Shown here: positions 1 to 64,000 of the stretch, piece by piece
Layout: each line of letters opens with the position of its first letter
Position numbering within the stretch: the first letter of the stretch is position 1
Assembly: GCF_900115745.1 (NCBI RefSeq)
Contig: NZ_FOXP01000001.1
Location: forward strand, 310,001-374,000
Length of the DNA stretch: 64,000 nt
From: Sphingomonas rubra
GTDB lineage: Bacteria; Pseudomonadota; Alphaproteobacteria; Sphingomonadales; Sphingomonadaceae
Direction: 5' to 3'
Position numbers and translations under genes: made by a program
Notes under the pieces: generated by a model
Told to the model about the DNA's origin: nothing
The model's input: the letters and a program-made list of their open reading frames with translations, nothing else
The model's database searches: none

Positions 1-97
1 CGATCGAAGGATAGACGCCGAGCGCGCGTGACGCCGCCGCCGCGTGCGGCTATGCCGATGCGCAGTTCACCGCCACCGCCTGACCACGGACCTCCTC

Positions 98-1267
98 ATG
101 AAGCTTATCGCGCCCATCGCCGCTCCGCTCTCCCTCGTGGCCGCGGCGGTTCCCACGCTCGCGGCGGCGCCTCAGTTCCAGACGCCGGCACCCGTCGCCT
201 TTCTGCAGGACCTGTCGACCGGCGCGGTGCTGTTCTCGCGCGACGCCGACCGGCGCATGCCGCCCGCGTCGATGGCCAAGATGATGACGGTCTACGTCGC
301 CTTCGACCTCATCAAGCGCGGTGAGCTGAAGCTCAACGACATGGTGACCGTGCAGCCGGAAACCTGGCGCAAGTGGCACGGGCCGCAGGCGGGCTCGACC
401 ATGTTCCTGTCGGCGGGCGAGCAGGTCAGCGTCGCCAACCTCCTCTACGGCATCGTCACCTTGTCGGGGAACGACGCCTGCGTGGTGTTGGCCGAGCACA
501 TCTCCGGCACCGAGCAGAGCTTCGCGGAGCGGATGAACCGCGTGGCCCAGCAGATCGGCCTCAAGAACAGCCATTTCGGCAATTCGAACGGCTGGCCGGA
601 CGAGGGCGTGACCTTTGTCACCGCGCGCGACCTGGCGACGCTGGCGGAGCAGACGATCACCAACTTTCCGCAGCTCTACAAACAGTTCTACAGCCGCCGC
701 GACTTCACCTGGGGCAAGACGATGGGGGGCAACGCCATCACCCAGGCGAACCGCGATCCGCTGCTCGGCCGCGTCGCCGGTGCCGACGGGCTGAAGACCG
801 GCCATACCGAGGAAGCGGGTTACGGCTTCACCGGCTCGGCCGAGCAGAACGGCCGCCGGCTGGTGATGGTGATGGCGGGGCTCAACAGCTTCAACCAGCG
901 CGCCGACGAGTCCGTCAACTTCATGAACTGGGGCTTCCGCGCGTGGCAGGCGAAGCCGGTCGCCGCCAAGGGCAAGCAGGTCGCCACCGCCGAGGTGCAG
1001 ATGGGCGACGCGTCGAAAGTCGCCTTGGTCGCCGGGCAGGACCTGAAGGTCACCATTCCCGCCGGCCTCGCCCCCGAACTGGCCGCCAAGGTCGTGTACC
1101 AGGGGCCGATCAAGGCGCCGATCAAGGCGGGGCAGCACATCGCCGACCTCGTCGTCACCTCGCCCGACATGCCCGCGCAGCGCCTGCCGCTGGTGGCGGC
1201 CGCCGACGTGGGGGAGGCCGGGTTCTTCGGTCGGGCTTGGGCGGGGCTGACGTCGTTGTTCGGCTGA
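98..1267 (+). CDS. dacC: D-alanyl-D-alanine carboxypeptidase (PBP5/6 type, serine peptidase S11)
   Basis: Trims the terminal D-Ala from peptidoglycan stem pentapeptides in the periplasm. The 389-residue product starts with a signal peptide (cleavage near residue 24). It carries the three penicillin-binding motifs in order: S58-M-A-K61 (catalytic Ser/Lys), S123-G-N125 and K233-T-G235. A PBP5 C-terminal domain follows, then a short amphipathic end (FFGRAWAGLTSLFG) of the kind that anchors such enzymes to the inner membrane. The ATG at 98 is chosen because it puts the signal peptide at the N-terminus; an upstream in-frame start at 44 only adds an Arg/His-rich stretch. Length is normal for the family. 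The dacC versus dacA symbol is by general similarity. Confidence 0.93.
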   Translation: MKLIAPIAAPLSLVAAAVPTLAAAPQFQTPAPVAFLQDLSTGAVLFSRDADRRMPPASMAKMMTVYVAFDLIKRGELKLNDMVTVQPETWRKWHGPQAGSTMFLSAGEQVSVANLLYGIVTLSGNDACVVLAEHISGTEQSFAERMNRVAQQIGLKNSHFGNSNGWPDEGVTFVTARDLATLAEQTITNFPQLYKQFYSRRDFTWGKTMGGNAITQANRDPLLGRVAGADGLKTGHTEEAGYGFTGSAEQNGRRLVMVMAGLNSFNQRADESVNFMNWGFRAWQAKPVAAKGKQVATAEVQMGDASKVALVAGQDLKVTIPAGLAPELAAKVVYQGPIKAPIKAGQHIADLVVTSPDMPAQRLPLVAAADVGEAGFFGRAWAGLTSLFG

Positions 1268-1279
1268 GCTCCATGCTTC

Positions 1280-1364
1280 CGTCATTCCGGACTTGATCCG
1301 GCATCCAGAGCCACGATTGCACCGCTGCTTGGCCCTGGACACAGGGACAAGCCCGGTGTGACGG
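1280..1364. repeat. REP-like palindromic repeat (family A)
   Basis: This copy fills most of the 109-bp gap between the carboxypeptidase gene and holB. Its left arm resembles GTCATTCCGGACTTGATCCGG and its right arm ends in GGACAAGCCCGGTGTGACGG. The arms are imperfect inverted copies of the same GTCATGCCGGG...CCCGGCATGAC core found at about 20923, 55946, 59996 and 61990. It can fold as a hairpin in RNA and may act as a terminator or processing site. Confidence 0.7.
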
Positions 1365-1376
1365 ATCGCTTCACGC

Positions 1377-2351
1377 ATGACCCTTCTCGGCAACATCACT
1401 GCCCATGACGCCTTTCTCGCCGCGCTGGCGGGCGGCGCGCTCCACCATGCCTGGCTGCTGACCGGGCCGGAGGGCGTCGGCAAGGCGAGCTTCGCCCAGG
1501 CCGCCGCGCTGCGCATGCTGGCGCAAGGGGCAGGCGAGGTGCTGCCGAGCGGGCTCGGCGTGCCGGACGACAGTCGCACGCGTGCGCTGGTCGAGGCGGG
1601 GTCGCATCCCGACTACCGCCTGCTCGCCCGCTTGCCCAAGGACGCCGACAAGCCCGACGAGGATCTCGCCCGCTCGATCACCATCGCGCAGGTCCGCGCG
1701 CTCCAGCCGCTGTTCGCGACCGTGCCGTCGATGAGCAGCCGCCGAGTGGTGCTCATCGACGCGATCGACGACCTGGAGAGGAGCGGCGCCAACGCCCTGC
1801 TCAAGAATCTGGAGGAGCCGCCCGCCGGCACGATCTTCCTGCTCGTCAGCCATGCGCCGGGCAAGCTGCTGCCGACGATCCGGTCGCGCTGCCGGATCGT
1901 GCGGTTCGGCCGGCTGACCGACGAGGAGACCGCCACCGCGCTGCGCCGCGCGTCTCCCGAGGCCGACGAGCGGGAGATCGCGGCGCTGGTCGCCGCCGCC
2001 GACGGTGCCCCCGGCCGCGGCCTGCGCTTCGCCGGGCTCGACCTGGCCGAGGTCGACGCCGCCATCGCGGCCATCGCCGCCGATGGCGATCCCGACAACG
2101 CCCGCCGTGCCGCGCTCGCCAGGAAGCTGGCGGGCAAGGCCGCGCAGGCCCGCTACGAGGCGTTTCTCGACCGGGTTCCGGCCTTCGTCGCGCAGGAGGC
2201 GCGGTCGCGCGCGGGCGCGGCGCTGCGCACCGCGCTCGATGCCCATGCCGCCGCCCGCGACCTGGCGGGCGCCGCGCGCGGTCTGTCGCTCGACGCGGGC
2301 GGCACGGTGTGGGAGATGGCCGGCCTTGTCGCGAGGCTCCACGCGGCGTAG
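1377..2351 (+). CDS. holB: DNA polymerase III subunit delta' (clamp loader)
   Basis: This is the delta' subunit of the clamp-loader complex that opens and loads the beta sliding clamp. The 324-residue protein has an AAA+ fold with a P-loop G30-PEGVGK-A37 near the N-terminus. It carries the S170-R-C172 motif that delta' supplies to the neighbouring ATP site, after a helix containing NALLKNLEEPP, a stretch typical of clamp-loader subunits. Length is normal for alphaproteobacterial HolB. It sits 10 bases before metG and is probably co-transcribed with metG, tatD and the metallo-hydrolase. Confidence 0.93.
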   Translation: MTLLGNITAHDAFLAALAGGALHHAWLLTGPEGVGKASFAQAAALRMLAQGAGEVLPSGLGVPDDSRTRALVEAGSHPDYRLLARLPKDADKPDEDLARSITIAQVRALQPLFATVPSMSSRRVVLIDAIDDLERSGANALLKNLEEPPAGTIFLLVSHAPGKLLPTIRSRCRIVRFGRLTDEETATALRRASPEADEREIAALVAAADGAPGRGLRFAGLDLAEVDAAIAAIAADGDPDNARRAALARKLAGKAAQARYEAFLDRVPAFVAQEARSRAGAALRTALDAHAAARDLAGAARGLSLDAGGTVWEMAGLVARLHAA

Positions 2352-2361
2352 GCGCGCGGGC

Positions 2362-3912
2362 ATGGGCGACCCCTTCTATATCTCCACCGCGATCAGTTAC
2401 CCCAACGGCCGTCCGCATATCGGCCACGCGTACGAGGCGATCGCCGCCGACGCGATCGCGCGCTTCCAGCGGCAGGCCGGGCGCGACGTCTATTTTCAGA
2501 CGGGCACCGACGAGCACGGGCTGAAGATGGTACAGACCGCGCGCGCGCAAGGGCGCCCGGTGGCCGAGTACGCCGCGGAGATGTCGTCGCATTTCCGGAC
2601 CATGTGCGACGCCCTGTCGATCAGCTACGACCGCTTCATCCAGACCACGGCGCCCGACCACCACGCCGCCAGCGGGGCCCTGTGGGAGCGGATGGCCGCG
2701 GCGGGCGACCTGTACCTCGACCGCTACGAAGGCTGGTACTCGGTGCGCGACGAAGCCTTCTACGACGAGAAGGAACTGGTGGGGCAGGGCGACGACCGCC
2801 GTTCGCCGCAGGGCACGCCGGTGGAATGGACCGCCGAGGAGACGTGGTTCTTTCGGCTGTCGAAATATCAGCAGCCGCTGCTCGATCTCTACGCCGCCAA
2901 TCCCGACTTCATCCGGCCCGAAAGCCGCCGCAACGAGGTGATGCGCTTCGTCGAGGGTGGCCTGTCAGACCTGTCGGTGTCGCGCACCAGCTTCGACTGG
3001 GGCGTGCCCGTACCCGGCAGCCCCGGCCACGTCATGTACGTGTGGGTCGACGCACTGACCAATTACCTGACCGGCACCGGCTTTCCCGATCCGCAGGCCG
3101 CGAACGCGCGCTTCTGGCCTGCCGACCTGCACCTGATCGGCAAGGACATCGTCCGTTTCCACGCGGTCTACTGGCCCGCCTTTCTGCTGTCGGCCGGCGT
3201 ACCGCTGCCCAAGACGGTGTTCGGCCACGGCTTCCTGCTCAGCCGCGGCGAGAAGATGTCGAAGTCGCTCGGCAACGTGGTCGATCCCGGTGACCTCGCC
3301 CAAGCGTTCGGCGTTGACGCGCTCCGCTACTTCCTCCTTCGCGAAGTCAGTTTCGGCCAGGACGGCAGCTACTCGGCGGAGGCGATCGTGACGCGCGTCA
3401 ACGCCGAACTCGCCAACGCCTTCGGCAATCTCGCGCAGCGGACCCTGTCGTTCATCGCCAAGAACCTCGGCGGCGCCTTGCCCGATCGCGGCCGGGCGGA
3501 CGAGGCCGACGGCATGCTGATCGAGGAGGTCGTCGTCGCCTGCGCCGGCATGAAGCAAGGCTTCGGCGACCTGATGCTCAGCCACGGCATCGAGGCGTGG
3601 CTGCGCGGCGTCTACGCCTGCAACCAGTATATCGACGTGCAGGCGCCGTGGTCGCTGCGCAAGACCGATCCCGACCGGATGAACGCCGTGCTCGGCACGC
3701 TGGTGCGCGCCATCCGCATGCTCGCCATCGCCATCTTGCCGGTGGTGCCGCACGGGGCGGGGGCGATCCTCGACCAACTCGGCGCCGACACGCGTGACCA
3801 TGCCGCCGTGGATGACGATGGCTGGTATGACCGGCAGGTTGCGGCTGGCTTCACACTCGCTACGCCGACCCCCGCTTTTCCGCGGCTGGAACTTCCGGCG
3901 GAGGCGGCGTGA
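2362..3912 (+). CDS. metG: Methionyl-tRNA synthetase (class 2 MetG, no C-terminal extension)
   Basis: Charges tRNA-Met and initiator tRNA with methionine in the cytoplasm. The 516-residue class I synthetase shows the HIGH box (H19-I-G-H22) and the KMSKS loop (K298-M-S-K-S302). The connective-peptide region reads WYSVRDEAFY, where zinc-binding MetRS proteins have Cys residues, so the knuckle is the zinc-free form. The C-terminal tRNA-binding EMAP-like domain is absent, as usual for this subtype. The ATG at 2362 gives the expected N-terminus MGDPFYISTAI. The stop codon overlaps the tatD ATG by one base (TGATG). Confidence 0.96.
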   Translation: MGDPFYISTAISYPNGRPHIGHAYEAIAADAIARFQRQAGRDVYFQTGTDEHGLKMVQTARAQGRPVAEYAAEMSSHFRTMCDALSISYDRFIQTTAPDHHAASGALWERMAAAGDLYLDRYEGWYSVRDEAFYDEKELVGQGDDRRSPQGTPVEWTAEETWFFRLSKYQQPLLDLYAANPDFIRPESRRNEVMRFVEGGLSDLSVSRTSFDWGVPVPGSPGHVMYVWVDALTNYLTGTGFPDPQAANARFWPADLHLIGKDIVRFHAVYWPAFLLSAGVPLPKTVFGHGFLLSRGEKMSKSLGNVVDPGDLAQAFGVDALRYFLLREVSFGQDGSYSAEAIVTRVNAELANAFGNLAQRTLSFIAKNLGGALPDRGRADEADGMLIEEVVVACAGMKQGFGDLMLSHGIEAWLRGVYACNQYIDVQAPWSLRKTDPDRMNAVLGTLVRAIRMLAIAILPVVPHGAGAILDQLGADTRDHAAVDDDGWYDRQVAAGFTLATPTPAFPRLELPAEAA

Positions 3913-4700
3913 TGCTGGCGGACAGCCACTGCCACCTCAACTACAAGGGATTGGTCGAGGACCAGCAGGCGGTGCTCGCCCGCGCCCGCGCGCGCGGTGT
4001 CACCGCCATGCTCAACATCGCCACGCGCGAGCGCGAGTGGGACGAGGTGCTCGCCACGGCCGAAGCCGAGCCTGACGTCTGGGCGACCGTCGGCATCCAC
4101 CCGCACGAGGCGGACCAGCACCCGCACGTCGATACGGCCAAGCTGGTCGAGCGCGCCGCGCACCCGCGGGTCGTCGGCATCGGCGAGTCCGGGCTCGACT
4201 ACCACTACGATCACTCGGACCGCGCACGCCAGCAGGACAGTTTCCGCGCGCACATCGCCGCCTGTCGCGAGACGCAGCTGCCGCTCATCGTCCACACCCG
4301 CGACGCTGAGGAGGACACCCTCGCGATCCTGGGCGAGGAGATGGGGAAGGGGGCCTATCCCGGTGTCATCCACTGCTTCACCGCCAGCCGCGCCTTCGCC
4401 GACCGCGCGCTGGAACTGGGTTTCTTCATCTCGATCTCGGGCATCGTGACGTTCAAGAACGCGCGCGACATTCAGGATACCGCGCGCGACGTGCCAGCGG
4501 ACCGGCTGCTGGTGGAGACCGACGCACCGTTCCTAGCGCCGGTGCCCCACCGCGGCAAGCCGGGCGAACCGGCTTTCGTCGCCGATACGCTCGCCTTTCT
4601 AGCGACGCTGCGCGGCGACGATCCGACGGCGCTGGCGGCACGGACGGCGGAGAACTTCCATTGCCTGTTCGCCAAGACGATGGCGGGCAAGAAGGGGTGA
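3912..4700 (+). CDS. tatD: TatD family metal-dependent deoxyribonuclease
   Basis: This TIM-barrel hydrolase of the TatD family is described as a 3'-5' exonuclease involved in DNA repair and fragmentation. From the ATG at 3912 it is 262 residues. The metal ligands appear in order: H6-x-H8 (DSHCHLN), the Glu in GESGLDYHYD, His in IVHTRDA, His in IHCFT and the Asp in TDAPFLAP. A GTG directly upstream at 3909 would add one residue. The ATG shares one base with the metG stop, and the end overlaps the next gene's GTG, which points to tight translational coupling. Confidence 0.93.
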   Translation: MLADSHCHLNYKGLVEDQQAVLARARARGVTAMLNIATREREWDEVLATAEAEPDVWATVGIHPHEADQHPHVDTAKLVERAAHPRVVGIGESGLDYHYDHSDRARQQDSFRAHIAACRETQLPLIVHTRDAEEDTLAILGEEMGKGAYPGVIHCFTASRAFADRALELGFFISISGIVTFKNARDIQDTARDVPADRLLVETDAPFLAPVPHRGKPGEPAFVADTLAFLATLRGDDPTALAARTAENFHCLFAKTMAGKKG

Positions 4701-5461
4701 GGGCGCACATCCTCGGTTCGGGCACGTCGTCGGGCGTGCCCCGGATCGGCGACGACTGGGGCGCCTGCGACCCCGCCGAGCCGCGCAATCGTCGCACGCG
4801 CGCGTCGCTGCTGGTGGAGCATGAAGGCACGCGCATCCTGGTCGACACCAGCCCCGACATGCGTGAACAGCTGCTCGCCGCTCAGGTCGACCGGGTCGAC
4901 GCGGTCATCTGGACGCACGATCATGCCGATCACTGCCACGGCATCGATGACCTTCGCCAGATCTTCCACGTCACCGGCACGCCGGTGCCCGGTTACGCGC
5001 GGCCCACTACGCTCGCTGCGCTGGAGACGCGGTTCGCCTACGTCTTTCAGGGGCGCGGCGGCTACCCGTCGACGGTCAGCGGCCGGCCGTTGCCCGATCG
5101 GCTTCGGATCGGCGGCATCGACGTGTTCGTGGTCGATCAGCCGCACGGGTCGATCTCGACCGTCGGCCTGCGCTTCGAGGCGGCGGGCACGAGCATCGGC
5201 TACGCCACCGACTTCAACGTGATGACCTCCGACATGCGGGCGCTCTACCGCGGGCTCGACGTGTGGATCGTCGACGCGCTCCGCCGCCAGCCGCATCCCT
5301 CGCATCCCACCGTGGACGAGGTTCTCGACTGGGCAGCCGATCTCGCGCCCGGGCGAACGGCGCTGATCCATATGGATCAGAGCATGGATTATCGATCGCT
5401 CCGTGCCTCGCTGCCGACCGGGGTCGAGCCGGGTTATGACGGGCAGGTGCTGGCGGGGTGA
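4697..5461 (+). CDS. MBL-fold metallo-hydrolase (PhnP-like)
   Basis: A metallo-beta-lactamase-fold hydrolase of about 254 residues with the metal motif H74-D-H76-A-D78-H79 and the N-terminal GSGTSSGVPRIG signature of the PhnP/cyclic phosphodiesterase group. The substrate cannot be read from the sequence. In Alphaproteobacteria this gene commonly follows tatD, as here. The GTG at 4697 is chosen because it overlaps the tatD TGA by four bases (GTGA) and begins just ahead of the conserved GSGTSSG. The end overlaps the next gene in the same way. Confidence 0.88.
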   Translation: MRAHILGSGTSSGVPRIGDDWGACDPAEPRNRRTRASLLVEHEGTRILVDTSPDMREQLLAAQVDRVDAVIWTHDHADHCHGIDDLRQIFHVTGTPVPGYARPTTLAALETRFAYVFQGRGGYPSTVSGRPLPDRLRIGGIDVFVVDQPHGSISTVGLRFEAAGTSIGYATDFNVMTSDMRALYRGLDVWIVDALRRQPHPSHPTVDEVLDWAADLAPGRTALIHMDQSMDYRSLRASLPTGVEPGYDGQVLAG

Positions 5462-6033
5462 GCGACGACGCCGCCTCGATCCTGCTCTACGGGATCATGA
5501 TCTTGCTGCCGCTGTCGGCGCTGGTCGCGCGGCGGGTGCCGCTCGGCCCGACGCTCAAGATGGCCGCGGCATGGGTCGGCATCTTTCTCGTCGGCCTGGT
5601 CCTTGTCGGCCAGCGGGACCGTTTCTCCGGCCTGCTCAGCGGCCAGCAGGTGAGCGGACGCGACGTGCGGATCGCGCAGGCGAGCGACGGGCATTTCTAT
5701 GCCACCGTGACGCTCGATGGTGTCGAACGACGCCTGCTGGTCGACAGCGGCGCGACGACGACGGCCTTGTCGCTCGCCACCGCGCGCGCGATCGGCCTCG
5801 ATCTCGACGAGAGTCCGTTCCCGGCGATCATCGGAACGGCCAACGGCAGCGTCCAAGCCCGTACCGCGACGGTGAAGCATGTGAAGATCGGCGGTATCGC
5901 GATGGACGATGTCGGCGTCGTCGTGTCGCCGGCGTTCGGCGACACCGACGTGCTCGGCATGAACTTTCTGTCGCGGCTGTCGTCATGGCGAGTGGAAGGA
6001 CGAACGCTGGTCCTCTCACCCGAGCCATCATAG
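5458..6033 (+). CDS. Membrane-anchored retropepsin-like aspartic protease
   Basis: A 191-residue protein with two N-terminal hydrophobic segments (about residues 7-22 and 36-51) followed by a clan AA aspartic protease domain. The active-site motif is D96-S-G-A-T100, preceded by RLLV, exactly as in retropepsin-like single-domain proteases that work as homodimers. The soluble domain probably lies in the periplasm. The GTG start overlaps the previous stop by four bases, so it ends the holB-metG-tatD-MBL run. The native substrate is unknown. Confidence 0.85.
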   Translation: MSDDAASILLYGIMILLPLSALVARRVPLGPTLKMAAAWVGIFLVGLVLVGQRDRFSGLLSGQQVSGRDVRIAQASDGHFYATVTLDGVERRLLVDSGATTTALSLATARAIGLDLDESPFPAIIGTANGSVQARTATVKHVKIGGIAMDDVGVVVSPAFGDTDVLGMNFLSRLSSWRVEGRTLVLSPEPS

Positions 6034-6035
6034 CA

Positions 6036-6060
6036 TTTTACATAATGTATATTATCGGGT
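6036..6060 (+). promoter_or_regulatory. AT-rich promoter/operator region before mazG
   Basis: A short AT-rich island in otherwise GC-rich DNA. It holds a perfect inverted repeat, ATAAT-GTAT-ATTAT, at 6042-6055, and a TATATT that could serve as a -10 element. No convincing -35 is visible. It lies 16-30 bases before the mazG ATG, so mazG probably has its own start site, possibly controlled by a regulator binding the palindrome. Confidence 0.4.
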
Positions 6061-6070
6061 TTACAGTTAC

Positions 6071-6811
6071 ATGACTGATGTTTCCCCTCTCGACCGTCTC
6101 CGATCGGTCATGGTGCGGCTGCGCGACCCGCATGGCGGTTGCGAGTGGGATCGTGCGCAGACCTGGGCGACGATCGCCCCGTACACGATCGAGGAAGCAT
6201 ACGAGGTCGCCGACGCGATCGCGCGCCACGACAGCGACGACGTTCGCGACGAACTCGGCGACCTGCTGCTCCAGGTCGTGTTCCATAGCCGTATCGCCGA
6301 GGAAGCCGGCCTGTTCGACTTCGACGCCGTCGCCGCCGCAATCGCCGACAAGATGGAGCGTCGTCACCCGCACATTTTCGGCGACGCACCCGCCAAGGTC
6401 GGCTGGGAGGAACTGAAGGCGCAGGAACGCGGGCACCGGCACGCCTTGGCGGGCGTCGCCCTGGCGTTGCCGGCGTTGCAGCGCGCCGACAAGATCCAGC
6501 GCCGCGCCGCGCGCGTCGGCTTCGATTGGCCCGACGCCGCCGGACCCCGCGCCAAGATCGACGAGGAACTCGCCGAGGTGGCAGCGGCCGGCGACGACAG
6601 CCGCGCCGACGAGATCGGCGACCTGTTGTTCAGCGTCGTCAACTGGTCCCGCCACCTCGGCATCGATCCCGAACAGGCGTTGCGCGCCTCGACGGCGAAG
6701 TTCGAGCGCCGCTTCGCCGCGATGGAACAGGCTGCGGGTCCGGATTTCGCCGGCCTCGACCTCGACGCGAAGGAGACGTTGTGGAGCGAGGCTAAGCGAA
6801 GCGTCGGGTAA
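6071..6811 (+). CDS. mazG: Nucleoside triphosphate pyrophosphohydrolase MazG
   Basis: Hydrolyses (d)NTPs to the monophosphate and pyrophosphate, a housecleaning role in the cytoplasm. The 246-residue protein holds two tandem MazG all-alpha domains. The first has the metal-binding helices around IEEAYEVADAI and RDELGDLLLQVVFHS; the second has KIDEELAEVAAA and DEIGDLLFSVVNWSRHL. Length fits full-length MazG. Its 3' end overlaps the convergent hflX stop by about 20 bases. Confidence 0.94.
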   Translation: MTDVSPLDRLRSVMVRLRDPHGGCEWDRAQTWATIAPYTIEEAYEVADAIARHDSDDVRDELGDLLLQVVFHSRIAEEAGLFDFDAVAAAIADKMERRHPHIFGDAPAKVGWEELKAQERGHRHALAGVALALPALQRADKIQRRAARVGFDWPDAAGPRAKIDEELAEVAAAGDDSRADEIGDLLFSVVNWSRHLGIDPEQALRASTAKFERRFAAMEQAAGPDFAGLDLDAKETLWSEAKRSVG

Positions 6812-8105
6812 AGCGGGCGTGATCCCCCTCGCCCATCCGCACGGCGAAGATGGTGGTCTCGCCCTCGCTATGCTGGTCGAGCACTTCGCCATGCGCGTGC
6901 AGCCACGCCGCGGCGGCGCCGTCGGTGGCCGGCACGGCGATCTCGTAGCGGCGGTGCCCCGCGGTCAGTCGTGCGGCAACCGTGTCCACCAGCGCGTCGA
7001 CACCCTCCCCGGTCAGCGCGGAGATCGCCATCACGTCGTCGCGCCGCGCTGCCTCGGGCGACAGCGACTGGCGCCGCTCGTCGTCCAGCAGGTCGAGCTT
7101 GTTCCACGCCTCGAAACGCGGCGTCGCCGGATCGACGCCGATCTCGTCGAGCACTGCCTCCACATCGGCGCGCTGCGCCTCCGTATCGGGATGCGCGACG
7201 TCGCGGACGTGGATCAGCAGGTCGGCCGATACCACTTCCTCCAGCGTCGCCTTGAACGCGGCGACGAGCTGCGTCGGCAGGTCGGAAACGAAGCCAACGG
7301 TGTCGGACAGGATCGCCTTGTCCAGCCCCGGCAGCGAGATCTGGCGCAGCGTCGGGTCGAGCGTCGCGAACAGCAGATCCTCCGCCATCACCGCGGAGCC
7401 GGTCAGTCGGTTGAACAGCGTCGACTTGCCGGCATTGGTGTAGCCGACCAGCGCGATCACCGGCCAGGGTGCGCGCTGCCGCCGTTCGCGGTGCAGGCCG
7501 CGGGTGCGGCTGACCTGGTCCAGCTCGCGCCGCAGCCGCGCCATGCGATCGCGGATCAGCCGGCGGTCGGCCTCGATCTGCGTCTCGCCGGGACCGCCCA
7601 GGAAGCCGAAGCCGCCGCGCTGCCGCTCCAGATGGGTCCAGCTGCGCACCAGCCGCCCGGCCTGATAGTCGAGGTGCGCGAGTTCGACCTGTAATCGCCC
7701 CTCCGCCGTGGCGGCGCGCTCGCCGAAGATCTCCAGGATCAGGCCGGTGCGATCGATCACCTTGGCGCCCAGCCCCGTCTCCAGGTTGCGCTGCTGCACC
7801 GGCGTCAGCGCGGCGTCGACGACGACCAGCCTCGCCTCCTCCATCACGATCCGCTGCGCCAGCTCCTCGACCTGGCCGCTGCCGATCAGCGTCGCCGGCC
7901 GCGGCTGGCGGACGCGGAGCGCAACACGCTCAACGACGTCCAGCCCGATCGCCATCGCCAGCCCCGCGCTCTCGTCGAGCCGCGCCTCCGCGTCGCGCGA
8001 CGAGTCGCCACGGTCGGGCAACAGCACGATCGTGCGGGCCCCGCGCGCGAACTCGTCACGATCGCGGTCGAACCCCGCCCCGCTGCTGCCGGAAACCGCG
8101 CTCAA
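6792..8105 (-). CDS. hflX: GTPase HflX (ribosome-splitting / ribosome rescue)
   Basis: A translational GTPase that binds the large subunit and splits stalled ribosomes under stress. The 437-residue protein has the HflX N-terminal domain, the coiled linker with [13 protein letters not shown], and a G domain with G1 [10 protein letters not shown]3 DTVGF and G4 NKLD. No ATG occurs before residue 50. The TTG at 8105 is taken as start because it overlaps the hfq TGA (TTGA) and leads straight into family-like sequence ([20 protein letters not shown]). It is co-transcribed downstream of hfq, the classical hfq-hflX order. Confidence 0.93.
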
Positions 8106-8587
8106 TCCGCGTCCGCCTGCTCGTCGGAGAGGTTGAGCGGACCAGCCGGCTGGATGGTGGACACCGCGTGTTTGTAGACGAGCTGCACCATGCCTTCGCG
8201 GTGAAGCAGCATGCAGAACAGGTCGAACCCGGCGATTTGGCCCTGCAGCATGACGCCGTTGATGAGGAACATCGTCACGCTGTCCTCCGACTTGCGGACG
8301 GCGTTCAAGAACAGTTCCTGGAGCAGCGGCGACTTGCGCTGGTTCTCGCCCACCGCCTCGACCAGCGGCGCGACGTCGAACTGGCCACCGGGCATGATGG
8401 TGGAGATGGCGTGCTTGTAGATCAGCTGGGACTGGCCATCGCGGCGGAGCAGCACGGAAAAATTATCAAACCAGGTGACGATGCCCTGGAGCTTGACGCC
8501 CTTGACCAGGAACATGGTCACCGGCGTCTTGGAGCGGCGGAGCGCGTTGAGGAACAGGTCCTGGAGCGATGCCTGCTTGTCGGCCAT
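8102..8587 (-). CDS. hfq: RNA chaperone Hfq with two tandem Hfq domains
   Basis: An Sm-like RNA chaperone for sRNA-mRNA pairing. At 161 residues it is about twice the core length and contains two complete Hfq folds, at residues 7-66 and 88-147, joined by a linker of about 20 residues. Domain 1 has the proximal-face set Q9/D10, F43 and Y57-K58-H59, and rim R17/R18. Domain 2 has Q90/E91, F124 and Y138-K139-H140, but a weaker rim (R98/K99 followed by E101/D102). Distal-face positions differ too (K32 versus M113). A trimer of such subunits would give a pseudo-hexameric ring with alternating faces; that is inference. Confidence 0.95.
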
Positions 8588-8606
8588 TTCAGCCCTTTCT
8601 TTCTTG

Positions 8607-8622
8607 GCGGATCGCGATCCGC
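8607..8622 (-). promoter_or_regulatory. Perfect palindrome in the hfq leader
   Basis: GCGGATCGCGATCCGC is a 16-bp perfect palindrome lying about 20 bases before the hfq ATG, just upstream of an A/G-rich stretch (AAGAAAGAAAGGG) that serves as the ribosome-binding region. It could be an operator or a 5'-UTR hairpin affecting hfq translation. No function is established from sequence. Confidence 0.35.
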
Positions 8623-8646
8623 GACTGCGCCGTTGCCCGGCGTCGG

Positions 8647-8665
8647 AAAAACCGTCCGAGGACGG
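8647..8665 (-). terminator. Intrinsic terminator between ntrX and hfq
   Basis: Read on the minus strand it is CCGTC-CTCG-GACGG followed directly by TTTTT. This is a compact 5-bp stem with a four-base loop and a U-run, 42 bases after the ntrX stop and 60 before the hfq ATG. It should end or attenuate ntrYX transcription and partly uncouple hfq-hflX. Confidence 0.65.
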
Positions 8666-8707
8666 CGGCGGGATCGTAGCGCTCCCGCCCCACCCCCGTC
8701 CAGCGGG

Positions 8708-10081
8708 TCAATCCTCGCGCGTGTCGCTGATGCCGAGGAGTTTCAATTTACGATGCAACGCCGAGCGTTCCATGCCGATGAAACTCGCGGTGCGCGAAAT
8801 GTTGCCGGAGAAGCGGCGGATCTGGACGCGTAGATACTCGCGCTCGAACGTCTCGCGTGCCTCGCGCAAGGGCGCGCCCATGATCGTCGTCGATCCCCGC
8901 TCACCGCCCGCGTCGGTGCCCATCACCTCGGCGGGCAGCAGGTCGAGTTCGATCCGGCCGATCCGGTCGCCGGGCGCCAAGATCACCGTCCGTTCGACGA
9001 CGTTGCGCAGCTGGCGGACGTTGCCCGGCCATTCATAGGATTGCAGCGCCACCATCGCGTCGGCGGCGATCTCCGGCGTCGGCACCCGCCGCTCGCGGGC
9101 GTAATGCGCCAGGAAATGGAGGACGAGCGGCGGGATGTCCTCGCGCCGGTCGGCGAGCGGCGGGATCGGCACGGGGACGACGTTGAGGCGGTAGTATAGG
9201 TCCTCGCGGAAGCGCCCGGCGGCGATCTCGTCGGTCAGGTCGCGCGAGGTGGCGGAGACGACGCGCACGTCCACCTTGACCACGCGTGTGCCCCCTACCC
9301 GCGTGAAGCTCTGGTCGGTCAGCACCCGCAGAATGCGCGCCTGGGTGGTGATCGGCATGTCGGCGATCTCGTCCAGGAACAGCGTGCCGCCATGTGCCTG
9401 TTCGAGCAGGCCGGGCCGGACGAGGTCGCCGCCCTCCTCGATCCCGAACAGCTCCTCCTCGACGCGCTCGGGCGTCATGTTGGCGGCGCTGACGATGACG
9501 AAGGGCGCGGCGGCGCGGTTGCTCCAGCCGTGCAGCAGCCGCGCCGCCACCTCCTTGCCCACGCCGGCGGGGCCGACCAGCATCACGCGACTGCCGGTCG
9601 CCGCCACCCGCTTCAGCGTCGCGCGCACGCCGTTGATCGCGGCCGAGCTGCCGGTCAGGTCGTTGTCGCGGCCGGACGACTGGCGGAGACTCTCCACCTC
9701 GCGCCGCAGTTGCTCGGTCTCGGTCGCGCGGGCCACCATGTGGAGCAGCCGCGACGCCTCGAACGGCTTCTCGATGAAGTCCACCGCCCCTTTGCGGATC
9801 GCCGCCACCGCCGTGTCGAGGCTGCCATGGCCGGAAATGACGAGCACCGGGATCGACGGGTCGCGCCGCTTGATCTCGTCCAGCAGTTCCAGGCCGTCGA
9901 GCCGCGACCCTTGCAACCACACGTCGAGCAGCGCAAGCGACGGCCGCCGGGCGGCGATCGCCTCCAGCGCGGCGTCGCTGTCGCCGGCCGCACGGGTGTC
10001 GTAGCCCTCGTCCTCCAGCACGCCGGCGACCAGTTCGCGGATGTCGAGTTCGTCGTCGACGATAAGGATATCGAGCGGCAT
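8708..10081 (-). CDS. ntrX: Response regulator NtrX (AAA+, lacking the GAFTGA loop)
   Basis: Response regulator paired with NtrY, controlling nitrogen and envelope/redox-related genes in Alphaproteobacteria. It is 457 residues from the ATG at 10081, which gives MPLDILIVDDE; the longer upstream reading would run back into ntrY. Receiver domain: D9/D10, phospho-acceptor D53 and K in FIEKPF. The AAA+ domain has a P-loop (GPAGVGKE) and Walker B (GGTLFLDEIADMP). A Fis-type helix-turn-helix follows (GNISRTASFIGMERSALHRKL). Where sigma-54 activators have ELFGxxxGAFTGA, this protein reads ELFGIEEGGDLVRPGLLEQAHGG, so the sigma-54 contact loop is missing. It may therefore act as a repressor or on other polymerase forms. 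Confidence 0.93.
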   Translation of the reverse strand: MPLDILIVDDELDIRELVAGVLEDEGYDTRAAGDSDAALEAIAARRPSLALLDVWLQGSRLDGLELLDEIKRRDPSIPVLVISGHGSLDTAVAAIRKGAVDFIEKPFEASRLLHMVARATETEQLRREVESLRQSSGRDNDLTGSSAAINGVRATLKRVAATGSRVMLVGPAGVGKEVAARLLHGWSNRAAAPFVIVSAANMTPERVEEELFGIEEGGDLVRPGLLEQAHGGTLFLDEIADMPITTQARILRVLTDQSFTRVGGTRVVKVDVRVVSATSRDLTDEIAAGRFREDLYYRLNVVPVPIPPLADRREDIPPLVLHFLAHYARERRVPTPEIAADAMVALQSYEWPGNVRQLRNVVERTVILAPGDRIGRIELDLLPAEVMGTDAGGERGSTTIMGAPLREARETFEREYLRVQIRRFSGNISRTASFIGMERSALHRKLKLLGISDTRED

Positions 10082-10085
10082 CGCG

Positions 10086-12320
10086 TCAGGTCCGATTGAG
10101 AGAGAGGGCGGCGAGATGATCCTCACCGCCGGGTTCGGGAGCGGCCGCCCCCTGGTCGAGCTTGGCCAGCATGGCGGCGTCGAAGGTCATCAGCACGATC
10201 GTGCCGCCACCGGGCCGGTCGGCGAAGTCGATCCGGCCGCAATGTTCCTCGACGATCTTCTTGACGATCGCCAGTCCCAGGCCGGTGCCCTTGGCCCGCG
10301 TCGTCATGTACGGCTCGACAATGCGGTCGCGTGCGGCGGGCAGGCCGACGCCGTCGTCGGATACCGTCACCTCGACGATGCCGTCTCGCTCGGTCAGGGT
10401 CAGCGTGATCTCGCCACCGCCGCCGCCCCGGCCCTCGATCGCCTCCACCGCATTCTTGACGATGTTGGTGAGCGCCTGGCCGATCTGGCGGCGATCGCAC
10501 ACCAGGGTCGGCGGCGGATCGTCGTGAACCAGCGCGAAGCGGATCGCGGGATGGGCGACCTCGTGCAGGAACATGACCTGATGTGCCGCGTCGATCAGCG
10601 ATTCCTCGCGGAACACGGGCTTCGGCATCCGCGCGAAGGAGGAGAACTCGTCCACCATTCGCCGCAGATCGCCGACCTGGCGGATGATCGTCTCGGTCAG
10701 CCGCGCGAAGGTGGGATCGTCGGCATCGACCTTGCCGCCGTAGCGACGCTGAAGCCGCTCGGCCGCCAGCTGGATGGGGGTGAGCGGGTTCTTGATCTCG
10801 TGGGCGATGCGACGCGCCACGTCGGACCAGGCGGCGCGGCGCTGGTCGACCAGCTGCTGCGTGACGTCGTCGAAGGTCAGGATCGGCCCGCGGTCGATAT
10901 CGGCTAGGCGGACGGCCAGCGTTCGGGCGCCGGCCCCCTCGCCCACCTGCACCACGGCCTCCCGCGCGCCCGTGTTCACCAGCGAGTCGAGCTCCGGCGC
11001 CACGTCGGCGAGCGAGCGGCCGACGACACCGTCGGCATCGGTATCGAGCAGCCGCACGGCGGAGGCGTTGGCGATGCTGATCGTCCGGTCGGGACGGGTC
11101 GCGACCACACCCGCGGAGATGCCCGCGAGCACCGCCTCGATCAGCGTGCGGCGGCTTTCCAGCTGGTCGTTGGCCGCGCGCAGCTCGCCGTTCTGCGCCT
11201 CGATCCGCCCCGTCATCTGGTTGAAGGCGGCGGCGAGCGTGCCGACCTCGTCCCGTTCCCGTCGCTCCGGCACCCGCGCCGACAGGTCGCCGGTGGCGAC
11301 GCGGCGGGCGGCGTCCACGAGTTCGCCGACCGGGTGAACCAGTCGGTCGGCGACCTTGAGCGCGATCCACACCGCGATGCCGACGATTAACAGCGAGATG
11401 ACGAGCAGCGCGGCGTTGAATTGAAGCTGGAGCGAGCGTGCTTCCTCCAGCAACGCCCGGTAGTTGGCGAGCGCCGTCTCCGCCCGCGCCGTCCGCTGCT
11501 GCAACTCGTTGGGTTCGGTGATCCGGCCTGTGTACAAGAGGAAACCGGGCATTCCGGGGATGGCCGTCACCGTCTGGATGCGATTGGTCTTGAGGTTGAC
11601 GACGCTGCGCTGCCCCTGCCGCAACGAGGCGACCATCTCCGCGTTCAGCTGGGCCGGCATGTCGATGTTGTAGGGATTGACCTCCACCACGGTGCGAATG
11701 CGGTTATCGGGCGAGACCGCGAAGACGGCTCCCTCGCTGAGGCTGCGCAGGAACAGCTGCGTGCCGACATACTGGTAGAGCGCCTGCCTGCTGGGCGAAC
11801 CCTGAAGCTCGCTGCCGATATCGGCGGCCATCGTCACCGTGGCCTCCTCCCACCAGCTCAGCGTCTGTTTGAACGACTGCCGCGTCAGCTCGGTCGCGTT
11901 CTCGAACACGCCGCGCGCCCGATCCGAGTACCAGAACTGCACGCCGTACTGGAACAGCAGCGACGCGAAGATGGTGACGAGCAGCATCGGCACCGCCGCC
12001 ACGACCGAGAACAGCGCGACGAGGCGGACGTGGAGACGCCCCTCGCCCCCGATCGGCGATCGGGCGGCACGGCGCCGCGCCACGCGCCGGCCGAACAGCA
12101 CCAGCAGCGCGATGCCGGGGACCAGGTTGGCGATCAGGATCGACGCGACCAGCGCCGGCTCGATCAGCCGCTGCGATTCGCCCGAACTGGACAGGATGAA
12201 GTAGCTGCCGATCGCGACGGCGACCGCGATGGCGAGGACGAGCAGCTCGACCGCGGGCGTCACCGACCACCGCCGGCGCGACGTCTCTCCGATTTCCAAC
12301 GAGGTCGCGACTGCGATCAT
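10086..12320 (-). CDS. ntrY: Membrane sensor histidine kinase NtrY
   Basis: Sensor kinase partner of NtrX in the inner membrane. From the ATG at 12320 it is 744 residues. Three hydrophobic segments lie near the N-terminus (starting around VELLVLAIAVAVAIGSYFIL), then a periplasmic sensing region, a fourth membrane segment (LLVISLLIVGIAVWIAL), HAMP, PAS, HisKA with the H-box ([19 protein letters not shown]) and a HATPase domain (N-box NIVKNAVEAIEG, G-boxes SDDGVGLP and GTGLGLAIVKKI). Longer upstream reading lacks membrane logic and is rejected. The stop lies 4 bases from the ntrX start. Confidence 0.93.
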   Translation of the reverse strand: MIAVATSLEIGETSRRRWSVTPAVELLVLAIAVAVAIGSYFILSSSGESQRLIEPALVASILIANLVPGIALLVLFGRRVARRRAARSPIGGEGRLHVRLVALFSVVAAVPMLLVTIFASLLFQYGVQFWYSDRARGVFENATELTRQSFKQTLSWWEEATVTMAADIGSELQGSPSRQALYQYVGTQLFLRSLSEGAVFAVSPDNRIRTVVEVNPYNIDMPAQLNAEMVASLRQGQRSVVNLKTNRIQTVTAIPGMPGFLLYTGRITEPNELQQRTARAETALANYRALLEEARSLQLQFNAALLVISLLIVGIAVWIALKVADRLVHPVGELVDAARRVATGDLSARVPERRERDEVGTLAAAFNQMTGRIEAQNGELRAANDQLESRRTLIEAVLAGISAGVVATRPDRTISIANASAVRLLDTDADGVVGRSLADVAPELDSLVNTGAREAVVQVGEGAGARTLAVRLADIDRGPILTFDDVTQQLVDQRRAAWSDVARRIAHEIKNPLTPIQLAAERLQRRYGGKVDADDPTFARLTETIIRQVGDLRRMVDEFSSFARMPKPVFREESLIDAAHQVMFLHEVAHPAIRFALVHDDPPPTLVCDRRQIGQALTNIVKNAVEAIEGRGGGGGEITLTLTERDGIVEVTVSDDGVGLPAARDRIVEPYMTTRAKGTGLGLAIVKKIVEEHCGRIDFADRPGGGTIVLMTFDAAMLAKLDQGAAAPEPGGEDHLAALSLNRT

Positions 12321-12369
12321 CGCGATCGCTCTACATGCTCCACCGTTGCATGAAAACCACAATTTAGGT

Positions 12370-13788
<1,419 letters not shown>

Positions 13789-13789
13789 C

Positions 13790-14845
13790 TCAGCCCCTCG
13801 GCAGCAGCAGGCGGAACACGGTGGCGCGCGGCTCGCCCTCGCGCGCGTATTGGACGATACCGCCCATGTCGCGCACCAGCTTGCCGACCAGCGCCAAGCC
13901 CAGACCCCTGCCCTCCGGCCGGCCGGACACGAACGGGTCGAACAGGTGCTGGGCGATGTCGTCGGGCGCGCCGGGTCCGTTGTCGATCACCGCGATCTCG
14001 ATCGGCAGTGCGACGCGCGGCTGCCCCGGCGCCGCCGCGCGGGTGATGCCGTGACGATAGGCGGTGGCGATGGTGAGGCGCGGTTCCGCCACGGTGGCGA
14101 CCGCCTCCCGCGCGTTCTTGAGCAGGTTGATGAGGATCTGCAGCAGCGCGTCGCGATTGACGGTGGCGGGCGGCAGCGAGGGATCGAACCGCTCCTCAAT
14201 GCGCAGCCCTTGCGCGAAGCCCGCCTCCGCCAGCGTCCGCGCGTGACCGATCAGCGGATAGATGTTCTCAGCGACGCATTGCAGCGGCCGGTGATCGGCG
14301 AACGCCTCCATCCGGTCGATCAGCGCCGCGACCCGGTCGACCTCCGTCACGATCAGCGTGGTGAGTTCGTGGGGCCCGAGCAGCTGCGCGGCGCCGCGGA
14401 TGCCGGACAGCGGGTTCTTGATCTCGTGCGCCAGCATCGCCGCCGCACCCGCCGCCGCGCGCTCGCCGGCGCTGTGGTCGCTGCGCCCGATCGTTCGCGC
14501 CCCCGGTACGCCGTGCAGCGTGACGATCCGCCAGCCGGGATGATCGGGCAGCGCGCGTTCGGACAGGTCAACCTGAATGCTGCGGCCCTTGGAGGTCGTG
14601 ATCTCCGCGTCGTACACCGCCCGATTGCCGGGATCGCCCGCGGCATCGCTGTCGGGCGGCGACAATACGCTGGCTAGCGGTCGGCCGATCATCGCCCTTT
14701 CCGACAGGTTCAGCATCTCCTCCGCTGCGGCGTTGGCGTGGGCGATGACGCTGTCCGGCGACACCACGATCGCGGCCACGGGCAGCGCCGCGAACAGGTC
14801 GGCGAAGCCGGGCCGGTCGCGCGGCGTCGCGTCAGGCGGCGGCAA
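13790..14845 (-). CDS. ntrB: Nitrogen sensor histidine kinase NtrB
   Basis: Cytoplasmic kinase/phosphatase for NtrC, usually controlled by PII. At about 351 residues it has an N-terminal PAS domain ([19 protein letters not shown]), the H-box with H140 ([20 protein letters not shown]) and a HATPase domain (N-box [14 protein letters not shown]-box [12 protein letters not shown]). There are no membrane segments. No ATG is available near the N-terminus. The TTG at 14845 overlaps dusB by 14 bases and is the most plausible start, but it is not certain. Confidence 0.92.
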
Positions 14846-15836
14846 GCTGCCGCCAGGGGGCGTAGAAGTCGGCGAGCATCGCCTTGACGCGGGCCGCGTC
14901 GAGCTCTTGGTTCACCGCGTTGCGGAACTCGGCCGATCCGGGCAGCCCCTTGGTGTACCAGCCGATATGCTTGCGCGCCATGTTGACGCCGGTGAAGGTG
15001 CCGTAATGTTCCAGCATCGCGTCGTAGTGGTCGACGATGACGCGGTACTGTTCGTCCAGGTCGGGATCGGGCCGCGCCGCGCCGCCGCTCAGCGCCGCCA
15101 TAACCTGGCCGAGCAGCCAGGGACGGCCATAGGCGCCGCGGCCGATCATCACGCCGTCCGCACCCGACTGGTCCAGCGCCGCCTCGGCATCGGCGACCGA
15201 GTTGATGTCGCCGTTGACGATCACCGGGATCGACACCGCCTGCTTCACCCCGGCGACGAAGCGCCAATCGGCCTGGCCCTTGTACATCTGGTTGCGGGTG
15301 CGGCCGTGGACGGTGACCATCTTGACGCCGAGATCCTCGGCGATGCGCGCGAGTTCGGGGGCGTTGAGGCTGTCGTGGCACCAGCCCATCCGCATCTTGA
15401 GCGTGACCGGCACGGACACCGCCTTGACGATCGCGTCGACCAGCGAGGCGGCGAGCTTCAGGTCGCGCATCAGGGCGGAGCCGGCGTCGCCGTTGGTCAC
15501 CTTGCGGACGGGACAGCCCATGTTGATGTCGATGATCGCGGCGCCGCGCTCCTCCGCGAGCTTGGCCGCCTCCGCCATCTCGTACGGCGTACAGCCGACC
15601 AGCTGCATCGACACCGGCTCCTCCGACAGGTGCCAGGCCGCCTTCTGGAGCGACTGGCGCGTCTCACGGATCGCGGCCTGGCTGGCGATCATCTCGGTGA
15701 CGTTGAGGCCCGAGCCGTAGCGGCGCACGAGCGTGCGGAACGGCATGTCGGTGACGCCGGTCATCGGCGCGAGGACGACCGGGCAGTCGATGCGGACGGG
15801 GCCGATCTGAATCGGCTTCAAGGGAGAACGCGTCAT
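14832..15836 (-). CDS. dusB: tRNA-dihydrouridine synthase (DusB / NifR3)
   Basis: FMN-dependent reduction of specific uridines to dihydrouridine in the tRNA D-loop. The 334-residue TIM-barrel protein starts with [21 protein letters not shown] and carries the catalytic-Cys motif [18 protein letters not shown], the [14 protein letters not shown] segment and the FMN-phosphate loop [15 protein letters not shown]. It heads the dusB-ntrB-ntrC-ntrY-ntrX run, as nifR3 does in other Alphaproteobacteria, so nitrogen control genes share its upstream region. ATG at 15836. Confidence 0.95.
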
Positions 15837-15845
15837 TGACGAAGT

Positions 15846-15860
15846 GCCTGAAATTTAGGC
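15846..15860. promoter_or_regulatory. Palindrome between divergent dusB-ntr and ispDF
   Basis: GCCTGAAATTTAGGC is a 15-bp near-perfect palindrome (one mismatched pair) only 10 bases upstream of the dusB ATG and 62 bases upstream of the ispDF start. It is the only AT-rich spot in this 85-bp divergent gap. It may be an operator or part of the dusB promoter. Confidence 0.35.
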
Positions 15861-15921
15861 AGCCTCTACCACCCCCGACGCTCCACTGGCAAGGCGGGCA
15901 GCGCTCCGCTACGCCGCTGTG

Positions 15922-17058
15922 ATGAGCGAAGGACGAACGGTGGCGCTGCTGGTGGCGGCAGGCAGCGGAACGCGCGTCGGCGGTCGCGTGCCCAAGCAGT
16001 TCGCGCTGCTGGCCGGTCGCCCGATGATCGCCCACGCTTATGATGCACTGGTCGCGCATCCGGCGATCGACGAAGTGCTGGTGGTGATCGGCGCGGGCCA
16101 GGAGGACATGGCGCGCGACGCGCTGGGAACAGTACGGACCGTGACCGGTGGCGCGACGCGGCGCGAGTCGGTGGCGCGCGGGCTGGCCGCGGCGGGCGAG
16201 GCCGAGCGGGTGTTGGTGCACGACGCGGCACGGCCTTTCCTGCCGGCCGAGGTGATCGACCGAGTGTTGGCGGCGCTCGACGAAGCCGATGCGGCGATCC
16301 CGGTGCGGGCAGTTGCCGACACGCTGGTCGACGATGGCGGCGGCGTGGTGCCGCGCGCAGGGCTGCACCGGGTGCAAACGCCGCAGGGCTTTCGCCGCCG
16401 CGCGCTGGTGGAGGCGCACGCGGCCTGGCCGGCGGATGAAGAGGCGACCGACGACGCGCAGATGGTGCGGCGGCTTGGCGGAACGGTCGTTCTGGTGCAG
16501 GGCGACACGATGCTCGACAAGGTCACCTACCCCGAGGACATCGCCGCCGCCGAGGCGCGGGTCGCCTGGGAGACGCGCAGCGCGTCCGGCTTCGACGTCC
16601 ACCGGCTGGAGGATGGCGAGGAATTGTGGCTGGGCGGCGTGCTGATCCCGCACCATCAGGGATTGTCGGGGCACAGCGACGCCGACGTGGCGCTGCACGC
16701 GCTGACCGATGCGCTGCTCGGTACGATCGCGGCGGGCGATATCGGCACGCATTTCCCGCCGACCGACCCGCAGTGGCGGGGAGCGGCGTCCGATCAGTTC
16801 CTGGCGCATGCCGCCTCGCTGATCCGGGCACGCGGCGGGCGGATCGACTTCATCGACCTGACGATCATCTGCGAGGCGCCCAAGATCGGGCCGCATCGCG
16901 CGGCGATGGTGGAACGGATCGCGGCCATCCTCGAGATCGTGCCGGATCGCGTCAGCTTGAAAGCGACGACGACCGAGCGGCTGGGCTTTACCGGCCGGGG
17001 CGAAGGGATCGCCGCGCAGGCGATGGCGACCGTTAGCCTGCCGGGGCAGCCGCGATGA
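15922..17058 (+). CDS. ispDF: Bifunctional IspD/IspF (MEP cytidylyltransferase / MEcPP synthase)
   Basis: Fused enzyme of the MEP isoprenoid pathway. The N-terminal half (about 1-215) is IspD, with the nucleotide loop [17 protein letters not shown] and DAARPF, making CDP-methylerythritol. The C-terminal half (about 220-378) is IspF, with [11 protein letters not shown] (metal ligands D-x-H), the [18 protein letters not shown] stretch and the [19 protein letters not shown] end, making the cyclodiphosphate. The fusion is common in Alphaproteobacteria. A GTG at 15919 is an alternative start one codon earlier. IspE, the intermediate step, is encoded at 33859-34713. Confidence 0.95.
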
Positions 17059-17579
17059 AGCGGGTCACCGCCTTGCTGGCCGCCGCGGCCCTGCTCGCGT
17101 CGCCCGCCGTCGCGCAGCCGCGGCCCTGCCTGACCGCCCTGGAGGCCGAGTCGCTCGCGCTGGTCGCGCTGCCCGAGATAATCACCCAGACGGGGCAGGT
17201 CTGCGCCGCGCGCCTGCCGGCGGCGAGTCTGATCCGACGGCGGCAAGGGCCGCTGGTCGCCAAATATCAGGCGGCGGCCGACGCCGCCTGGCCGGCGGCG
17301 CAGGGGGCGATCGCGAAGCTGAGCAATCCCGCCGCGACGCTGCTGCTGCAATCGGACTATGCGCGGCCGGTGCTCACCAGCCTCATCACGCCGCTGATCG
17401 TCGGGCGGATCGCGCTGGCAGACTGCGGGACGATCGACCGGCTGGTGACGCTGCTCGAACCGCTGCCGCCGCGCAATACCGCCGGGGTGATCGTCACCGT
17501 GCTCCAGTATCTGAAGGCCGATCGCGCGCGCGGCGGCCGTTCCGACGCGCCCGACCTGCCGCTGTGCCCGGCGCCTTGA
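17055..17579 (+). CDS. Secreted protein of unknown function
   Basis: I do not recognise the family. The 174-residue product starts with a clear signal peptide ([21 protein letters not shown]), so it should be periplasmic. The mature part is Ala/Leu-rich, probably helical, and has four Cys residues (in [22 protein letters not shown] and the terminal LPLCPAP) that could form two disulfides. The ATG overlaps the ispDF stop by four bases (ATGA), and the stop is 2 bases before the CinA-type gene, so it belongs to that operon. Confidence 0.8.
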
Positions 17580-17581
17580 GC

Positions 17582-18094
17582 ATGGACACGCTGCTTCCCC
17601 CCGATCTGGTCGCCGCCGCCACGCGCGTGGTGGAGGCCAATCGCGCCGCCGGGCGCACCGTGGCGCTGGCCGAGAGCTGCACCGGCGGTCTCGTCGCGGC
17701 CGCGCTGACCGAGGTGCCGGGATCGTCGGAGGTGCTGCTCGCCTCCATCGTCACCTACTCGGACGAGGCGAAACAGGCGCTGTTGAAGGTCGCCGGCGAC
17801 GTGCTGGAGACGTTCGGCGCGGTGTCGATCGCCACCGCCTGGGCGATGGCGTGCGGCGCGCTGGAGCGGTCGGGCGCGGACGTGGCGGTGGCGATCACTG
17901 GAATCGCGGGGCCGGGCGGCGGATCGGAGAAGAAGCCGGTCGGGACGGTCGTCTTCGCGCGGGCCGAGAAGGGGCACGAGCAGGCCGACGTGCACGCCGA
18001 TCGCAAGCAGTTCGACAATAACGGCCGGGCCGGGGTCCGGCTTCAGGCGGCGCTGTGCGCGCTCGAACTGCTGATGCCGCCGGCCGCCCCGTAA
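17582..18094 (+). CDS. CinA family C-terminal domain protein (NMN amidohydrolase type)
   Basis: A stand-alone CinA C-terminal domain, 170 residues. In other bacteria this domain (PncC) converts nicotinamide mononucleotide to nicotinic acid mononucleotide in NAD recycling. Typical motifs are present: [21 protein letters not shown] near the N-terminus and [19 protein letters not shown] in the middle. The N-terminal MoCF-like domain of full CinA is absent. The ATG at 17582 follows the previous stop closely. The 3' end overlaps the convergent RatA/Coq10-type gene by 52 bases. Confidence 0.9.
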
Positions 18095-18513
18095 AGAGCG
18101 GCGGCGCGGGTCTCGAACGCGCCGATCATGCGGCGGAGCGCCTGGCCGAACACCTGACCGGCGAGCATCTCGAACACGCGGTTCTTGAAGGCGAAATCGA
18201 CGGTGAAGTCGACGGCGCAGCCCTCTCCTTCCGGGCGGAACACCCATTCGTTGCGCAGGTGCTTGAGCGGCCCATCGACGTAATCGACGCTGATCCGCTC
18301 CGGCCGCTGCTTTTCCACGCGGCTGGTGAAGGTTTCGCGCAGGCCCTTGAAGCCGACGATCATGTCGGCCAGCGTTTCCGTCTCGCCGTCCCGGCGCACG
18401 CGCATGGCGGAGACCCAGGGCAGGAACTCGGGATAGCGTTTCACATCGGCGACGAGATCGAACATCTGCTCCGGCGTGTAGGGCAGATGGCGCGTTTCCT
18501 GGTGCTTGGGCAT
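18043..18513 (-). CDS. RatA/Coq10-type SRPBCC protein (ubiquinone-binding family)
   Basis: A START/SRPBCC-fold protein of 156 residues related to mitochondrial Coq10 and to the E. coli protein named RatA. The family start ([25 protein letters not shown]) and the [12 protein letters not shown] and FRNRVFEM-like ([11 protein letters not shown]) segments are diagnostic. It likely binds ubiquinone or another lipid, and the toxin role attributed to RatA is not supported by context. The ATG shares one base with the lipA stop (TGATG), a common lipA-coq10 coupling. Confidence 0.9.
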
Positions 18514-19430
18514 CAGGCGCGCGCCAGCTTCGCCTCGCGTGCGGCACGCAGGCGCGCGAAATCCTCGCCGGCGTGGTAGCTGGACCGGGTCAGCGGCGAC
18601 GAGGCGACGAGGCCGAAGCCCTTGGCGCGGGCGATGCCGGCATAGGCGTCGAACGCCTTGGGGGTGACGAACTCGGCCACCTTGGCGTGGCGCGGCGTGG
18701 GCTGGAGATACTGGCCCATGGTCAGGAAATCGATGTCGGCCGAGCGCATGTCGTCCATCACCTGATGAACCTCCAGCCGCTCCTCGCCCAGGCCGAGCAT
18801 CACGCCGGACTTGGTGAAGATCGACGGATCGTGGCGCTTGACGCTCTCCAGCAGGCGCAACGACGCGTAGTAGCGCGCGCCGGGGCGGATCGTCGGATAG
18901 AGCCGCGGCACGGTTTCGAGATTGTGGTTGTAGACGTCCGGGCGCGCCTCGACGATCGACTCGACCGCGGCTTGCGCCTTGTTGCGGAAATCCGGCGTCA
19001 GGATCTCGATCGTGGTGGTCGGGTTGGCGGCGCGGATCGCGTGGATGACCTTCACGAACTGCGAGGCGCCGCCGTCGGGCAGGTCGTCGCGGTCGACCGA
19101 GGTGACGACGATGTGCTGGAGGCCCATCTGCGCCGCGGCATCGGCGACGTTCTGCGGCTCGCGCGCGTCGACGGCGCGTGGCATGCCGGTCTTCACGTTG
19201 CAGAAGGCGCAGGCGCGGGTGCAGGTGTCGCCGAGGATCATGACGGTGGCGTGCTTCTTCGACCAGCATTCGCCGATATTGGGGCAGGCCGCCTCCTCGC
19301 ACACCGTGGTGAGGCTCTTGGCGCGCATCAGCTCACGCGTGGCGGCGAAGCCGGCGCTGGTCGGCGCCTTGACGCGAATCCAGTCGGGCTTGCGCTCGCG
19401 GGCGGGCCGGATCGGGGTCATCTCGTTCAT
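18513..19430 (-). CDS. lipA: Lipoyl synthase
   Basis: Radical SAM enzyme that inserts two sulfurs into protein-bound octanoyl groups to form the lipoyl cofactor of 2-oxoacid dehydrogenases. In the 305-residue protein the auxiliary cluster ligands are C44, C49 and C55 ([12 protein letters not shown]) and the radical SAM ligands are C70-x3-C74-x2-C77 (CTRACAFC). The ATG at 19430 gives a normal N-terminus. It is 31 bases downstream of the APC permease gene on the same strand and is coupled to the RatA/Coq10-type gene. Confidence 0.96.
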
Positions 19431-19461
19431 GCCTGCCAGATAGGCGCTGACCGGACGAAAG

Positions 19462-20850
19462 TCACGCCGTCGGCAGCGTCGCGGTCCAAGTGCCGCGCCG
19501 GCGCAGGACGAAATGGTAATAGGCCGCCGAGAGGGCGATCTGCGCCGCCGTCATCAGCAGGCCGGGGCGCCCCTCCTCCAGGTCGAACCAGCTGGTCCAG
19601 GCGACGTAGCCGAGCGCGACCAGCGTCACCACGGGCGCGAGCGGATAAAGCGGCATGCGATAGCCGGCGTGCGCGCTCGCGCCCGTGCGGCGCCCGACGA
19701 TCGCGGCGACGGCGATGCCGGCGTAGATGGCGACGAGGCCGGTGCCGCTCAGCACCAGCAGCAGGGTGAGCGGCAGGAAGCAGCACGCCACCCCGATCCC
19801 GCCGACGATCAGCGTGCCGATCCACGGCGAGCCGAGCCGCGGGTGGATCTGCATCATCCAGCGGTCGAGCGGACGCCCCCAAACGTTGTCGCGCGCGGTG
19901 CCGTAGAAGAAGCGTGCGCAGGCGAGGATGCAGGCGATCACCGCGTTGACGATCGCGATCACCACGCCGACCGACACCCAGTCGGCGAGCGCGTCGTTCG
20001 CCCGGAAGCGGACGAGCAGGCCGAAGGGGTCGCTCGACGTGACCACCGCGTGGAGATCGGGTGCCGCGACCAGCGCGGCGACGGTCGGCACGATCTCGAA
20101 CAGCAGCGTCAGGACGAGCGAGGCCATGATCGCGCGGGCGATGCGACGGGGCGCATCGAGCATCTCCTCGCCGAAATAGACGGCGGCGCCGTAGCCGTTG
20201 AGCGCGAAGATCGCGATCGAGGTGGCGAGGCCGATCGCCGCAGGAGATGCCGGGACGAGGCTCGCCGCGGAGGGCATGACGGGATGGGTCAGGAACTCGC
20301 CGACCGGGCGCACGGCATCGGCGACACCGAGACCAACGATCGCGAGCAGGGTGAGAAGCTCGACGGCCAGGAAGAGGCCGGTGATCCAGGCGTTGACGCG
20401 GATGCGGAGCAGCGCGACCAGCGTCGCCCCAGCGACCACCGCGACGGCGATCGGAATTTGCGGCAGGCCGGGGTAGATCGATCCGAGCACCGCGCTGATG
20501 CCGAGGCCGGCGACGGGCGGGAAGAACAGGTTGTTGAACACGTTGACGCCGAGCATGACGAAGCCCGCCATCGGCCCGAGCGTATGCGCGACCGCGACAT
20601 ACTCGCCCCCCGCCACCGGCCAGGCGGACGACAGTTCGGCATAGACGAAGGCGGTGGCGACGCACACGATGCCGGCGAGCAGCATCGCCCAGACCGCACC
20701 GGTGCCCGCGACTTGGAGCATGCCGGGGACGATCACGAACACCGACGAGGCCGGCGTCGCCACCGACAGCGTCAGCAGCAGGACGCCGGTCACGCCCAGG
20801 CTACGGAAGAGCGTGGTCGGCGACGCCGGTTGCAGTTGGTCGTCGAGCAT
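19462..20850 (-). CDS. APC family amino acid/polyamine permease
   Basis: An inner-membrane secondary transporter of the amino acid-polyamine-organocation superfamily. The 462-residue protein has about 12 hydrophobic segments. The first contains the family motif [22 protein letters not shown], and the Gly-rich [16 protein letters not shown] follows TM2. Substrate cannot be assigned. ATG at 20850. A likely promoter and a REP-like repeat lie just upstream. Confidence 0.88.
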
Positions 20851-20878
20851 GCCGCCCTTCCCTAACGCGGCAGGCGTG

Positions 20879-20927
20879 TTGGCAGGGTTAATGAGGGGAG
20901 TATAATGGCGATTCCCTCCCCTCCGTC
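20879..20927. promoter_or_regulatory. Overlapping promoter-like elements upstream of the APC permease
   Basis: On the plus strand TTGGCA (20879-20884), 16 bases, TATAAT (20901-20906) is a near-consensus sigma-70 promoter. It points rightward into a REP copy and the 3' end of aspS, away from the permease. On the minus strand TATACT (20904-20899), with GACGGA 17 bases before it, could drive the permease, whose ATG is 50 bases downstream. Confidence 0.4.
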
Positions 20928-21007
20928 ATGCCGGGCTCGTCCCGGCATCCAGCGCCACGGGCGACGTACTGCTTGGCCCTGGACCCCGGCTCAAGGCCGG
21001 GGTGACC
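20923..21007. repeat. REP-like palindromic repeat (family A)
   Basis: The left arm is GTCATGCCGGGCTCGTCCCGG, which is itself a hairpin. The distal arm is a CCCCGGCTCAAGGCCGGGG hairpin followed by GTGACC. It sits between the divergent-looking permease promoter and the aspS stop, the usual position for this family in the window, and could terminate aspS transcription. Confidence 0.75.
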
Positions 21008-21019
21008 GAATGGGATGGC

Positions 21020-22840
21020 TCAGCCCGCCGACGGCGCCACGATCCCGTCGACGTCCTTCACCTCGGCCGTGGAGCGGAGGTTGAGTTCCTTCAGCTGCTT
21101 GGGGCTGGCGAAGTTGGGCGCGCCCATCATCAGGTCCTCGGCCCGCTGGTTCATCGGGAACAGCACGACCTCGCGGATATTGGGCTCGCCCGCCAGCAGC
21201 ATGACCATGCGGTCGATGCCCGGCGCCGATCCGCCGTGCGGCGGCGCGCCGAACTTGAAGGCGTTAATCATGCCGGCGAAGTTGGTGTCGACGTCGGCCT
21301 GGCTGTAGCCGGCGATCTCGAACGCCTTGTACATGATCTCCGGCCGGTGATTCCGGATCGCGCCCGACGACAGTTCCACGCCGTTGCAGACGATGTCGTA
21401 CTGATAGGCGAGGATGTCGAGCGGGTTCATCGTCTCCAGCGCCTCCATCTCGCCCTGCGGCATCGAGAAGGGATTGTGGCTGAAGTCGATTTTCTTGTTG
21501 TCCTCGTCATACTCGAACATCGGAAAGTCGACGATCCAGCAGAACTCGAAGCGGTTCTGGTCGATCAGTCCTAGGCTCTCGCCGACGCGGGTACGCGCGA
21601 GGCCGGCGAGCCTGGCGGCCTGCGCCTCCTTGCCGGCCGCGAAGAACACGCCGTCGTCGGGCCCGAGGCCGAGCGCCTCGGCGAGCCTGGCCATCCCCTC
21701 GTCGCCGTGGTTCTTGGCGATCGGGCCACCCCATTCGCCGCCCTTGCGCGTCGCGTAGCCGAGGCCGGCGAAGCCTTCGCCCTGCGCCCAGGCGTTCATG
21801 TCGTCGAAGAATTTCCGAGACTTGTCGGCCGTGGACGGCGCGGGGATCGCGCGGACCACGTCGCCCGCCTCCACGATCGAGGCGAAGCGGCCGAAGCCGG
21901 AGCCGGTGAAATGCTCGCTGACGTCGGAGATCAGGATCGGGTTGCGCAGGTCTGGCTTGTCGTTGCCGTAGCGGAGCATCGATTCGCGGTAGGGGATGCG
22001 CTTGAACGGGAGGGCGGAGACCTGACGGCCCTTGCCCTGCCAGTCGGCGAACTCCTCGAACAGGCCGTGGAGCACCGGCTCGATCGCCTGGAACACGTCT
22101 TCCTGGGTGACGAAGCTCATCTCGAAATCGAGCTGGTAGAATTCGCCGGGCGAACGGTCGGCGCGCGCGTCCTCGTCACGGAAGCAGGGCGCGATCTGGA
22201 AATAACGGTCGAAGCCGGCCACCATCAGCAACTGCTTGAACATCTGCGGCGCCTGCGGCAGCGCGTAGAACTTGCCCGGATGGACGCGGCTGGGGACGAG
22301 ATAGTCGCGCGCGCCTTCCGGCGACGAGGCGGTCAGGATCGGCGTCTGGAACTCGGTGAAGCCCTGGCCGATCATGCGCTGGCGGATGCTGGCGATCACC
22401 TGGCTACGCAGCATGATGTTGGCGTGCAGCCGCTCGCGCCGCAGATCGAGGAAGCGGTAGCGAAGGCGGATGTCCTCCGGATATTCCGCGTCGCCCGCCA
22501 CCGGCATCGGCAGTTCCTGCGCAGGGCTCTGGACGACGACCTCGCCCGCGATCAGCTCGATCTCGCCGGTCGGCAGATTGGCGTTGGTCTGCCCCGCCTC
22601 GCGCGCCACCACCTCGCCGGTGACGGTCACCACCGTCTCCGCGCGAAGGCCGTCGAGCAGGTCGAGCATCGCGCTGCCCGATTTCGCGACGACCTGGGTG
22701 ATGCCGTAATGGTCGCGCAGGTCGAGGAACAGCACGCCGCCGTGATCGCGCTTGCGGTGGACCCAGCCCGACAGGCGGGCGGTCTCGCCGACGTTGGCGG
22801 CAGTCAGCGCGGCGCAGTTGTGGGTGCGGTAGGCGTGCAT
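21020..22840 (-). CDS. aspS: Aspartyl-tRNA synthetase (bacterial type)
   Basis: Charges tRNA-Asp, and in many Alphaproteobacteria also tRNA-Asn for the transamidation route. From the ATG at 22840 the protein is 606 residues: an N-terminal OB-fold anticodon domain ([24 protein letters not shown]), class II catalytic motifs (motif 2 around [19 protein letters not shown], motif 3 [13 protein letters not shown]) and the bacterial GAD insertion. A second in-frame ATG three codons upstream (22849) is possible, but MHAYRTHNC is the usual beginning. Divergent from rnd. Confidence 0.95.
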
Positions 22841-22914
22841 GTTTGTCATGCTGCGCGCCCTCCCCTTCCCACCCCCTCTTTGTCAACCCGCGCGGGCTCG
22901 TTATGGATGGGCCG

Positions 22915-24090
22915 ATGCATATCCATCCGCTCATCACCGACAGCGCCACGCTCGCCAATCTCTGCAGCCGCCTCGCCGATGCCGACTTCGTCACCGTCGA
23001 TACCGAGTTCATGCGCGAGAGCACCTATTATCCGGAACTCTGCCTGATCCAGATCGCCGACGTGAACGAGGCGGCGGCGATCGATCCGATGGCACCGGGG
23101 ATCGACCTCAAGCCGCTGCTCGAACTGTTGGTGGAGAATGAGGATGTGCTGAAGGTCGTCCACGCGGGCGGGCAGGACATCGAGATCGTCTACAACCTAA
23201 CCGGCAAGACGCCCTACCCGCTGTTCGACACGCAGGTGGCGGCGATGGCGCTGGGGCAGGGTGAGCAGATCGGCTATTCCAACCTGGTCGACAGCTGGCT
23301 GGGGATCTCGGTCGACAAGGGCGCACGCTTCACCGACTGGTCCAGGCGCCCGCTCGACGAGCGGCAGATCGAGTATGCGATCGGCGACGTCACCCACCTG
23401 GCGGCGATCTTCCCCAAGATGCTGGAGCGACTGCGCAAGACCGGGCGCGGCGCGTGGCTGGACCAGGAAATGGAGCGGCTGGCCGATCCTGCCAACTACG
23501 CCAACGATCCCGACCTCGCCTGGAAGCGGGTGCGCGTGTCGGGGCGCAAGCCCGACATGCTCGGCCGATTGAAGGCGATCGCGCGGTGGCGCGAGCTGGA
23601 GGCCCAGGGCAAGGACCTGCCGCGTGGCCGCATCGTCAAGGACGAGACGCTGGGCGACCTTGCTGGCAATCCACCGAGGAAGCAGGCCGATCTCGCCAAG
23701 GTACGCGGCCTGTCGGCGACCTGGGGCACGAACGATATCGGTGCCCGGCTGATGGCCGCGATCGAGGGCGCGACGCCGCTTTCCGCCGAGGAGCTGCCGC
23801 CCCGCGACGATCGCAAGCCGGGGTTGGGCAAGGAGGGCTCGCTGGTCGCCGACCTGCTCAAGCTGCTGCTCAAGATCCGGTCGCGCGACATCGACGTGGC
23901 GTCGAAGCTGCTGGCGCGGTCCGACGAGCTGGAGGCCCTGGCGGCGGGAACGCGCAAGGGGCTGCCGATGCTGGAGGGTTGGCGCTATGACCAGTTCGGG
24001 CGCGACGCGCTCGATCTGGTCGAGGGGCGGCTCGCCTTCGCGGTGCAAGGCGGCCGATTGACGATGACGCGGACGGAGGAAGTGGCATGA
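22915..24090 (+). CDS. rnd: Ribonuclease D
   Basis: 3'-5' exoribonuclease for tRNA 3' maturation. The 391-residue protein has the DEDD exonuclease domain: Exo I VTVDTEFMRE, Exo II VVHAGGQDIEIVYN, Exo III YAIGDVTHLAAIF (DEDDy type). An HRDC domain follows (KAIARWRELEAQGKDLPRGRIVKDETL). The ATG at 22915 (MHIHPLITD) is preceded by a GGATGG that can serve as ribosome-binding site; an ATG four codons earlier (22903) is the alternative. It ends in a four-base overlap with the lipoprotein gene. Confidence 0.93.
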   Translation: MHIHPLITDSATLANLCSRLADADFVTVDTEFMRESTYYPELCLIQIADVNEAAAIDPMAPGIDLKPLLELLVENEDVLKVVHAGGQDIEIVYNLTGKTPYPLFDTQVAAMALGQGEQIGYSNLVDSWLGISVDKGARFTDWSRRPLDERQIEYAIGDVTHLAAIFPKMLERLRKTGRGAWLDQEMERLADPANYANDPDLAWKRVRVSGRKPDMLGRLKAIARWRELEAQGKDLPRGRIVKDETLGDLAGNPPRKQADLAKVRGLSATWGTNDIGARLMAAIEGATPLSAEELPPRDDRKPGLGKEGSLVADLLKLLLKIRSRDIDVASKLLARSDELEALAAGTRKGLPMLEGWRYDQFGRDALDLVEGRLAFAVQGGRLTMTRTEEVA

Positions 24091-24371
24091 AGCATGTCGT
24101 GATCGTGGCGTTGGCGCTGGGCGCCTGCGCGCAGACGCCCGCGCTGGAACCCTTGCCGACGGGCCCGTGCCGCGTCGACCTGGCGCTCAGGATGCGATGG
24201 GTCGGTCAGGAGTTCAAGCTGTCGATGCGCGACGACATCCAGCGGGAGGCGAACGCCCGCACCGCGCGCGTGTTGCGGCCGGACGACGCGGCGACGATGG
24301 ACCTGCGCGAGGATCGACTGAACATCCGCCTGAGCGAGGACGGCAAAATAAACTCGCTCGACTGCGGCTGA
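24087..24371 (+). CDS. Peptidase inhibitor I78-like lipoprotein
   Basis: A small protein of 94 residues. A lipoprotein signal (MKHVVIVALALGAC, lipidated Cys at residue 14) is followed by a region matching the I78 inhibitor family: VGQEF...R.LRPDDAATMDLREDRLNIRLSEDGKI, ending in the family-typical CG. It probably sits in the outer or inner membrane facing the periplasm and may inhibit serine peptidases; the target is unknown. It is coupled to rnd (ATGA) and its stop abuts the convergent gene. Confidence 0.8.
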   Translation: MKHVVIVALALGACAQTPALEPLPTGPCRVDLALRMRWVGQEFKLSMRDDIQREANARTARVLRPDDAATMDLREDRLNIRLSEDGKINSLDCG

Positions 24372-25049
24372 TCAGTCGCGGACCCATCCCAGGGGCAGCA
24401 GACGGTCGGCGAGCGCGCTGGCGGTCCGGTCGTCGCCGTTCCTGAGCGGCGCGAGGACGGCGGTGCAGGCGCGCTGCATGTAGCGATCGATCGCGGTCGG
24501 CGTCGGCGCGCGGGCGGCCTGTTCGGCCAGCGCGCGTCCGCGCGCGTCATCGGCATCGGCCTGGAGGCGGAGCAGCGCGGAAAGGCCGGCGAACATGGCA
24601 CGGTTACCGCCGAGCGCAACCGAGCGGTCGAGCGCGGCCAAGCCGACATTCTTCTGCGCGCCGATGACCCGGCCGACCAGGCGGCCGACCTTGGAAATAA
24701 TGCCCATGTGCCAGGCGCCGAGCGCGACCTGCGCCTCCGCGTTGCGCGGGAAACGCCCGGCGGCGGCCTCGAACGCGTGCCGCGCGGCGACCGCCTGCGA
24801 GCGGTTGCCGCTCAGCTTGGCGCGGTAACCGAGCGCGGTGGCGCCGACCACCACGGCCTCCTGGTCGTCCGGGTTGCGCGCGCTGGCTGCCGCCGTGAGG
24901 GCGATGACGCGCTCGATCCGGGCAGCGGCCACCGGCTTGCTGCGATCCTCGAACGCCGCCTGGACGAGCAGGTCGCGCGCCGACTGCGCCTGGGCCGCGA
25001 CGGGGGCGAGCGCGGCGACAACAGCGAGCGACAGGAACGTTGGACGCAA
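24372..25049 (-). CDS. Periplasmic TPR-like (helical repeat) protein of unknown function
   Basis: About 225 residues with a signal peptide (LRPTFLSLAVVAALAPVAAQAQ) and an Ala-rich helical repeat pattern resembling tetratricopeptide-type helices (for example ARHAFEAAAGRFPRNAEAQVALGAWHMG). The start is taken as TTG at 25049 because it follows GAGGAG by 6 bases and opens directly into the signal peptide; no ATG fits. It lies 91 bases downstream of alaS on the same strand. No enzymatic motif is seen. Confidence 0.75.
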   Translation of the reverse strand: MRPTFLSLAVVAALAPVAAQAQSARDLLVQAAFEDRSKPVAAARIERVIALTAAASARNPDDQEAVVVGATALGYRAKLSGNRSQAVAARHAFEAAAGRFPRNAEAQVALGAWHMGIISKVGRLVGRVIGAQKNVGLAALDRSVALGGNRAMFAGLSALLRLQADADDARGRALAEQAARAPTPTAIDRYMQRACTAVLAPLRNGDDRTASALADRLLPLGWVRD

Positions 25050-25140
25050 CGATTGCTCCTCAGGCAAGGCCGACGCGATCAGTAACCACGGACGGGCGAG
25101 GCGTTCCAGCGAAAAGGCGCGATTTCGGGCACTTGGCCGA

Positions 25141-27786
<2,646 letters not shown>

Positions 27787-27917
27787 GGCCGCGACCTAAC
27801 CGACCGCGCGGCGGCCCTCAAGACGACTCGTGGCCGGACGCCGCACCGTCCCGGTGCCCGTCCGGTTCCGCGTTCCCCTGTCGGAGGGCGGCGCAGGCTT
27901 GTGGGACAATGGTCCAG

Positions 27918-27950
27918 TTCGTCATGCCGGATCACGTCCGGGGTGACGGG
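27918..27950. repeat. Partial REP-like repeat (family A)
   Basis: A short, worn copy: GTCATGCCGGATCACGTCCGGGGTGACG. It lies in the 185-bp gap between the alaS start and the peptidase stop. The rest of this gap shows nothing recognisable. Confidence 0.5.
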
Positions 27951-27971
27951 TGCCGGGGTTGGCGCTCCGCC

Positions 27972-29225
27972 TCAGACCGGCTCGTCGATCGAGCGGGGCG
28001 GGCGGCTGAACCATTCGGGGCCGGTCGGCGTCATGTGGAAACAATCCTCCAGGCGGACGCCGAACCTGCCCGGCAGATAAAGGCCGGGTTCATCGGAGAA
28101 GCACATGCCGGCGGCGAGCCGCGTCGTCTCGCCGTGGACGAGGTTGACGGGCTCGTGGCCGTCCATGCCGATGCCGTGGCCGGTGCGGTGCGACAGGCCG
28201 GGGAGCTTGTAGCCGGGACCGTAGCCGAGCCGGGCATAGGCGGCGCGGACCGCGTCGTCGACGGCACCCGCGGGCGTGCCGATGCGCGCGGTGCGGAAGG
28301 CGAGTTGCTGACCCGCGGCGACGTGGTTCCAGACGGTGCGCTGTTCCTTGTCGGCGCGGCCGTGGACCCAGGTGCGCGACACGTCCGACTGGTAATCCTG
28401 CACGGTGCAGCCGCAATCCATGAGAACGACCTGGCCGTCGGCGACGCGGATCACCTCGCGGCTGCCATGGGGGAGCGCGGCGGCGGGGCCGATCAGGGCG
28501 AGTGCGAATTCGGGATCGCCGCCGAGCTTGCGCGTCGCGGCGTTCATCAGCGCGCCGATCTGTGCGCCGGTCATGCCCTTCTCGACGCGCGGGTGCGTCC
28601 AGCGATAGGCGGCGATCGTCACGTCGGTCGCGAGCCGCATCAGCGCGATCTCGGCCGGGGTCTTGACCATCCGGCAGCCGCGCACGACCGGGTTGGCGGT
28701 CACCTGACGCGCGTCGGGTAGCGCGGCGGCGAGGCCCGTGGCGATGAACGAGCGCATCGTCTCCTCGATCCCGAGCGGGCGGCGGTCGAGACGGCGCTCG
28801 CGCAGCCAGGCGGCGGCGACCTTCGTGGCGTCCCCATCCTCCTGCCAGACGCGGACCTCCGCGGGCACGGCGAGCGTCTGGCGGACCGAGGGTTCCTCGA
28901 AGAAGGGCGTGACGATCAGTGGCTGGCCCTCGGCGGGCAGGATCGCGAGCGTCGGCCGCTCGCTGCGGCTCCAGCGGACGCCGGTGAAGTAGACCATCGA
29001 CGATCCGGGCTCGATCGCGACGGCGCCGATGCCGTTCGCCTTCATCAGCGCCTGCGCGCGGCCGAGGCGGCGGGCACGCTCGGCGGCGTCGATCGGGCGG
29101 GCGGCGCCGGTCATGTCGGCGAGCGCGGACAGGTCCGGCTCGGCGGCACGGACGATGCCGGTGGCGGAGAGCAGCGGCAGCGCGGCGGCGGCCTTGAGGA
29201 GCGAGCGGCGGGTGGATGCGTGCAT
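27972..29225 (-). CDS. Tat-exported M24 family (Xaa-Pro type) metallopeptidase
   Basis: A pita-bread-fold dinuclear metallopeptidase, 417 residues. It begins with a twin-arginine signal (RRSLLKAAAALPLLSATG, then AAEP), so it is folded in the cytoplasm and exported. Metal ligands typical of M24 are visible: Asp in LMDCGCTV, Asp in SDVSRTW, His in RTGHGIGMDGHE, Glu in FSDEPGLYL and Glu in RLEDCF. The ATG at 29225 is chosen because it places the Tat motif at the N-terminus. It could be an aminopeptidase P or a related dipeptidase; the substrate is not determined. Confidence 0.88.
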   Translation of the reverse strand: MHASTRRSLLKAAAALPLLSATGIVRAAEPDLSALADMTGAARPIDAAERARRLGRAQALMKANGIGAVAIEPGSSMVYFTGVRWSRSERPTLAILPAEGQPLIVTPFFEEPSVRQTLAVPAEVRVWQEDGDATKVAAAWLRERRLDRRPLGIEETMRSFIATGLAAALPDARQVTANPVVRGCRMVKTPAEIALMRLATDVTIAAYRWTHPRVEKGMTGAQIGALMNAATRKLGGDPEFALALIGPAAALPHGSREVIRVADGQVVLMDCGCTVQDYQSDVSRTWVHGRADKEQRTVWNHVAAGQQLAFRTARIGTPAGAVDDAVRAAYARLGYGPGYKLPGLSHRTGHGIGMDGHEPVNLVHGETTRLAAGMCFSDEPGLYLPGRFGVRLEDCFHMTPTGPEWFSRPPRSIDEPV

Positions 29226-29301
29226 GATCGGCGGGTGTGACCGCTTGACGGACGCGCCACAATCCCCTTCCGTCGCGCGCATCAATCGGGAGTGGGCGTG
29301 G

Positions 29302-30630
29302 ATGGCCAAGCGGCTGACCTATTGGATTTTGCTGGGGCTGGTGCTGGGCGCCGCGCTGGGCCTGTCGCTGAACGGCTGGATCGACGACGGCAGCCCGGCC
29401 GCCGCCGCGCGGCTGGAGGAGATCGCCGGTTATTTCGGCATTGTCACCACGCTGTTCCTTCGGCTCATCAAGATGATCATCGCGCCGCTCGTCTTCTCGA
29501 CGTTGGTGGTCGGGATCGCGCACATGGGCGACACCGGCGCGCTGGGGCGGATCGGCCTCCGCAGCCTGTTGTGGTTCATCGGCGCGAGCCTCGTCTCGCT
29601 GCTGCTCGGGCTGATGCTGGTCAACCTGCTGCAACCCGGCGTCGGGCTGGCGCTGGCGGTGCCGGCGGCGACCACGGCGAGCGGCGTCGCGCACGGGCCG
29701 TTCGATTTCGCCAATTTCATCGCGCACATCGTCCCCGCCTCCGGCATTGAGGCGATGGCGGAGAACGAGATCCTGCAGATCGTCGTCTTCTCCGTCTTCG
29801 TCGGCGTCGCCATCACCGCGGTGGGCGAGGCTGCGCAGCCACTGGTGCGGGCGACCGAGGCGCTGGTGCAGGTGATGCTCAGGATCACCGGCTACGTCAT
29901 GAACGTGGCGCCGGTCGCGGTGTTCGCGGCGGTGGCGGCGACCCTGGCGGAGCGGGGCGCGGGCATCCTGGGCGACCTCGCCTTCTTCATGGGCTCTTTC
30001 TACCTGGGGCTCGCGCTTCTCTGGCTGGTGCTGTTCGTGGCGGCGCGGGTGATCGTGGGACGGCGGGCGACCGAGCTGTTCCGCTACGTCCGCGATCCGC
30101 TGGTGCTGGCCTTCTCGACCGCGTCGTCAGAGGCGGCGTTCCCGCGCACGCTGGAAGCGCTCGACCGGTTCGGCGTACCGCCGCGCATCGCCAGCTTCGT
30201 GCTGCCGCTCGGCTATTCGTTCAACCTCGACGGGTCGATGATGTACATGACCTTCGCGTCGCTGTTCATCGCGCAAGCCTATGGCATCGACCTTACGCTG
30301 GGGCAGCAGATCACGATGCTGCTGGTGCTGATGGTGACGTCGAAGGGAATCGCAGGCGTGCCGCGTGCCAGCCTGGTGGTGATCGCGGGAACGCTGTCGA
30401 TGTTCAACATCCCGGAGGCGGGGCTGCTGCTGATCCTGGGCGTGGACCATTTCCTCGACATGGGACGATCCGCCACCAACGTCGTCGGCAACGCGGTGGC
30501 GGCGAGCGTGGTCGCCAAGTGGGAAGGCGGGCTCGACCCGATCGAACCGTCGGTGATCGTGGCGCCTGCGGCGCCGTCTGGCGATGGCCCGAAGGTGGCG
30601 GAGGACCGGTTCGGGGACATCGGGCGCTAG
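29302..30630 (+). CDS. Dicarboxylate/amino acid:cation symporter (DAACS family)
   Basis: Inner-membrane symporter of the GltP/DctA family, 442 residues with eight-plus hydrophobic segments and two re-entrant loops. Signature motifs are the Ser-rich hairpin STASSEAAFPRTLEAL, the substrate-site PLGYSFNLDGSMMYM, and RSATNVVGNAVAASVV near the end. Likely substrates are glutamate/aspartate or C4-dicarboxylates, coupled to Na+ or H+. The ATG at 29302 yields MAKRLTYWILLGL; longer upstream readings cross the peptidase gene. Divergent from the M24 peptidase with a gap of 76 bases. Confidence 0.92.
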   Translation: MAKRLTYWILLGLVLGAALGLSLNGWIDDGSPAAAARLEEIAGYFGIVTTLFLRLIKMIIAPLVFSTLVVGIAHMGDTGALGRIGLRSLLWFIGASLVSLLLGLMLVNLLQPGVGLALAVPAATTASGVAHGPFDFANFIAHIVPASGIEAMAENEILQIVVFSVFVGVAITAVGEAAQPLVRATEALVQVMLRITGYVMNVAPVAVFAAVAATLAERGAGILGDLAFFMGSFYLGLALLWLVLFVAARVIVGRRATELFRYVRDPLVLAFSTASSEAAFPRTLEALDRFGVPPRIASFVLPLGYSFNLDGSMMYMTFASLFIAQAYGIDLTLGQQITMLLVLMVTSKGIAGVPRASLVVIAGTLSMFNIPEAGLLLILGVDHFLDMGRSATNVVGNAVAASVVAKWEGGLDPIEPSVIVAPAAPSGDGPKVAEDRFGDIGR

Positions 30631-30799
30631 AACGGATCGACCTTCAGCATCTTTCCCACCCCGGCGAAGGCCGGGGCCCAGGTGGGAAAGGGCTGTTGGA
30701 GCAGCGCAACGCCTCTCATACCCGTTCCCCACTTGGACCGCTGCCTCCGTCGGGCTGGCAAGCCCTGAATGACGCGGCCTCTTCGCTGAATATCGATCG
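30627..30799. repeat. Decayed palindromic element (family B)
   Basis: The left end CTAGAACGGATCGACCTTC resembles the left end of the intact element at 49177, and GAATATCGATCGG near 30787 resembles its right end. Inside is a strong hairpin with 10-bp arms CTTTCCCACC (30651-30660) and GGTGGGAAAG (30681-30690) around CCGGCGAAGGCCGG. It could terminate the symporter transcript. Confidence 0.5.
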
Positions 30800-30824
30800 G
30801 CGCCAGGCCCGAAGAAAGAATGGG

Positions 30825-30973
30825 TTCACGCGGAGGCGCGGAGGTAGGGCGTCCGGGGCGTATGCCGCGCCTTACCATGGACCGCTCGACGTGGCGGGCG
30901 GTTGATGGCGACCGTGGCATCCGCGCCCCGCAAGACATCTCCGCATCTCCGCATCTCCGCGCCTCCGCGTGAA
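30825..30973. repeat. Palindromic element with perfect 18-bp inverted ends (family C)
   Basis: The left end TTCACGCGGAGGCGCGGA (30825-30842) is exactly repeated in inverse at 30956-30973 (TCCGCGCCTCCGCGTGAA). The right side also contains short direct CTCCGCAT iterations. The 149-bp unit has no coding potential I can defend and lies directly beside the family B element, so the 370-bp gap between the symporter and the GST gene is essentially all repeat. Confidence 0.65.
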
Positions 30974-30999
30974 CAGGGTCATGGAAGCGCCGCGGGCGC

Positions 31000-31623
31000 T
31001 TACGCGTAGGCGTATGGCCCGCCCTTCGCGAGTGCCGCTTGGTAGGCCGGTCGCGCATGGACCTTGTTCAGCCACGCGATCGTCGCGGGACGGCTGTCGT
31101 CCAGGCCGCCGCGGCTGCGCGCGGCTTCCAGCGGGAAGCTCATCATGATGTCGGCGGCGGTCATCTCGTCGCCGGCGAACCAGGGGCGCCGCGCCAGTTC
31201 GGATTCGACATAGTCGAGGTGGCGGTCGATCATCGGCTGGATGCGGCCGGCGATCTTCCTGCCGAGCAGCGGAATGCGGGTGAGGATCAGCTTGACGAGG
31301 AGCGGCGGCATCAGCGAGCCCTCGGCATAATGGAGCCAGAAACGATAGCGGAGCGCCGCCTCGCGGTGCGCGGGCGGACCCAGGCGGCCGTCCGCCTTCT
31401 CGACCAGATACTCGACGATCGCGCCGGTCTCGGCGACCACTTGGCCATCGTCCTCGATCACCGGAGACTTGCCGAGCGGGTGGACCTGGCGGAGTTCGGG
31501 CGGCGCGAGCATCGTCTCCTTGTTCCGCTCGTAGCGCTTGACGGTATAGGGCAGGCCGAGCTCCTCCAGCATCCACAGGATGCGCTGCGAGCGCGAGTTC
31601 TCGAGATGGTGGACAACGATCAT
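31000..31623 (-). CDS. Glutathione S-transferase family protein
   Basis: 207 residues. The N-terminal thioredoxin-like domain begins MIVVHHLENSRSQRILWMLEELGLPY and has the cis-Pro segment GKSPVIEDDG and the glutathione-contact ETGAIVEYL. The C-terminal all-helical domain ends near the terminus. The Ser in ENSRSQR is a candidate catalytic residue. It overlaps the upstream methyltransferase gene by four bases (ATGA), so the two are co-expressed. The electrophilic substrate is unknown. Confidence 0.9.
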   Translation of the reverse strand: MIVVHHLENSRSQRILWMLEELGLPYTVKRYERNKETMLAPPELRQVHPLGKSPVIEDDGQVVAETGAIVEYLVEKADGRLGPPAHREAALRYRFWLHYAEGSLMPPLLVKLILTRIPLLGRKIAGRIQPMIDRHLDYVESELARRPWFAGDEMTAADIMMSFPLEAARSRGGLDDSRPATIAWLNKVHARPAYQAALAKGGPYAYA

Positions 31624-32432
31624 GATGGCCCCTTGGTGGCGCGCCAGATCCATGCCGAGGCGGGCAAGACGACGCGGGTTGCGGTGACGTAGCGCGCGAG
31701 CGCGGCAGTGAGGCGGGAGCGCATGGCGGCAGGGTCGGCGGCGACGATGCTCGCGAGCGGGCCGATGCGCGACAGGAAGGAGACCGCATCGGCGACCGGA
31801 TCGGCGCCCTCGCCGGCCACGTAGGCGAAGTCGGTCGCGACCGAAGCCGCGTCCTGCCACCCAGCGGCGGCGAGGATCGACGCGACGTGCCGCTCTTCGG
31901 CGAAGGCGAAGGGACCGGGCGCGGTCGATAGGGGCGGGCGCGTGCCAGTGAGCTCTTCGACGAGTGCACCGGCGAAGGCGTTGCGGGTGCGGCCGCGAAA
32001 GCAGGAGAAGACGAGGCGGGCGCCGGGCGCGGCAACGGCGTGGAGTCGCGCGAAGGCGGCGACCGGGTCGGCGAAGAACATGACGCCGTGACGCGAGACC
32101 AGCAGGTCGAACGGCCCCTGCCCGGCCACTCCGCCCGCGGCGTCGCCGACGTGGAAGGCGGCGGTGGGCACGCGGTCCCCGGCGATCTCGACGAGCGCGG
32201 GCGAGAGGTCGACCCCGGTGATCGACAGGTCGGGACGGGCGGCGGCGAGCGCAGCGCTGGTCGCGCCGGCACCGCAGCCGATGTCGAGCACGGTTGCGCG
32301 CGCGGATGGAGCGGCGGCGAGGATCGCGGCGTCGAGATGGCTCGACAGATCGGCGAGCGAGCGATCGGTACGGCGCCACTCCGCGGCCCAGACATCGCCG
32401 ACGCGGGTCTGCCAGTCGGCGATGCTGGTCAT
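31620..32432 (-). CDS. Class I SAM-dependent methyltransferase
   Basis: 270 residues with a Rossmann-type methyltransferase domain: motif I VLDIGCGAGATSAAL, acidic end of strand 2 ITGVDLSPALVEIA, motif II VGDAAGG and post-II FDLLVSRHGVMFFADP. It resembles the UbiE/small-molecule methyltransferase group, but the substrate cannot be inferred. It is coupled to the GST gene downstream. Confidence 0.87.
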   Translation of the reverse strand: MTSIADWQTRVGDVWAAEWRRTDRSLADLSSHLDAAILAAAPSARATVLDIGCGAGATSAALAAARPDLSITGVDLSPALVEIAGDRVPTAAFHVGDAAGGVAGQGPFDLLVSRHGVMFFADPVAAFARLHAVAAPGARLVFSCFRGRTRNAFAGALVEELTGTRPPLSTAPGPFAFAEERHVASILAAAGWQDAASVATDFAYVAGEGADPVADAVSFLSRIGPLASIVAADPAAMRSRLTAALARYVTATRVVLPASAWIWRATKGPS

Positions 32433-32477
32433 CTACGCGGTTGCGCTCCCAGGTCCGTCACTTCGAGCTTCCTCCCT

Positions 32478-32566
32478 CCGTCATAGCGGGATGGTCCCGA
32501 TCCGCACGAGCAGTGGAAAGGAGTATGCGGAAGCATGGACCCCGGAACAAGTCCGGGGTGACTAGG
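32478..32566. repeat. REP-like repeat (family A, variant)
   Basis: A diverged copy (GTCATAGCGGGATGGTCCCG ... GACCCCGGAACAAGTCCGGGGTGAC) in the gap between the recA terminator and the methyltransferase start. Its right-hand hairpin CCCCGG-AACAAGT-CCGGGG is well formed. Confidence 0.6.
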
Positions 32567-32651
32567 TGGGTTGGGCGGAGCGGACCGATCAACAGCAACG
32601 CCGACCCTGCAACGTCACGCCCAAGCGCCTTCTCGCCTTTTTGAACGAGAA

Positions 32652-32675
32652 AGGCCCGCCGTTTCCGGCGGGCCT
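32652..32675 (-). terminator. recA intrinsic terminator
   Basis: Perfect 10-bp stem AGGCCCGCCG/CGGCGGGCCT with a TTTC loop, starting 10 bases after the recA stop. On the minus strand it is followed by a T-rich stretch (TTCTCGTTC). A clear rho-independent terminator for recA. Confidence 0.8.
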
Positions 32676-32684
32676 CCCCTGGCG

Positions 32685-33755
32685 TCAGATATCATCGTCC
32701 TCGGATGGCCCGGCCATCATCTCCTCGGCGACCTTCTCGGTGCGCTGGCGGATCGCCCGTTCGAGGCGGTCGGCCATGTCGGGATTGTCACGCAGGTAGG
32801 TCTTGGCGTTCTCGCGACCCTGGCCGATGCGGACGCTGTCGTAGGAGAACCAGCTGCCCGACTTCTCGACCAGCCCGGCCTTGACGCCGAGATCGAGGAT
32901 CTCGCCGATCTTGGAGATGCCCTCGCCGTACATGATGTCGAACTCGACCTGCTTGAACGGCGGGGCGACCTTGTTCTTCACCACCTTCACGCGCGTGGCG
33001 TTGCCGACGATGTCCTCCTTGTCCTTGATCTGGCCGGTGCGGCGGATGTCGAGGCGGACGGAGGCGTAGAATTTCAAGGCGTTGCCGCCCGTCGTCGTTT
33101 CCGGATTGCCGTACATCACGCCGATCTTCATGCGGAGCTGGTTGATGAAGATTACCATGCAGCGCGAGCGGCTGATCGAGCCGGTCAGCTTGCGCAGCGA
33201 CTGCGACATCAGGCGCGCCTGGAGGCCGACATGGCTGTCGCCCATCTCGCCCTCGATCTCGGCGCGCGGCACCAGCGCGGCGACCGAATCGACCACCAGC
33301 ACGTCGATCGCGTTGGAGCGGACCAGCGTGTCGACGATCTCCAGCGCCTGCTCGCCCGTGTCGGGCTGCGACACGATCAGCTCGTCGATGTTGACGCCCA
33401 GCTTCTTGGCGTAGACCGGATCGAGCGCGTGCTCGGCATCGACGAAGGCGGCAGTGCCGCCCGTCTTCTGCGCCTCGGCGATGACGTGGAGCGCGAGCGT
33501 GGTCTTGCCCGACGACTCCGGCCCATAGACCTCGATCACGCGGCCGCGCGGCAGGCCGCCGACGCCGAGCGCGATATCGAGGCCGAGCGAGCCGGTCGAC
33601 ACCGCCTCGACCTGCATCGTCTCCTTCTGGCCGAGCTTCATCGCCGAGCCCTTGCCGAAGGCGCGGTCGATCTGGGCGAGCGCGGCGTCGAGCGCCTTTT
33701 GCCGGTCGGTCGTTGCAACTGCCACGGAGTCGATCACTTTCAGATTGGCGGCCAT
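32685..33755 (-). CDS. recA: Recombinase RecA
   Basis: Strand-exchange protein for homologous recombination and LexA co-protease in the SOS response. 356 residues, with the Walker A G78-PESSGK-T85, the [10 protein letters not shown]-type Walker B ([12 protein letters not shown]), the L2-region and the acidic tail (PSEDDDI). Full-length. The ATG at 33755 lies 78 bases from an SOS box, and an intrinsic terminator follows, so it is a single-gene transcript. Confidence 0.97.
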
Positions 33756-33809
33756 CGGGGGCTCCCATCGCTAGAACATGCGCGCGTCCAGGGCAACGCG
33801 TCTCGCCTC

Positions 33810-33847
33810 CATGTACGCGCTATGTTCCGTGGGAACAAGAGCGGAAC
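33810..33847 (-). promoter_or_regulatory. recA promoter with alphaproteobacterial SOS (LexA) box
   Basis: On the plus strand GAAC (33833-33836), 7 bases, GAAC (33844-33847), that is GTTC-N7-GTTC on the recA strand, the known alphaproteobacterial LexA operator. Its last six bases, TTGTTC, form a -35 element, and 17 bases further is TACATG (33815-33810) as -10. LexA bound here would block polymerase directly. Confidence 0.8.
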
Positions 33848-33858
33848 AGGAGAAAAGA

Positions 33859-34713
33859 TCAGTTCATCTCGGTCGCGAGTGTCCACCAGCCGCGCGCGCG
33901 TGCCTGCCCGGCTGCGGCATCGCGGGCGGCGGGCGTGTCGAACATCGCGAAGCAGGTAGCGCCGGAGCCGGACATGCGGCTGAGGATTCCTCCGGTGGCC
34001 GCGTCGAGCAGCGCGCGAACCTGGGCGATGACCGGGGCGAGCGTGGTGGCGGCCGGCTCCAGATCGTTGCGACCGGCGTGGGCGCGGGCAAGGAGGTCGC
34101 CGTCCGGGAGCGGACCGCGATCGATCCCGTCCCAAGCGGCGAACACGGCGGCGGTGGAGACGGCGACCAGCGGGTTAACGAGGAGCAGCGGGGTGTCGGC
34201 GAGGCCGGTCAGATCGGCGAGCGCGTCGCCCTTCCCCGTTCCCAGCGCGGTGCGGCCGGAAAGGCAGGCCGGCACGTCGGCGCCGAGCGCGGCGGCGACC
34301 GCGTGAAAGTCGCGCGGATCGGTGCCGGTCAGCCGGGCCAGCGCGCGGAGGGTGGCGGCGGCATCGGCCGAGCCGCCGCCGATGCCGGAGGCGACGGGAA
34401 GGTTCTTGGTCAGCGTGATGGCGACAGGCGGCGTCGGGCTCACCGCGCGAAAGGCATCGCGGGCGCGGGTGACCAGATTATCGCCCCCACTTCCCGCATC
34501 CTCCCCTCCTGGTGGAGAGAGGGACGAGGCGAACGGACCGTCGATCCGGAACGAGTCCTCGGCCGCCTCCTTTACGCGGATCACGTCACCGTCGCGCGCG
34601 AAGGCGAACAGCGTTTCGAGGTCGTGATAGCCGTCGGCGCGGCGGCGGCGGACATGAAGGGCCAGGTTGATCTTGGCGGGGGCGGGTTCGACGATCGCGG
34701 GTCTGTCGGTCAT
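33859..34713 (-). CDS. ispE: 4-diphosphocytidyl-2-C-methyl-D-erythritol kinase
   Basis: GHMP kinase that phosphorylates CDP-methylerythritol in the MEP pathway, acting between the IspD and IspF steps fused at 15922-17058. 284 residues, starting with the family motif APAKINLALHVRRRRADGYHDLETLF; the ATP loop is LPVASGIGGGSADAAATLRAL and motif 3 is SGSGATCFAMF. Around residues 70-80 a Pro/Gly-rich insert (SLSPPGGEDAGSGG) coincides with a GC-rich repeat-like DNA stretch. The ATG overlaps the upstream TPR gene's stop by four bases. Confidence 0.93.
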   Translation of the reverse strand: MTDRPAIVEPAPAKINLALHVRRRRADGYHDLETLFAFARDGDVIRVKEAAEDSFRIDGPFASSLSPPGGEDAGSGGDNLVTRARDAFRAVSPTPPVAITLTKNLPVASGIGGGSADAAATLRALARLTGTDPRDFHAVAAALGADVPACLSGRTALGTGKGDALADLTGLADTPLLLVNPLVAVSTAAVFAAWDGIDRGPLPDGDLLARAHAGRNDLEPAATTLAPVIAQVRALLDAATGGILSRMSGSGATCFAMFDTPAARDAAAGQARARGWWTLATEMN

Positions 34714-36281
34714 CGCGCGAGCTTGGCGTTGATCGCGACGCGGTCGCGCGGCTCGGCGGTGAGCAGCGCCGCGCGCCAGGCGTAGCGCGCCTCGAAACGG
34801 CGGCCGAGCGCCCAGTAAAGGTCGCCGAGATGGTCGTTGACCTCCGCGTCGGCGGGAAGTTCGACGGCGGCTCCCTCGACCAGCGACAGCGCACGGCCGA
34901 GATCGCCGCGCCGGAAATAGGCCCAGCCGAGCGAATCGGCGATCGCGGAATCGTCGGGCGCGAGCCGGTGCGCGCGCTCCAGCATGGCGGTGCCGGCGGC
35001 CACGTCCTCGCCGCGGTCGACCAGCGTGTAGCCGAGATAGTTGAGGACGGAGGGCTCGTCGGGCGCGAGCGCGAGGGCGCGGCGAAGCGCCTTCTCGGCG
35101 TCTCGCCAGCGGCCTGCCTCGTCGAGGGCGCCGCCGTAGCGGAGCCAAGCGGCCCAATTGTCGCGGGCCCCATCGGACTTCAGGACTCGGGCGTACCAGG
35201 GGAGCGCGTCCGCCGGGCGGCCGTCGCCGAACAGCAGGTCGGCGTAGCGGGCCCGGTCGAGCGGGCGCGCGTCGGGCGCGTCGGCGAGCGTCCGGGCGAG
35301 CGCGAGGGCGGCGGGGACGCGATCCTGCCGGGCGAGAAGCTCGACGCGCCGCGCCGCGACGATCGCGCCGAGCGGGCCTTGGGACGGGACGGCGTCCAGC
35401 TCGGCGGAGGCGCGCGCGGGATCGTCGCCGCGGCCGAGCTGATCGGCGAGGAGCAGCCGCGCGCGCTGAAAGCCCGGATCGGCGACGAGCGCGGCGCGCG
35501 CGAGCGCCACGGCGGTGGCGCTGGTGTCCTCGCCGTCCAGATCGTCGGCGACGCGGAGCAGGAGGCGCGAGACGCCCCAGGCCAGATCGGGCCGCGCGGT
35601 CGCGCCGGCTCGGGCGGCGGCGAGCGAGAAGGCGTCGGAGCCGAGCAATCGCCGCGCTTCCGCCGACTTGTCCGCGCCGATCAGCAGCTCGGCCGCGGCC
35701 ACGCGGGTGGCGGTGGCGCCGGTGCCGAGCGCGCGGACGGCGGCGAGCCCGTCGTCGAGGCGGCCGTCGGCGAGGAGGAGCAGCACGCGCGTCTCGGTGG
35801 CGAGGCGACGGCCGGCGGGATCGGTGCCGGCGACGATCGCGGCGGCGCCGTCCTCCCCTCGCCCACGGGCGAGCCAGCCGCGCAGCGAAGGTACGAGTAG
35901 CGCCAGCCGGTCGGTGGCGAGTGCGGCGGTCGCGGTCGTGGCGGCGGCGAGGTCGTCGGCGCGGGCGGCGTCGGCGAGCGGGAACAGCGCGGCGTCCATC
36001 GGCGCGACGCCCGCGCGGGTCAGGACGGCCGCGGCACGTCGGGCGAGCGCCAGGTCGCCACCGGCGAGCGCCTCGCGATAGGCGCGGATCGCGACCGCCG
36101 GGTTGGCGGGGGCCGCGTCCAGCGCGGCACGGTAGTCGGCGAGCGCGGCCCCGCCCTGCCCCTGCGCGTCGGCGGCACGGGCCGCGAGATAGGCGGAGAG
36201 GCCGTCGCGCGGCGGCGTATCGCCGAAAACGGGAGGGGCCAAGAGGAGCGCGGCCATGGTCGCGAGGCCGACCGCCGCCAT
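34710..36281 (-). CDS. Tetratricopeptide repeat protein
   Basis: About 523 residues with an N-terminal hydrophobic signal (MAAVGLATMAALLLAPPVFG) and many TPR-like helical pairs through to the end. The best-preserved repeats are C-terminal (WAAWLRYGGALDEAGRWRDAEKALRRAL and SVLNYLGYTLVDRGEDVAAG, then AIADSLGWAYFRRGDLGRAL). It is probably periplasmic or membrane-bound and may scaffold envelope complexes. The start is uncertain: the ATG at 36281 opens the signal; ATGs further upstream (36323, 36347, 36404) lie in the tandem-repeat DNA and would add repeat-derived residues. It is coupled to ispE. Confidence 0.82.
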   Translation of the reverse strand: MAAVGLATMAALLLAPPVFGDTPPRDGLSAYLAARAADAQGQGGAALADYRAALDAAPANPAVAIRAYREALAGGDLALARRAAAVLTRAGVAPMDAALFPLADAARADDLAAATTATAALATDRLALLVPSLRGWLARGRGEDGAAAIVAGTDPAGRRLATETRVLLLLADGRLDDGLAAVRALGTGATATRVAAAELLIGADKSAEARRLLGSDAFSLAAARAGATARPDLAWGVSRLLLRVADDLDGEDTSATAVALARAALVADPGFQRARLLLADQLGRGDDPARASAELDAVPSQGPLGAIVAARRVELLARQDRVPAALALARTLADAPDARPLDRARYADLLFGDGRPADALPWYARVLKSDGARDNWAAWLRYGGALDEAGRWRDAEKALRRALALAPDEPSVLNYLGYTLVDRGEDVAAGTAMLERAHRLAPDDSAIADSLGWAYFRRGDLGRALSLVEGAAVELPADAEVNDHLGDLYWALGRRFEARYAWRAALLTAEPRDRVAINAKLAR

Positions 36282-36317
36282 GGTGTCAGGCCGGTATTGC
36301 TGGCCCTTTCGCCGCGC

Positions 36318-36778
36318 GGCCATCGGCCGGAGAGTATGCGGAGCCATGGACCCCGGCTCAAGGCCGGGGTGACGGGGTGGGTGGACGGAGATCACAGAAC
36401 GCACTTACGGCGAAACCCGGGCCGGCGTCGATCCATCCGCCTGTCGCAGAGGGGCAAATAACACGCCCACCTCCTCCGTCATGCCGGGCTCGACCCGGCA
36501 TCCATGCCTCCACGCGACCATCGGCCCAAGAGTGTGCGGAACCATGGACCACGGCTCCAAGCCGGGGCGACGGGGTTGGTGGGGAGAGATCACAGAGCGC
36601 ACTTACGGCAAAATCCGGGCCGGCGTCGGTCCATCCGCCCGTCGCAAAGAGGGAATAACACGCCCACCTCCTCCGTCATGCCGGGCTTGACCCGGCATCC
36701 ATGCCTCCACACGGCCATCGGCCCGAGTGTGTGCGGAACCATGGACCCCGGCTCGAGGCCGGGGCGACGAATGTTGTG
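36318..36778. repeat. 198-bp tandem repeat array built from REP-like units
   Basis: One partial and two near-complete copies in direct orientation; the same landmark (GAGATCACAG) recurs at 36388 and 36586, giving a 198-bp period. Each unit contains a GTCATGCCGGGCT...CCCGGCATCCATG hairpin, an ATCGGCC...GTGTGCGGAACCATGGACC link and a CCCCGGCTC...GCCGGGG hairpin followed by GACG. The copies differ at scattered bases. With about 110 further bases of hairpin-rich DNA it fills the 610-bp gap before the ETF-QO stop. Confidence 0.75.
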
Positions 36779-36891
36779 GCCGATCACTTCGGTCCGCCGC
36801 GGCGAAGCCGCGTCGTCGGACGGGTCGGCAGGCCGACCCGCCGGCCGCGCTGGCGCGAGTCGTGCGGCGGGGCGCCGCACGCCGCGCTGCG

Positions 36892-38547
36892 CTACATATT
36901 CGGGTAGTTCGGGCCGCCGCCGCCCTCCGGCACCACCCAGTTGATGTTCTGGAGCGGGTCCTTGATGTCGCACGTCTTGCAGTGGACGCAGTTCTGCGCG
37001 TTGATGACGAACTTTGGGTTCGTCGTGTCGACGTCGACGAACTCGTACACGCCGGCCGGGCAGTAACGCTGCGACGGGCCGTCGTACATCGGCAGGTTAT
37101 AGTCGACGGGAATGTCGGGATCGCGCAGCGTGAGGTGGACGGGCTGGTCCTCCTCGTGGTTGGTGTTCGACAGGAACACCGAGGAGAGGCGGTCGAACGT
37201 GAGGACGCCGTCGGGCTTGGGATAGCTCTTGGGGCTCACCAGGTCCTTGCGCCACAGCGACTCGTTGTCGGGATGATGCTTCATCGTGAAGGGCATCTTC
37301 AGGCCGAAATGCTCGGCCCACATGGTGATGCCCGACAGGCCGGAGCCGATGAAGTCGCCGAACTTCTTGACCAGCGGCACGACGTTGCGGACGACCGACA
37401 GCTCCTTGTGGAGCCACGACGCCTCGAACGCCTGCGGATAGGCGGTCAGTTCGTCATGCTCGCGGTCCGACTGGATCGCCGCGAACGCCGCCTCGGCAGC
37501 CATCATCGCCGATTTCTGTGCCCCGTGCGTACCCTTGATCCGCGGCACGTTGAGGAAGCCGGCCGAGCAGCCGATCAGCGCGCCGCCGGGAAAGACGAGC
37601 CTGGGGATCGACTGCAACCCGCCATCATTGATCGCGCGCGCGCCGTAGGAGACGCGCTTGCCGCCCGCCAGCAGCTCGGCGATCACAGGGTGCGTCTTCC
37701 ACTTCTGCATCTCCTGGAACGGGGAAATATAGGGGTTGGTGTAGCCGAGCCAGGTGACGAAGCCGATCGACACCTGGCCGTTCGCCTGGTGGTAGATCCA
37801 GCCGCCGCCGTTGGCATCGTCGTCGAGCGGAAACCCTTGCGTGTGGATGACCTTGCCCGGCACGTGCTTGTCCGGTGCGATGTCCCACAATTCCTTGATG
37901 CCGAGGCCGTAGACCTGCGGCTGCGCGTCCCTGGCCAGGTCGAAGGTGCGGATCACCTCCTTGGTCAGGTGGCCGCGCACGCCCTCGGCGAAGAAGGTGT
38001 ATTTGGCGTGGATTTCCAGCCCCGGCGTATAGTCGGGCTTGTGCGTGCCGTCGCGCGCCACGCCCATGTCGCCGGTGGCGACGCCCTTCACCCGGCCCGC
38101 CTCGTCGAACAGGATCTCGGCAGCGGCGAAGCCGGGAAAGATCTCGACCCCCAGTTCCTCGGCACGGCCGGCGAGCCAGCGGCAGAGATTGCCCAGCGAG
38201 CAGGTGTAGGTCCCCTCGTTGTGGAGGAAGGGCGGCGTCCACCAGTGCGGCAGGTCGAACTTCTTGTTCTTGGTCAGCACCCAATGATGGTTCTGGACCA
38301 CCGGCGTCTCCGCCATCGGGCAGTCCGTGTCGCGCCAGTCGGGGATCAGCTCGTCCATCGCGCGCGGGTCGATCACCGCGCCCGACAGGATATGGGCACC
38401 GACCTCCGAACCCTTTTCCAGCACGCAAACGGCGAGTTCGCTCCCCGCCTCGTTCGCCAGCTGCTTCAGGCGGATCGCGGCCGACAGCCCGGCGGGACCG
38501 GCGCCGACGATCACCACGTCGTAGGGCATCGACTCGCGTTCGCTCAT
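36892..38547 (-). CDS. Electron transfer flavoprotein-ubiquinone oxidoreductase
   Basis: Passes electrons from reduced ETF (fatty acid and amino acid oxidation) to ubiquinone at the inner membrane. 551 residues: FAD-binding GAGPAG at 15-20, the long substrate/ubiquinone domain, and a C-terminal [4Fe-4S] domain with C496 and C520-x2-C523-x2-C526 (CVHCKTC), ending GGGGPNYPNM as in other ETF-QOs. The ATG at 38547 follows a good GGAGAGACGAGAG ribosome-binding stretch, and extension upstream is rejected. Single-gene transcript flanked by repeats. Confidence 0.95.
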   Translation of the reverse strand: MSERESMPYDVVIVGAGPAGLSAAIRLKQLANEAGSELAVCVLEKGSEVGAHILSGAVIDPRAMDELIPDWRDTDCPMAETPVVQNHHWVLTKNKKFDLPHWWTPPFLHNEGTYTCSLGNLCRWLAGRAEELGVEIFPGFAAAEILFDEAGRVKGVATGDMGVARDGTHKPDYTPGLEIHAKYTFFAEGVRGHLTKEVIRTFDLARDAQPQVYGLGIKELWDIAPDKHVPGKVIHTQGFPLDDDANGGGWIYHQANGQVSIGFVTWLGYTNPYISPFQEMQKWKTHPVIAELLAGGKRVSYGARAINDGGLQSIPRLVFPGGALIGCSAGFLNVPRIKGTHGAQKSAMMAAEAAFAAIQSDREHDELTAYPQAFEASWLHKELSVVRNVVPLVKKFGDFIGSGLSGITMWAEHFGLKMPFTMKHHPDNESLWRKDLVSPKSYPKPDGVLTFDRLSSVFLSNTNHEEDQPVHLTLRDPDIPVDYNLPMYDGPSQRYCPAGVYEFVDVDTTNPKFVINAQNCVHCKTCDIKDPLQNINWVVPEGGGGPNYPNM

Positions 38548-38668
38548 CTCTCGTCTCTCCAGCGGACCGCCTGTTCCGATCGTTCGGGCGCGGACCGGCA
38601 ACACATTGTCGGGAAAGCCGATCCGACAAGTTGACCGCCGCGTCAACCGGGCAGCATAGGTTGTCGCC

Positions 38669-39382
38669 GTGGGGGCATACCAGACATTCGATCCGGCGAT
38701 CGCCAGCGCGCTCGACTGGTGGGCGGACGCGGGGGTCGACGTGCTGGTCGACGACGCGGTCAGGGACTGGTTCGCGGCGCCCGCGGCCAGGGCGCCGGCG
38801 GTGGCCGCACCGGCGCCGGCCTCCCCGACCGCCCTGCCCGCCTCCATCGAGGCGTTCGCGGCGTGGCGGACCGGGCCGGACGCGCCGGAGGCGGGGTGGA
38901 GCGGCGTGTCGCTCGCCGCGTCCGGGCCGATGGACGCGCGCGTCATGGTGCTGATCGACTGCCCCGAGCGGGAGGACGGCGACGCGGGCGCGCTGCTGTC
39001 GGGCGCGGCGGGGCGATTGTTCGACCGGATGCTGGCGGCGATCGGCCTGTCGCGCGGCGCGGTGCACCTGGCGGCGGTCTGCGCGCGGCGGCCGGCGGCG
39101 GGGCGGATGCCGCGCGAATTCGAGGCGCGGCTGGGCGAGGTCGCGCGCCACCTGGTCGAACTCGCCGCGCCCGAGCGGCTGCTGCTGCTCGGCGAAGCGA
39201 CCAGCCGTGCGATCCTGGCGGCGGACCGCGCCGCGGTACGCGGACGTTTGCAGCCATTTAACCATAAGGCGGGACAAACGCAGGTGGTCGCCAGCCACCA
39301 TCCGCGCCTGCTGCTCGAACGGCCGGCGCTGAAGGCGGAGAGCTGGCGCGACCTGCAATTGCTGATGGGACCGGGTGCATGA
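38669..39382 (+). CDS. Degenerate uracil-DNA glycosylase-like protein
   Basis: 237 residues. From about residue 85 it aligns by eye with family 4/5-type uracil-DNA glycosylases: the segment LLSGAAGRLFDRMLAAIGL, the AAVCARRPAAGRMP strand-loop, LLLLGEATSRAIL and the terminal ASHHPRLLLERPALKAESWRDL. The active-site GEAPG of that family is replaced by IDCPERED, and the N-terminal [4Fe-4S] Cys set is missing, replaced by an Ala/Pro-rich linker. Activity as a glycosylase is doubtful. The GTG start at 38669 has only a weak ribosome-binding site. It overlaps the transglycosylase gene by four bases. Confidence 0.75.
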   Translation: MGAYQTFDPAIASALDWWADAGVDVLVDDAVRDWFAAPAARAPAVAAPAPASPTALPASIEAFAAWRTGPDAPEAGWSGVSLAASGPMDARVMVLIDCPEREDGDAGALLSGAAGRLFDRMLAAIGLSRGAVHLAAVCARRPAAGRMPREFEARLGEVARHLVELAAPERLLLLGEATSRAILAADRAAVRGRLQPFNHKAGQTQVVASHHPRLLLERPALKAESWRDLQLLMGPGA

Positions 39383-41364
39383 AGCTGAATTGGGGATGGG
39401 CGACGGCACTGGCCACGCTGTCGGTACCCGCCACCGCCGAACCGCCAGCGGCGGCGGCCAGGCTGGATCACATTCCCGACCAGCTGACGGCGGCGCAGGC
39501 GACCGCGTACCGCGCGGTGTTCGCCGCCATCCGCGAGAGCCGCTGGCAGGACGCGCAGATCGGGCTGGACGCGATGCAGCCGGGCCCGCTGCACGCCATC
39601 GCGCGGGCTGAACTCTACACGGCCAAGGGCTCGCCCAGGGTCGAGCTCGGGCCGCTGGTCGCGCTCATCAACGAGGCGCCCGAACTGCCGGAGGCCGAGG
39701 CGCTACGCCGGCTGGCGGCGGCACGCGGCGCGGTCGATCTGCCTCCCCTGCCCGCCCAGCAGCGGCTGATCTGGCAGGACGGCGCGCCGCGCCGCGTGCG
39801 GGCCAAGGCGACGCGCAGCGACCTGGTCGCCGCCGATCTGGCCGCCAGGATGCAGCCGCTCATCAAGGTCGACGACGGCGCCGCGGCGGAGGCACTACTC
39901 GCCGAAACGAGCGGCCTTTCGCCCGAGGCGCAGACCGAGTGGCAGGCCAAGGTGGCCTGGATGTACTATCTGCAAGGGCAGGACGCCAAGGTCCGCACGC
40001 TGGGCGCACAGGCGGCGAACGGCGTCGGCGAGTGGGCGGTGCAGGGCCGCTGGATGACCGCGCTGTCGGCGTGGCGGCAGCGGGACTGCGCCGCCGCGTC
40101 GACCGGGTTCGAGGGCGTCGCCGCGCGCGCGAGTGACGTCGACCTGCGTAGCGCCGGGCTCTACTGGGCGGCGCGCGCCGACATGGCGTGCGCGCGGCCC
40201 GACCGGGTCGAGGGGCGGCTGAAGGCGGCGGCACAGTTCGGCGAGAGCTTCTACGGACAGCTGGCACGCCAGGCGCTGGGCCTGCGTGCCAGGCTGGTCG
40301 GCCCCGGCGGGCTGGTCACCACCGACTGGACCCGGCTCGACAAGCGACCCAACGTCCGCGTCGCCGCCGCCCTCATCGAGGTGGGCGAGACCGAGCTGGC
40401 CGACGACGTTGTCCGCCAGCAGGCGAAGATCGGCGATCCGGCGGAGTTCGCGAGCCTCGTCCGCCTCGCGGAGACGCTGGACCTGCCCGCAACGACGATC
40501 TGGCTGGCGCACAACTGCCCGCAAGGCGTGACCGCGACCGCGGCGGCGCGCTATCCCACGCCCAACTGGCGCCCGGCGAGCGGCTGGCGTGTCGACAAGT
40601 CGCTGGTCTACGCCCACACGCTGGAGGAGAGCCGGTTCCGCGCCACCGTGACCAGCCCGGCGGGCGCGTACGGCCTGATGCAGATCATGCCCGCCGCGGC
40701 CACCGATTTCGCGCGCGAGCGGGGTACGTCGGTCGACAAGCGCGCGCTCGGCACCCCGGCGGTCAACATGGACATTGGCCAGCGCCATCTGGAGCGGCTG
40801 CGCGACTCGGCCGTGACCGGCGGGCTGCTGCCCAAGGTGATGGCGGCGTACAATGCCGGGCCGAAGCCGGTCGGCGAGTGGAACAGCATCGTCCATGACG
40901 GCGGCGATCCGCTGCTGTGGATCGAGAGCATCCCGTACTGGGAGACGCGTGGCTACGTCACCACCGTGATGCGCAATTACTGGATGTACGAGGGCCAGTC
41001 GGGCAAGGCCGCCTCCGCCAGCCGCGCCGCACTGGCGCAAGGCGCGTGGCCGCGCTTTCCCGGCATGACCGGGCCGGCGATGGTGCGAATCGACGGCGGC
41101 CGGATGACGCCGGTGCCGTTCCGCGCCGCGACGCCGACGGTCGCCTTGGCCGCGGCTTCGCCCGCCTCCACGCCCTCGCCCGCCCCGGCAGCCGCGCCGA
41201 CCAGCGTGGCGGCGACGCTGCCGAGCGGCAGCCCGCGCGACGAGGCGGCGATGATGCGCGCCGCGGCGGCGATGATGGCGATGCAGCCGGGACAGCCCGG
41301 CTCCGGCGGCGGCGGCGCGGTGACCGCCCTGCTGCCCCCCGCGGGCGCGAGCCTGGCGAACTGA
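39379..41364 (+). CDS. slt: Soluble lytic murein transglycosylase (SLT, family 1)
   Basis: Cleaves glycan strands of peptidoglycan in the periplasm to 1,6-anhydro products. 661 residues: a signal peptide ([20 protein letters not shown]), a long helical superstructure domain, and the SLT catalytic domain from about 405 with the catalytic Glu in EESRF (E417), then [19 protein letters not shown] and the [14 protein letters not shown] motif. A low-complexity Ala/Pro tail ends the protein. The ATG overlaps the previous stop (ATGA), and the stop shares a base with the moaB ATG. Confidence 0.93.
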
Positions 41365-41891
41365 TGCCGATCGACCAGAGCCGGCCCTTCCACCCGGTCC
41401 GCATCGCGGTGCTGACCGTGTCGGACACGCGCGGTCTGGCCGAGGATCGCTCGGGCGACGCGCTAGTCGAGCGGCTGGAGGGCGCCGGCCACCTGCTCGC
41501 CGCGCGCGCGATCGAGCGCGACGATGTCGACGCGATCGTGGCACGGCTCGACGCCTGGATCGACGATCCGGCGATCGACGTGGTGGTGACCACCGGCGGC
41601 ACCGGCGTGACCGGCCGCGACGTGACGCCGGAAGCGGTCGAACGGGTCGCGGAGAAGATGATCCCCGGCTTCGGCGAGCTGTTCCGCTTCCTCAGCTACG
41701 CCAAGATCGGCACCTCCACCGTCCAGTCGCGCGCCTGCGCCTGCGTGGCCCGCGGCACCTACGTCTTCGCGCTGCCGGGCTCCACCGGCGCGGTGAAGGA
41801 CGGCTGGGACGGCATCCTGGCCGAGCAACTCGACAGCCGCCACCGCCCGTGCAACTTCGTCGAGCTGATGCCCCGACTGACCGAGCGATAG
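41364..41891 (+). CDS. moaB: Molybdenum cofactor biosynthesis protein MoaB (MogA/MoaB family)
   Basis: 175 residues of the MoCF-binding fold: [50 protein letters not shown] and [18 protein letters not shown]. Family members adenylylate molybdopterin before metal insertion. Whether this copy acts as MogA or as the less-defined MoaB cannot be read from sequence. Start TGATG-coupled to the transglycosylase; there are no other molybdenum genes nearby. Confidence 0.92.
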
Positions 41892-41984
41892 CCGATCGCC
41901 TACCGAAAATTTCCATGAGGATCGACCGGCTGTCCGGCCCCTGCCGTTCTTGATACGTTCCCCTGCGACGGTTAGGCTGCGCGG

Positions 41985-43055
41985 GTGTCCACGACTCGAC
42001 CTATACGCGGCGCGACGCTGAACAATGGCAGCGGACGCTTCAACCTTCCCGCGCGCGAAGCCGACGGCGACTGGCTCGACACGCGTGAGGGAATCGATGG
42101 CGCGCCGCCCAGCCTGCGGACCACCGTCACCGTGGAGCGGCCACGGACGATCGTCAGCCGCAACGCCTCGCCCGACGTGCCGTTCGACCGCTCGATCAAT
42201 CCCTATCGCGGTTGCGAACACGGTTGCATCTACTGCTTCGCGCGGCCGAGCCACGCCTTTCACGACCTGTCGCCGGGGCTGGATTTCGAGAGCCGGCTGT
42301 TCGCCAAGCCGGGCGCCGCCGCGTTGCTGCGCGGTGAACTCGCCAGGCCGGGATACGACGTGCGACCGATGGCGCTCGGCACCAACACCGATCCCTACCA
42401 GCCGATCGAGCGCGAGTGGCGGATCACGCGGCAAGTGCTCGAGGTGCTCGCCGAGACGAACCATCCGGTGACGATCACTACCAAGTCGGACCGGGTGGTC
42501 CGCGACCTCGACCTGCTCGCCGCGATGGCCGCGAAGGGGCTGGCGAGCGTGTGCGTGTCGATCACCTCGCTCGACCCCCGCGTCGCGGCCACGGTGGAGC
42601 CGCGCGCGCCGACGCCCGAGCGTCGCTTAAAGGCGGTGCGCGCACTGAGCGATGCCGGCGTGCCGGTCTACGTCTCGATCGCACCGGTCATCCCGGCGAT
42701 CACCGACCATGAGATCGAGCACCTGCTGGAACGGGCAGCGGCAGCGGGCGCGCGCCATGCCTTCTTCATCCCGGTGCGACTGCCATGGGAAGTGGCCCCG
42801 CTGTTCCGGGCCTGGCTGGACGAGCATTTTCCCGATCGCGCCGGCAAGGTGATGGCGACCATCCGGTCGCTGCGCGGCGGGCGCGACAACGATCCCGGCT
42901 TCGGCACGAGGATGAAGGGTCAAGGGCCTTGGTACGACCTGCTGCACACGCGTTTCCGGATCGCGTGCCGCAAACTGGGGCTGAACCAGCAGCGGGTGGT
43001 CCTCCGATGCGACCTGTTCCGCCCACCCGCCGGACCGCAGGGCGAGTTGTTCTGA
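41985..43055 (+). CDS. PA0069-type radical SAM protein (SplB-like superfamily)
   Basis: 356 residues. The radical SAM cluster motif is C77-x3-C81-x2-C84 (CEHGCIYC), followed by FARPSHAF. It resembles the conserved PA0069/COG1533 group, distantly related to spore photoproduct lyase; the reaction is unknown. The C-terminal third (GPWYDLLHTRFRIACRKLGL) is conserved in that group. The GTG at 41985 begins VSTTRPIRGATLNNGSGRF, matching the usual N-terminus, although the ribosome-binding site is weak. Confidence 0.88.
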   Translation: MSTTRPIRGATLNNGSGRFNLPAREADGDWLDTREGIDGAPPSLRTTVTVERPRTIVSRNASPDVPFDRSINPYRGCEHGCIYCFARPSHAFHDLSPGLDFESRLFAKPGAAALLRGELARPGYDVRPMALGTNTDPYQPIEREWRITRQVLEVLAETNHPVTITTKSDRVVRDLDLLAAMAAKGLASVCVSITSLDPRVAATVEPRAPTPERRLKAVRALSDAGVPVYVSIAPVIPAITDHEIEHLLERAAAAGARHAFFIPVRLPWEVAPLFRAWLDEHFPDRAGKVMATIRSLRGGRDNDPGFGTRMKGQGPWYDLLHTRFRIACRKLGLNQQRVVLRCDLFRPPAGPQGELF

Positions 43056-43075
43056 GCGAGGCCCTTCCGCGAAAA

Positions 43076-43100
43076 CGAACCGATGACGTCGGCGAGCGTT
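43076..43100 (+). promoter_or_regulatory. EcfG-type general stress promoter upstream of the 46-residue protein
   Basis: CGAAC (43076-43080), 16 bases, CGTT (43097-43100). The consensus for the alphaproteobacterial general-stress sigma factor EcfG is GGAAC-N16/17-CGTT, so only one base deviates. It lies 23 bases before the ATG, with AAGGAG between. Confidence 0.65.
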
Positions 43101-43122
43101 GAGAGCGTGAAGGAGTAGCATC

Positions 43123-43263
43123 ATGCCCGACGATCAGCAGCACGACCAACAACCCGGCGCCGACGACCAGGAATCGGCCAAGCCGAAGCCCGTCGAGAAG
43201 GAGCAGTCCGGCGCCGGTTACGGCAACAATGCCGGTCCGCAGGACGAGGTCGACGAGCAGTAA
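43123..43263 (+). CDS. Small hydrophilic acidic protein (46 residues), probable stress protein
   Basis: ATG at 43123 with a strong ribosome-binding site (AAGGAG, 8 bases upstream) and TAA at 43261. The product is rich in Gln, Asp, Glu, Gly and Pro (starts MPDDQQHDQQPGADDQ, ends NNAGPQDEVDEQ), has no hydrophobic segment and is probably disordered. I do not recognise the family. The EcfG-type promoter upstream and the tight hairpin downstream make a self-contained transcription unit, which argues that it is real despite its size. Confidence 0.72.
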   Translation: MPDDQQHDQQPGADDQESAKPKPVEKEQSGAGYGNNAGPQDEVDEQ

Positions 43264-43270
43264 ACGCGTC

Positions 43271-43299
43271 CGTCACGCCGCCCTCACGGCGGCGTGACG
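43271..43299. terminator. Bidirectional hairpin terminator
   Basis: Perfect 12-bp inverted repeat CGTCACGCCGCC / GGCGGCGTGACG with a 5-base loop, placed between the stop of the 46-residue protein (43263) and the stop of the convergent acyl-CoA synthetase gene (43307). The T-run is weak on both sides. Confidence 0.7.
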
Positions 43300-43306
43300 A
43301 AGACGA

Positions 43307-44905
43307 TCAGGCGGTCGCGAGCACGTGATCGCGAAACTGCTCGCGCAACGCGGTCTTGAGGAGCTTGCCCGTCGCGGTGTGCGGCAGAGCCTCGACGAAG
43401 ACGATCTCGTCGGGCAGCCACCATTTGGCGACGTGCCGCGTCAGGTGCGCGTTGATCTCCGCCGCAGAGACCGTGCTGCCCGGCTTGCGGACCACGACGA
43501 GCAGCGGCCGCTCGTCCCATTTCGGATGCGACATCGCGATCGCCGCCGCCTCGGCGACGCCGGGGCAGCCCACCGCGGCGTTCTCCAGATCGACCGAGCT
43601 GATCCACTCGCCCCCGGACTTGATGACGTCCTTGGCGCGATCGGTGATCTGCATGGTGCCGTCCGGATGGAGGACGGAGACGTCGCCGGTGTCGAACCAG
43701 CCGTCGGCGTCGAGACAATCCTCGGCGGCGCGGTAGTAGCGGCGCACCACCCAGGGTCCACGCACCTGCAGGCGGCCGGCGCTGATGCCGTCGCGGGGCA
43801 GCAACGCGCCTTCGTCGTCGATCACCCGCAGTTCGATGTTGAAGGGGATTTGCCCCTGTTTGGACAACAGGTCGAGCTGCGCCTCGCGGTCCATCTCGTC
43901 CCACTCGGGCGGGCGCTGACCGGCGGTGCCGACGGGCGACGTCTCCGTCATGCCCCACAGGTGCGCGACCTCGATCCCCATCGCCATGATCCGCTCGATC
44001 ATCGCGCGCGGCGCCGCCGAGCCGCCGATGCTGGCGAGTTGCAGGTGGCGCGGCGGCTCCCCGCCCGCATCGATATGCGCGAACATGCCGAGCCACACGG
44101 TCGGCACGCCCGCCGAATGGGTCACCCGCTCGCGCGTCATCAGGTCGCACAGCACGGCCGGGTCGTTGACCGCCGAGTAGACCATCGTCGCCCCGGCGAT
44201 CGGCACGGCGAGCGGCAGCCCCCAGCCCGCGGCGTGGAACATCGGCACCACCGGTAGCGCGATCGAGCGCGAGGACAGGTTGAAGATCGCGGGCGTGATG
44301 ACGGCGAGCGCGTGCAGCACCTGGCTACGATGCGTATAGAGCACGCCCTTGGGATCGCCGGTGGTGCCGCTGGTATAGGCCAGCATGCACGGTTCCCGCT
44401 CCGATCCGTCGACCCAGGTGTAGGCGCCGTCCTCCGGCTCGAGCAGCGCGGCGAGCGAGCCGGGGCCGTGACCGTCCATCACCACGTAATGCTCGATCGT
44501 CGTCCAGCGGTCGCGCAGCCGGTCGACGATCGGCTGGAACGCCCGGTCGTAGAGGAGGACGCGGTCCTCGGCATGGTCGGCGATGTAGAGGAGCTGCTCG
44601 TCGAACAGGCGCGGATTGATCGTGTGGATCACCCCGCCCATGCCCATCACGCCGTACCAGGCGACGAGGTGCGCGGCGTGGTTCATCGCCAGCGTGGCGA
44701 CGCGGTCGCCCGGCCGGATGCCGAGCCGTTCCAGCGCCTGCGCGAGCCGCCTGGCATCGTGCGCGATGCCGGCCCAGTTGGTGCGGCTCTCGCGACCATC
44801 GGCCCAGCGGGTGACGATCTCGCGCGTCGGATGCTCGCGCGCCGCGTGATCGATGATGCGGTGCACCCGCAACTCGATGTCCTGCATGGTATTCAGCAAC
44901 GCCAC
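43307..44905 (-). CDS. Fatty acyl-CoA synthetase (AMP-binding)
   Basis: Activates a fatty acid to acyl-CoA via an acyl-adenylate. About 532 residues: the P-loop [20 protein letters not shown]5 region [13 protein letters not shown]7/A8 ([31 protein letters not shown]) and the catalytic Lys near the end (TATGKLLKT). By type it is a medium/long-chain ligase. The GTG at 44905 is used because the usual family start has a few residues before TMQD; the ATG at 44887 is the alternative. ETF-QO at 36892 would act downstream in beta-oxidation. Confidence 0.9.
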
Positions 44906-44994
44906 TCCCCTCCCGCTTGCGGGAGGGGTCGGGGGAGGGCTGGTCCTCCGCTACGACTGCCCTCCCCTCGCCTCCTCCCGCGAGCGGAAGAAGA
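44903..44994. repeat. GC-rich hairpin repeat between dnaE and the acyl-CoA synthetase gene
   Basis: CTCCCCTCCCGCTTGCGGGAGGGG forms a tight hairpin, followed by GGGGGAGGGC and further CTCCC/GGGAG runs. It is unlike family A, B or C. Its minus-strand GGGAGGGGA lies just before the GTG start of the synthetase and may serve as ribosome-binding site. Confidence 0.5.
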
Positions 44995-44999
44995 ACAGG

Positions 45000-47900
45000 T
45001 CAGCCGACCAGCTTCAGCCTCGTCTCGGAGGTCTTCAGCTCGACGGCGGCGACACCGTGCAACGCCTCGATATGGCTGGCAAGCTCCGCGTCGAGCAGGA
45101 AGTCGCGGCCGAGCAGCACGGTCGCCTCGCCCGCATCGGTGCGCAGCTTGGCCCGGATCTCGCCGCGGGCGCCGCGATGTTGCGAGAGCAGGTCGGCGAG
45201 CAGGCCGAAGGCGGCGGGCGCCGTCACCGTGACCTCCACCACGAAGCGGGCGTTGGCGGCGAGCCCCTCGAACGGCTGGATGCGCTTGATCGAGACGCGA
45301 GGGCTCTCCTCGCCCGGACGGCGATCGAGTTCGACGGTGAGCAGCCCGCAGCCGCCGGCCCGCGCCGCCTCTTCCAGGTCGCGCGCGACCGCGTCGTCGA
45401 AGCAGGTGGCGATGAACTGGCCCGACGCGTCGGACATCTGCGCCATCATGTACCGCTTGCCCCGCGCCGAGGTGCGCCAGCGCGCATCCTCGACCAGCGC
45501 CGCCATGGTCGCGCCGGCACGGGTGCCGTCCTCCGGGATGCGGAGCTCGCCGAGCGACGCGAAGCTGCGCGCCCCGTGCATCTTGGCCAGGTGCGCGTGC
45601 CGGTCGACGGGATGGGCGGAGAAGTAGAAGCCGAACGCCTCCTTCTCCTGGTCCATGCGCTGCGACAACGTCCACTTGGCCGCCTGCGGCAGGCGGATCG
45701 TGTCGCCGGCGTGGCTGGCATCGCCGAACAGCCCGCCCTGCCCGCTGGTCTTCTGGTCGTGCGTGCGCGCGGCGACCGCCAGGATCGTCTCGGCAACCGC
45801 GTGGACGCCGGCACGGTTGTCGGCGAGACCGTCGAAGGCGCCGGCGGCGGCGAGCGTCTCCAGCTGCCGCTTGTTGAGCAGGCGCGGATCGACGCGGGTG
45901 GCGAGGTCGTCGAGGTTCTTGAACGCGCCCCGGTCGCGCTCGAGCACGAGCTTCTCCATCGCCCCTTCGCCCACCGACTTCAGCGCGCCCAGCGCGTAGC
46001 GGATGCCGAGCCCATCGCCCGTCGCCTCCACGTCGAAATCGGGCTGGCTGGCGTTGACGCACGGGGGCAGCAGCGTGACGCCGGCGCGGCGCGCGTCCTC
46101 CACGAAGATGCCGAGCTTATCGGTCAGCGCCATGTCGTAGCACATCGACGCGGCGTAGAATTCGTGCGGGTGATGCGCCTTCAGCCACGCCGTCTGATAG
46201 GCGAGCAGCGCGTAGGCGGCGGCGTGCGACTTGTTGAAGCCGTAGCCGGCGAACTTGTCGATCAGGTCGAACAGCTCGTTGGCCTTGGCCCGGCCGATGC
46301 CGTTGGCGGCCTGGCAGCCGTCGACGAAGGTGGCGCGCTGCGCGTCCATCTCCGCCTTGATCTTCTTGCCCATCGCGCGGCGCAGCAGGTCGGCGCCGCC
46401 CAGCGAGTAGCCGGCCAGCACCTGCGCGGCCTGCATCACCTGCTCCTGATAGACGAAGATGCCGTACGTCTCGGCCAGGATGCCTTCGAGCAGCGCGTGC
46501 GGATACTCGATCGGCTCGCTGCCCTGCTTGCGGCGGCCGAAGCTGGGGATGTTGTCCATCGGGCCGGGGCGATAGAGCGAGACGAGCGCGATGATGTCGC
46601 CGAAATTGGTCGGCCGGACGGCGGACAGCGTCCGGCGCATCCCCTCCGATTCCAGCTGGAACACGCCCACCGTGTCGCCGCGCTGGAGGAGCTTGTAGAC
46701 TTCCGGGTCGTCCCACTCGAGCGCGTCGAGCTGCACCTCGATGCCGCGCTTGGCGAGCAGTTGCACCGCCTTCTGGAGGACCGACAGCGTCTTGAGGCCG
46801 AGGAAGTCGAACTTCACCAGCCCCGCGCCCTCGACATATTTCATGTCGAACTGCGTGACCGGCATGTCGGAGCGCGGGTCGCGATAGAGCGGGACGAGCT
46901 GGTTGAGCGGCCGGTCGCCGATGACGACGCCGGCGGCGTGGGTCGACGAGTGGCGGGGCAGCCCCTCCAGCTTCATCGCCAGGTCGACGAGGCGGCGCAC
47001 CGCATTGTCGTTGGCATATTCGCGCGCGAAGTCGCTGACGCCGTTCAGCGTCCGCTCCAGCGTCCACGGATCGGTCGGGTGGTTGGGGATCAGCTTGGCG
47101 AGGCGATCGACCTGGCCGTAGCTCATCTGGAGGACCCGGCCGGTGTCCTTGAGCACGGCGCGCGCCTTCAGTTTCCCGAAAGTGATGATCTGCGCGACTT
47201 GGTCGCGGCCGTATTTCTCCTGGACGTAGCGGATCACCTCTCCCCGCCGGGTTTCGCAGAAGTCGATGTCGAAATCGGGCATCGACACGCGTTCCGGGTT
47301 GAGGAACCGCTCGAACAGCAGGCCGAGCGCGAGCGGGTCGAGATCGGTGATGGTCAGCGCCCAGGCGACCACCGAACCCGCGCCGGAGCCGCGACCCGGC
47401 CCTACGGGGATGTCGTGATCCTTGGCCCATTTGATGAAGTCGGCGACGATCAGGAAATAGCCGGGAAACCCCATCTGCACGATGACGTCGACCTCGAACG
47501 TCAGGCGGTCGCGATACTCGGCACGCCAATCGCCTTCGGGCTCGGGCTCTCCCTTCAAGGCGCGCAGTTCGGCGATGCGGTCGAGCCGCGCCTCCAGCCC
47601 GGCGGCGGCGTCGCGGCGGAGCATGTCGGCCTCGCCCGCCAGATCGCCGGCGAGCGTCGGCAGGATCGGCTTGCGGCTGGGCGCGGCGACGGCGCAGCGC
47701 TGCGCCACGACCAGCGTGTTGTCGATCGCCTCGGGCAGGTCGGCGAACAGCGTGCGCATCGCCTCGGCCGGCTTCAGCCAGGCGTCGGGGCAGGTGCGCG
47801 GGCGGTCCTCCGTCTCGACATAGGTGGAATGGGCGATGCACAACATGGCGTCGTGCGCGTCGCCGAACGCGGACTCCGCGAAGCAGCAGGGATTGGTCGC

Positions 47901-48500
47901 GACGATCGGCCATTCGCGGGCATAGGCGAGGTCGAGCAGCGCCTCCTCCGCCGCCTCCTCCACCGCGTCGCCGCGGCGGCACAGCTCGACGTAGAGCCGG
48001 TCGCCGAACATGCGCGACAGCGCGTCGGCATAGGCATGGGCACGGTCGGGCTGCCCCTCGGCGAACAGGCGGGCGAGCGCGCCCTCACCGCCGCCGGTCA
48101 GCGCGATCAGCCCATCGGCATGGGCGGCGAGCTTCTCCAGCGAGACGTGCGCCGCGTGCTCGATCGGGCGATCGAGATGCGCGGCCGACACCAGCGCGCA
48201 GAGATTATCGTAACCCCGGTCGTTCTGCGCGTAGAGCGCCACCCAGTCGACCACCGGCGCCGCGCCCTCCGGCATGCCCGGCCGGGCGACGCCCAGCATG
48301 GTGCCGATCACCGGCTGCACGCCGTCCTTTCTCGCCGCATCGGAGAAGGCCATCGCCGCGTAGAGACCGTTGCGGTCGGTCAGCGCCGCGGCGGGGAAGC
48401 TGGCCGCCTTGGCCGCCTTGGCGATCGCCTTGGGCTCGATGGCGCCGTCCAGCATCGTGTAGCAGGAGAAGATGCGGAGCGGCACAAAGGCGGAATGCAT
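45000..48500 (-). CDS. dnaE: DNA polymerase III subunit alpha (DnaE1)
   Basis: Catalytic subunit of the replicative polymerase. 1166 residues with the PHP domain at the N-terminus (FVPLRIFSCYTMLDGA...), the palm with catalytic Asp residues in PDFDIDFCETRRGE, fingers, tandem HhH, and a C-terminal OB-fold. The beta-clamp-binding region lies in the later third. Length and order are normal for DnaE1. The first PHP motif has Cys/Tyr where active PHP domains have His, so metal-dependent proofreading by PHP is probably lost. ATG at 48500. Confidence 0.96.
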   Translation of the reverse strand: MHSAFVPLRIFSCYTMLDGAIEPKAIAKAAKAASFPAAALTDRNGLYAAMAFSDAARKDGVQPVIGTMLGVARPGMPEGAAPVVDWVALYAQNDRGYDNLCALVSAAHLDRPIEHAAHVSLEKLAAHADGLIALTGGGEGALARLFAEGQPDRAHAYADALSRMFGDRLYVELCRRGDAVEEAAEEALLDLAYAREWPIVATNPCCFAESAFGDAHDAMLCIAHSTYVETEDRPRTCPDAWLKPAEAMRTLFADLPEAIDNTLVVAQRCAVAAPSRKPILPTLAGDLAGEADMLRRDAAAGLEARLDRIAELRALKGEPEPEGDWRAEYRDRLTFEVDVIVQMGFPGYFLIVADFIKWAKDHDIPVGPGRGSGAGSVVAWALTITDLDPLALGLLFERFLNPERVSMPDFDIDFCETRRGEVIRYVQEKYGRDQVAQIITFGKLKARAVLKDTGRVLQMSYGQVDRLAKLIPNHPTDPWTLERTLNGVSDFAREYANDNAVRRLVDLAMKLEGLPRHSSTHAAGVVIGDRPLNQLVPLYRDPRSDMPVTQFDMKYVEGAGLVKFDFLGLKTLSVLQKAVQLLAKRGIEVQLDALEWDDPEVYKLLQRGDTVGVFQLESEGMRRTLSAVRPTNFGDIIALVSLYRPGPMDNIPSFGRRKQGSEPIEYPHALLEGILAETYGIFVYQEQVMQAAQVLAGYSLGGADLLRRAMGKKIKAEMDAQRATFVDGCQAANGIGRAKANELFDLIDKFAGYGFNKSHAAAYALLAYQTAWLKAHHPHEFYAASMCYDMALTDKLGIFVEDARRAGVTLLPPCVNASQPDFDVEATGDGLGIRYALGALKSVGEGAMEKLVLERDRGAFKNLDDLATRVDPRLLNKRQLETLAAAGAFDGLADNRAGVHAVAETILAVAARTHDQKTSGQGGLFGDASHAGDTIRLPQAAKWTLSQRMDQEKEAFGFYFSAHPVDRHAHLAKMHGARSFASLGELRIPEDGTRAGATMAALVEDARWRTSARGKRYMMAQMSDASGQFIATCFDDAVARDLEEAARAGGCGLLTVELDRRPGEESPRVSIKRIQPFEGLAANARFVVEVTVTAPAAFGLLADLLSQHRGARGEIRAKLRTDAGEATVLLGRDFLLDAELASHIEALHGVAAVELKTSETRLKLVG

Positions 48501-48539
48501 GGTCCCGCCCTACCCGCGCGCGCCTGATTCGACCAGTGC

Positions 48540-48564
48540 GGAACCGGCCATGAAGCGCGTCGTT
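48540..48564 (+). promoter_or_regulatory. EcfG-type general stress promoter upstream of the HdeD-like gene
   Basis: GGAAC (48540-48544), exactly 16 bases, CGTT (48561-48564), a perfect match to the alphaproteobacterial EcfG consensus. The predicted start site is about 22 bases before the ATG at 48593, which has AGGAGG-type ribosome-binding sequence (GCAGGAGGACTCC). Confidence 0.8.
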
Positions 48565-48592
48565 TCGCTGGCGTAAGCAGCAGGAGGACTCC

Positions 48593-49180
48593 ATGACCGA
48601 CACCTTTCGCGATCCCGGCGCGGCGGGGAGTGCCCCTCTCGCGCGGGCGGGTGCGGGCTGGGGATGGATCCTCGCCTACGGCATCCTCTCGGTGCTGCTC
48701 GGCGTCGCCGCCTTCGTCTGGCCGTTCGCGGCGACCTACGCGGCGACGCTGGTGATCGGCGCCTTCTTCATCGCGGCGGGCGCGCTGTCGATCGGCGCGG
48801 GCGTGTTCGGCCGCGGGCACGAAGGGCGCGGGTATCAGATCGGCTTCGGCATCCTCTCGCTCGTCATCGGCCTGATCCTGGCGTTCGAGCCGGCGACCGG
48901 CGCCTTGTCGCTGACGCTGCTCGTCGCGGTGTGGCTGGGCGTGCGCGGCGCGATGGAGCTTGGCTTCGGGTTCCGCATGCGGCGCGGCAAGGCGGCGATG
49001 GTGGTGCTGGGGCTGATCGACGTGATCCTGGCGATCGTCGTGCTCGCCACGCTGCCCTTCTCCGCGCTGACGCTGCCCGGCTTCATCCTGGGCATCAGCT
49101 TCCTGCTTGGCGGCATCGCGGCGATCTCGTCGGCGCTGCACCACAAGAAGGGCGAGCCGGCATTCGCAGTGCCGGCTTAG
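48593..49180 (+). CDS. HdeD-like DUF308 membrane protein
   Basis: 195 residues with six hydrophobic segments in three hairpin pairs (for example ILAYGILSVLLGVAAFVWPFAA, LVIGAFFIAAGALSIGAGVFG and IGFGILSLVIGLILAFEPAT), the pattern of the HdeD acid-resistance family. It is an inner-membrane protein; in enterics HdeD aids acid tolerance at high cell density, but the mechanism is unknown. The EcfG-type promoter fits a general stress role. Strong ribosome-binding site. The stop codon lies inside the left end of a palindromic repeat. Confidence 0.88.
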   Translation: MTDTFRDPGAAGSAPLARAGAGWGWILAYGILSVLLGVAAFVWPFAATYAATLVIGAFFIAAGALSIGAGVFGRGHEGRGYQIGFGILSLVIGLILAFEPATGALSLTLLVAVWLGVRGAMELGFGFRMRRGKAAMVVLGLIDVILAIVVLATLPFSALTLPGFILGISFLLGGIAAISSALHHKKGEPAFAVPA

Positions 49181-49343
49181 GGCGGATCGACATTCAACGC
49201 TGCGCCTCATCATCCACCCCGGCGAAGGCCGGGGTCCAGCTGGAGAACGCGAACGGTCGGTCGTCGCACCTCTTCCACGACCTTCCCGACTGGACCCTGG
49301 CCTTCGCCGGGGTGGAAAAATGCCGAATGTCGATCCGTCCTAA
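49177..49343. repeat. Palindromic element with 19-bp inverted ends (family B, intact)
   Basis: The left end TTAGGGCGGATCGACATTC (49177-49195) is matched in inverse by 49325-49343 with one mismatch. A second nested pair lies inside: CACCCCGGCGAAGGCCGGGG near 49217 and its inverse CTGGCCTTCGCCGGGGTGG near 49300. At 167 bp with no coding capacity it resembles a non-autonomous palindromic/MITE-like element. The left end contains the HdeD-like gene's stop codon. A decayed copy is at 30627-30799. Confidence 0.7.
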
Positions 49344-49346
49344 CTC

Positions 49347-49829
49347 TCAGCCGAGCAGCCGCTCGATTTCGGCGGCGAGGTCTTCGGGCTTGGTCGTCGG
49401 GGCGTGGCGGGTGACGGTCTCGCCATCGCGGGAGACCAAGAACTTGGTGAAGTTCCACTTGATCGCCTTGGACCCCAGCAGCCCCGGCGCCGCGGCCTTC
49501 AGCGCCTCGAACAGCGGGGCGGCGCCGGAGCCGTTCACCTCCACCTTGGCGAGGATCGGGAAGGTCACGTCGTAGCTGGTGGAGCAGAAGGTCGCGATCT
49601 CCGCCGCGTCGCCGGGTTCCTGCGCACCGAACTGGTTGCAGGGAAAGCCGAGCACCACCAAGCCGCGATCGGCGAAGCGGCGGTGCAGCGCCTCCAATCC
49701 CCGATATTGCGGCGTGAAGCCGCAGCGCGAGGCGGTGTTGACGATCAACAGCACCTTGCCCGCGTGATCGGCAAGCGGCCTCGATCCACCGTCGGCGGTG
49801 CGGACGTGGTGATCGGTCACGATACTCAT
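49347..49829 (-). CDS. Glutathione peroxidase family protein (Cys type)
   Basis: 160-residue thiol peroxidase with the thioredoxin fold. The peroxidatic Cys is C36 (NTASRCGFTPQY), with the conserved Gln in PCNQFGAQEP and Trp in KWNFTKFLV. As with most bacterial homologues it has Cys rather than selenocysteine and probably uses thioredoxin. The ATG at 49829 overlaps the acetyltransferase stop by four bases, so the two are co-expressed. Confidence 0.93.
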   Translation of the reverse strand: MSIVTDHHVRTADGGSRPLADHAGKVLLIVNTASRCGFTPQYRGLEALHRRFADRGLVVLGFPCNQFGAQEPGDAAEIATFCSTSYDVTFPILAKVEVNGSGAAPLFEALKAAAPGLLGSKAIKWNFTKFLVSRDGETVTRHAPTTKPEDLAAEIERLLG

Positions 49830-50416
49830 CGATGTTTCGCCAGCAGATGGTGGAGGTTCTGCCGGACGCCCGGCCACTCGCGATCGAGCACCGAGTAGAC
49901 CACGGTGTCGCGCAACCGGCCCTCGCTGATCTGATGATTGCGCAGCACGCCGTCGCGCTTGGCGCCGATCCGCTCGATCGCGGCCTGGCTGCGACGGTTG
50001 AGCGCGTCCGTCCTGATCTGCACGGAGCGGCAGTCGAGCAGGTCGAAGGCGTGGCCGAACAGCAGCAGCTTCGCCTCGGTGTTGACGCCGGTGCGCTGCA
50101 CGCGCGTCGCGTAGAAGGTGCCGCCGACGTCGAGCCGGCGATGCGCCTCGTTCATCCGCATCAGCCGCGTCGTGCCGACCACCTTGCCGTCCGGCAGCGC
50201 CACCGCGAAGAGCAACGCGCGGCCCGCCGCCTCGTCCGCCCGCGCCGCGGCGAGCCACCGATCGGCGTGCTTCAGCTGCGACACGCTGGCGTAGAAAATG
50301 TCCCACAGGTCGTCTGCGCGCGCCGCCTCGACCAGCGCGGGCAGGTCGTCGTCGGCGAGCGGACGCAGCGTGACGTGACGCCCGACCAGCGTCGGCGTGT
50401 CACGCCAGGCGCTCAC
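49826..50416 (-). CDS. GNAT family N-acetyltransferase (RimJ/RimL type)
   Basis: 196 residues with the acetyl-CoA fold of the RimJ/RimL group: [17 protein letters not shown] at the N-terminus, the strand pair [26 protein letters not shown], and [22 protein letters not shown]. Homologues acetylate protein N-termini or small amines; the target is unknown. The GTG at 50416 overlaps the lolD stop (GTGA). Confidence 0.88.
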
Positions 50417-51165
50417 GCCAGCACGCCCTCGTGCAGGCGGACGACGCGATCCATCTTGGCCGCCAGTCGCTCGTTATGCGTCGCGACCAGCGCGGCCGAG
50501 CCCTCGCCGCGCACCAGGCGCAGGAACTCCGCCAGCACGACGTCGGCGGTATGCTCGTCGAGGTTGCCGGTCGGCTCGTCCGCCAGCACCAGCGCGGGGC
50601 GGTTCGCAAGCGCGCGGGCGACGGCCACGCGCTGCTGCTCACCGCCCGACAGCTGGCTGGGCCGATGCGTCAGCCGGTGGCCGAGGCCGAGATGGGTGAG
50701 CAGGTCGGTGGCGCGTGCGTCCGCCGCCGCGCGGGTGGCGCCGTGGACGAGCTGCGGCAGAACAACGTTCTCGGTCGCGTTGAAATCGGGCAGCAGGTGG
50801 TGGAACTGGTACACGAAGCCCAGGCTGTCGCGACGCACGATCGTGCGGCCGTGCGCATCGAGCTTCGCCGCCTCCGCCCCGGCGATGCGGATCGATCCCT
50901 CGAATCCGCCCTCCAGCAGGCCGACCGCCTGGAGAAGGGTCGACTTGCCCGATCCGGAAGGACCGAGCAGCGCGACGATCTCGCCCGGCGCCACGCGCAG
51001 GTCGACGCCGCGCAGCACGTGGATGGTCTCGCCGCCCTGCGTGAAGCTGCGCGCCAGGCCAGCGGTCTGGAGTACCGCGTCGCCGTCGGACGCGGCGAAG
51101 CCACGCCCTATGGCGCCGCTCCGTTCGTGCCGGCCGTTCTCGGCTTTGCCTTCGAACTCACTCAT
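50413..51165 (-). CDS. lolD: Lipoprotein-releasing ABC transporter ATPase
   Basis: ATPase that powers release of outer-membrane lipoproteins from the inner membrane to LolA. 250 residues: Walker A G68-PSGSGK-S75, Q-loop in [12 protein letters not shown], signature [15 protein letters not shown], Walker [14 protein letters not shown] and switch His in ATHN. The N-terminus has about 30 extra polar residues before the usual start, and a later start codon is possible. The 5' end overlaps lolC/E by 8 bases, making a two-gene LolCDE-type unit. Confidence 0.94.
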
Positions 51166-52408
51166 ACCGCAGCACCTGCACAGGATCGGTACTCGCCGCC
51201 TTCCACGCCGGGTAGAGCGTGGCGAGGAACGAGAAGACCAGCGCCATCGACGCGATCACCACGATCTCGACCGGATCGGTCTTCGACGGCAGCTCGGTCA
51301 GGTAGCGGATCGACGGGTCCCACAGATTCTGGCCGGTGACGAGCTGGACGAAGTTCACCACGCCCTGGCGATAGAAGAGGAACACCGCCCCCAGCGCCAA
51401 CCCGGCGACCGTGCCCAGCGCGCCGATCGTCGTGCCCACCACCATGAAGATGCGCATCAACCCGCCCCTGGTCGCGCCCATGGTGCGCAGGATGGCGATG
51501 TCGCGCGTTTTGGCGCGGACCAGCATGATGAGCGACGACAGGATGTTGAACACCGCCACCAGGATGATGATCGACAACACGGTGAACATCGCCACCCGCT
51601 CCACCGCCAGCGCCTCGAACAGCTGCGCGTTCATGCTGCGCCAGTCGCTCACCACCGCGCCGCCGCCGAGCTTGTCGGCGAGCGGCCGCAGGATCTCGCC
51701 CACCCGGTCGGCATCGGTGGTCACCACCTCGATCATCCCCACCGTGTCGCCCATCAGCAGCAGCGTCTGGGCGTCCTCGATCGGCATCACCACGTACGCC
51801 TTGTCATAATCGTAGATGCCGATCTCGAAGATCGCCGCCACACGGTAGCTGACGATGCGCGGCACCGTGCCGAACGGCGTCGACTGCCCCTGCGGGCTGA
51901 ACAGCGATATCTCCGAGCCGACCTGCGCGCCCAGCGCCTCGGCCAGGCGGCTGCCGATCGCGACGTTGCCGCTGCCCGGCGTCAGACGATCGAGCGAACC
52001 GACGATCACCTTGCCGCCCAGCGTCTGGTTGGAGCGGATGTCGGCCACGCGCATGCCGCGCACCAGCACCGCCTCCGACCGGCCATTATAGGTGGCGGCC
52101 AGGGGCTGATCGATCAGCGGCACCGCGCGGGTGACGCCGGGCGTGGCGCGCGCCTGTGCCAGCACCTCCTGCCAGTTCGGCAGCCGCCCGCCGTAACCCT
52201 GCACCACCGCGTGGCCGTTCAGCCCGACGATCTTGTCGAACAGCTCGGCGCGAAAGCCGTTCATCACGCTCATCACGATGACCAGCGCGGCGACGCCCAG
52301 CATCACCGCCACCAGGCTGATCGAGGCGACGAGGAAGATGAACGCCTCCCCCTTGCCCGGCAGCAGATAGCGGCGGGCGATCATGCGTTCGTACGGAGAG
52401 AGGATCAT
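51158..52408 (-). CDS. Lipoprotein-releasing ABC transporter permease (LolC/LolE)
   Basis: 416 residues. It has one N-terminal membrane helix after [47 protein letters not shown], a large periplasmic domain, and three C-terminal helices of the FtsX/MacB fold. A single permease gene accompanies lolD, as in Alphaproteobacteria that use one LolC/E (sometimes called LolF). The ATG at 52408 is typical of the family. Confidence 0.92.
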
Positions 52409-52461
52409 GTCGTTGTCGTCCTAGGCGGCGGGCGCACACGAAGCAACCGACCACCCCTATG

Positions 52462-52690
52462 TTGCCGCGAATCCACACCAGGCCTGTAATCGTGTCATGG
52501 ATGCCGCAAGGGCCGTGACAAAGGCGGTGCGGTTACCGTAGCAACAACCTCGCTGAGACACAGGCAACGGCCGTGGTTCGGGGAACAGCTCTTACGCCCG
52601 CCGACAAGGCTGGAGCGGGAGCGGAAAAGATGGGGGCTGACGAACGATCGTCACGCAGGCGCCCGGATCGGCAACGGTCCGGGCGTTTGC
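52462..52690 (+). ncRNA. Candidate small RNA transcription unit
   Basis: A promoter-like TTGCCG (52462-52467), 17 bases, TGTAAT (52485-52490) and a terminator-like hairpin CGCCCGGA / TCCGGGCG (52660-52685) followed by TTT frame about 190 bases in which no protein of normal codon pattern fits on the plus strand. The hairpin's U-run is short, so the call is tentative. A 14-codon reading frame begins at 52497 (ATG GAT GCC). It does not match tmRNA, 4.5S or 6S landmarks that I know. Confidence 0.33.
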
Positions 52691-52787
52691 CGTTCCGGGC
52701 ACCGCAGGTCATGCCGGCGAGAAGTCGGAGCTTCCACACTGACGACCCCTCGTCGGCGATCGACCAATTAGATTAATGCGGATTAAC

Positions 52788-52925
52788 TCAGGCTGACTGT
52801 TCGCGAGCGTCGTCGTGCCTTCGCGGCCGGCGCAGCACCTGGATTTGGTCGACCTTGATGAAGTCGAACGTCGCCGGGGCAGTGCGGATCTGGTCGACGC
52901 AGATGCCGACGCCCTGCTCGTTTCC
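52788..52925 (-). pseudogene. 3' fragment of a protein gene (relic)
   Basis: A minus-strand frame ending at TGA (52790-52788) with a strong G/C third-position bias: residues GNEQGVGICVDQIRTAP, then ATFDFIKVDQIQVLRRP, then RRHDDAREQSA. There is no ATG, GTG or TTG before it within the frame (a stop occurs near 52973), so it is probably the remaining C-terminus of a gene whose front was lost. The family is not recognised. Confidence 0.35.
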
Positions 52926-52948
52926 TCTAATTCTCCGCAGGTTAGCCC

Positions 52949-52976
52949 CTTGAAGTGGCGACGAGCTGCCTCATAT
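52949..52976 (+). promoter_or_regulatory. RpoH (sigma-32) type heat-shock promoter of the small heat-shock gene
   Basis: CTTG (52949-52952), 17 bases, CTCATAT (52970-52976). This matches the RpoH pattern CTTG...C(C/T)(C/T)ATnT with suitable spacing; the first seven bases CTTGAAG are close to CTTGAAA. It predicts a 5' leader of about 88 bases. Confidence 0.65.
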
Positions 52977-53044
52977 CGGCGACGTACGGTGCCGCTGGCG
53001 GATCGTACATGGGCATCGCGCACCCGCGGATGCCGTCATCATCA

Positions 53045-53070
53045 AACTATCGCTCATGCGAGGAATAGTT
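53045..53070 (+). promoter_or_regulatory. Hairpin enclosing the ribosome-binding site of the small heat-shock gene
   Basis: AACTAT (53045-53050) pairs with ATAGTT (53065-53070), and CGC (53051-53053) with GCG (53058-53060), around the loop TCAT. The ribosome-binding AGGA (53061-53064) is held on the 3' side as a bulge. The stem is weak and AU-rich, so it could melt with heat. A possible RNA thermometer, unlike the classical ROSE sequence. Confidence 0.4.
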
Positions 53071-53541
53071 ATGCGACTTGACCTGACCCCCTATCGCCGC
53101 TCGACCATCGGCTTCGACCGGCTGTTCGATCTGCTGGAGACGAACGCGCGCGCGTCATCGGCGGAGAACTACCCCCCCTTCAATCTCGAGCGCGTCGCCG
53201 ACGATCGCTATCGCATCACGCTCGCGGTGGCAGGCTTCTCCCGCGAAGAGATCGAGATCACCGCGCAGCAGAACCTGCTGCTCGTCGCCGGCAAGAAGGA
53301 CCCGGCATCGCCGAATGCGAGCTTCCTCCATCTCGGCATCGCCAATCGCTCGTTCGAGCGTCGCTTCGAGCTGGCCGACTTCGTCTTCGTCGAGGACGCG
53401 CGGCTCAACGACGGCCTGCTCGTGATCGATCTGGTCCGCGAGGTGCCGGAGGCGATGAAGCCGAAGAACATCGCGATCCGCACCGGCGTGCCGCTCGCCG
53501 CCGTCGAGGCTCCGGCTGCCGACGAAGCGAAGGCCGCCTAA
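53071..53541 (+). CDS. Small heat-shock protein (Hsp20/IbpA family)
   Basis: ATP-independent holdase chaperone. 156 residues: an N-terminal arm (MRLDLTPYRRSTIGFDRLFDLLE), an alpha-crystallin domain from about 38 to 135 (YPPFNLERVADDRYRITLAVAGF through LVIDLVREVPEAMKP) and a C-terminal tail with an I-A-I motif (KNIAIRTG), which mediates oligomer contacts. The ATG at 53071 follows GAGGAA. An RpoH-type promoter and a candidate thermosensing hairpin lie upstream, and an intrinsic terminator lies downstream, so it is a single-gene heat-shock unit. Confidence 0.93.
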   Translation: MRLDLTPYRRSTIGFDRLFDLLETNARASSAENYPPFNLERVADDRYRITLAVAGFSREEIEITAQQNLLLVAGKKDPASPNASFLHLGIANRSFERRFELADFVFVEDARLNDGLLVIDLVREVPEAMKPKNIAIRTGVPLAAVEAPAADEAKAA

Positions 53542-53582
53542 CCAGTTCGGCGCCTGTTGCTCCCTTTTCCAGGCGTCGTCGG

Positions 53583-53617
53583 AGCGCCCGGGCCGCAAGG
53601 TCCGGGCGCTTTCTTTC
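53583..53617 (+). terminator. Intrinsic terminator of the small heat-shock gene
   Basis: AGCGCCCGG (53583-53591) pairs with CCGGGCGCT (53602-53610), followed by TTTCTTTC, 42 bases past the stop codon. Confidence 0.85.
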
Positions 53618-53711
53618 GTGTCGCAACAGGTGGCCACGAGCGCCTGGGAGGATCACGACCGTGGCGGGAACCCGCCTAGCGCGGGATGAAAGCAATGCCC
53701 CCCGCGCCCGA

Positions 53712-55361
53712 CTACACCAACCGGCTCTGCTTCACCGCCGCGCCGATGAAGCTGGCGAACAGCGGGTGCGGGTCGAAGGGTTTGCTCTTCAGCTCGGGAT
53801 GGAACTGGACGCCGACGAACCAGGGGTGATCGGGCCGCTCCACGATCTCGGGCAGGGTGCCGTCGGGCGACAGGCCGCTGAACACCAGCCCCCCCTTCTC
53901 CAGCGCTTCGCGATAATGGGTGTTGACCTCGTAGCGGTGGCGGTGCCGCTCGGAGATGGTGGTGGTGCCGTAGATCGAGGCGACGACGCTGTTGCCCGCG
54001 AGACTCGCCTCGTAGGCGCCGAGCCGCATCGTGCCACCCAGGTCGCCCTCCGCCGCGCGCTTTTCCAGCCCTTCGCGCCCCATCCACTCGGTGATGAGGC
54101 CGACCACCGGCTCCTCGGTCGGCCCGAACTCGGTCGACGATGCGTGCGCGATGCCGGCGAGGTCGCGCGCGCCCTCGATACACGCCATCTGCATGCCGAA
54201 GCAGATGCCGAAATACGGGATCTTGCGCTCGCGCGCGAAGCGGATCGCGGCGATCTTGCCCTCCGCGCCGCGCTCGCCGAAAGCACCGGGCACCAAAATC
54301 GCGTCGCACGGCTCCAGCTGGCCTGCGATGTCGCCGTCCTCGCCCTCGAACAGCTCCGCGTCGATCCAGCGCACGTCGACCTTCACCCGGTTGGCGATGC
54401 CGCCATGGACCAGCGCCTCGTTCAGCGACTTGTACGCGTCCTGCAGCCCGACATATTTGCCGACCACGCCGATCGTCACCGTGCCTTGCGGGTTGAACAG
54501 CCGCTCGACGATCTCCGTCCAGCGCGACAGATCGGGGGAAGCACCGGGCTCGATCCCGAAGGCGCGCAGCACCTCCGCGTCCAGCCCCTCGGCATGATAT
54601 TGCAGTGGCACCGCGTAGATGCTCTTGGCGTCGAGCGCAGGAATGACGGCACTGGCGGGCACGTTGCAGAATTGCGCGATCTTGGCGCGCTCCGATGGCG
54701 GCAGCGGATGCTCGCAGCGGCACACCAGCACGTCGGGCGCGACGCCGAGCGCGGCGATCTCGCGCACCGAGTGCTGCGTTGGCTTGGTCTTCAGCTCGCC
54801 CGCCGCCGCGATGTACGGGACCAGCGTCACGTGGACGCTGATCGAGCGGCCGCGGCCGAGCTCGTTCTTCAGCTGGCGGATCGCCTCGATGAAGGGCAGC
54901 GACTCGATATCGCCCACCGTGCCGCCGATCTCGCACAGGACGAAATCCAATTCCTGGCCGTCATCGTCGACCGTGTCGGCCTGCGCGAACGCCTTGATCG
55001 CGTCGGTGACGTGCGGGACGACCTGCACCGTCGCGCCCAGGTAATCGCCGCGCCGCTCGCGCTGGATGATCTGCTGGTAGATGCGGCCCGAGGTGACGTT
55101 GTCCGACTGGTGCGCCGCCACCCCGGTGAACCGCTCGTAATGGCCGAGGTCGAGGTCCGTCTCCGCGCCGTCGTCGGTGACGTAGACCTCGCCGTGCTGG
55201 TACGGGCTCATCGTGCCCGGATCGACGTTGAGGTACGGATCGAACTTCCTGATCCGCACCCGGTAGCCGCGCGCCTGCAACAGCGCCGCGAGGGAGGCCG
55301 CCATCAGGCCCTTGCCGAGCGACGAGACCACGCCGCCGGTGATGAAGATGTACCGCGCCAT
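53712..55361 (-). CDS. pyrG: CTP synthase
   Basis: Makes CTP from UTP, ATP and glutamine. 549 residues: the N-terminal amidoligase domain starts [26 protein letters not shown], and the C-terminal class I glutamine amidotransferase has the nucleophile Cys in [10 protein letters not shown] and the catalytic His/Glu in [13 protein letters not shown]. Full-length. It follows secG on the same strand (99-base gap), the common alphaproteobacterial secG-pyrG order. Confidence 0.96.
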
Positions 55362-55459
55362 GGGAGAAACCGCCTAGCTGGGGATTGGGGCAGATGAAAG
55401 ACGCGAAGCAGCGCCGCGCGTGCCGGTGGCGCGCGCGTCGATCATGCTCGCGAACAGGA

Positions 55460-55864
55460 TCAGTTGGCGATCGGGACCGCGGAATTGTCGGTGGGGCTGC
55501 CCGGGCCGACCGCCGCGGGCTGGCCAGCGCCCGTCGTGACGCGACCATCGGCGGGCGTGTTGGGCACCGCGTCCGCGGTCGGCGCCGGGCCGTTCACCGC
55601 CGAGACGGGACGCGCCAGCGAGGTGTCGATGGTATCGACCCGGCGGCTGGCGGCGTAGATCGACAGGCCGATCGCCATCACCACGAACATTGTCGCCAGC
55701 ACCGCGGTCGCGCGCGTCAGGAAGTCGGCCGCGCCGCGCGCCGACATCAGGCCTGACGGGCTGCCGCCCATGCCCAGGCCGCCGCCCTCCGAACGCTGCA
55801 TCAGGATCACGGTGACGAGCGCCGCGGCGATGATGGCATGGATGACGAGAAGGAATGCGAACAT
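55460..55864 (-). CDS. secG: Preprotein translocase subunit SecG
   Basis: Small subunit of the SecYEG channel. 134 residues: two membrane helices (FAFLLVIHAIIAAALVTVILMQ and ATAVLATMFVVMAIGLSIYAA) flank the Gly-rich cytoplasmic loop SEGGGLGMGGSPSGLMSARGAADFL, which is diagnostic. An extended Pro/Ala-rich tail is usual in this group. The ATG at 55864 is preferred over a TTG three codons earlier. Confidence 0.93.
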   Translation of the reverse strand: MFAFLLVIHAIIAAALVTVILMQRSEGGGLGMGGSPSGLMSARGAADFLTRATAVLATMFVVMAIGLSIYAASRRVDTIDTSLARPVSAVNGPAPTADAVPNTPADGRVTTGAGQPAAVGPGSPTDNSAVPIAN

Positions 55865-55945
55865 GGGGGACAACGACCCGCGTAAGGGATGAAGCGGCGC
55901 ACATAGGCGAGGGCCGCGGATCGATCAACCGAACTGGTGACCCAT

Positions 55946-56035
55946 CCCATTCCGTCATGCCGGGCTTGTCCCGGCAGCCGGAGCCACGGGCGTAATCGCT
56001 GCTCGATCCTGGCTGCCGGAACGAGCCGGCCATGA
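55946..56035. repeat. REP-like palindromic repeat (family A)
   Basis: GTCATGCCGGGCTTGTCCCGG at the left and GCCGGAACGAGCCGGCCATGAC at the right, inverted to each other across about 85 bases. It lies between the secG promoter side and the MarR-like gene. An ATG inside its right end (56032) is in frame with that gene but is probably not used. Confidence 0.75.
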
Positions 56036-56064
56036 CGAGCGAAACCTTAACGAAGCGCGGAAAC

Positions 56065-56499
56065 ATGCCGGACGCCAAGGCGTTATGTCCGCGAAACGAA
56101 TCCCCCCAACGGGGCCCAACAGTCGGAAACGAGCCCGTGGCCACGCACGACCCGCAAACGCTGTCGATCTGGATGACCGCCTTGGTCGATTACGTCCGCT
56201 CGGGCGAGCCGGATCTCACCAACCGGCAGATGGCGCTGCTGCTGCTGGTCTATCTGAAACCGGGGCCGCACACGGTGCGCGGCCTGGCGCGCGCGCTCAA
56301 CGTCTCCAAGCCGGTCGTGACCCGCGCCTTGAACAGGCTGGGCGCGCTCGGCTATCTGCGCCGGCAGCGCGACGACAGCGACAAGCGCAACATCTTCGTC
56401 GCGCGCACGTCGGAAGGGGCAGATTTTCTTGAAGAGTTCGGACAGTTCATCGGCGACGGCGAGCCCCAGCGCCCCCCTCTCCGGCACGCCGCCGCGTAA
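56065..56499 (+). CDS. MarR-like winged-helix regulator
   Basis: About 144 residues. The winged-helix DNA-binding region reads LTNRQMALLLLVYLKPGPHTVRGLARALNVSKPVVTRALNRLGALGYLRRQRDDSDKRNIFV, the MarR pattern with the recognition helix in VSKPVVTRALN. The start is uncertain: ATG at 56065 is given; GTG at 56137 (VATHDPQTLS) would remove a poorly conserved 24-residue lead. The downstream SH3-type gene overlaps its 3' end by about 70 bases. The effector is unknown. Confidence 0.78.
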   Translation: MPDAKALCPRNESPQRGPTVGNEPVATHDPQTLSIWMTALVDYVRSGEPDLTNRQMALLLLVYLKPGPHTVRGLARALNVSKPVVTRALNRLGALGYLRRQRDDSDKRNIFVARTSEGADFLEEFGQFIGDGEPQRPPLRHAAA

Positions 56500-56824
56500 G
56501 GCGTTCGCGCTTTCCGGACGCTCGATCTCGCTCGATCCGCTCACCCACGCCGTGCGTCCCGATCTCGCCGACATGCGGCTCGCCGACCGTGTCTTCGCGC
56601 CCCACTACGCGCAGGCCGTATCCCGCCGCCTTCGTGAGCCGACGACGCTGCGCGAAGCGCGCGACCCCGCCTCGCCCGCGCTCGTCACGCTGGATGCCGG
56701 TGCCTCGTTCGAGCTGCTCGACCTGATCGGCGACGATGCCTGGGGCGTCGCGCCGACCGCCGGTCTGGTCGGGTATCTACCCGCCGCCACGCTGGCGCCG
56801 CTGCCGGCGGCGGCCGGGTCGTGA
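56429..56824 (+). CDS. SH3-domain protein resembling the N-terminus of NlpC/P60 peptidases (catalytic domain absent)
   Basis: About 131 residues from a TTG overlapping the previous gene. The region LSGRSISLDPLTHAVRPDLADMRLADRVFAPHYAQ, then LREARDPASPALVTLDAGASFELLDLIGDDAWGVAPTAGLVGYLPAATL, looks like the first bacterial SH3 domain found in sphingomonad C40 peptidases. The Cys/His NlpC/P60 domain is missing: the frame stops at 56824 with a GTGA overlap into argC. It is either a gene reduced to a cell-wall-binding module or a truncated relic. The exact start is unsure. Confidence 0.62.
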   Translation: MKSSDSSSATASPSAPLSGTPPRKAFALSGRSISLDPLTHAVRPDLADMRLADRVFAPHYAQAVSRRLREPTTLREARDPASPALVTLDAGASFELLDLIGDDAWGVAPTAGLVGYLPAATLAPLPAAAGS

Positions 56825-57750
56825 GTCCCCCTGTCACTCCCACCGTCTTCATCGATGGCGCGGCCGGCACGACGGGGCTGGAGATCGCCGAGCGGCTTTC
56901 CGCGCGCACCGACCTGACCGTCGCCACCCTGGCCGAGGATCGCCGCAAGGATGCCGCCGCCCGTGCGGAGGCGATCAACGACGCCGATTTCGTCATCCTC
57001 TGCCTGCCCGACGACGCCGCGCGGGAGGCGATCGCGCTGATCCGCAACGACCGCACCCGCGTCATCGACGCGTCCTCCGCCCATCGTGTCGCGCCGGACT
57101 GGACCTACGGCTTTCCCGAGCTGGTCGGTCGCGACCGCGTCGCGGCTGCCGCGCGCGTGTCGAACCCCGGCTGTTACCCGACCGGCTTCCTGGCGCTCGT
57201 CGCGCCGCTGGTGCGCGCCGGCCTGATCCCGGCGGACTGGCCGCTCACCGTCCACGCCGCGTCGGGCTATTCGGGCGGTGGCAAGGCGATGGTGGCGGAG
57301 TATCAGAACGCCGGCGCCCCCGCCTTTCGCGCCTACGCGCTCGGCCTCGGCCACAAGCATCTGCCCGAGATGACCGTGCACGCCGGCCTCGCCCATCCGC
57401 CGATCTTCGCGCCGGCGGTGGCGGACACCTATCGCGGCATGCTGGTCGAGGTGCCGCTCCACCTGCGCGCGCTTCCCGCCAAGCCGTCGCCCGCGCAGCT
57501 CCACGACGCGCTCGCCGCCGCCTATGCCGGCCAGCCGCTCGTCACCGTCGCGGAGCCGTCGCCGGTGGTCACGATCGAGGAGAACGCCGGTACCGACCGG
57601 CTGACCCTGCGCGTCTGCGCCGATGCCGATGGCGACCAGGCGCGCCTGGTCGCCACGCTCGACAATCTCGGCAAGGGCGCGGGCGGCGCCGCGGTGCAGA
57701 ACCTCAATCTCATGGCGGGGCTCGATCCCCTCGCCGGCCTCATCGTCTAG
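56821..57750 (+). CDS. argC: N-acetyl-gamma-glutamyl-phosphate reductase (short type)
   Basis: NADPH-dependent reduction of N-acetylglutamyl phosphate in arginine synthesis. 309 residues, the shorter type 2 ArgC. The NADP loop is IDGAAGTTGLEIAERL, the active-site Cys is C118 in SNPGCYPTGF, and the catalytic His region is HVHAGLAH-like (MTVHAGLAHPPIF). The GTG start overlaps the previous stop by four bases. No other arg genes are adjacent. Confidence 0.93.
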   Translation: MSPPVTPTVFIDGAAGTTGLEIAERLSARTDLTVATLAEDRRKDAAARAEAINDADFVILCLPDDAAREAIALIRNDRTRVIDASSAHRVAPDWTYGFPELVGRDRVAAAARVSNPGCYPTGFLALVAPLVRAGLIPADWPLTVHAASGYSGGGKAMVAEYQNAGAPAFRAYALGLGHKHLPEMTVHAGLAHPPIFAPAVADTYRGMLVEVPLHLRALPAKPSPAQLHDALAAAYAGQPLVTVAEPSPVVTIEENAGTDRLTLRVCADADGDQARLVATLDNLGKGAGGAAVQNLNLMAGLDPLAGLIV

Positions 57751-57760
57751 GGAGAACCCG

Positions 57761-59224
57761 ATGACCCGCGATCCCGTCGCCCAGCTGCTGCTGTTCGGTG
57801 CCACCGGCGACCTCGCCCGGCGCATGTTGCTGCCCTCGCTGTTCAACCTCCACGCGGACGGGCTGCTGCCCGAGGCGTTCGTCATCACCGGCGCGGCGCG
57901 GCAGGACATCGACGACGCGGGCTATGCCACGATGGCGCGCGAGGCGCTGGGCGAGTTCCTGCCCGACGACCGTAAGGACGACGCCAAGATCGACTCGTTC
58001 GTCGCGCGCCTCCGCTATCAGGCGTGCGACCTGTCCGATCCGAAGAGCTTCCCGTCGCTGGCGGAGAAGGTCGGCGACGTGTCGGGCGGGCTCGCCATCT
58101 ACCTGTCCACCGCGCCGTCGCTGTTCGAATCCGCGATCGAGGGGCTGCAATCGGTCAACCTCACCGGCGACACCGTGCGCGTCGGGCTGGAAAAGCCGCT
58201 CGGCTACGACCTGCCGTCGAGTCAGGAGATCAACGACACCGTCGCGCGCGCCTTTCCGGAGACGCGCATCTTCCGCATCGACCATTATCTCGGCAAGGAG
58301 ACGGTGCAGAACATCCTCGCACTCCGCTTCGGCAATTCCTTCTTCGAGCCGGTGTGGAACGCGCGCGGCATCGACAACGTCCAGATCACCATCGCCGAGA
58401 CGGTCGGGCTGGAGGATCGCGCCGGCTATTACGAGGGCGCCGGCGCGCTGCGCGACATGGTGACCAACCACATCCTGCAACTGCTCGCCCTGATCGCGAT
58501 GGAGCCGCCCGCGCGGTTCGACAAGGACGACGTACGCGACGAGAAGGCGAAGGTGTTCCGCTCGCTCCGCCCGATCGCGCCGGAGGAGTCGCAGGCGCAG
58601 ACCGTCACCGGCCAGTATTTCGGCGGCGCGGTCGGCGGCAAGATCGTGCGCGGCTACGACGAGGAGTTGGGCTACGATTCGGACGTCGAGACCTTCGTCG
58701 CGATCAAGGCGCACGTCGATAATTGGCGCTGGCAGGGCGTCCCCTTCTATCTCCGCACCGGCAAGCGCATGGCCAAGCGGCAGAGCGAGATCGCGATCCA
58801 GTTCAAGCCCGTGCCCCACTCGATGTTCGCCGGCCGCGGTGGCCTGCTCCAGCCCAACACGCTCGTCATCCGCCTCCAGCCCGACGAGACGATCGAGCTT
58901 CTGGTGATGGCCAAGGAACCCGGCCTCGACCGCGACGGCGTGCGGTTGCGCGAGGTGCCGCTGAAGCTCAGCCTTGACAGCGAATTCTCCGGCCAGCGCC
59001 GCCGCATCGCCTACGAACGCCTGCTGCTCGACCTGATCGAGGGCGACCAGACGCTGTTCGTCCGCCGCGACGAGGTGGAGGCGCAGTGGCGCTGGACCGA
59101 CGCGATCCGCGCCGGCTGGGCCGCCAACGGCACCAAACCGAAACATTATCCCGCCGGCACCTGGGGGCCCTCGGCCGCCATCGCGCTCACCGAGCGCGAC
59201 GGGGTGACCTGGCAGGACGATTGA
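57761..59224 (+). CDS. zwf: Glucose-6-phosphate 1-dehydrogenase
   Basis: First step of the Entner-Doudoroff and pentose phosphate routes: glucose-6-phosphate to 6-phosphogluconolactone. 487 residues with the NADP loop LFGATGDLARRMLLPSLF, the active-site RIDHYLGKETVQN (catalytic His plus Lys) and the C-terminal dimer domain. A good GGGAGAA ribosome-binding site precedes the ATG. It leads the zwf-pgl-edd-glk-eda cluster. Confidence 0.96.
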   Translation: MTRDPVAQLLLFGATGDLARRMLLPSLFNLHADGLLPEAFVITGAARQDIDDAGYATMAREALGEFLPDDRKDDAKIDSFVARLRYQACDLSDPKSFPSLAEKVGDVSGGLAIYLSTAPSLFESAIEGLQSVNLTGDTVRVGLEKPLGYDLPSSQEINDTVARAFPETRIFRIDHYLGKETVQNILALRFGNSFFEPVWNARGIDNVQITIAETVGLEDRAGYYEGAGALRDMVTNHILQLLALIAMEPPARFDKDDVRDEKAKVFRSLRPIAPEESQAQTVTGQYFGGAVGGKIVRGYDEELGYDSDVETFVAIKAHVDNWRWQGVPFYLRTGKRMAKRQSEIAIQFKPVPHSMFAGRGGLLQPNTLVIRLQPDETIELLVMAKEPGLDRDGVRLREVPLKLSLDSEFSGQRRRIAYERLLLDLIEGDQTLFVRRDEVEAQWRWTDAIRAGWAANGTKPKHYPAGTWGPSAAIALTERDGVTWQDD

Positions 59225-59235
59225 ACATGCCCCCG

Positions 59236-59256
59236 CCGTTCGCTCAGCACGAACGG
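59236..59256. repeat. Hairpin between zwf and pgl
   Basis: CCGTTCG (59236-59242) and CGAACGG (59250-59256) flank a CTCAGCA loop. It has no T-run. It may tune pgl expression relative to zwf or be a small dispersed repeat. Confidence 0.4.
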
Positions 59257-59284
59257 GGTCGGGCGAGAACAAAGGATTGTTGGA

Positions 59285-59989
59285 ATGACCGAGATCGAAT
59301 GGTGGGAATATGACGACGCGGCCGAACTGGCCGACGCCGTCGCGGGCGACATCCAGTTCGTCATCGAATCGGCGCTCGATGCGCGCGGCTCGGCGGTGAT
59401 CGCGCTGGCGGGGGGCAAGACGCCCTTCCCCGCCTACGAGAAGCTGGCCAAGGCCAAGCTCGACTGGAAGAAGGTGACGATCATTCCCGGCGACGAACGC
59501 ATCGTGCCGCTCGGCGACAAGCTGTCGAACGTCACCGCACTCGCCAAGATATTCCTACCAAAGGGCGCGCGCGTCATGCCGATCGTGCCGGAGGCGACCG
59601 CCGACTACAAGGCCGCCGGCCGTTCGGCGGATGCCTTGATGCAGGATCTCCACTGGCCGCTCGACTTCTGCCTGCTCGGCGTTGGCAGCGACGGCCACAC
59701 CGCCTCCATCTTCCCCGGCGTCGACTACGACGAGGCACTGAACGGGCCCAAGGAACGCCGCGCGCTCGGCGTTATGCCCGAGTCCTTGCCGCCCGAGGCG
59801 CCCGTCGCGCGCGTCACCCTGTCGCGCGCTGCCATCGCCTCGTCCAAGGCGCTGATGATCGCCGTCACCGGCGACGCCAAGCGCAAGCTGCTCGAACAGG
59901 CGATCGAGCAGGGGCCGTCGTCACCCTACCCGATCGGTCGCGTCCTCGCCGATGTAGAACTACCGATCGACATCCACTGGGCTCCGTAA
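59285..59989 (+). CDS. pgl: 6-phosphogluconolactonase
   Basis: Hydrolyses the lactone made by Zwf to 6-phosphogluconate. 234 residues of the DevB/NagB-like fold: VIALAGGKTPFPAYEKL, the IPGDERIVP loop, and FCLLGVGSDGHTASIFPG with the conserved GxDGHTAS catalytic motif. The ATG at 59285 has AAGGA nearby. Confidence 0.94.
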   Translation: MTEIEWWEYDDAAELADAVAGDIQFVIESALDARGSAVIALAGGKTPFPAYEKLAKAKLDWKKVTIIPGDERIVPLGDKLSNVTALAKIFLPKGARVMPIVPEATADYKAAGRSADALMQDLHWPLDFCLLGVGSDGHTASIFPGVDYDEALNGPKERRALGVMPESLPPEAPVARVTLSRAAIASSKALMIAVTGDAKRKLLEQAIEQGPSSPYPIGRVLADVELPIDIHWAP

Positions 59990-59995
59990 CCCTCG

Positions 59996-60087
59996 CGTCA
60001 TGCCGGGCTCGTCCCGGCATCCAGGGTCAAGCAGCGCGGTGTTCGCGGCCCTGGATGCCGGGAGCCGGGACGAGCCCGGCATGACGG
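59996..60087. repeat. REP-like palindromic repeat (family A)
   Basis: The best-formed copy: GTCATGCCGGGCTCGTCCCGG ... GGGACGAGCCCGGCATGAC, inverted arms of about 20 bases around a CAGGG/CCCTG inner pair. It lies inside the Entner-Doudoroff cluster between pgl and edd, where it may stabilise or terminate part of the transcript. Confidence 0.8.
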
Positions 60088-60151
60088 TTGCGAATTGAAT
60101 ACGTAAGCCGACGGTCTTCGCGCTTGCGGAAAGTTGCTCTACGGTCGAACG

Positions 60152-61963
60152 ATGCATCCTGAAGTCCTCGCCGTAACCGATCGCATCGTCGAGCGCTCGC
60201 GCCGCACCCGCCGTGCCTACCTCGACCTGCTCGACCGCGAGCGCGAGACCCAGATCCGCCGTCCCGCGCTGGGCTGTGCCAACCTCGCTCACGCCTATGC
60301 CGGCACTGACGAGGATCGCGACGCCATGCGCGCCGACCGCGGCATGAACATCGGCATCGTCACCGCCTACAACGACATGCTGTCGGCGCACGCCGTCTAC
60401 TATCGATATCCCGAACTCATGAAGGTCTGGGCGCGCGAGGCCGGCGCCACCGCTCAGGTCGCGGGCGGCGTCCCCGCGATGTGCGACGGCGTGACGCAGG
60501 GCTACGCCGGCATGGAGCTGTCGCTGTTCAGCCGTGATACCATCGCCCTCTCCACCGCCGTCGCGCTCAGCCACGGCACGTTCGAGGGTGCGGCGCTGCT
60601 CGGCATCTGCGACAAGATCGTGCCGGGCCTGCTGATGGGCGCGCTCCGCTTCGGCCACCTGCCGATGATCCTGATCCCCGGCGGCCCGATGCCGACCGGC
60701 ATCGCCAACAAGGCCAAGGCCGCGGTCCGCGAGCGCTACGCCGTTGGCGACTGCACGCGCGAGGAGCTGCTGGAGGCGGAAATCGCCGCCTATCACGGCA
60801 AGGGGACCTGCACCTTCTACGGCACCGCCAACACCAACCAGATGATGATGGAAGTGATGGGCCTGCACATGCCGGGTGCCGCCTTCGTCAATCCAGGCAC
60901 CAAGTTGCGCCAGGAACTCACCCGCGCCGCCGTCCACCGCCTCGCCGAGATCGGCCAGCGCGGCGACGATTACCGGCCGATCGGCGCGTGCGTCGACGAG
61001 CGGTCGATCGTCAACGCGGCGGTCGGCCTGCTGGCGACGGGCGGCTCGACCAATCACCTGCTCCACCTGCCCGCCATCGCGCGCGCAGCGGGCATCGTCA
61101 TCGATTGGGAGGATTTCGACCGCCTGTCCGCCGCCGTGCCGCTGATCGCGCGAGTCTATCCCAATGGGTCGGCCGACGTGAACGGCTTCGAGGCGGCGGG
61201 CGGCATGCCCTTCGTCATCCGCGAGCTGATCGGCAGCGGCCACCTCCACCCCGACATCATGACCGTCGCCGGTGACGGCCTCGCCGCCTATGGCGAGAAG
61301 CCGGTGCTGGACGGCGACGCGCTCGCCTGGACCGATCCAGGCCCGAGCGGCGACGAGACGATCCTGCGCACCCCCGCCGCCCCCTTCTCGCCCGACGGCG
61401 GCATGCGCATCCTGCAAGGCAATGTCGGCCGCGCCTGCATCAAGGTGTCCGCCGTCGAGCGCGACCGCTGGGTGGTCGAGGCGCCCGCGCGCGTGTTCCA
61501 CGATCAGGCCGACGTGCTCGCCGCCTTCCAGGCCGGCGAGCTGGAGCAGGACGTGGTCGTCGTCGTCCGCTTCCAGGGCCCGCGCGCCAACGGCATGCCC
61601 GAGCTCCACAAGCTCACGCCAGCGCTCGGCGTTCTCCAGAACCGCGGCTTCCGCGTCGCGCTCGTCACCGACGGCCGCATGTCGGGGGCGAGCGGCAAGG
61701 TGCCCGCCGCCATCCACTGCTCGCCCGAGGCGCTGCTCGGCGGCGCGATCGGCCTGATCCGCGACGGCGACATGGTGCGCGTCGACGCGGTCGCCGGCAC
61801 GCTCGACGTGCTGGTCGACGCCGACGTGCTGGCCGCGCGCGAACCTGCCGCCTCGCCACCGCCGGGCAGCGGCATGGGTCGCGAACTGTTCGGGCTGTTT
61901 CGCGGACACGCCAACGAGGCGGAGAAGGGCGCGTCGGCGGTGCTGGCGGGCGCGGGCTTTTAA
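60152..61963 (+). CDS. edd: Phosphogluconate dehydratase (Entner-Doudoroff)
   Basis: Converts 6-phosphogluconate to KDPG. 603 residues of the IlvD/Edd family with an iron-sulfur cluster. Ligand and signature regions are [62 protein letters not shown] and [17 protein letters not shown]. The ATG at 60152 ([12 protein letters not shown]) is the usual start. It follows the REP copy. Confidence 0.96.
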
Positions 61964-61970
61964 CACCCCG

Positions 61971-62076
61971 TCACCCCGAGCCCCTCGATAAACTCAGGAG
62001 AGCCTTGACCCGCGGTCCAGGGTCAAGCAGCGCTGCGCTCGTGGCTCTGGATGCCGGGACGAGCCCGGCATGACGG
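61971..62076. repeat. REP-like palindromic repeat (family A, composite)
   Basis: The right arm GGGACGAGCCCGGCATGAC ends 13 bases before the glk ATG, and GGAGGGAGAG directly after it is the glk ribosome-binding site. The left part (GTCACCCCGAGCCCCTCGATA...) is of a different sequence, so the copy looks composite. Confidence 0.7.
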
Positions 62077-62088
62077 AGGGAGAGAAGA

Positions 62089-63057
62089 ATGCAGGTCGTC
62101 GCAGTCGACATCGGGGGCACCCACGCGCGCTTTGCCATCGCCGAGGTGGAGGGCGGTCGCGTCATCTCGCTCGGCGACGTATCGACCCAGAAGACCGCCG
62201 AGCACGCCTCACTCCAGACCGCTTGGCAGGCGTTCGCGGCGGAGCGGGGCGGCACCCTGCCCCCGGCTGCCGCGCTGTCGATCGCCTCGCCGATCACCGG
62301 CGACGTCATCCGCCTGACCAACAATCCCTGGGTGATCCGCCCCTCGCTGATCCCCGAGCGGCTGGGCGCGCCGACCTGGACCATCATCAACGATTTCGGC
62401 GCCGTCGGCCACGCCGTCGCGCAGCTGCCGCAGGACCAGTTCGTCCATCTCTGCGGCCCTGACCGCGAGCTTCCCGCGCAGGGCGTCACCACCGTCTGCG
62501 GCCCCGGCACCGGTCTCGGCGTCGCACAGGTCTTCAAGACCGACGGCGCCTACCACATCCTCCCCACCGAGGGCGGCCACATCGATTTCGCGCCGCACGA
62601 CGCGATCGAGGACGCCTTCGTCCGCCGCCTGCGGAAAGTCTTCACCCGCGTCTCGGCCGAGCGGATCGTAGCCGGTCCCGGTATCGTCGCCATCTACGAG
62701 ACGCTCGCCAACATGGAAGGCCGCGCCGTGCACGAGCGCGAGGACAAGGAGATCTGGGCCGAAGCGCTGGAAGGGACCGACTCGATCGCCCTCGCCGCGC
62801 TCGACCGCTTCTGCCTCGCGCTCGGCTCCGTCGCGGGCGACCTGGCGCTGGCACACGGGGCCAAGGGCGTCGTCATCGCCGGCGGTCTCGGCCTGCGCAT
62901 CAAGGACAAGCTCCTCCGTTCCGGCTTCGACCAGCGCTTCGTCGCCAAGGGACGCTTCCAGTCGATGATGGCCGCGATCCCGGTCAAGCTCATCACCCAT
63001 CCCCAGCCCGGCCTCTTCGGCGCCGCCGCCGCCTTTGCCCAGGAACACGCCCGATGA
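62089..63057 (+). CDS. glk: Glucokinase
   Basis: Phosphorylates glucose with ATP to feed Zwf. 322 residues of the proteobacterial Glk type: phosphate 1 VVAVDIGGTHARFAIAE, TIINDFGAVGHAV, the TVCGPGTGLGVAQVF loop, LPTEGGHIDFAP and VIAGGLGLRIKD. The ATG at 62089 has a strong ribosome-binding site abutting a REP copy. It overlaps eda by four bases. Confidence 0.95.
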   Translation: MQVVAVDIGGTHARFAIAEVEGGRVISLGDVSTQKTAEHASLQTAWQAFAAERGGTLPPAAALSIASPITGDVIRLTNNPWVIRPSLIPERLGAPTWTIINDFGAVGHAVAQLPQDQFVHLCGPDRELPAQGVTTVCGPGTGLGVAQVFKTDGAYHILPTEGGHIDFAPHDAIEDAFVRRLRKVFTRVSAERIVAGPGIVAIYETLANMEGRAVHEREDKEIWAEALEGTDSIALAALDRFCLALGSVAGDLALAHGAKGVVIAGGLGLRIKDKLLRSGFDQRFVAKGRFQSMMAAIPVKLITHPQPGLFGAAAAFAQEHAR

Positions 63058-63671
63058 CCGACACGTCCCGCGACATTCTGGCCATCATGCGCACCAGCGC
63101 GGTGATCCCCGTGCTCGTCATCGACGACGCCGTGATCGCCCGTCCGCTCGCCGAGGCGCTGGTCGCCGGTGGCCTCAAGGTGCTGGAAGTGACGATGCGA
63201 ACCCCTGCCGCGCTCGACGCCATCGCGGAGATGAAGAAGGTCGACGGCGCGATCGTCGGCGCCGGCACCGTGGTCAACACCGACCAATTCGAGCAGGTGA
63301 TGGCAGCGGGCGCCGAGTTCATCGTCTCCCCCGGCCTCTCCGAGCGGCTGGGCGAGGTGATCGTCCGGTCGGGCGTGCCCTACCTCCCCGGCGTCGCCAC
63401 CGCGGGCGACATCATGCGCGGCCTCGACCTCGGGCTCACCCATTTTAAATTTTTCCCGGCCGAGACCAGCGGCGGCCTGCCCGCGCTGAAGGCGCTCGCC
63501 GCCCCCTTCAACCAGTGCCGCTTCTGCCCCACCGGTGGCATCACCGAGGCGACCGCGCGCGACTGGCTCGCCCTCGGCCCCGTCGAGTGCGTCGGCGGCA
63601 GCTGGGTGACCGGCGGCACCATGGCCGAGGTGGAGATGAAAGCGCGCGCCGCGGCAGCGCTGCGTTCCTGA
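63054..63671 (+). CDS. eda: KDPG aldolase (2-dehydro-3-deoxyphosphogluconate aldolase)
   Basis: Splits KDPG into pyruvate and glyceraldehyde-3-phosphate, completing the Entner-Doudoroff route. 205 residues of a TIM barrel with the catalytic Glu in LEVTMRT (E45) and the Schiff-base Lys in THFKFFPAE (K132). The ATG overlaps the glk stop (ATGA). Confidence 0.95.
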   Translation: MTDTSRDILAIMRTSAVIPVLVIDDAVIARPLAEALVAGGLKVLEVTMRTPAALDAIAEMKKVDGAIVGAGTVVNTDQFEQVMAAGAEFIVSPGLSERLGEVIVRSGVPYLPGVATAGDIMRGLDLGLTHFKFFPAETSGGLPALKALAAPFNQCRFCPTGGITEATARDWLALGPVECVGGSWVTGGTMAEVEMKARAAAALRS

Positions 63672-63693
63672 GCAATCCGACAAGGGGGTCAAC

Positions 63694-64000
63694 ATGGCCG
63701 ATCTGAAATTCGAACTCGGCTTCGATGAAGAACACTATATCCAGTTGATCCATGTGCGCGGCCTCTGGGATCAGGACCAGTTCACCCGGTTCGCGACGGC
63801 GATCACCACCATGGTCATCACCCTCGCCGGGCGCGGTCGTCCTTGGGACGTGCTGATCGACGCCCGCGAGTTCGCCGTGCAGCAGCCCGCCATTGCCGAC
63901 GCCTTCCAAGCGCTGCTTACCCGGGGTCGAGAGGTCAACACCGGCTACACCGCCATTCTCGTCGCCTCCATGCTGGCGAAAATGCAAACGGAGCGCGTGT
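63694..64000 (+). CDS. Hypothetical protein, STAS/SpoIIAA-like, cut by the window end
   Basis: ATG at 63694 after AAGGGGG. The 102 codons visible read MADLKFELGFDEEHY, then a hydrophobic/charged alternation (IQLIHVRGLWDQDQFTRF, WDVLIDAREFAVQQP, ILVASMLAKMQ). The pattern of a short strand, a central DxREF and Ala-rich helices resembles single-domain STAS/SpoIIAA-like proteins of sphingomonads, but I cannot be sure. It starts 23 bases after eda. The stop lies beyond the window. Confidence 0.6.
   Translation, partial: MADLKFELGFDEEHYIQLIHVRGLWDQDQFTRFATAITTMVITLAGRGRPWDVLIDAREFAVQQPAIADAFQALLTRGREVNTGYTAILVASMLAKMQTERV

Follow-up and report, generated by a model that had tools for sequence, protein, structure and literature searches.

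The window studied here, a stretch of 64,000 nucleotides from Sphingomonas rubra, carries an hfq gene encoding two Sm/Hfq domains in one chain, which raises the question of what kind of ring such a protein would form and whether its two halves can do the same work. The usual Hfq is a homohexamer, a six-part ring in which any mutation hits all six subunits, so that it is hard to ask whether all the rims or all the distal sites are needed. Since a chain with two unlike Hfq domains can be mutated in one half at a time, the stoichiometry of the ring and the cooperation between its faces become directly testable. The question bears on the main RNA matchmaker of a group including the ethanol producer Zymomonas.

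Two kinds of systems are comparable to this protein. Burkholderia carries two separate hfq genes (Hfq and Hfq2) in one genome; like the halves of the tandem, these are divergent Hfq duplicates, but they are made as separate chains without any fixed pairing. Archaea and eukaryotes have seven-membered, hetero-oligomeric Sm/Lsm rings consisting of non-identical folds encoded by separate genes. A ring of unlike Sm folds is also what is proposed here for tandem Hfq, and we use these rings as a working analogy, although the tandem consists of two fused bacterial Hfq folds and a six-domain ring is expected. The eukaryotic Lsm rings are given as heteroheptamers in the available part of Yang et al. (2010; PMC2877685).

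The available text of the same article describes two Sm-like domains in the Hfq of Zymomonas mobilis (ZMO0347), mentions two-domain Hfq in six other Sphingomonadales species, and already raises three chains per hexamer as a question; neither the tandem form nor the idea of a trimer is therefore new. NCBIfam also carries a model of tandem Hfq, NF010691, and the initial annotation was right in substance in saying that the form had been noted before. The Zymomonas protein and those covered by NF010691 have the same two-domain chain as the window protein, with nothing different in kind. In the part of the literature on tandem or sphingomonad Hfq that was covered (titles, abstracts, and text passages), no description of an asymmetry between the first half (A) and the second half (B) was found, and the accessible portion of the Zymomonas article mentions neither of the two features described below. 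What is new, at the level of the sequences, is the manner in which the halves differ: the distal loop is changed reciprocally, and the second half has lost its rim patch.

One Gene Encoding Two Hfq Domains

The tandem gene lies on the minus strand, a point absent from the initial annotation, and is the sole hfq match in the 3.2 Mb assembly, in which a second hfq was looked for and none was found (Table 1). The window protein scored 187.6 bits with the Pfam Hfq model PF17209 (cutoff 27), which matched two stretches of it, and 287.6 bits with the tandem model NF010691/PRK14091 (cutoff 270), residues 1-159 aligning with positions 16-173 of the 176 in the model. AlphaFold2, run on an alignment of 74 proteins, predicted a helix (residues 8-19) followed by five strands up to residue 66 in A, and a helix (89-100) followed by five strands up to residue 147 in B. 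The description of a single hfq gene with two complete Hfq folds is thus confirmed by the reading frame, the Pfam profile and the predicted structure. The tandem chain was modeled with a mean pLDDT of 88.3 and a pTM of 0.85, the latter value lending some confidence to the way in which the domains are placed relative to each other in the prediction; four of the five models had a mean pLDDT of about 87-88, and one was poor (61.0).

Table 1. Features of the tandem hfq gene and its neighbors (positions in the window)
Feature	Position	Strand	Remarks
hflX	6792..8105	minus	downstream of hfq; putative TTG start overlaps hfq stop (TTGA)
hfq, tandem Hfq	8102..8587	minus	161 aa + stop; ATG at 8587, stop 8104-8102; lone genome match
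Short acidic C-terminal tail, residues 148-161	8105..8146	minus	sequence
Sm/Hfq domain B, residues 88-147	8147..8326	minus	PF17209 has two stretches on the protein; AlphaFold2; VIA-align
Distal loop of B, N110-G-V-M113 (E. coli 28-31)	8249..8260	minus	N28 unchanged, M at position 31 (for K)
Eroded rim of B, R98 K99 S100 E101 D102 (with H129)	8282..8296	minus	rim charge set 0
Linker, residues 67-87	8327..8389	minus	short helix 73-79 predicted
Sm/Hfq domain A, residues 7-66	8390..8569	minus	best PF17209 stretch 8-67; AlphaFold2; VIA-align
Distal loop of A, K29-G-V-K32 (E. coli 28-31)	8492..8503	minus	K at position 28 (for N), K31 unchanged
Basic rim patch of A, R17 R18 S19 K20 (with R48)	8528..8539	minus	rim charge set +4
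Response regulator with sigma-54 activator domain	8708..10126	minus	upstream of hfq

The top structural match of domain A was the Hfq of Caulobacter crescentus (6gwk, Z 10.1 with VIA-align), and the region of domain B (residues 86-151 of the model) matched 8bvh_E (Z 8.6); Foldseek and VIA-align fit one domain per alignment, and these matches carry no information on the ring. The Caulobacter protein was also the top sequence match among the solved chains (E 2.2e-30, residues 2-68). It shares the YKH and Q8 residues with the window tandem; unlike the latter, it has a single domain in which N28 and K31 occur together, whereas the window protein divides them between its halves. The sequence search among solved chains gave 35 distinct matches at E <=0.001, none of which exceeded 114 residues, and no tandem Hfq was found among them; it therefore seems that tandem Hfq has no solved structure.

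The four bases shared by hfq and the putative hflX frame at 8102-8105 of the minus strand (TTGA) suggest that the translation of the two genes is coupled. An HflX match lay on the same fetched stretch as hfq in 227 of the 231 loci read, and a match to the upstream response regulator did so in 197 of them; this regulator is probably ntrX, judging from its position beside an NtrY_N kinase.

Distribution and Origin of the Tandem Form

Three overlapping samples of genomes were searched. The order sample comprised 297 genomes, 236 of which belong to the family of the window, taken here to be the Sphingomonadaceae, and 61 to other families, and an Hfq match was found in 296 of them. Within the family, 216 of the 236 genomes matched at E <=6.2e-51, some of them being judged by E-value alone, and the 20 weaker matches, which were each read, proved to be nine diverged tandems and 11 single-domain proteins. 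The nine diverged, fast-evolving tandems (L031, L033, L035, L042, L048, L049, L053, L056, and L059) all come from one genus, g12; by E-value this genus looked like a mixture of tandem and single forms, a view that was rejected upon reading its weak members. In the other families of the order, 60 of the 61 genomes gave a match: the ten that were read are all single (one, L060, being a fragment), and the remaining 50 end at residue 96 of the query or before. In the class sample, Hfq was matched in 333 of the 387 genomes and, among the matches listed, both domains were spanned only in the family of the window. Three long matches from outside it (L209-L211) were discarded as tandems since they have an internal stop and one domain each. 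In the phylum sample, at least 13 of the 249 genomes scored above the NF010691 cutoff, all of them, among the matches listed, in this same family. No tandem Hfq was therefore seen outside the family among the matches listed in the three samples, which strongly diverged tandems may escape, those of genus g12 scoring as low as E 1.5e-24.

The 231 loci read, some of which come from the same genome, include 186 two-domain and 45 single-domain loci. Removing identical pairs left 150 distinct A+B pairs, 141 of the main type and nine diverged; counted with identical proteins, the main-type loci number 177. The distinct full-length single-domain proteins among the loci read number 40.

A tree built on 64 columns, with a bootstrap that had not settled, included 32 A halves, which formed one clade (99/95), 32 B halves, which formed another (100/99), and 24 single-domain proteins. 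In a quick HflX tree, all 31 tandem carriers fell into one clade (SH-aLRT 96) and the eight single-domain family members included all branched outside it. Both trees show the grouping that we ourselves took as the mark of a single origin: the A and B clades, together with the single HflX clade, point to one fusion, with no loss seen in the sample. As judged from these sequences, the tandem arose once, by an ancient in-frame fusion of hfq, and the halves suggest that the material for it was supplied by a duplication of hfq. A reversion from tandem to single form was considered for the 11 single-domain family members and rejected, since they carry N28 together with K31 and the eight on the HflX tree lie outside the tandem clade.

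It might be objected that the tandem is an artefact, in which two hfq genes were joined by misassembly or a frameshift, or else a precursor that yields two ordinary Hfqs upon cleavage of its linker. We found no evidence in favor of either version. The initial annotation had named a frameshift or misassembly splitting the domains as what would overturn its reading; a single open frame runs through all 186 tandem loci, which rules this out. Furthermore, the domain spacing stays within 27-33 residues in the 177 main-type loci, and, at positions 28 and 31, none of 108 distinct single-domain Hfqs resembles either half. We regard an artefact or a processed precursor as extremely improbable.

Contact Residues Kept in Both Halves

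The contact residues for RNA are largely kept in the tandem protein. The YKH residues of the Sm2 motif, which the initial annotation gave as kept by both copies, do occur at positions 57-59 of A and 138-140 of B. Using the E. coli numbering (as for positions 28, 31, and the others below), the proximal residues Q8, K56, and H57 and the distal residues Q52, T61, G29, and L32 were found in A and B alike in every one of the 141 main-type tandems; Q33 occurs in 139 A halves and 140 B halves. The B halves of this type also have Y55 and Q63 without exception and F42 in 140 cases. None of the 150 distinct B halves, the diverged ones included, lacks Q8, Q52, K56, or H57.

The halves differ at positions 37 (T in A, A in B), 41 (N in A, L in B), 43 (S in A, C in B), and 63 (M in A, Q in B), among others. 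At position 41, 126 of the 141 A halves have N and 120 of the B halves have L; at position 9, B has E 77 times and D 64 times. The proximal difference D10 versus E91 noted at the outset is therefore correct in the window and does not extend to tandems in general, and we dropped it as an A/B difference. The fact that B has L at position 41 and, in 77 cases, E in place of D9 suggests that its proximal pocket may not fully match that of A.

Each half is nevertheless expected to hold much of both the uridine pocket and the adenine site, which argues against reserving one half for sRNA and the other for mRNA. The clean division of this kind put forward initially is unsupported, since the proximal as well as the distal contact residues are kept in both halves. 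In terms of its residues, B has the look of a subunit whose rim was given up, rather than of one plainly dedicated to a single class of RNA.

Loss of the Rim Patch in the Second Half

The rim charge was calculated from positions 16-20 plus the residue that follows L46, identical proteins being counted. It amounted to +4 in 162 and +3 in 15 of the 177 A halves of main-type loci, values similar to those of the single-domain loci (+4 in 41 and +3 in three of 44); none of the 177 B halves exceeded +2. The rim is thus basic in A and neutral or acidic in most B halves. The mean net charge of the whole core was +5.3 in A, +0.2 in B, and +4.6 in single-domain proteins. Position 17 of the 141 B halves is most often K (64), R (35), D (21), or E (12), and position 19 is most often E (53), Q (24), G (21), or D (11). 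The residues listed initially for the window, R17/R18 versus R98/K99 followed by two acids, were correct, and what holds generally is the loss of charge, which was found in every B half of the main type; the accompanying difference in the loop, R48 in A versus H129 in B, had been missed. The available part of a preprint on E. coli Hfq reports that sRNA-mRNA chimeras are nearly abolished in the R16A mutant (PMC12262471).

The C-terminal tail following B carries a mean net charge of -5.1 in main-type tandem loci (-4.2 in single-domain loci), and the linker following A one of -1.8. If three chains make up a ring, it would carry three acidic tips, where a homohexamer has six.

Reciprocal Change in the Distal Loop

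Position 28 is K and position 31 is K in all 141 main-type A halves, and the corresponding B halves all have N28 and M31. Among the single-domain proteins of the loci read, N28 occurs in 39 of 40 and K31 in all 40. The control was widened with 40 loci of other classes and 40 of the class of the window, giving 108 distinct single-domain proteins (76 from this class and 32 from others): N28 was found in 107 and K31 in 108 of them, K28 and M31 in none. Aligned separately with sphingomonad and other single-domain proteins, as the initial annotation had recommended, the halves thus show consistent differences. The distal contrast that it had seen, K32 versus M113, holds throughout the main type; the other side of this contrast, K29 in A versus N110 in B, was missing from it.

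Among positions 7-64, the indel loop 47-51 being set aside, 24 columns are conserved at 97% or more in the 108 single-domain proteins. A departure common to all 141 sequences was found only at position 28 in A and only at position 31 in B; partial departures were found at position 54 in A and at positions 9, 13, 16, 39, and 54 in B. Since 32 of 276 random pairs of these columns lie equally near (no more than three positions apart), the closeness of positions 28 and 31 is not significant in itself. The sameness of the loop across 141 sequences, however, argues for constraint.

Each half lacks one near-invariant distal residue that its partner keeps, and the pair therefore looks locked together by complementary change. 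In the accessible portion of a study on Pseudomonas Hfq, the distal R site is placed between adjacent subunits, and six positive protuberances are described as guiding the RNA (PMC6422490). The preprint mentioned above gives, in the part available, an approximately four-fold decrease in sRNA-mRNA chimeras in the E. coli K31A mutant (PMC12262471). The complementary change in this loop provides a concrete target for testing.

Selection on the Two Halves

In 46 independent pairs, the dN/dS ratio was 0.09 for A and 0.20 for B, and nonsynonymous changes were more numerous in B than in A in 31 pairs, less numerous in one, and equal in 14. Both halves are, as far as their codons indicate, under purifying selection, B being the less constrained. 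The inequality of the RNA-binding surfaces proposed initially is consistent across the loci read and is found in halves which are both maintained. As B tolerates about twice as much amino acid change as A, relaxation alone may account for part of its divergence.

Taken further, this idea would make B mostly a structural filler: a ring needs six Sm folds, A would do the RNA work, and the outer surfaces of B would slowly decay, the asymmetry being a result of relaxed selection. The faster evolution of B and the free variation of its rim at positions 17 and 19 fit this explanation, as do the nine diverged tandems, in which the B half has lost Q33 in every case and drifts at position 31 (A in three, M in two, R in two, L in one, and S in one). 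It accounts poorly, however, for the retention of Q8, Q52, K56, and H57 in all the B halves, the uniformity of N28, M31, and Q63 throughout the main type, or a dN/dS of 0.20, which still denotes clear constraint. In four of the nine diverged tandems, moreover, it is A which carries H57Q, while B keeps H57. We consider it unlikely that B is mainly a filler.

The A halves of the diverged tandems all have K28 and R31, and eight of the nine B halves have N28. The drift at position 31 and the loss of one N28 in B indicate that the loop pattern is not essential everywhere. These nine proteins form a natural series of further decay in each half.

A Putative Three-Fold Ring

Since the differences between the surfaces of A and B are consistent and complementary, the ring probably functions not as six equal parts but as three A/B pairs. 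We favor the view that three tandem chains form an unequal ring with alternating A and B domains and three rim-competent A sites, and give this reading a probability of about 0.6. Three chains of 17.9 kDa would make a complex of 54 kDa. Of the two domains, A retains the complete basic rim, the face driving sRNA-mRNA pairing in E. coli, and also carries a doubly basic distal loop (K28 and K31). B has given up the rim patch and carries the complementary distal loop (N28 and M31), but its uridine pocket on the proximal face and its adenine site on the distal face are mostly intact; annealing at B might be reduced. The ring would thus present three rim sites instead of six, and its distal charge pattern would become three-fold, with two loop lysines in each A and none in each B, i.e., still six per ring.

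The spacing between H57 of A and Q8 of B is 31 residues in 125 of the 177 main-type loci (range 27-33) and 24-25 residues in the nine diverged tandems. This near-constant spacing and the predicted placement of the domains fit the idea that A and B are neighbors in a ring, without proving it. The domains might instead sort into separate rings, A6 and B6, stacked or tethered, or into higher assemblies, given that the Sm core is kept in both halves and either of them could self-assemble. This arrangement seems quite improbable to us in view of the defined relative placement predicted at a pTM of 0.85, and a near-constant short linker would also suit neighbors better.

The alternating ring can be extended into a more specific suggestion, which we put forward tentatively as a possibility. 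Sphingomonad Hfq might be obligately three-fold: with the N28/K31 loop divided between the halves, the A/B and B/A junctions would form distal sites of different strength or specificity, so that A-rich mRNA might be read with a period of two triplets rather than one, and only three of the six rims would catalyze pairing.

An N-terminal extension with a conserved motif resembling TLSARP near its start, located 14-30 residues before the first Hfq domain, was observed in 32 of the 186 tandem loci (L141-L149, L157, L160, L171-L174, L178, L182-L184, L189-L193, L196, L197, and L202-L207, with L174 and L204 coming from one genome) and in none of the 45 single-domain loci.
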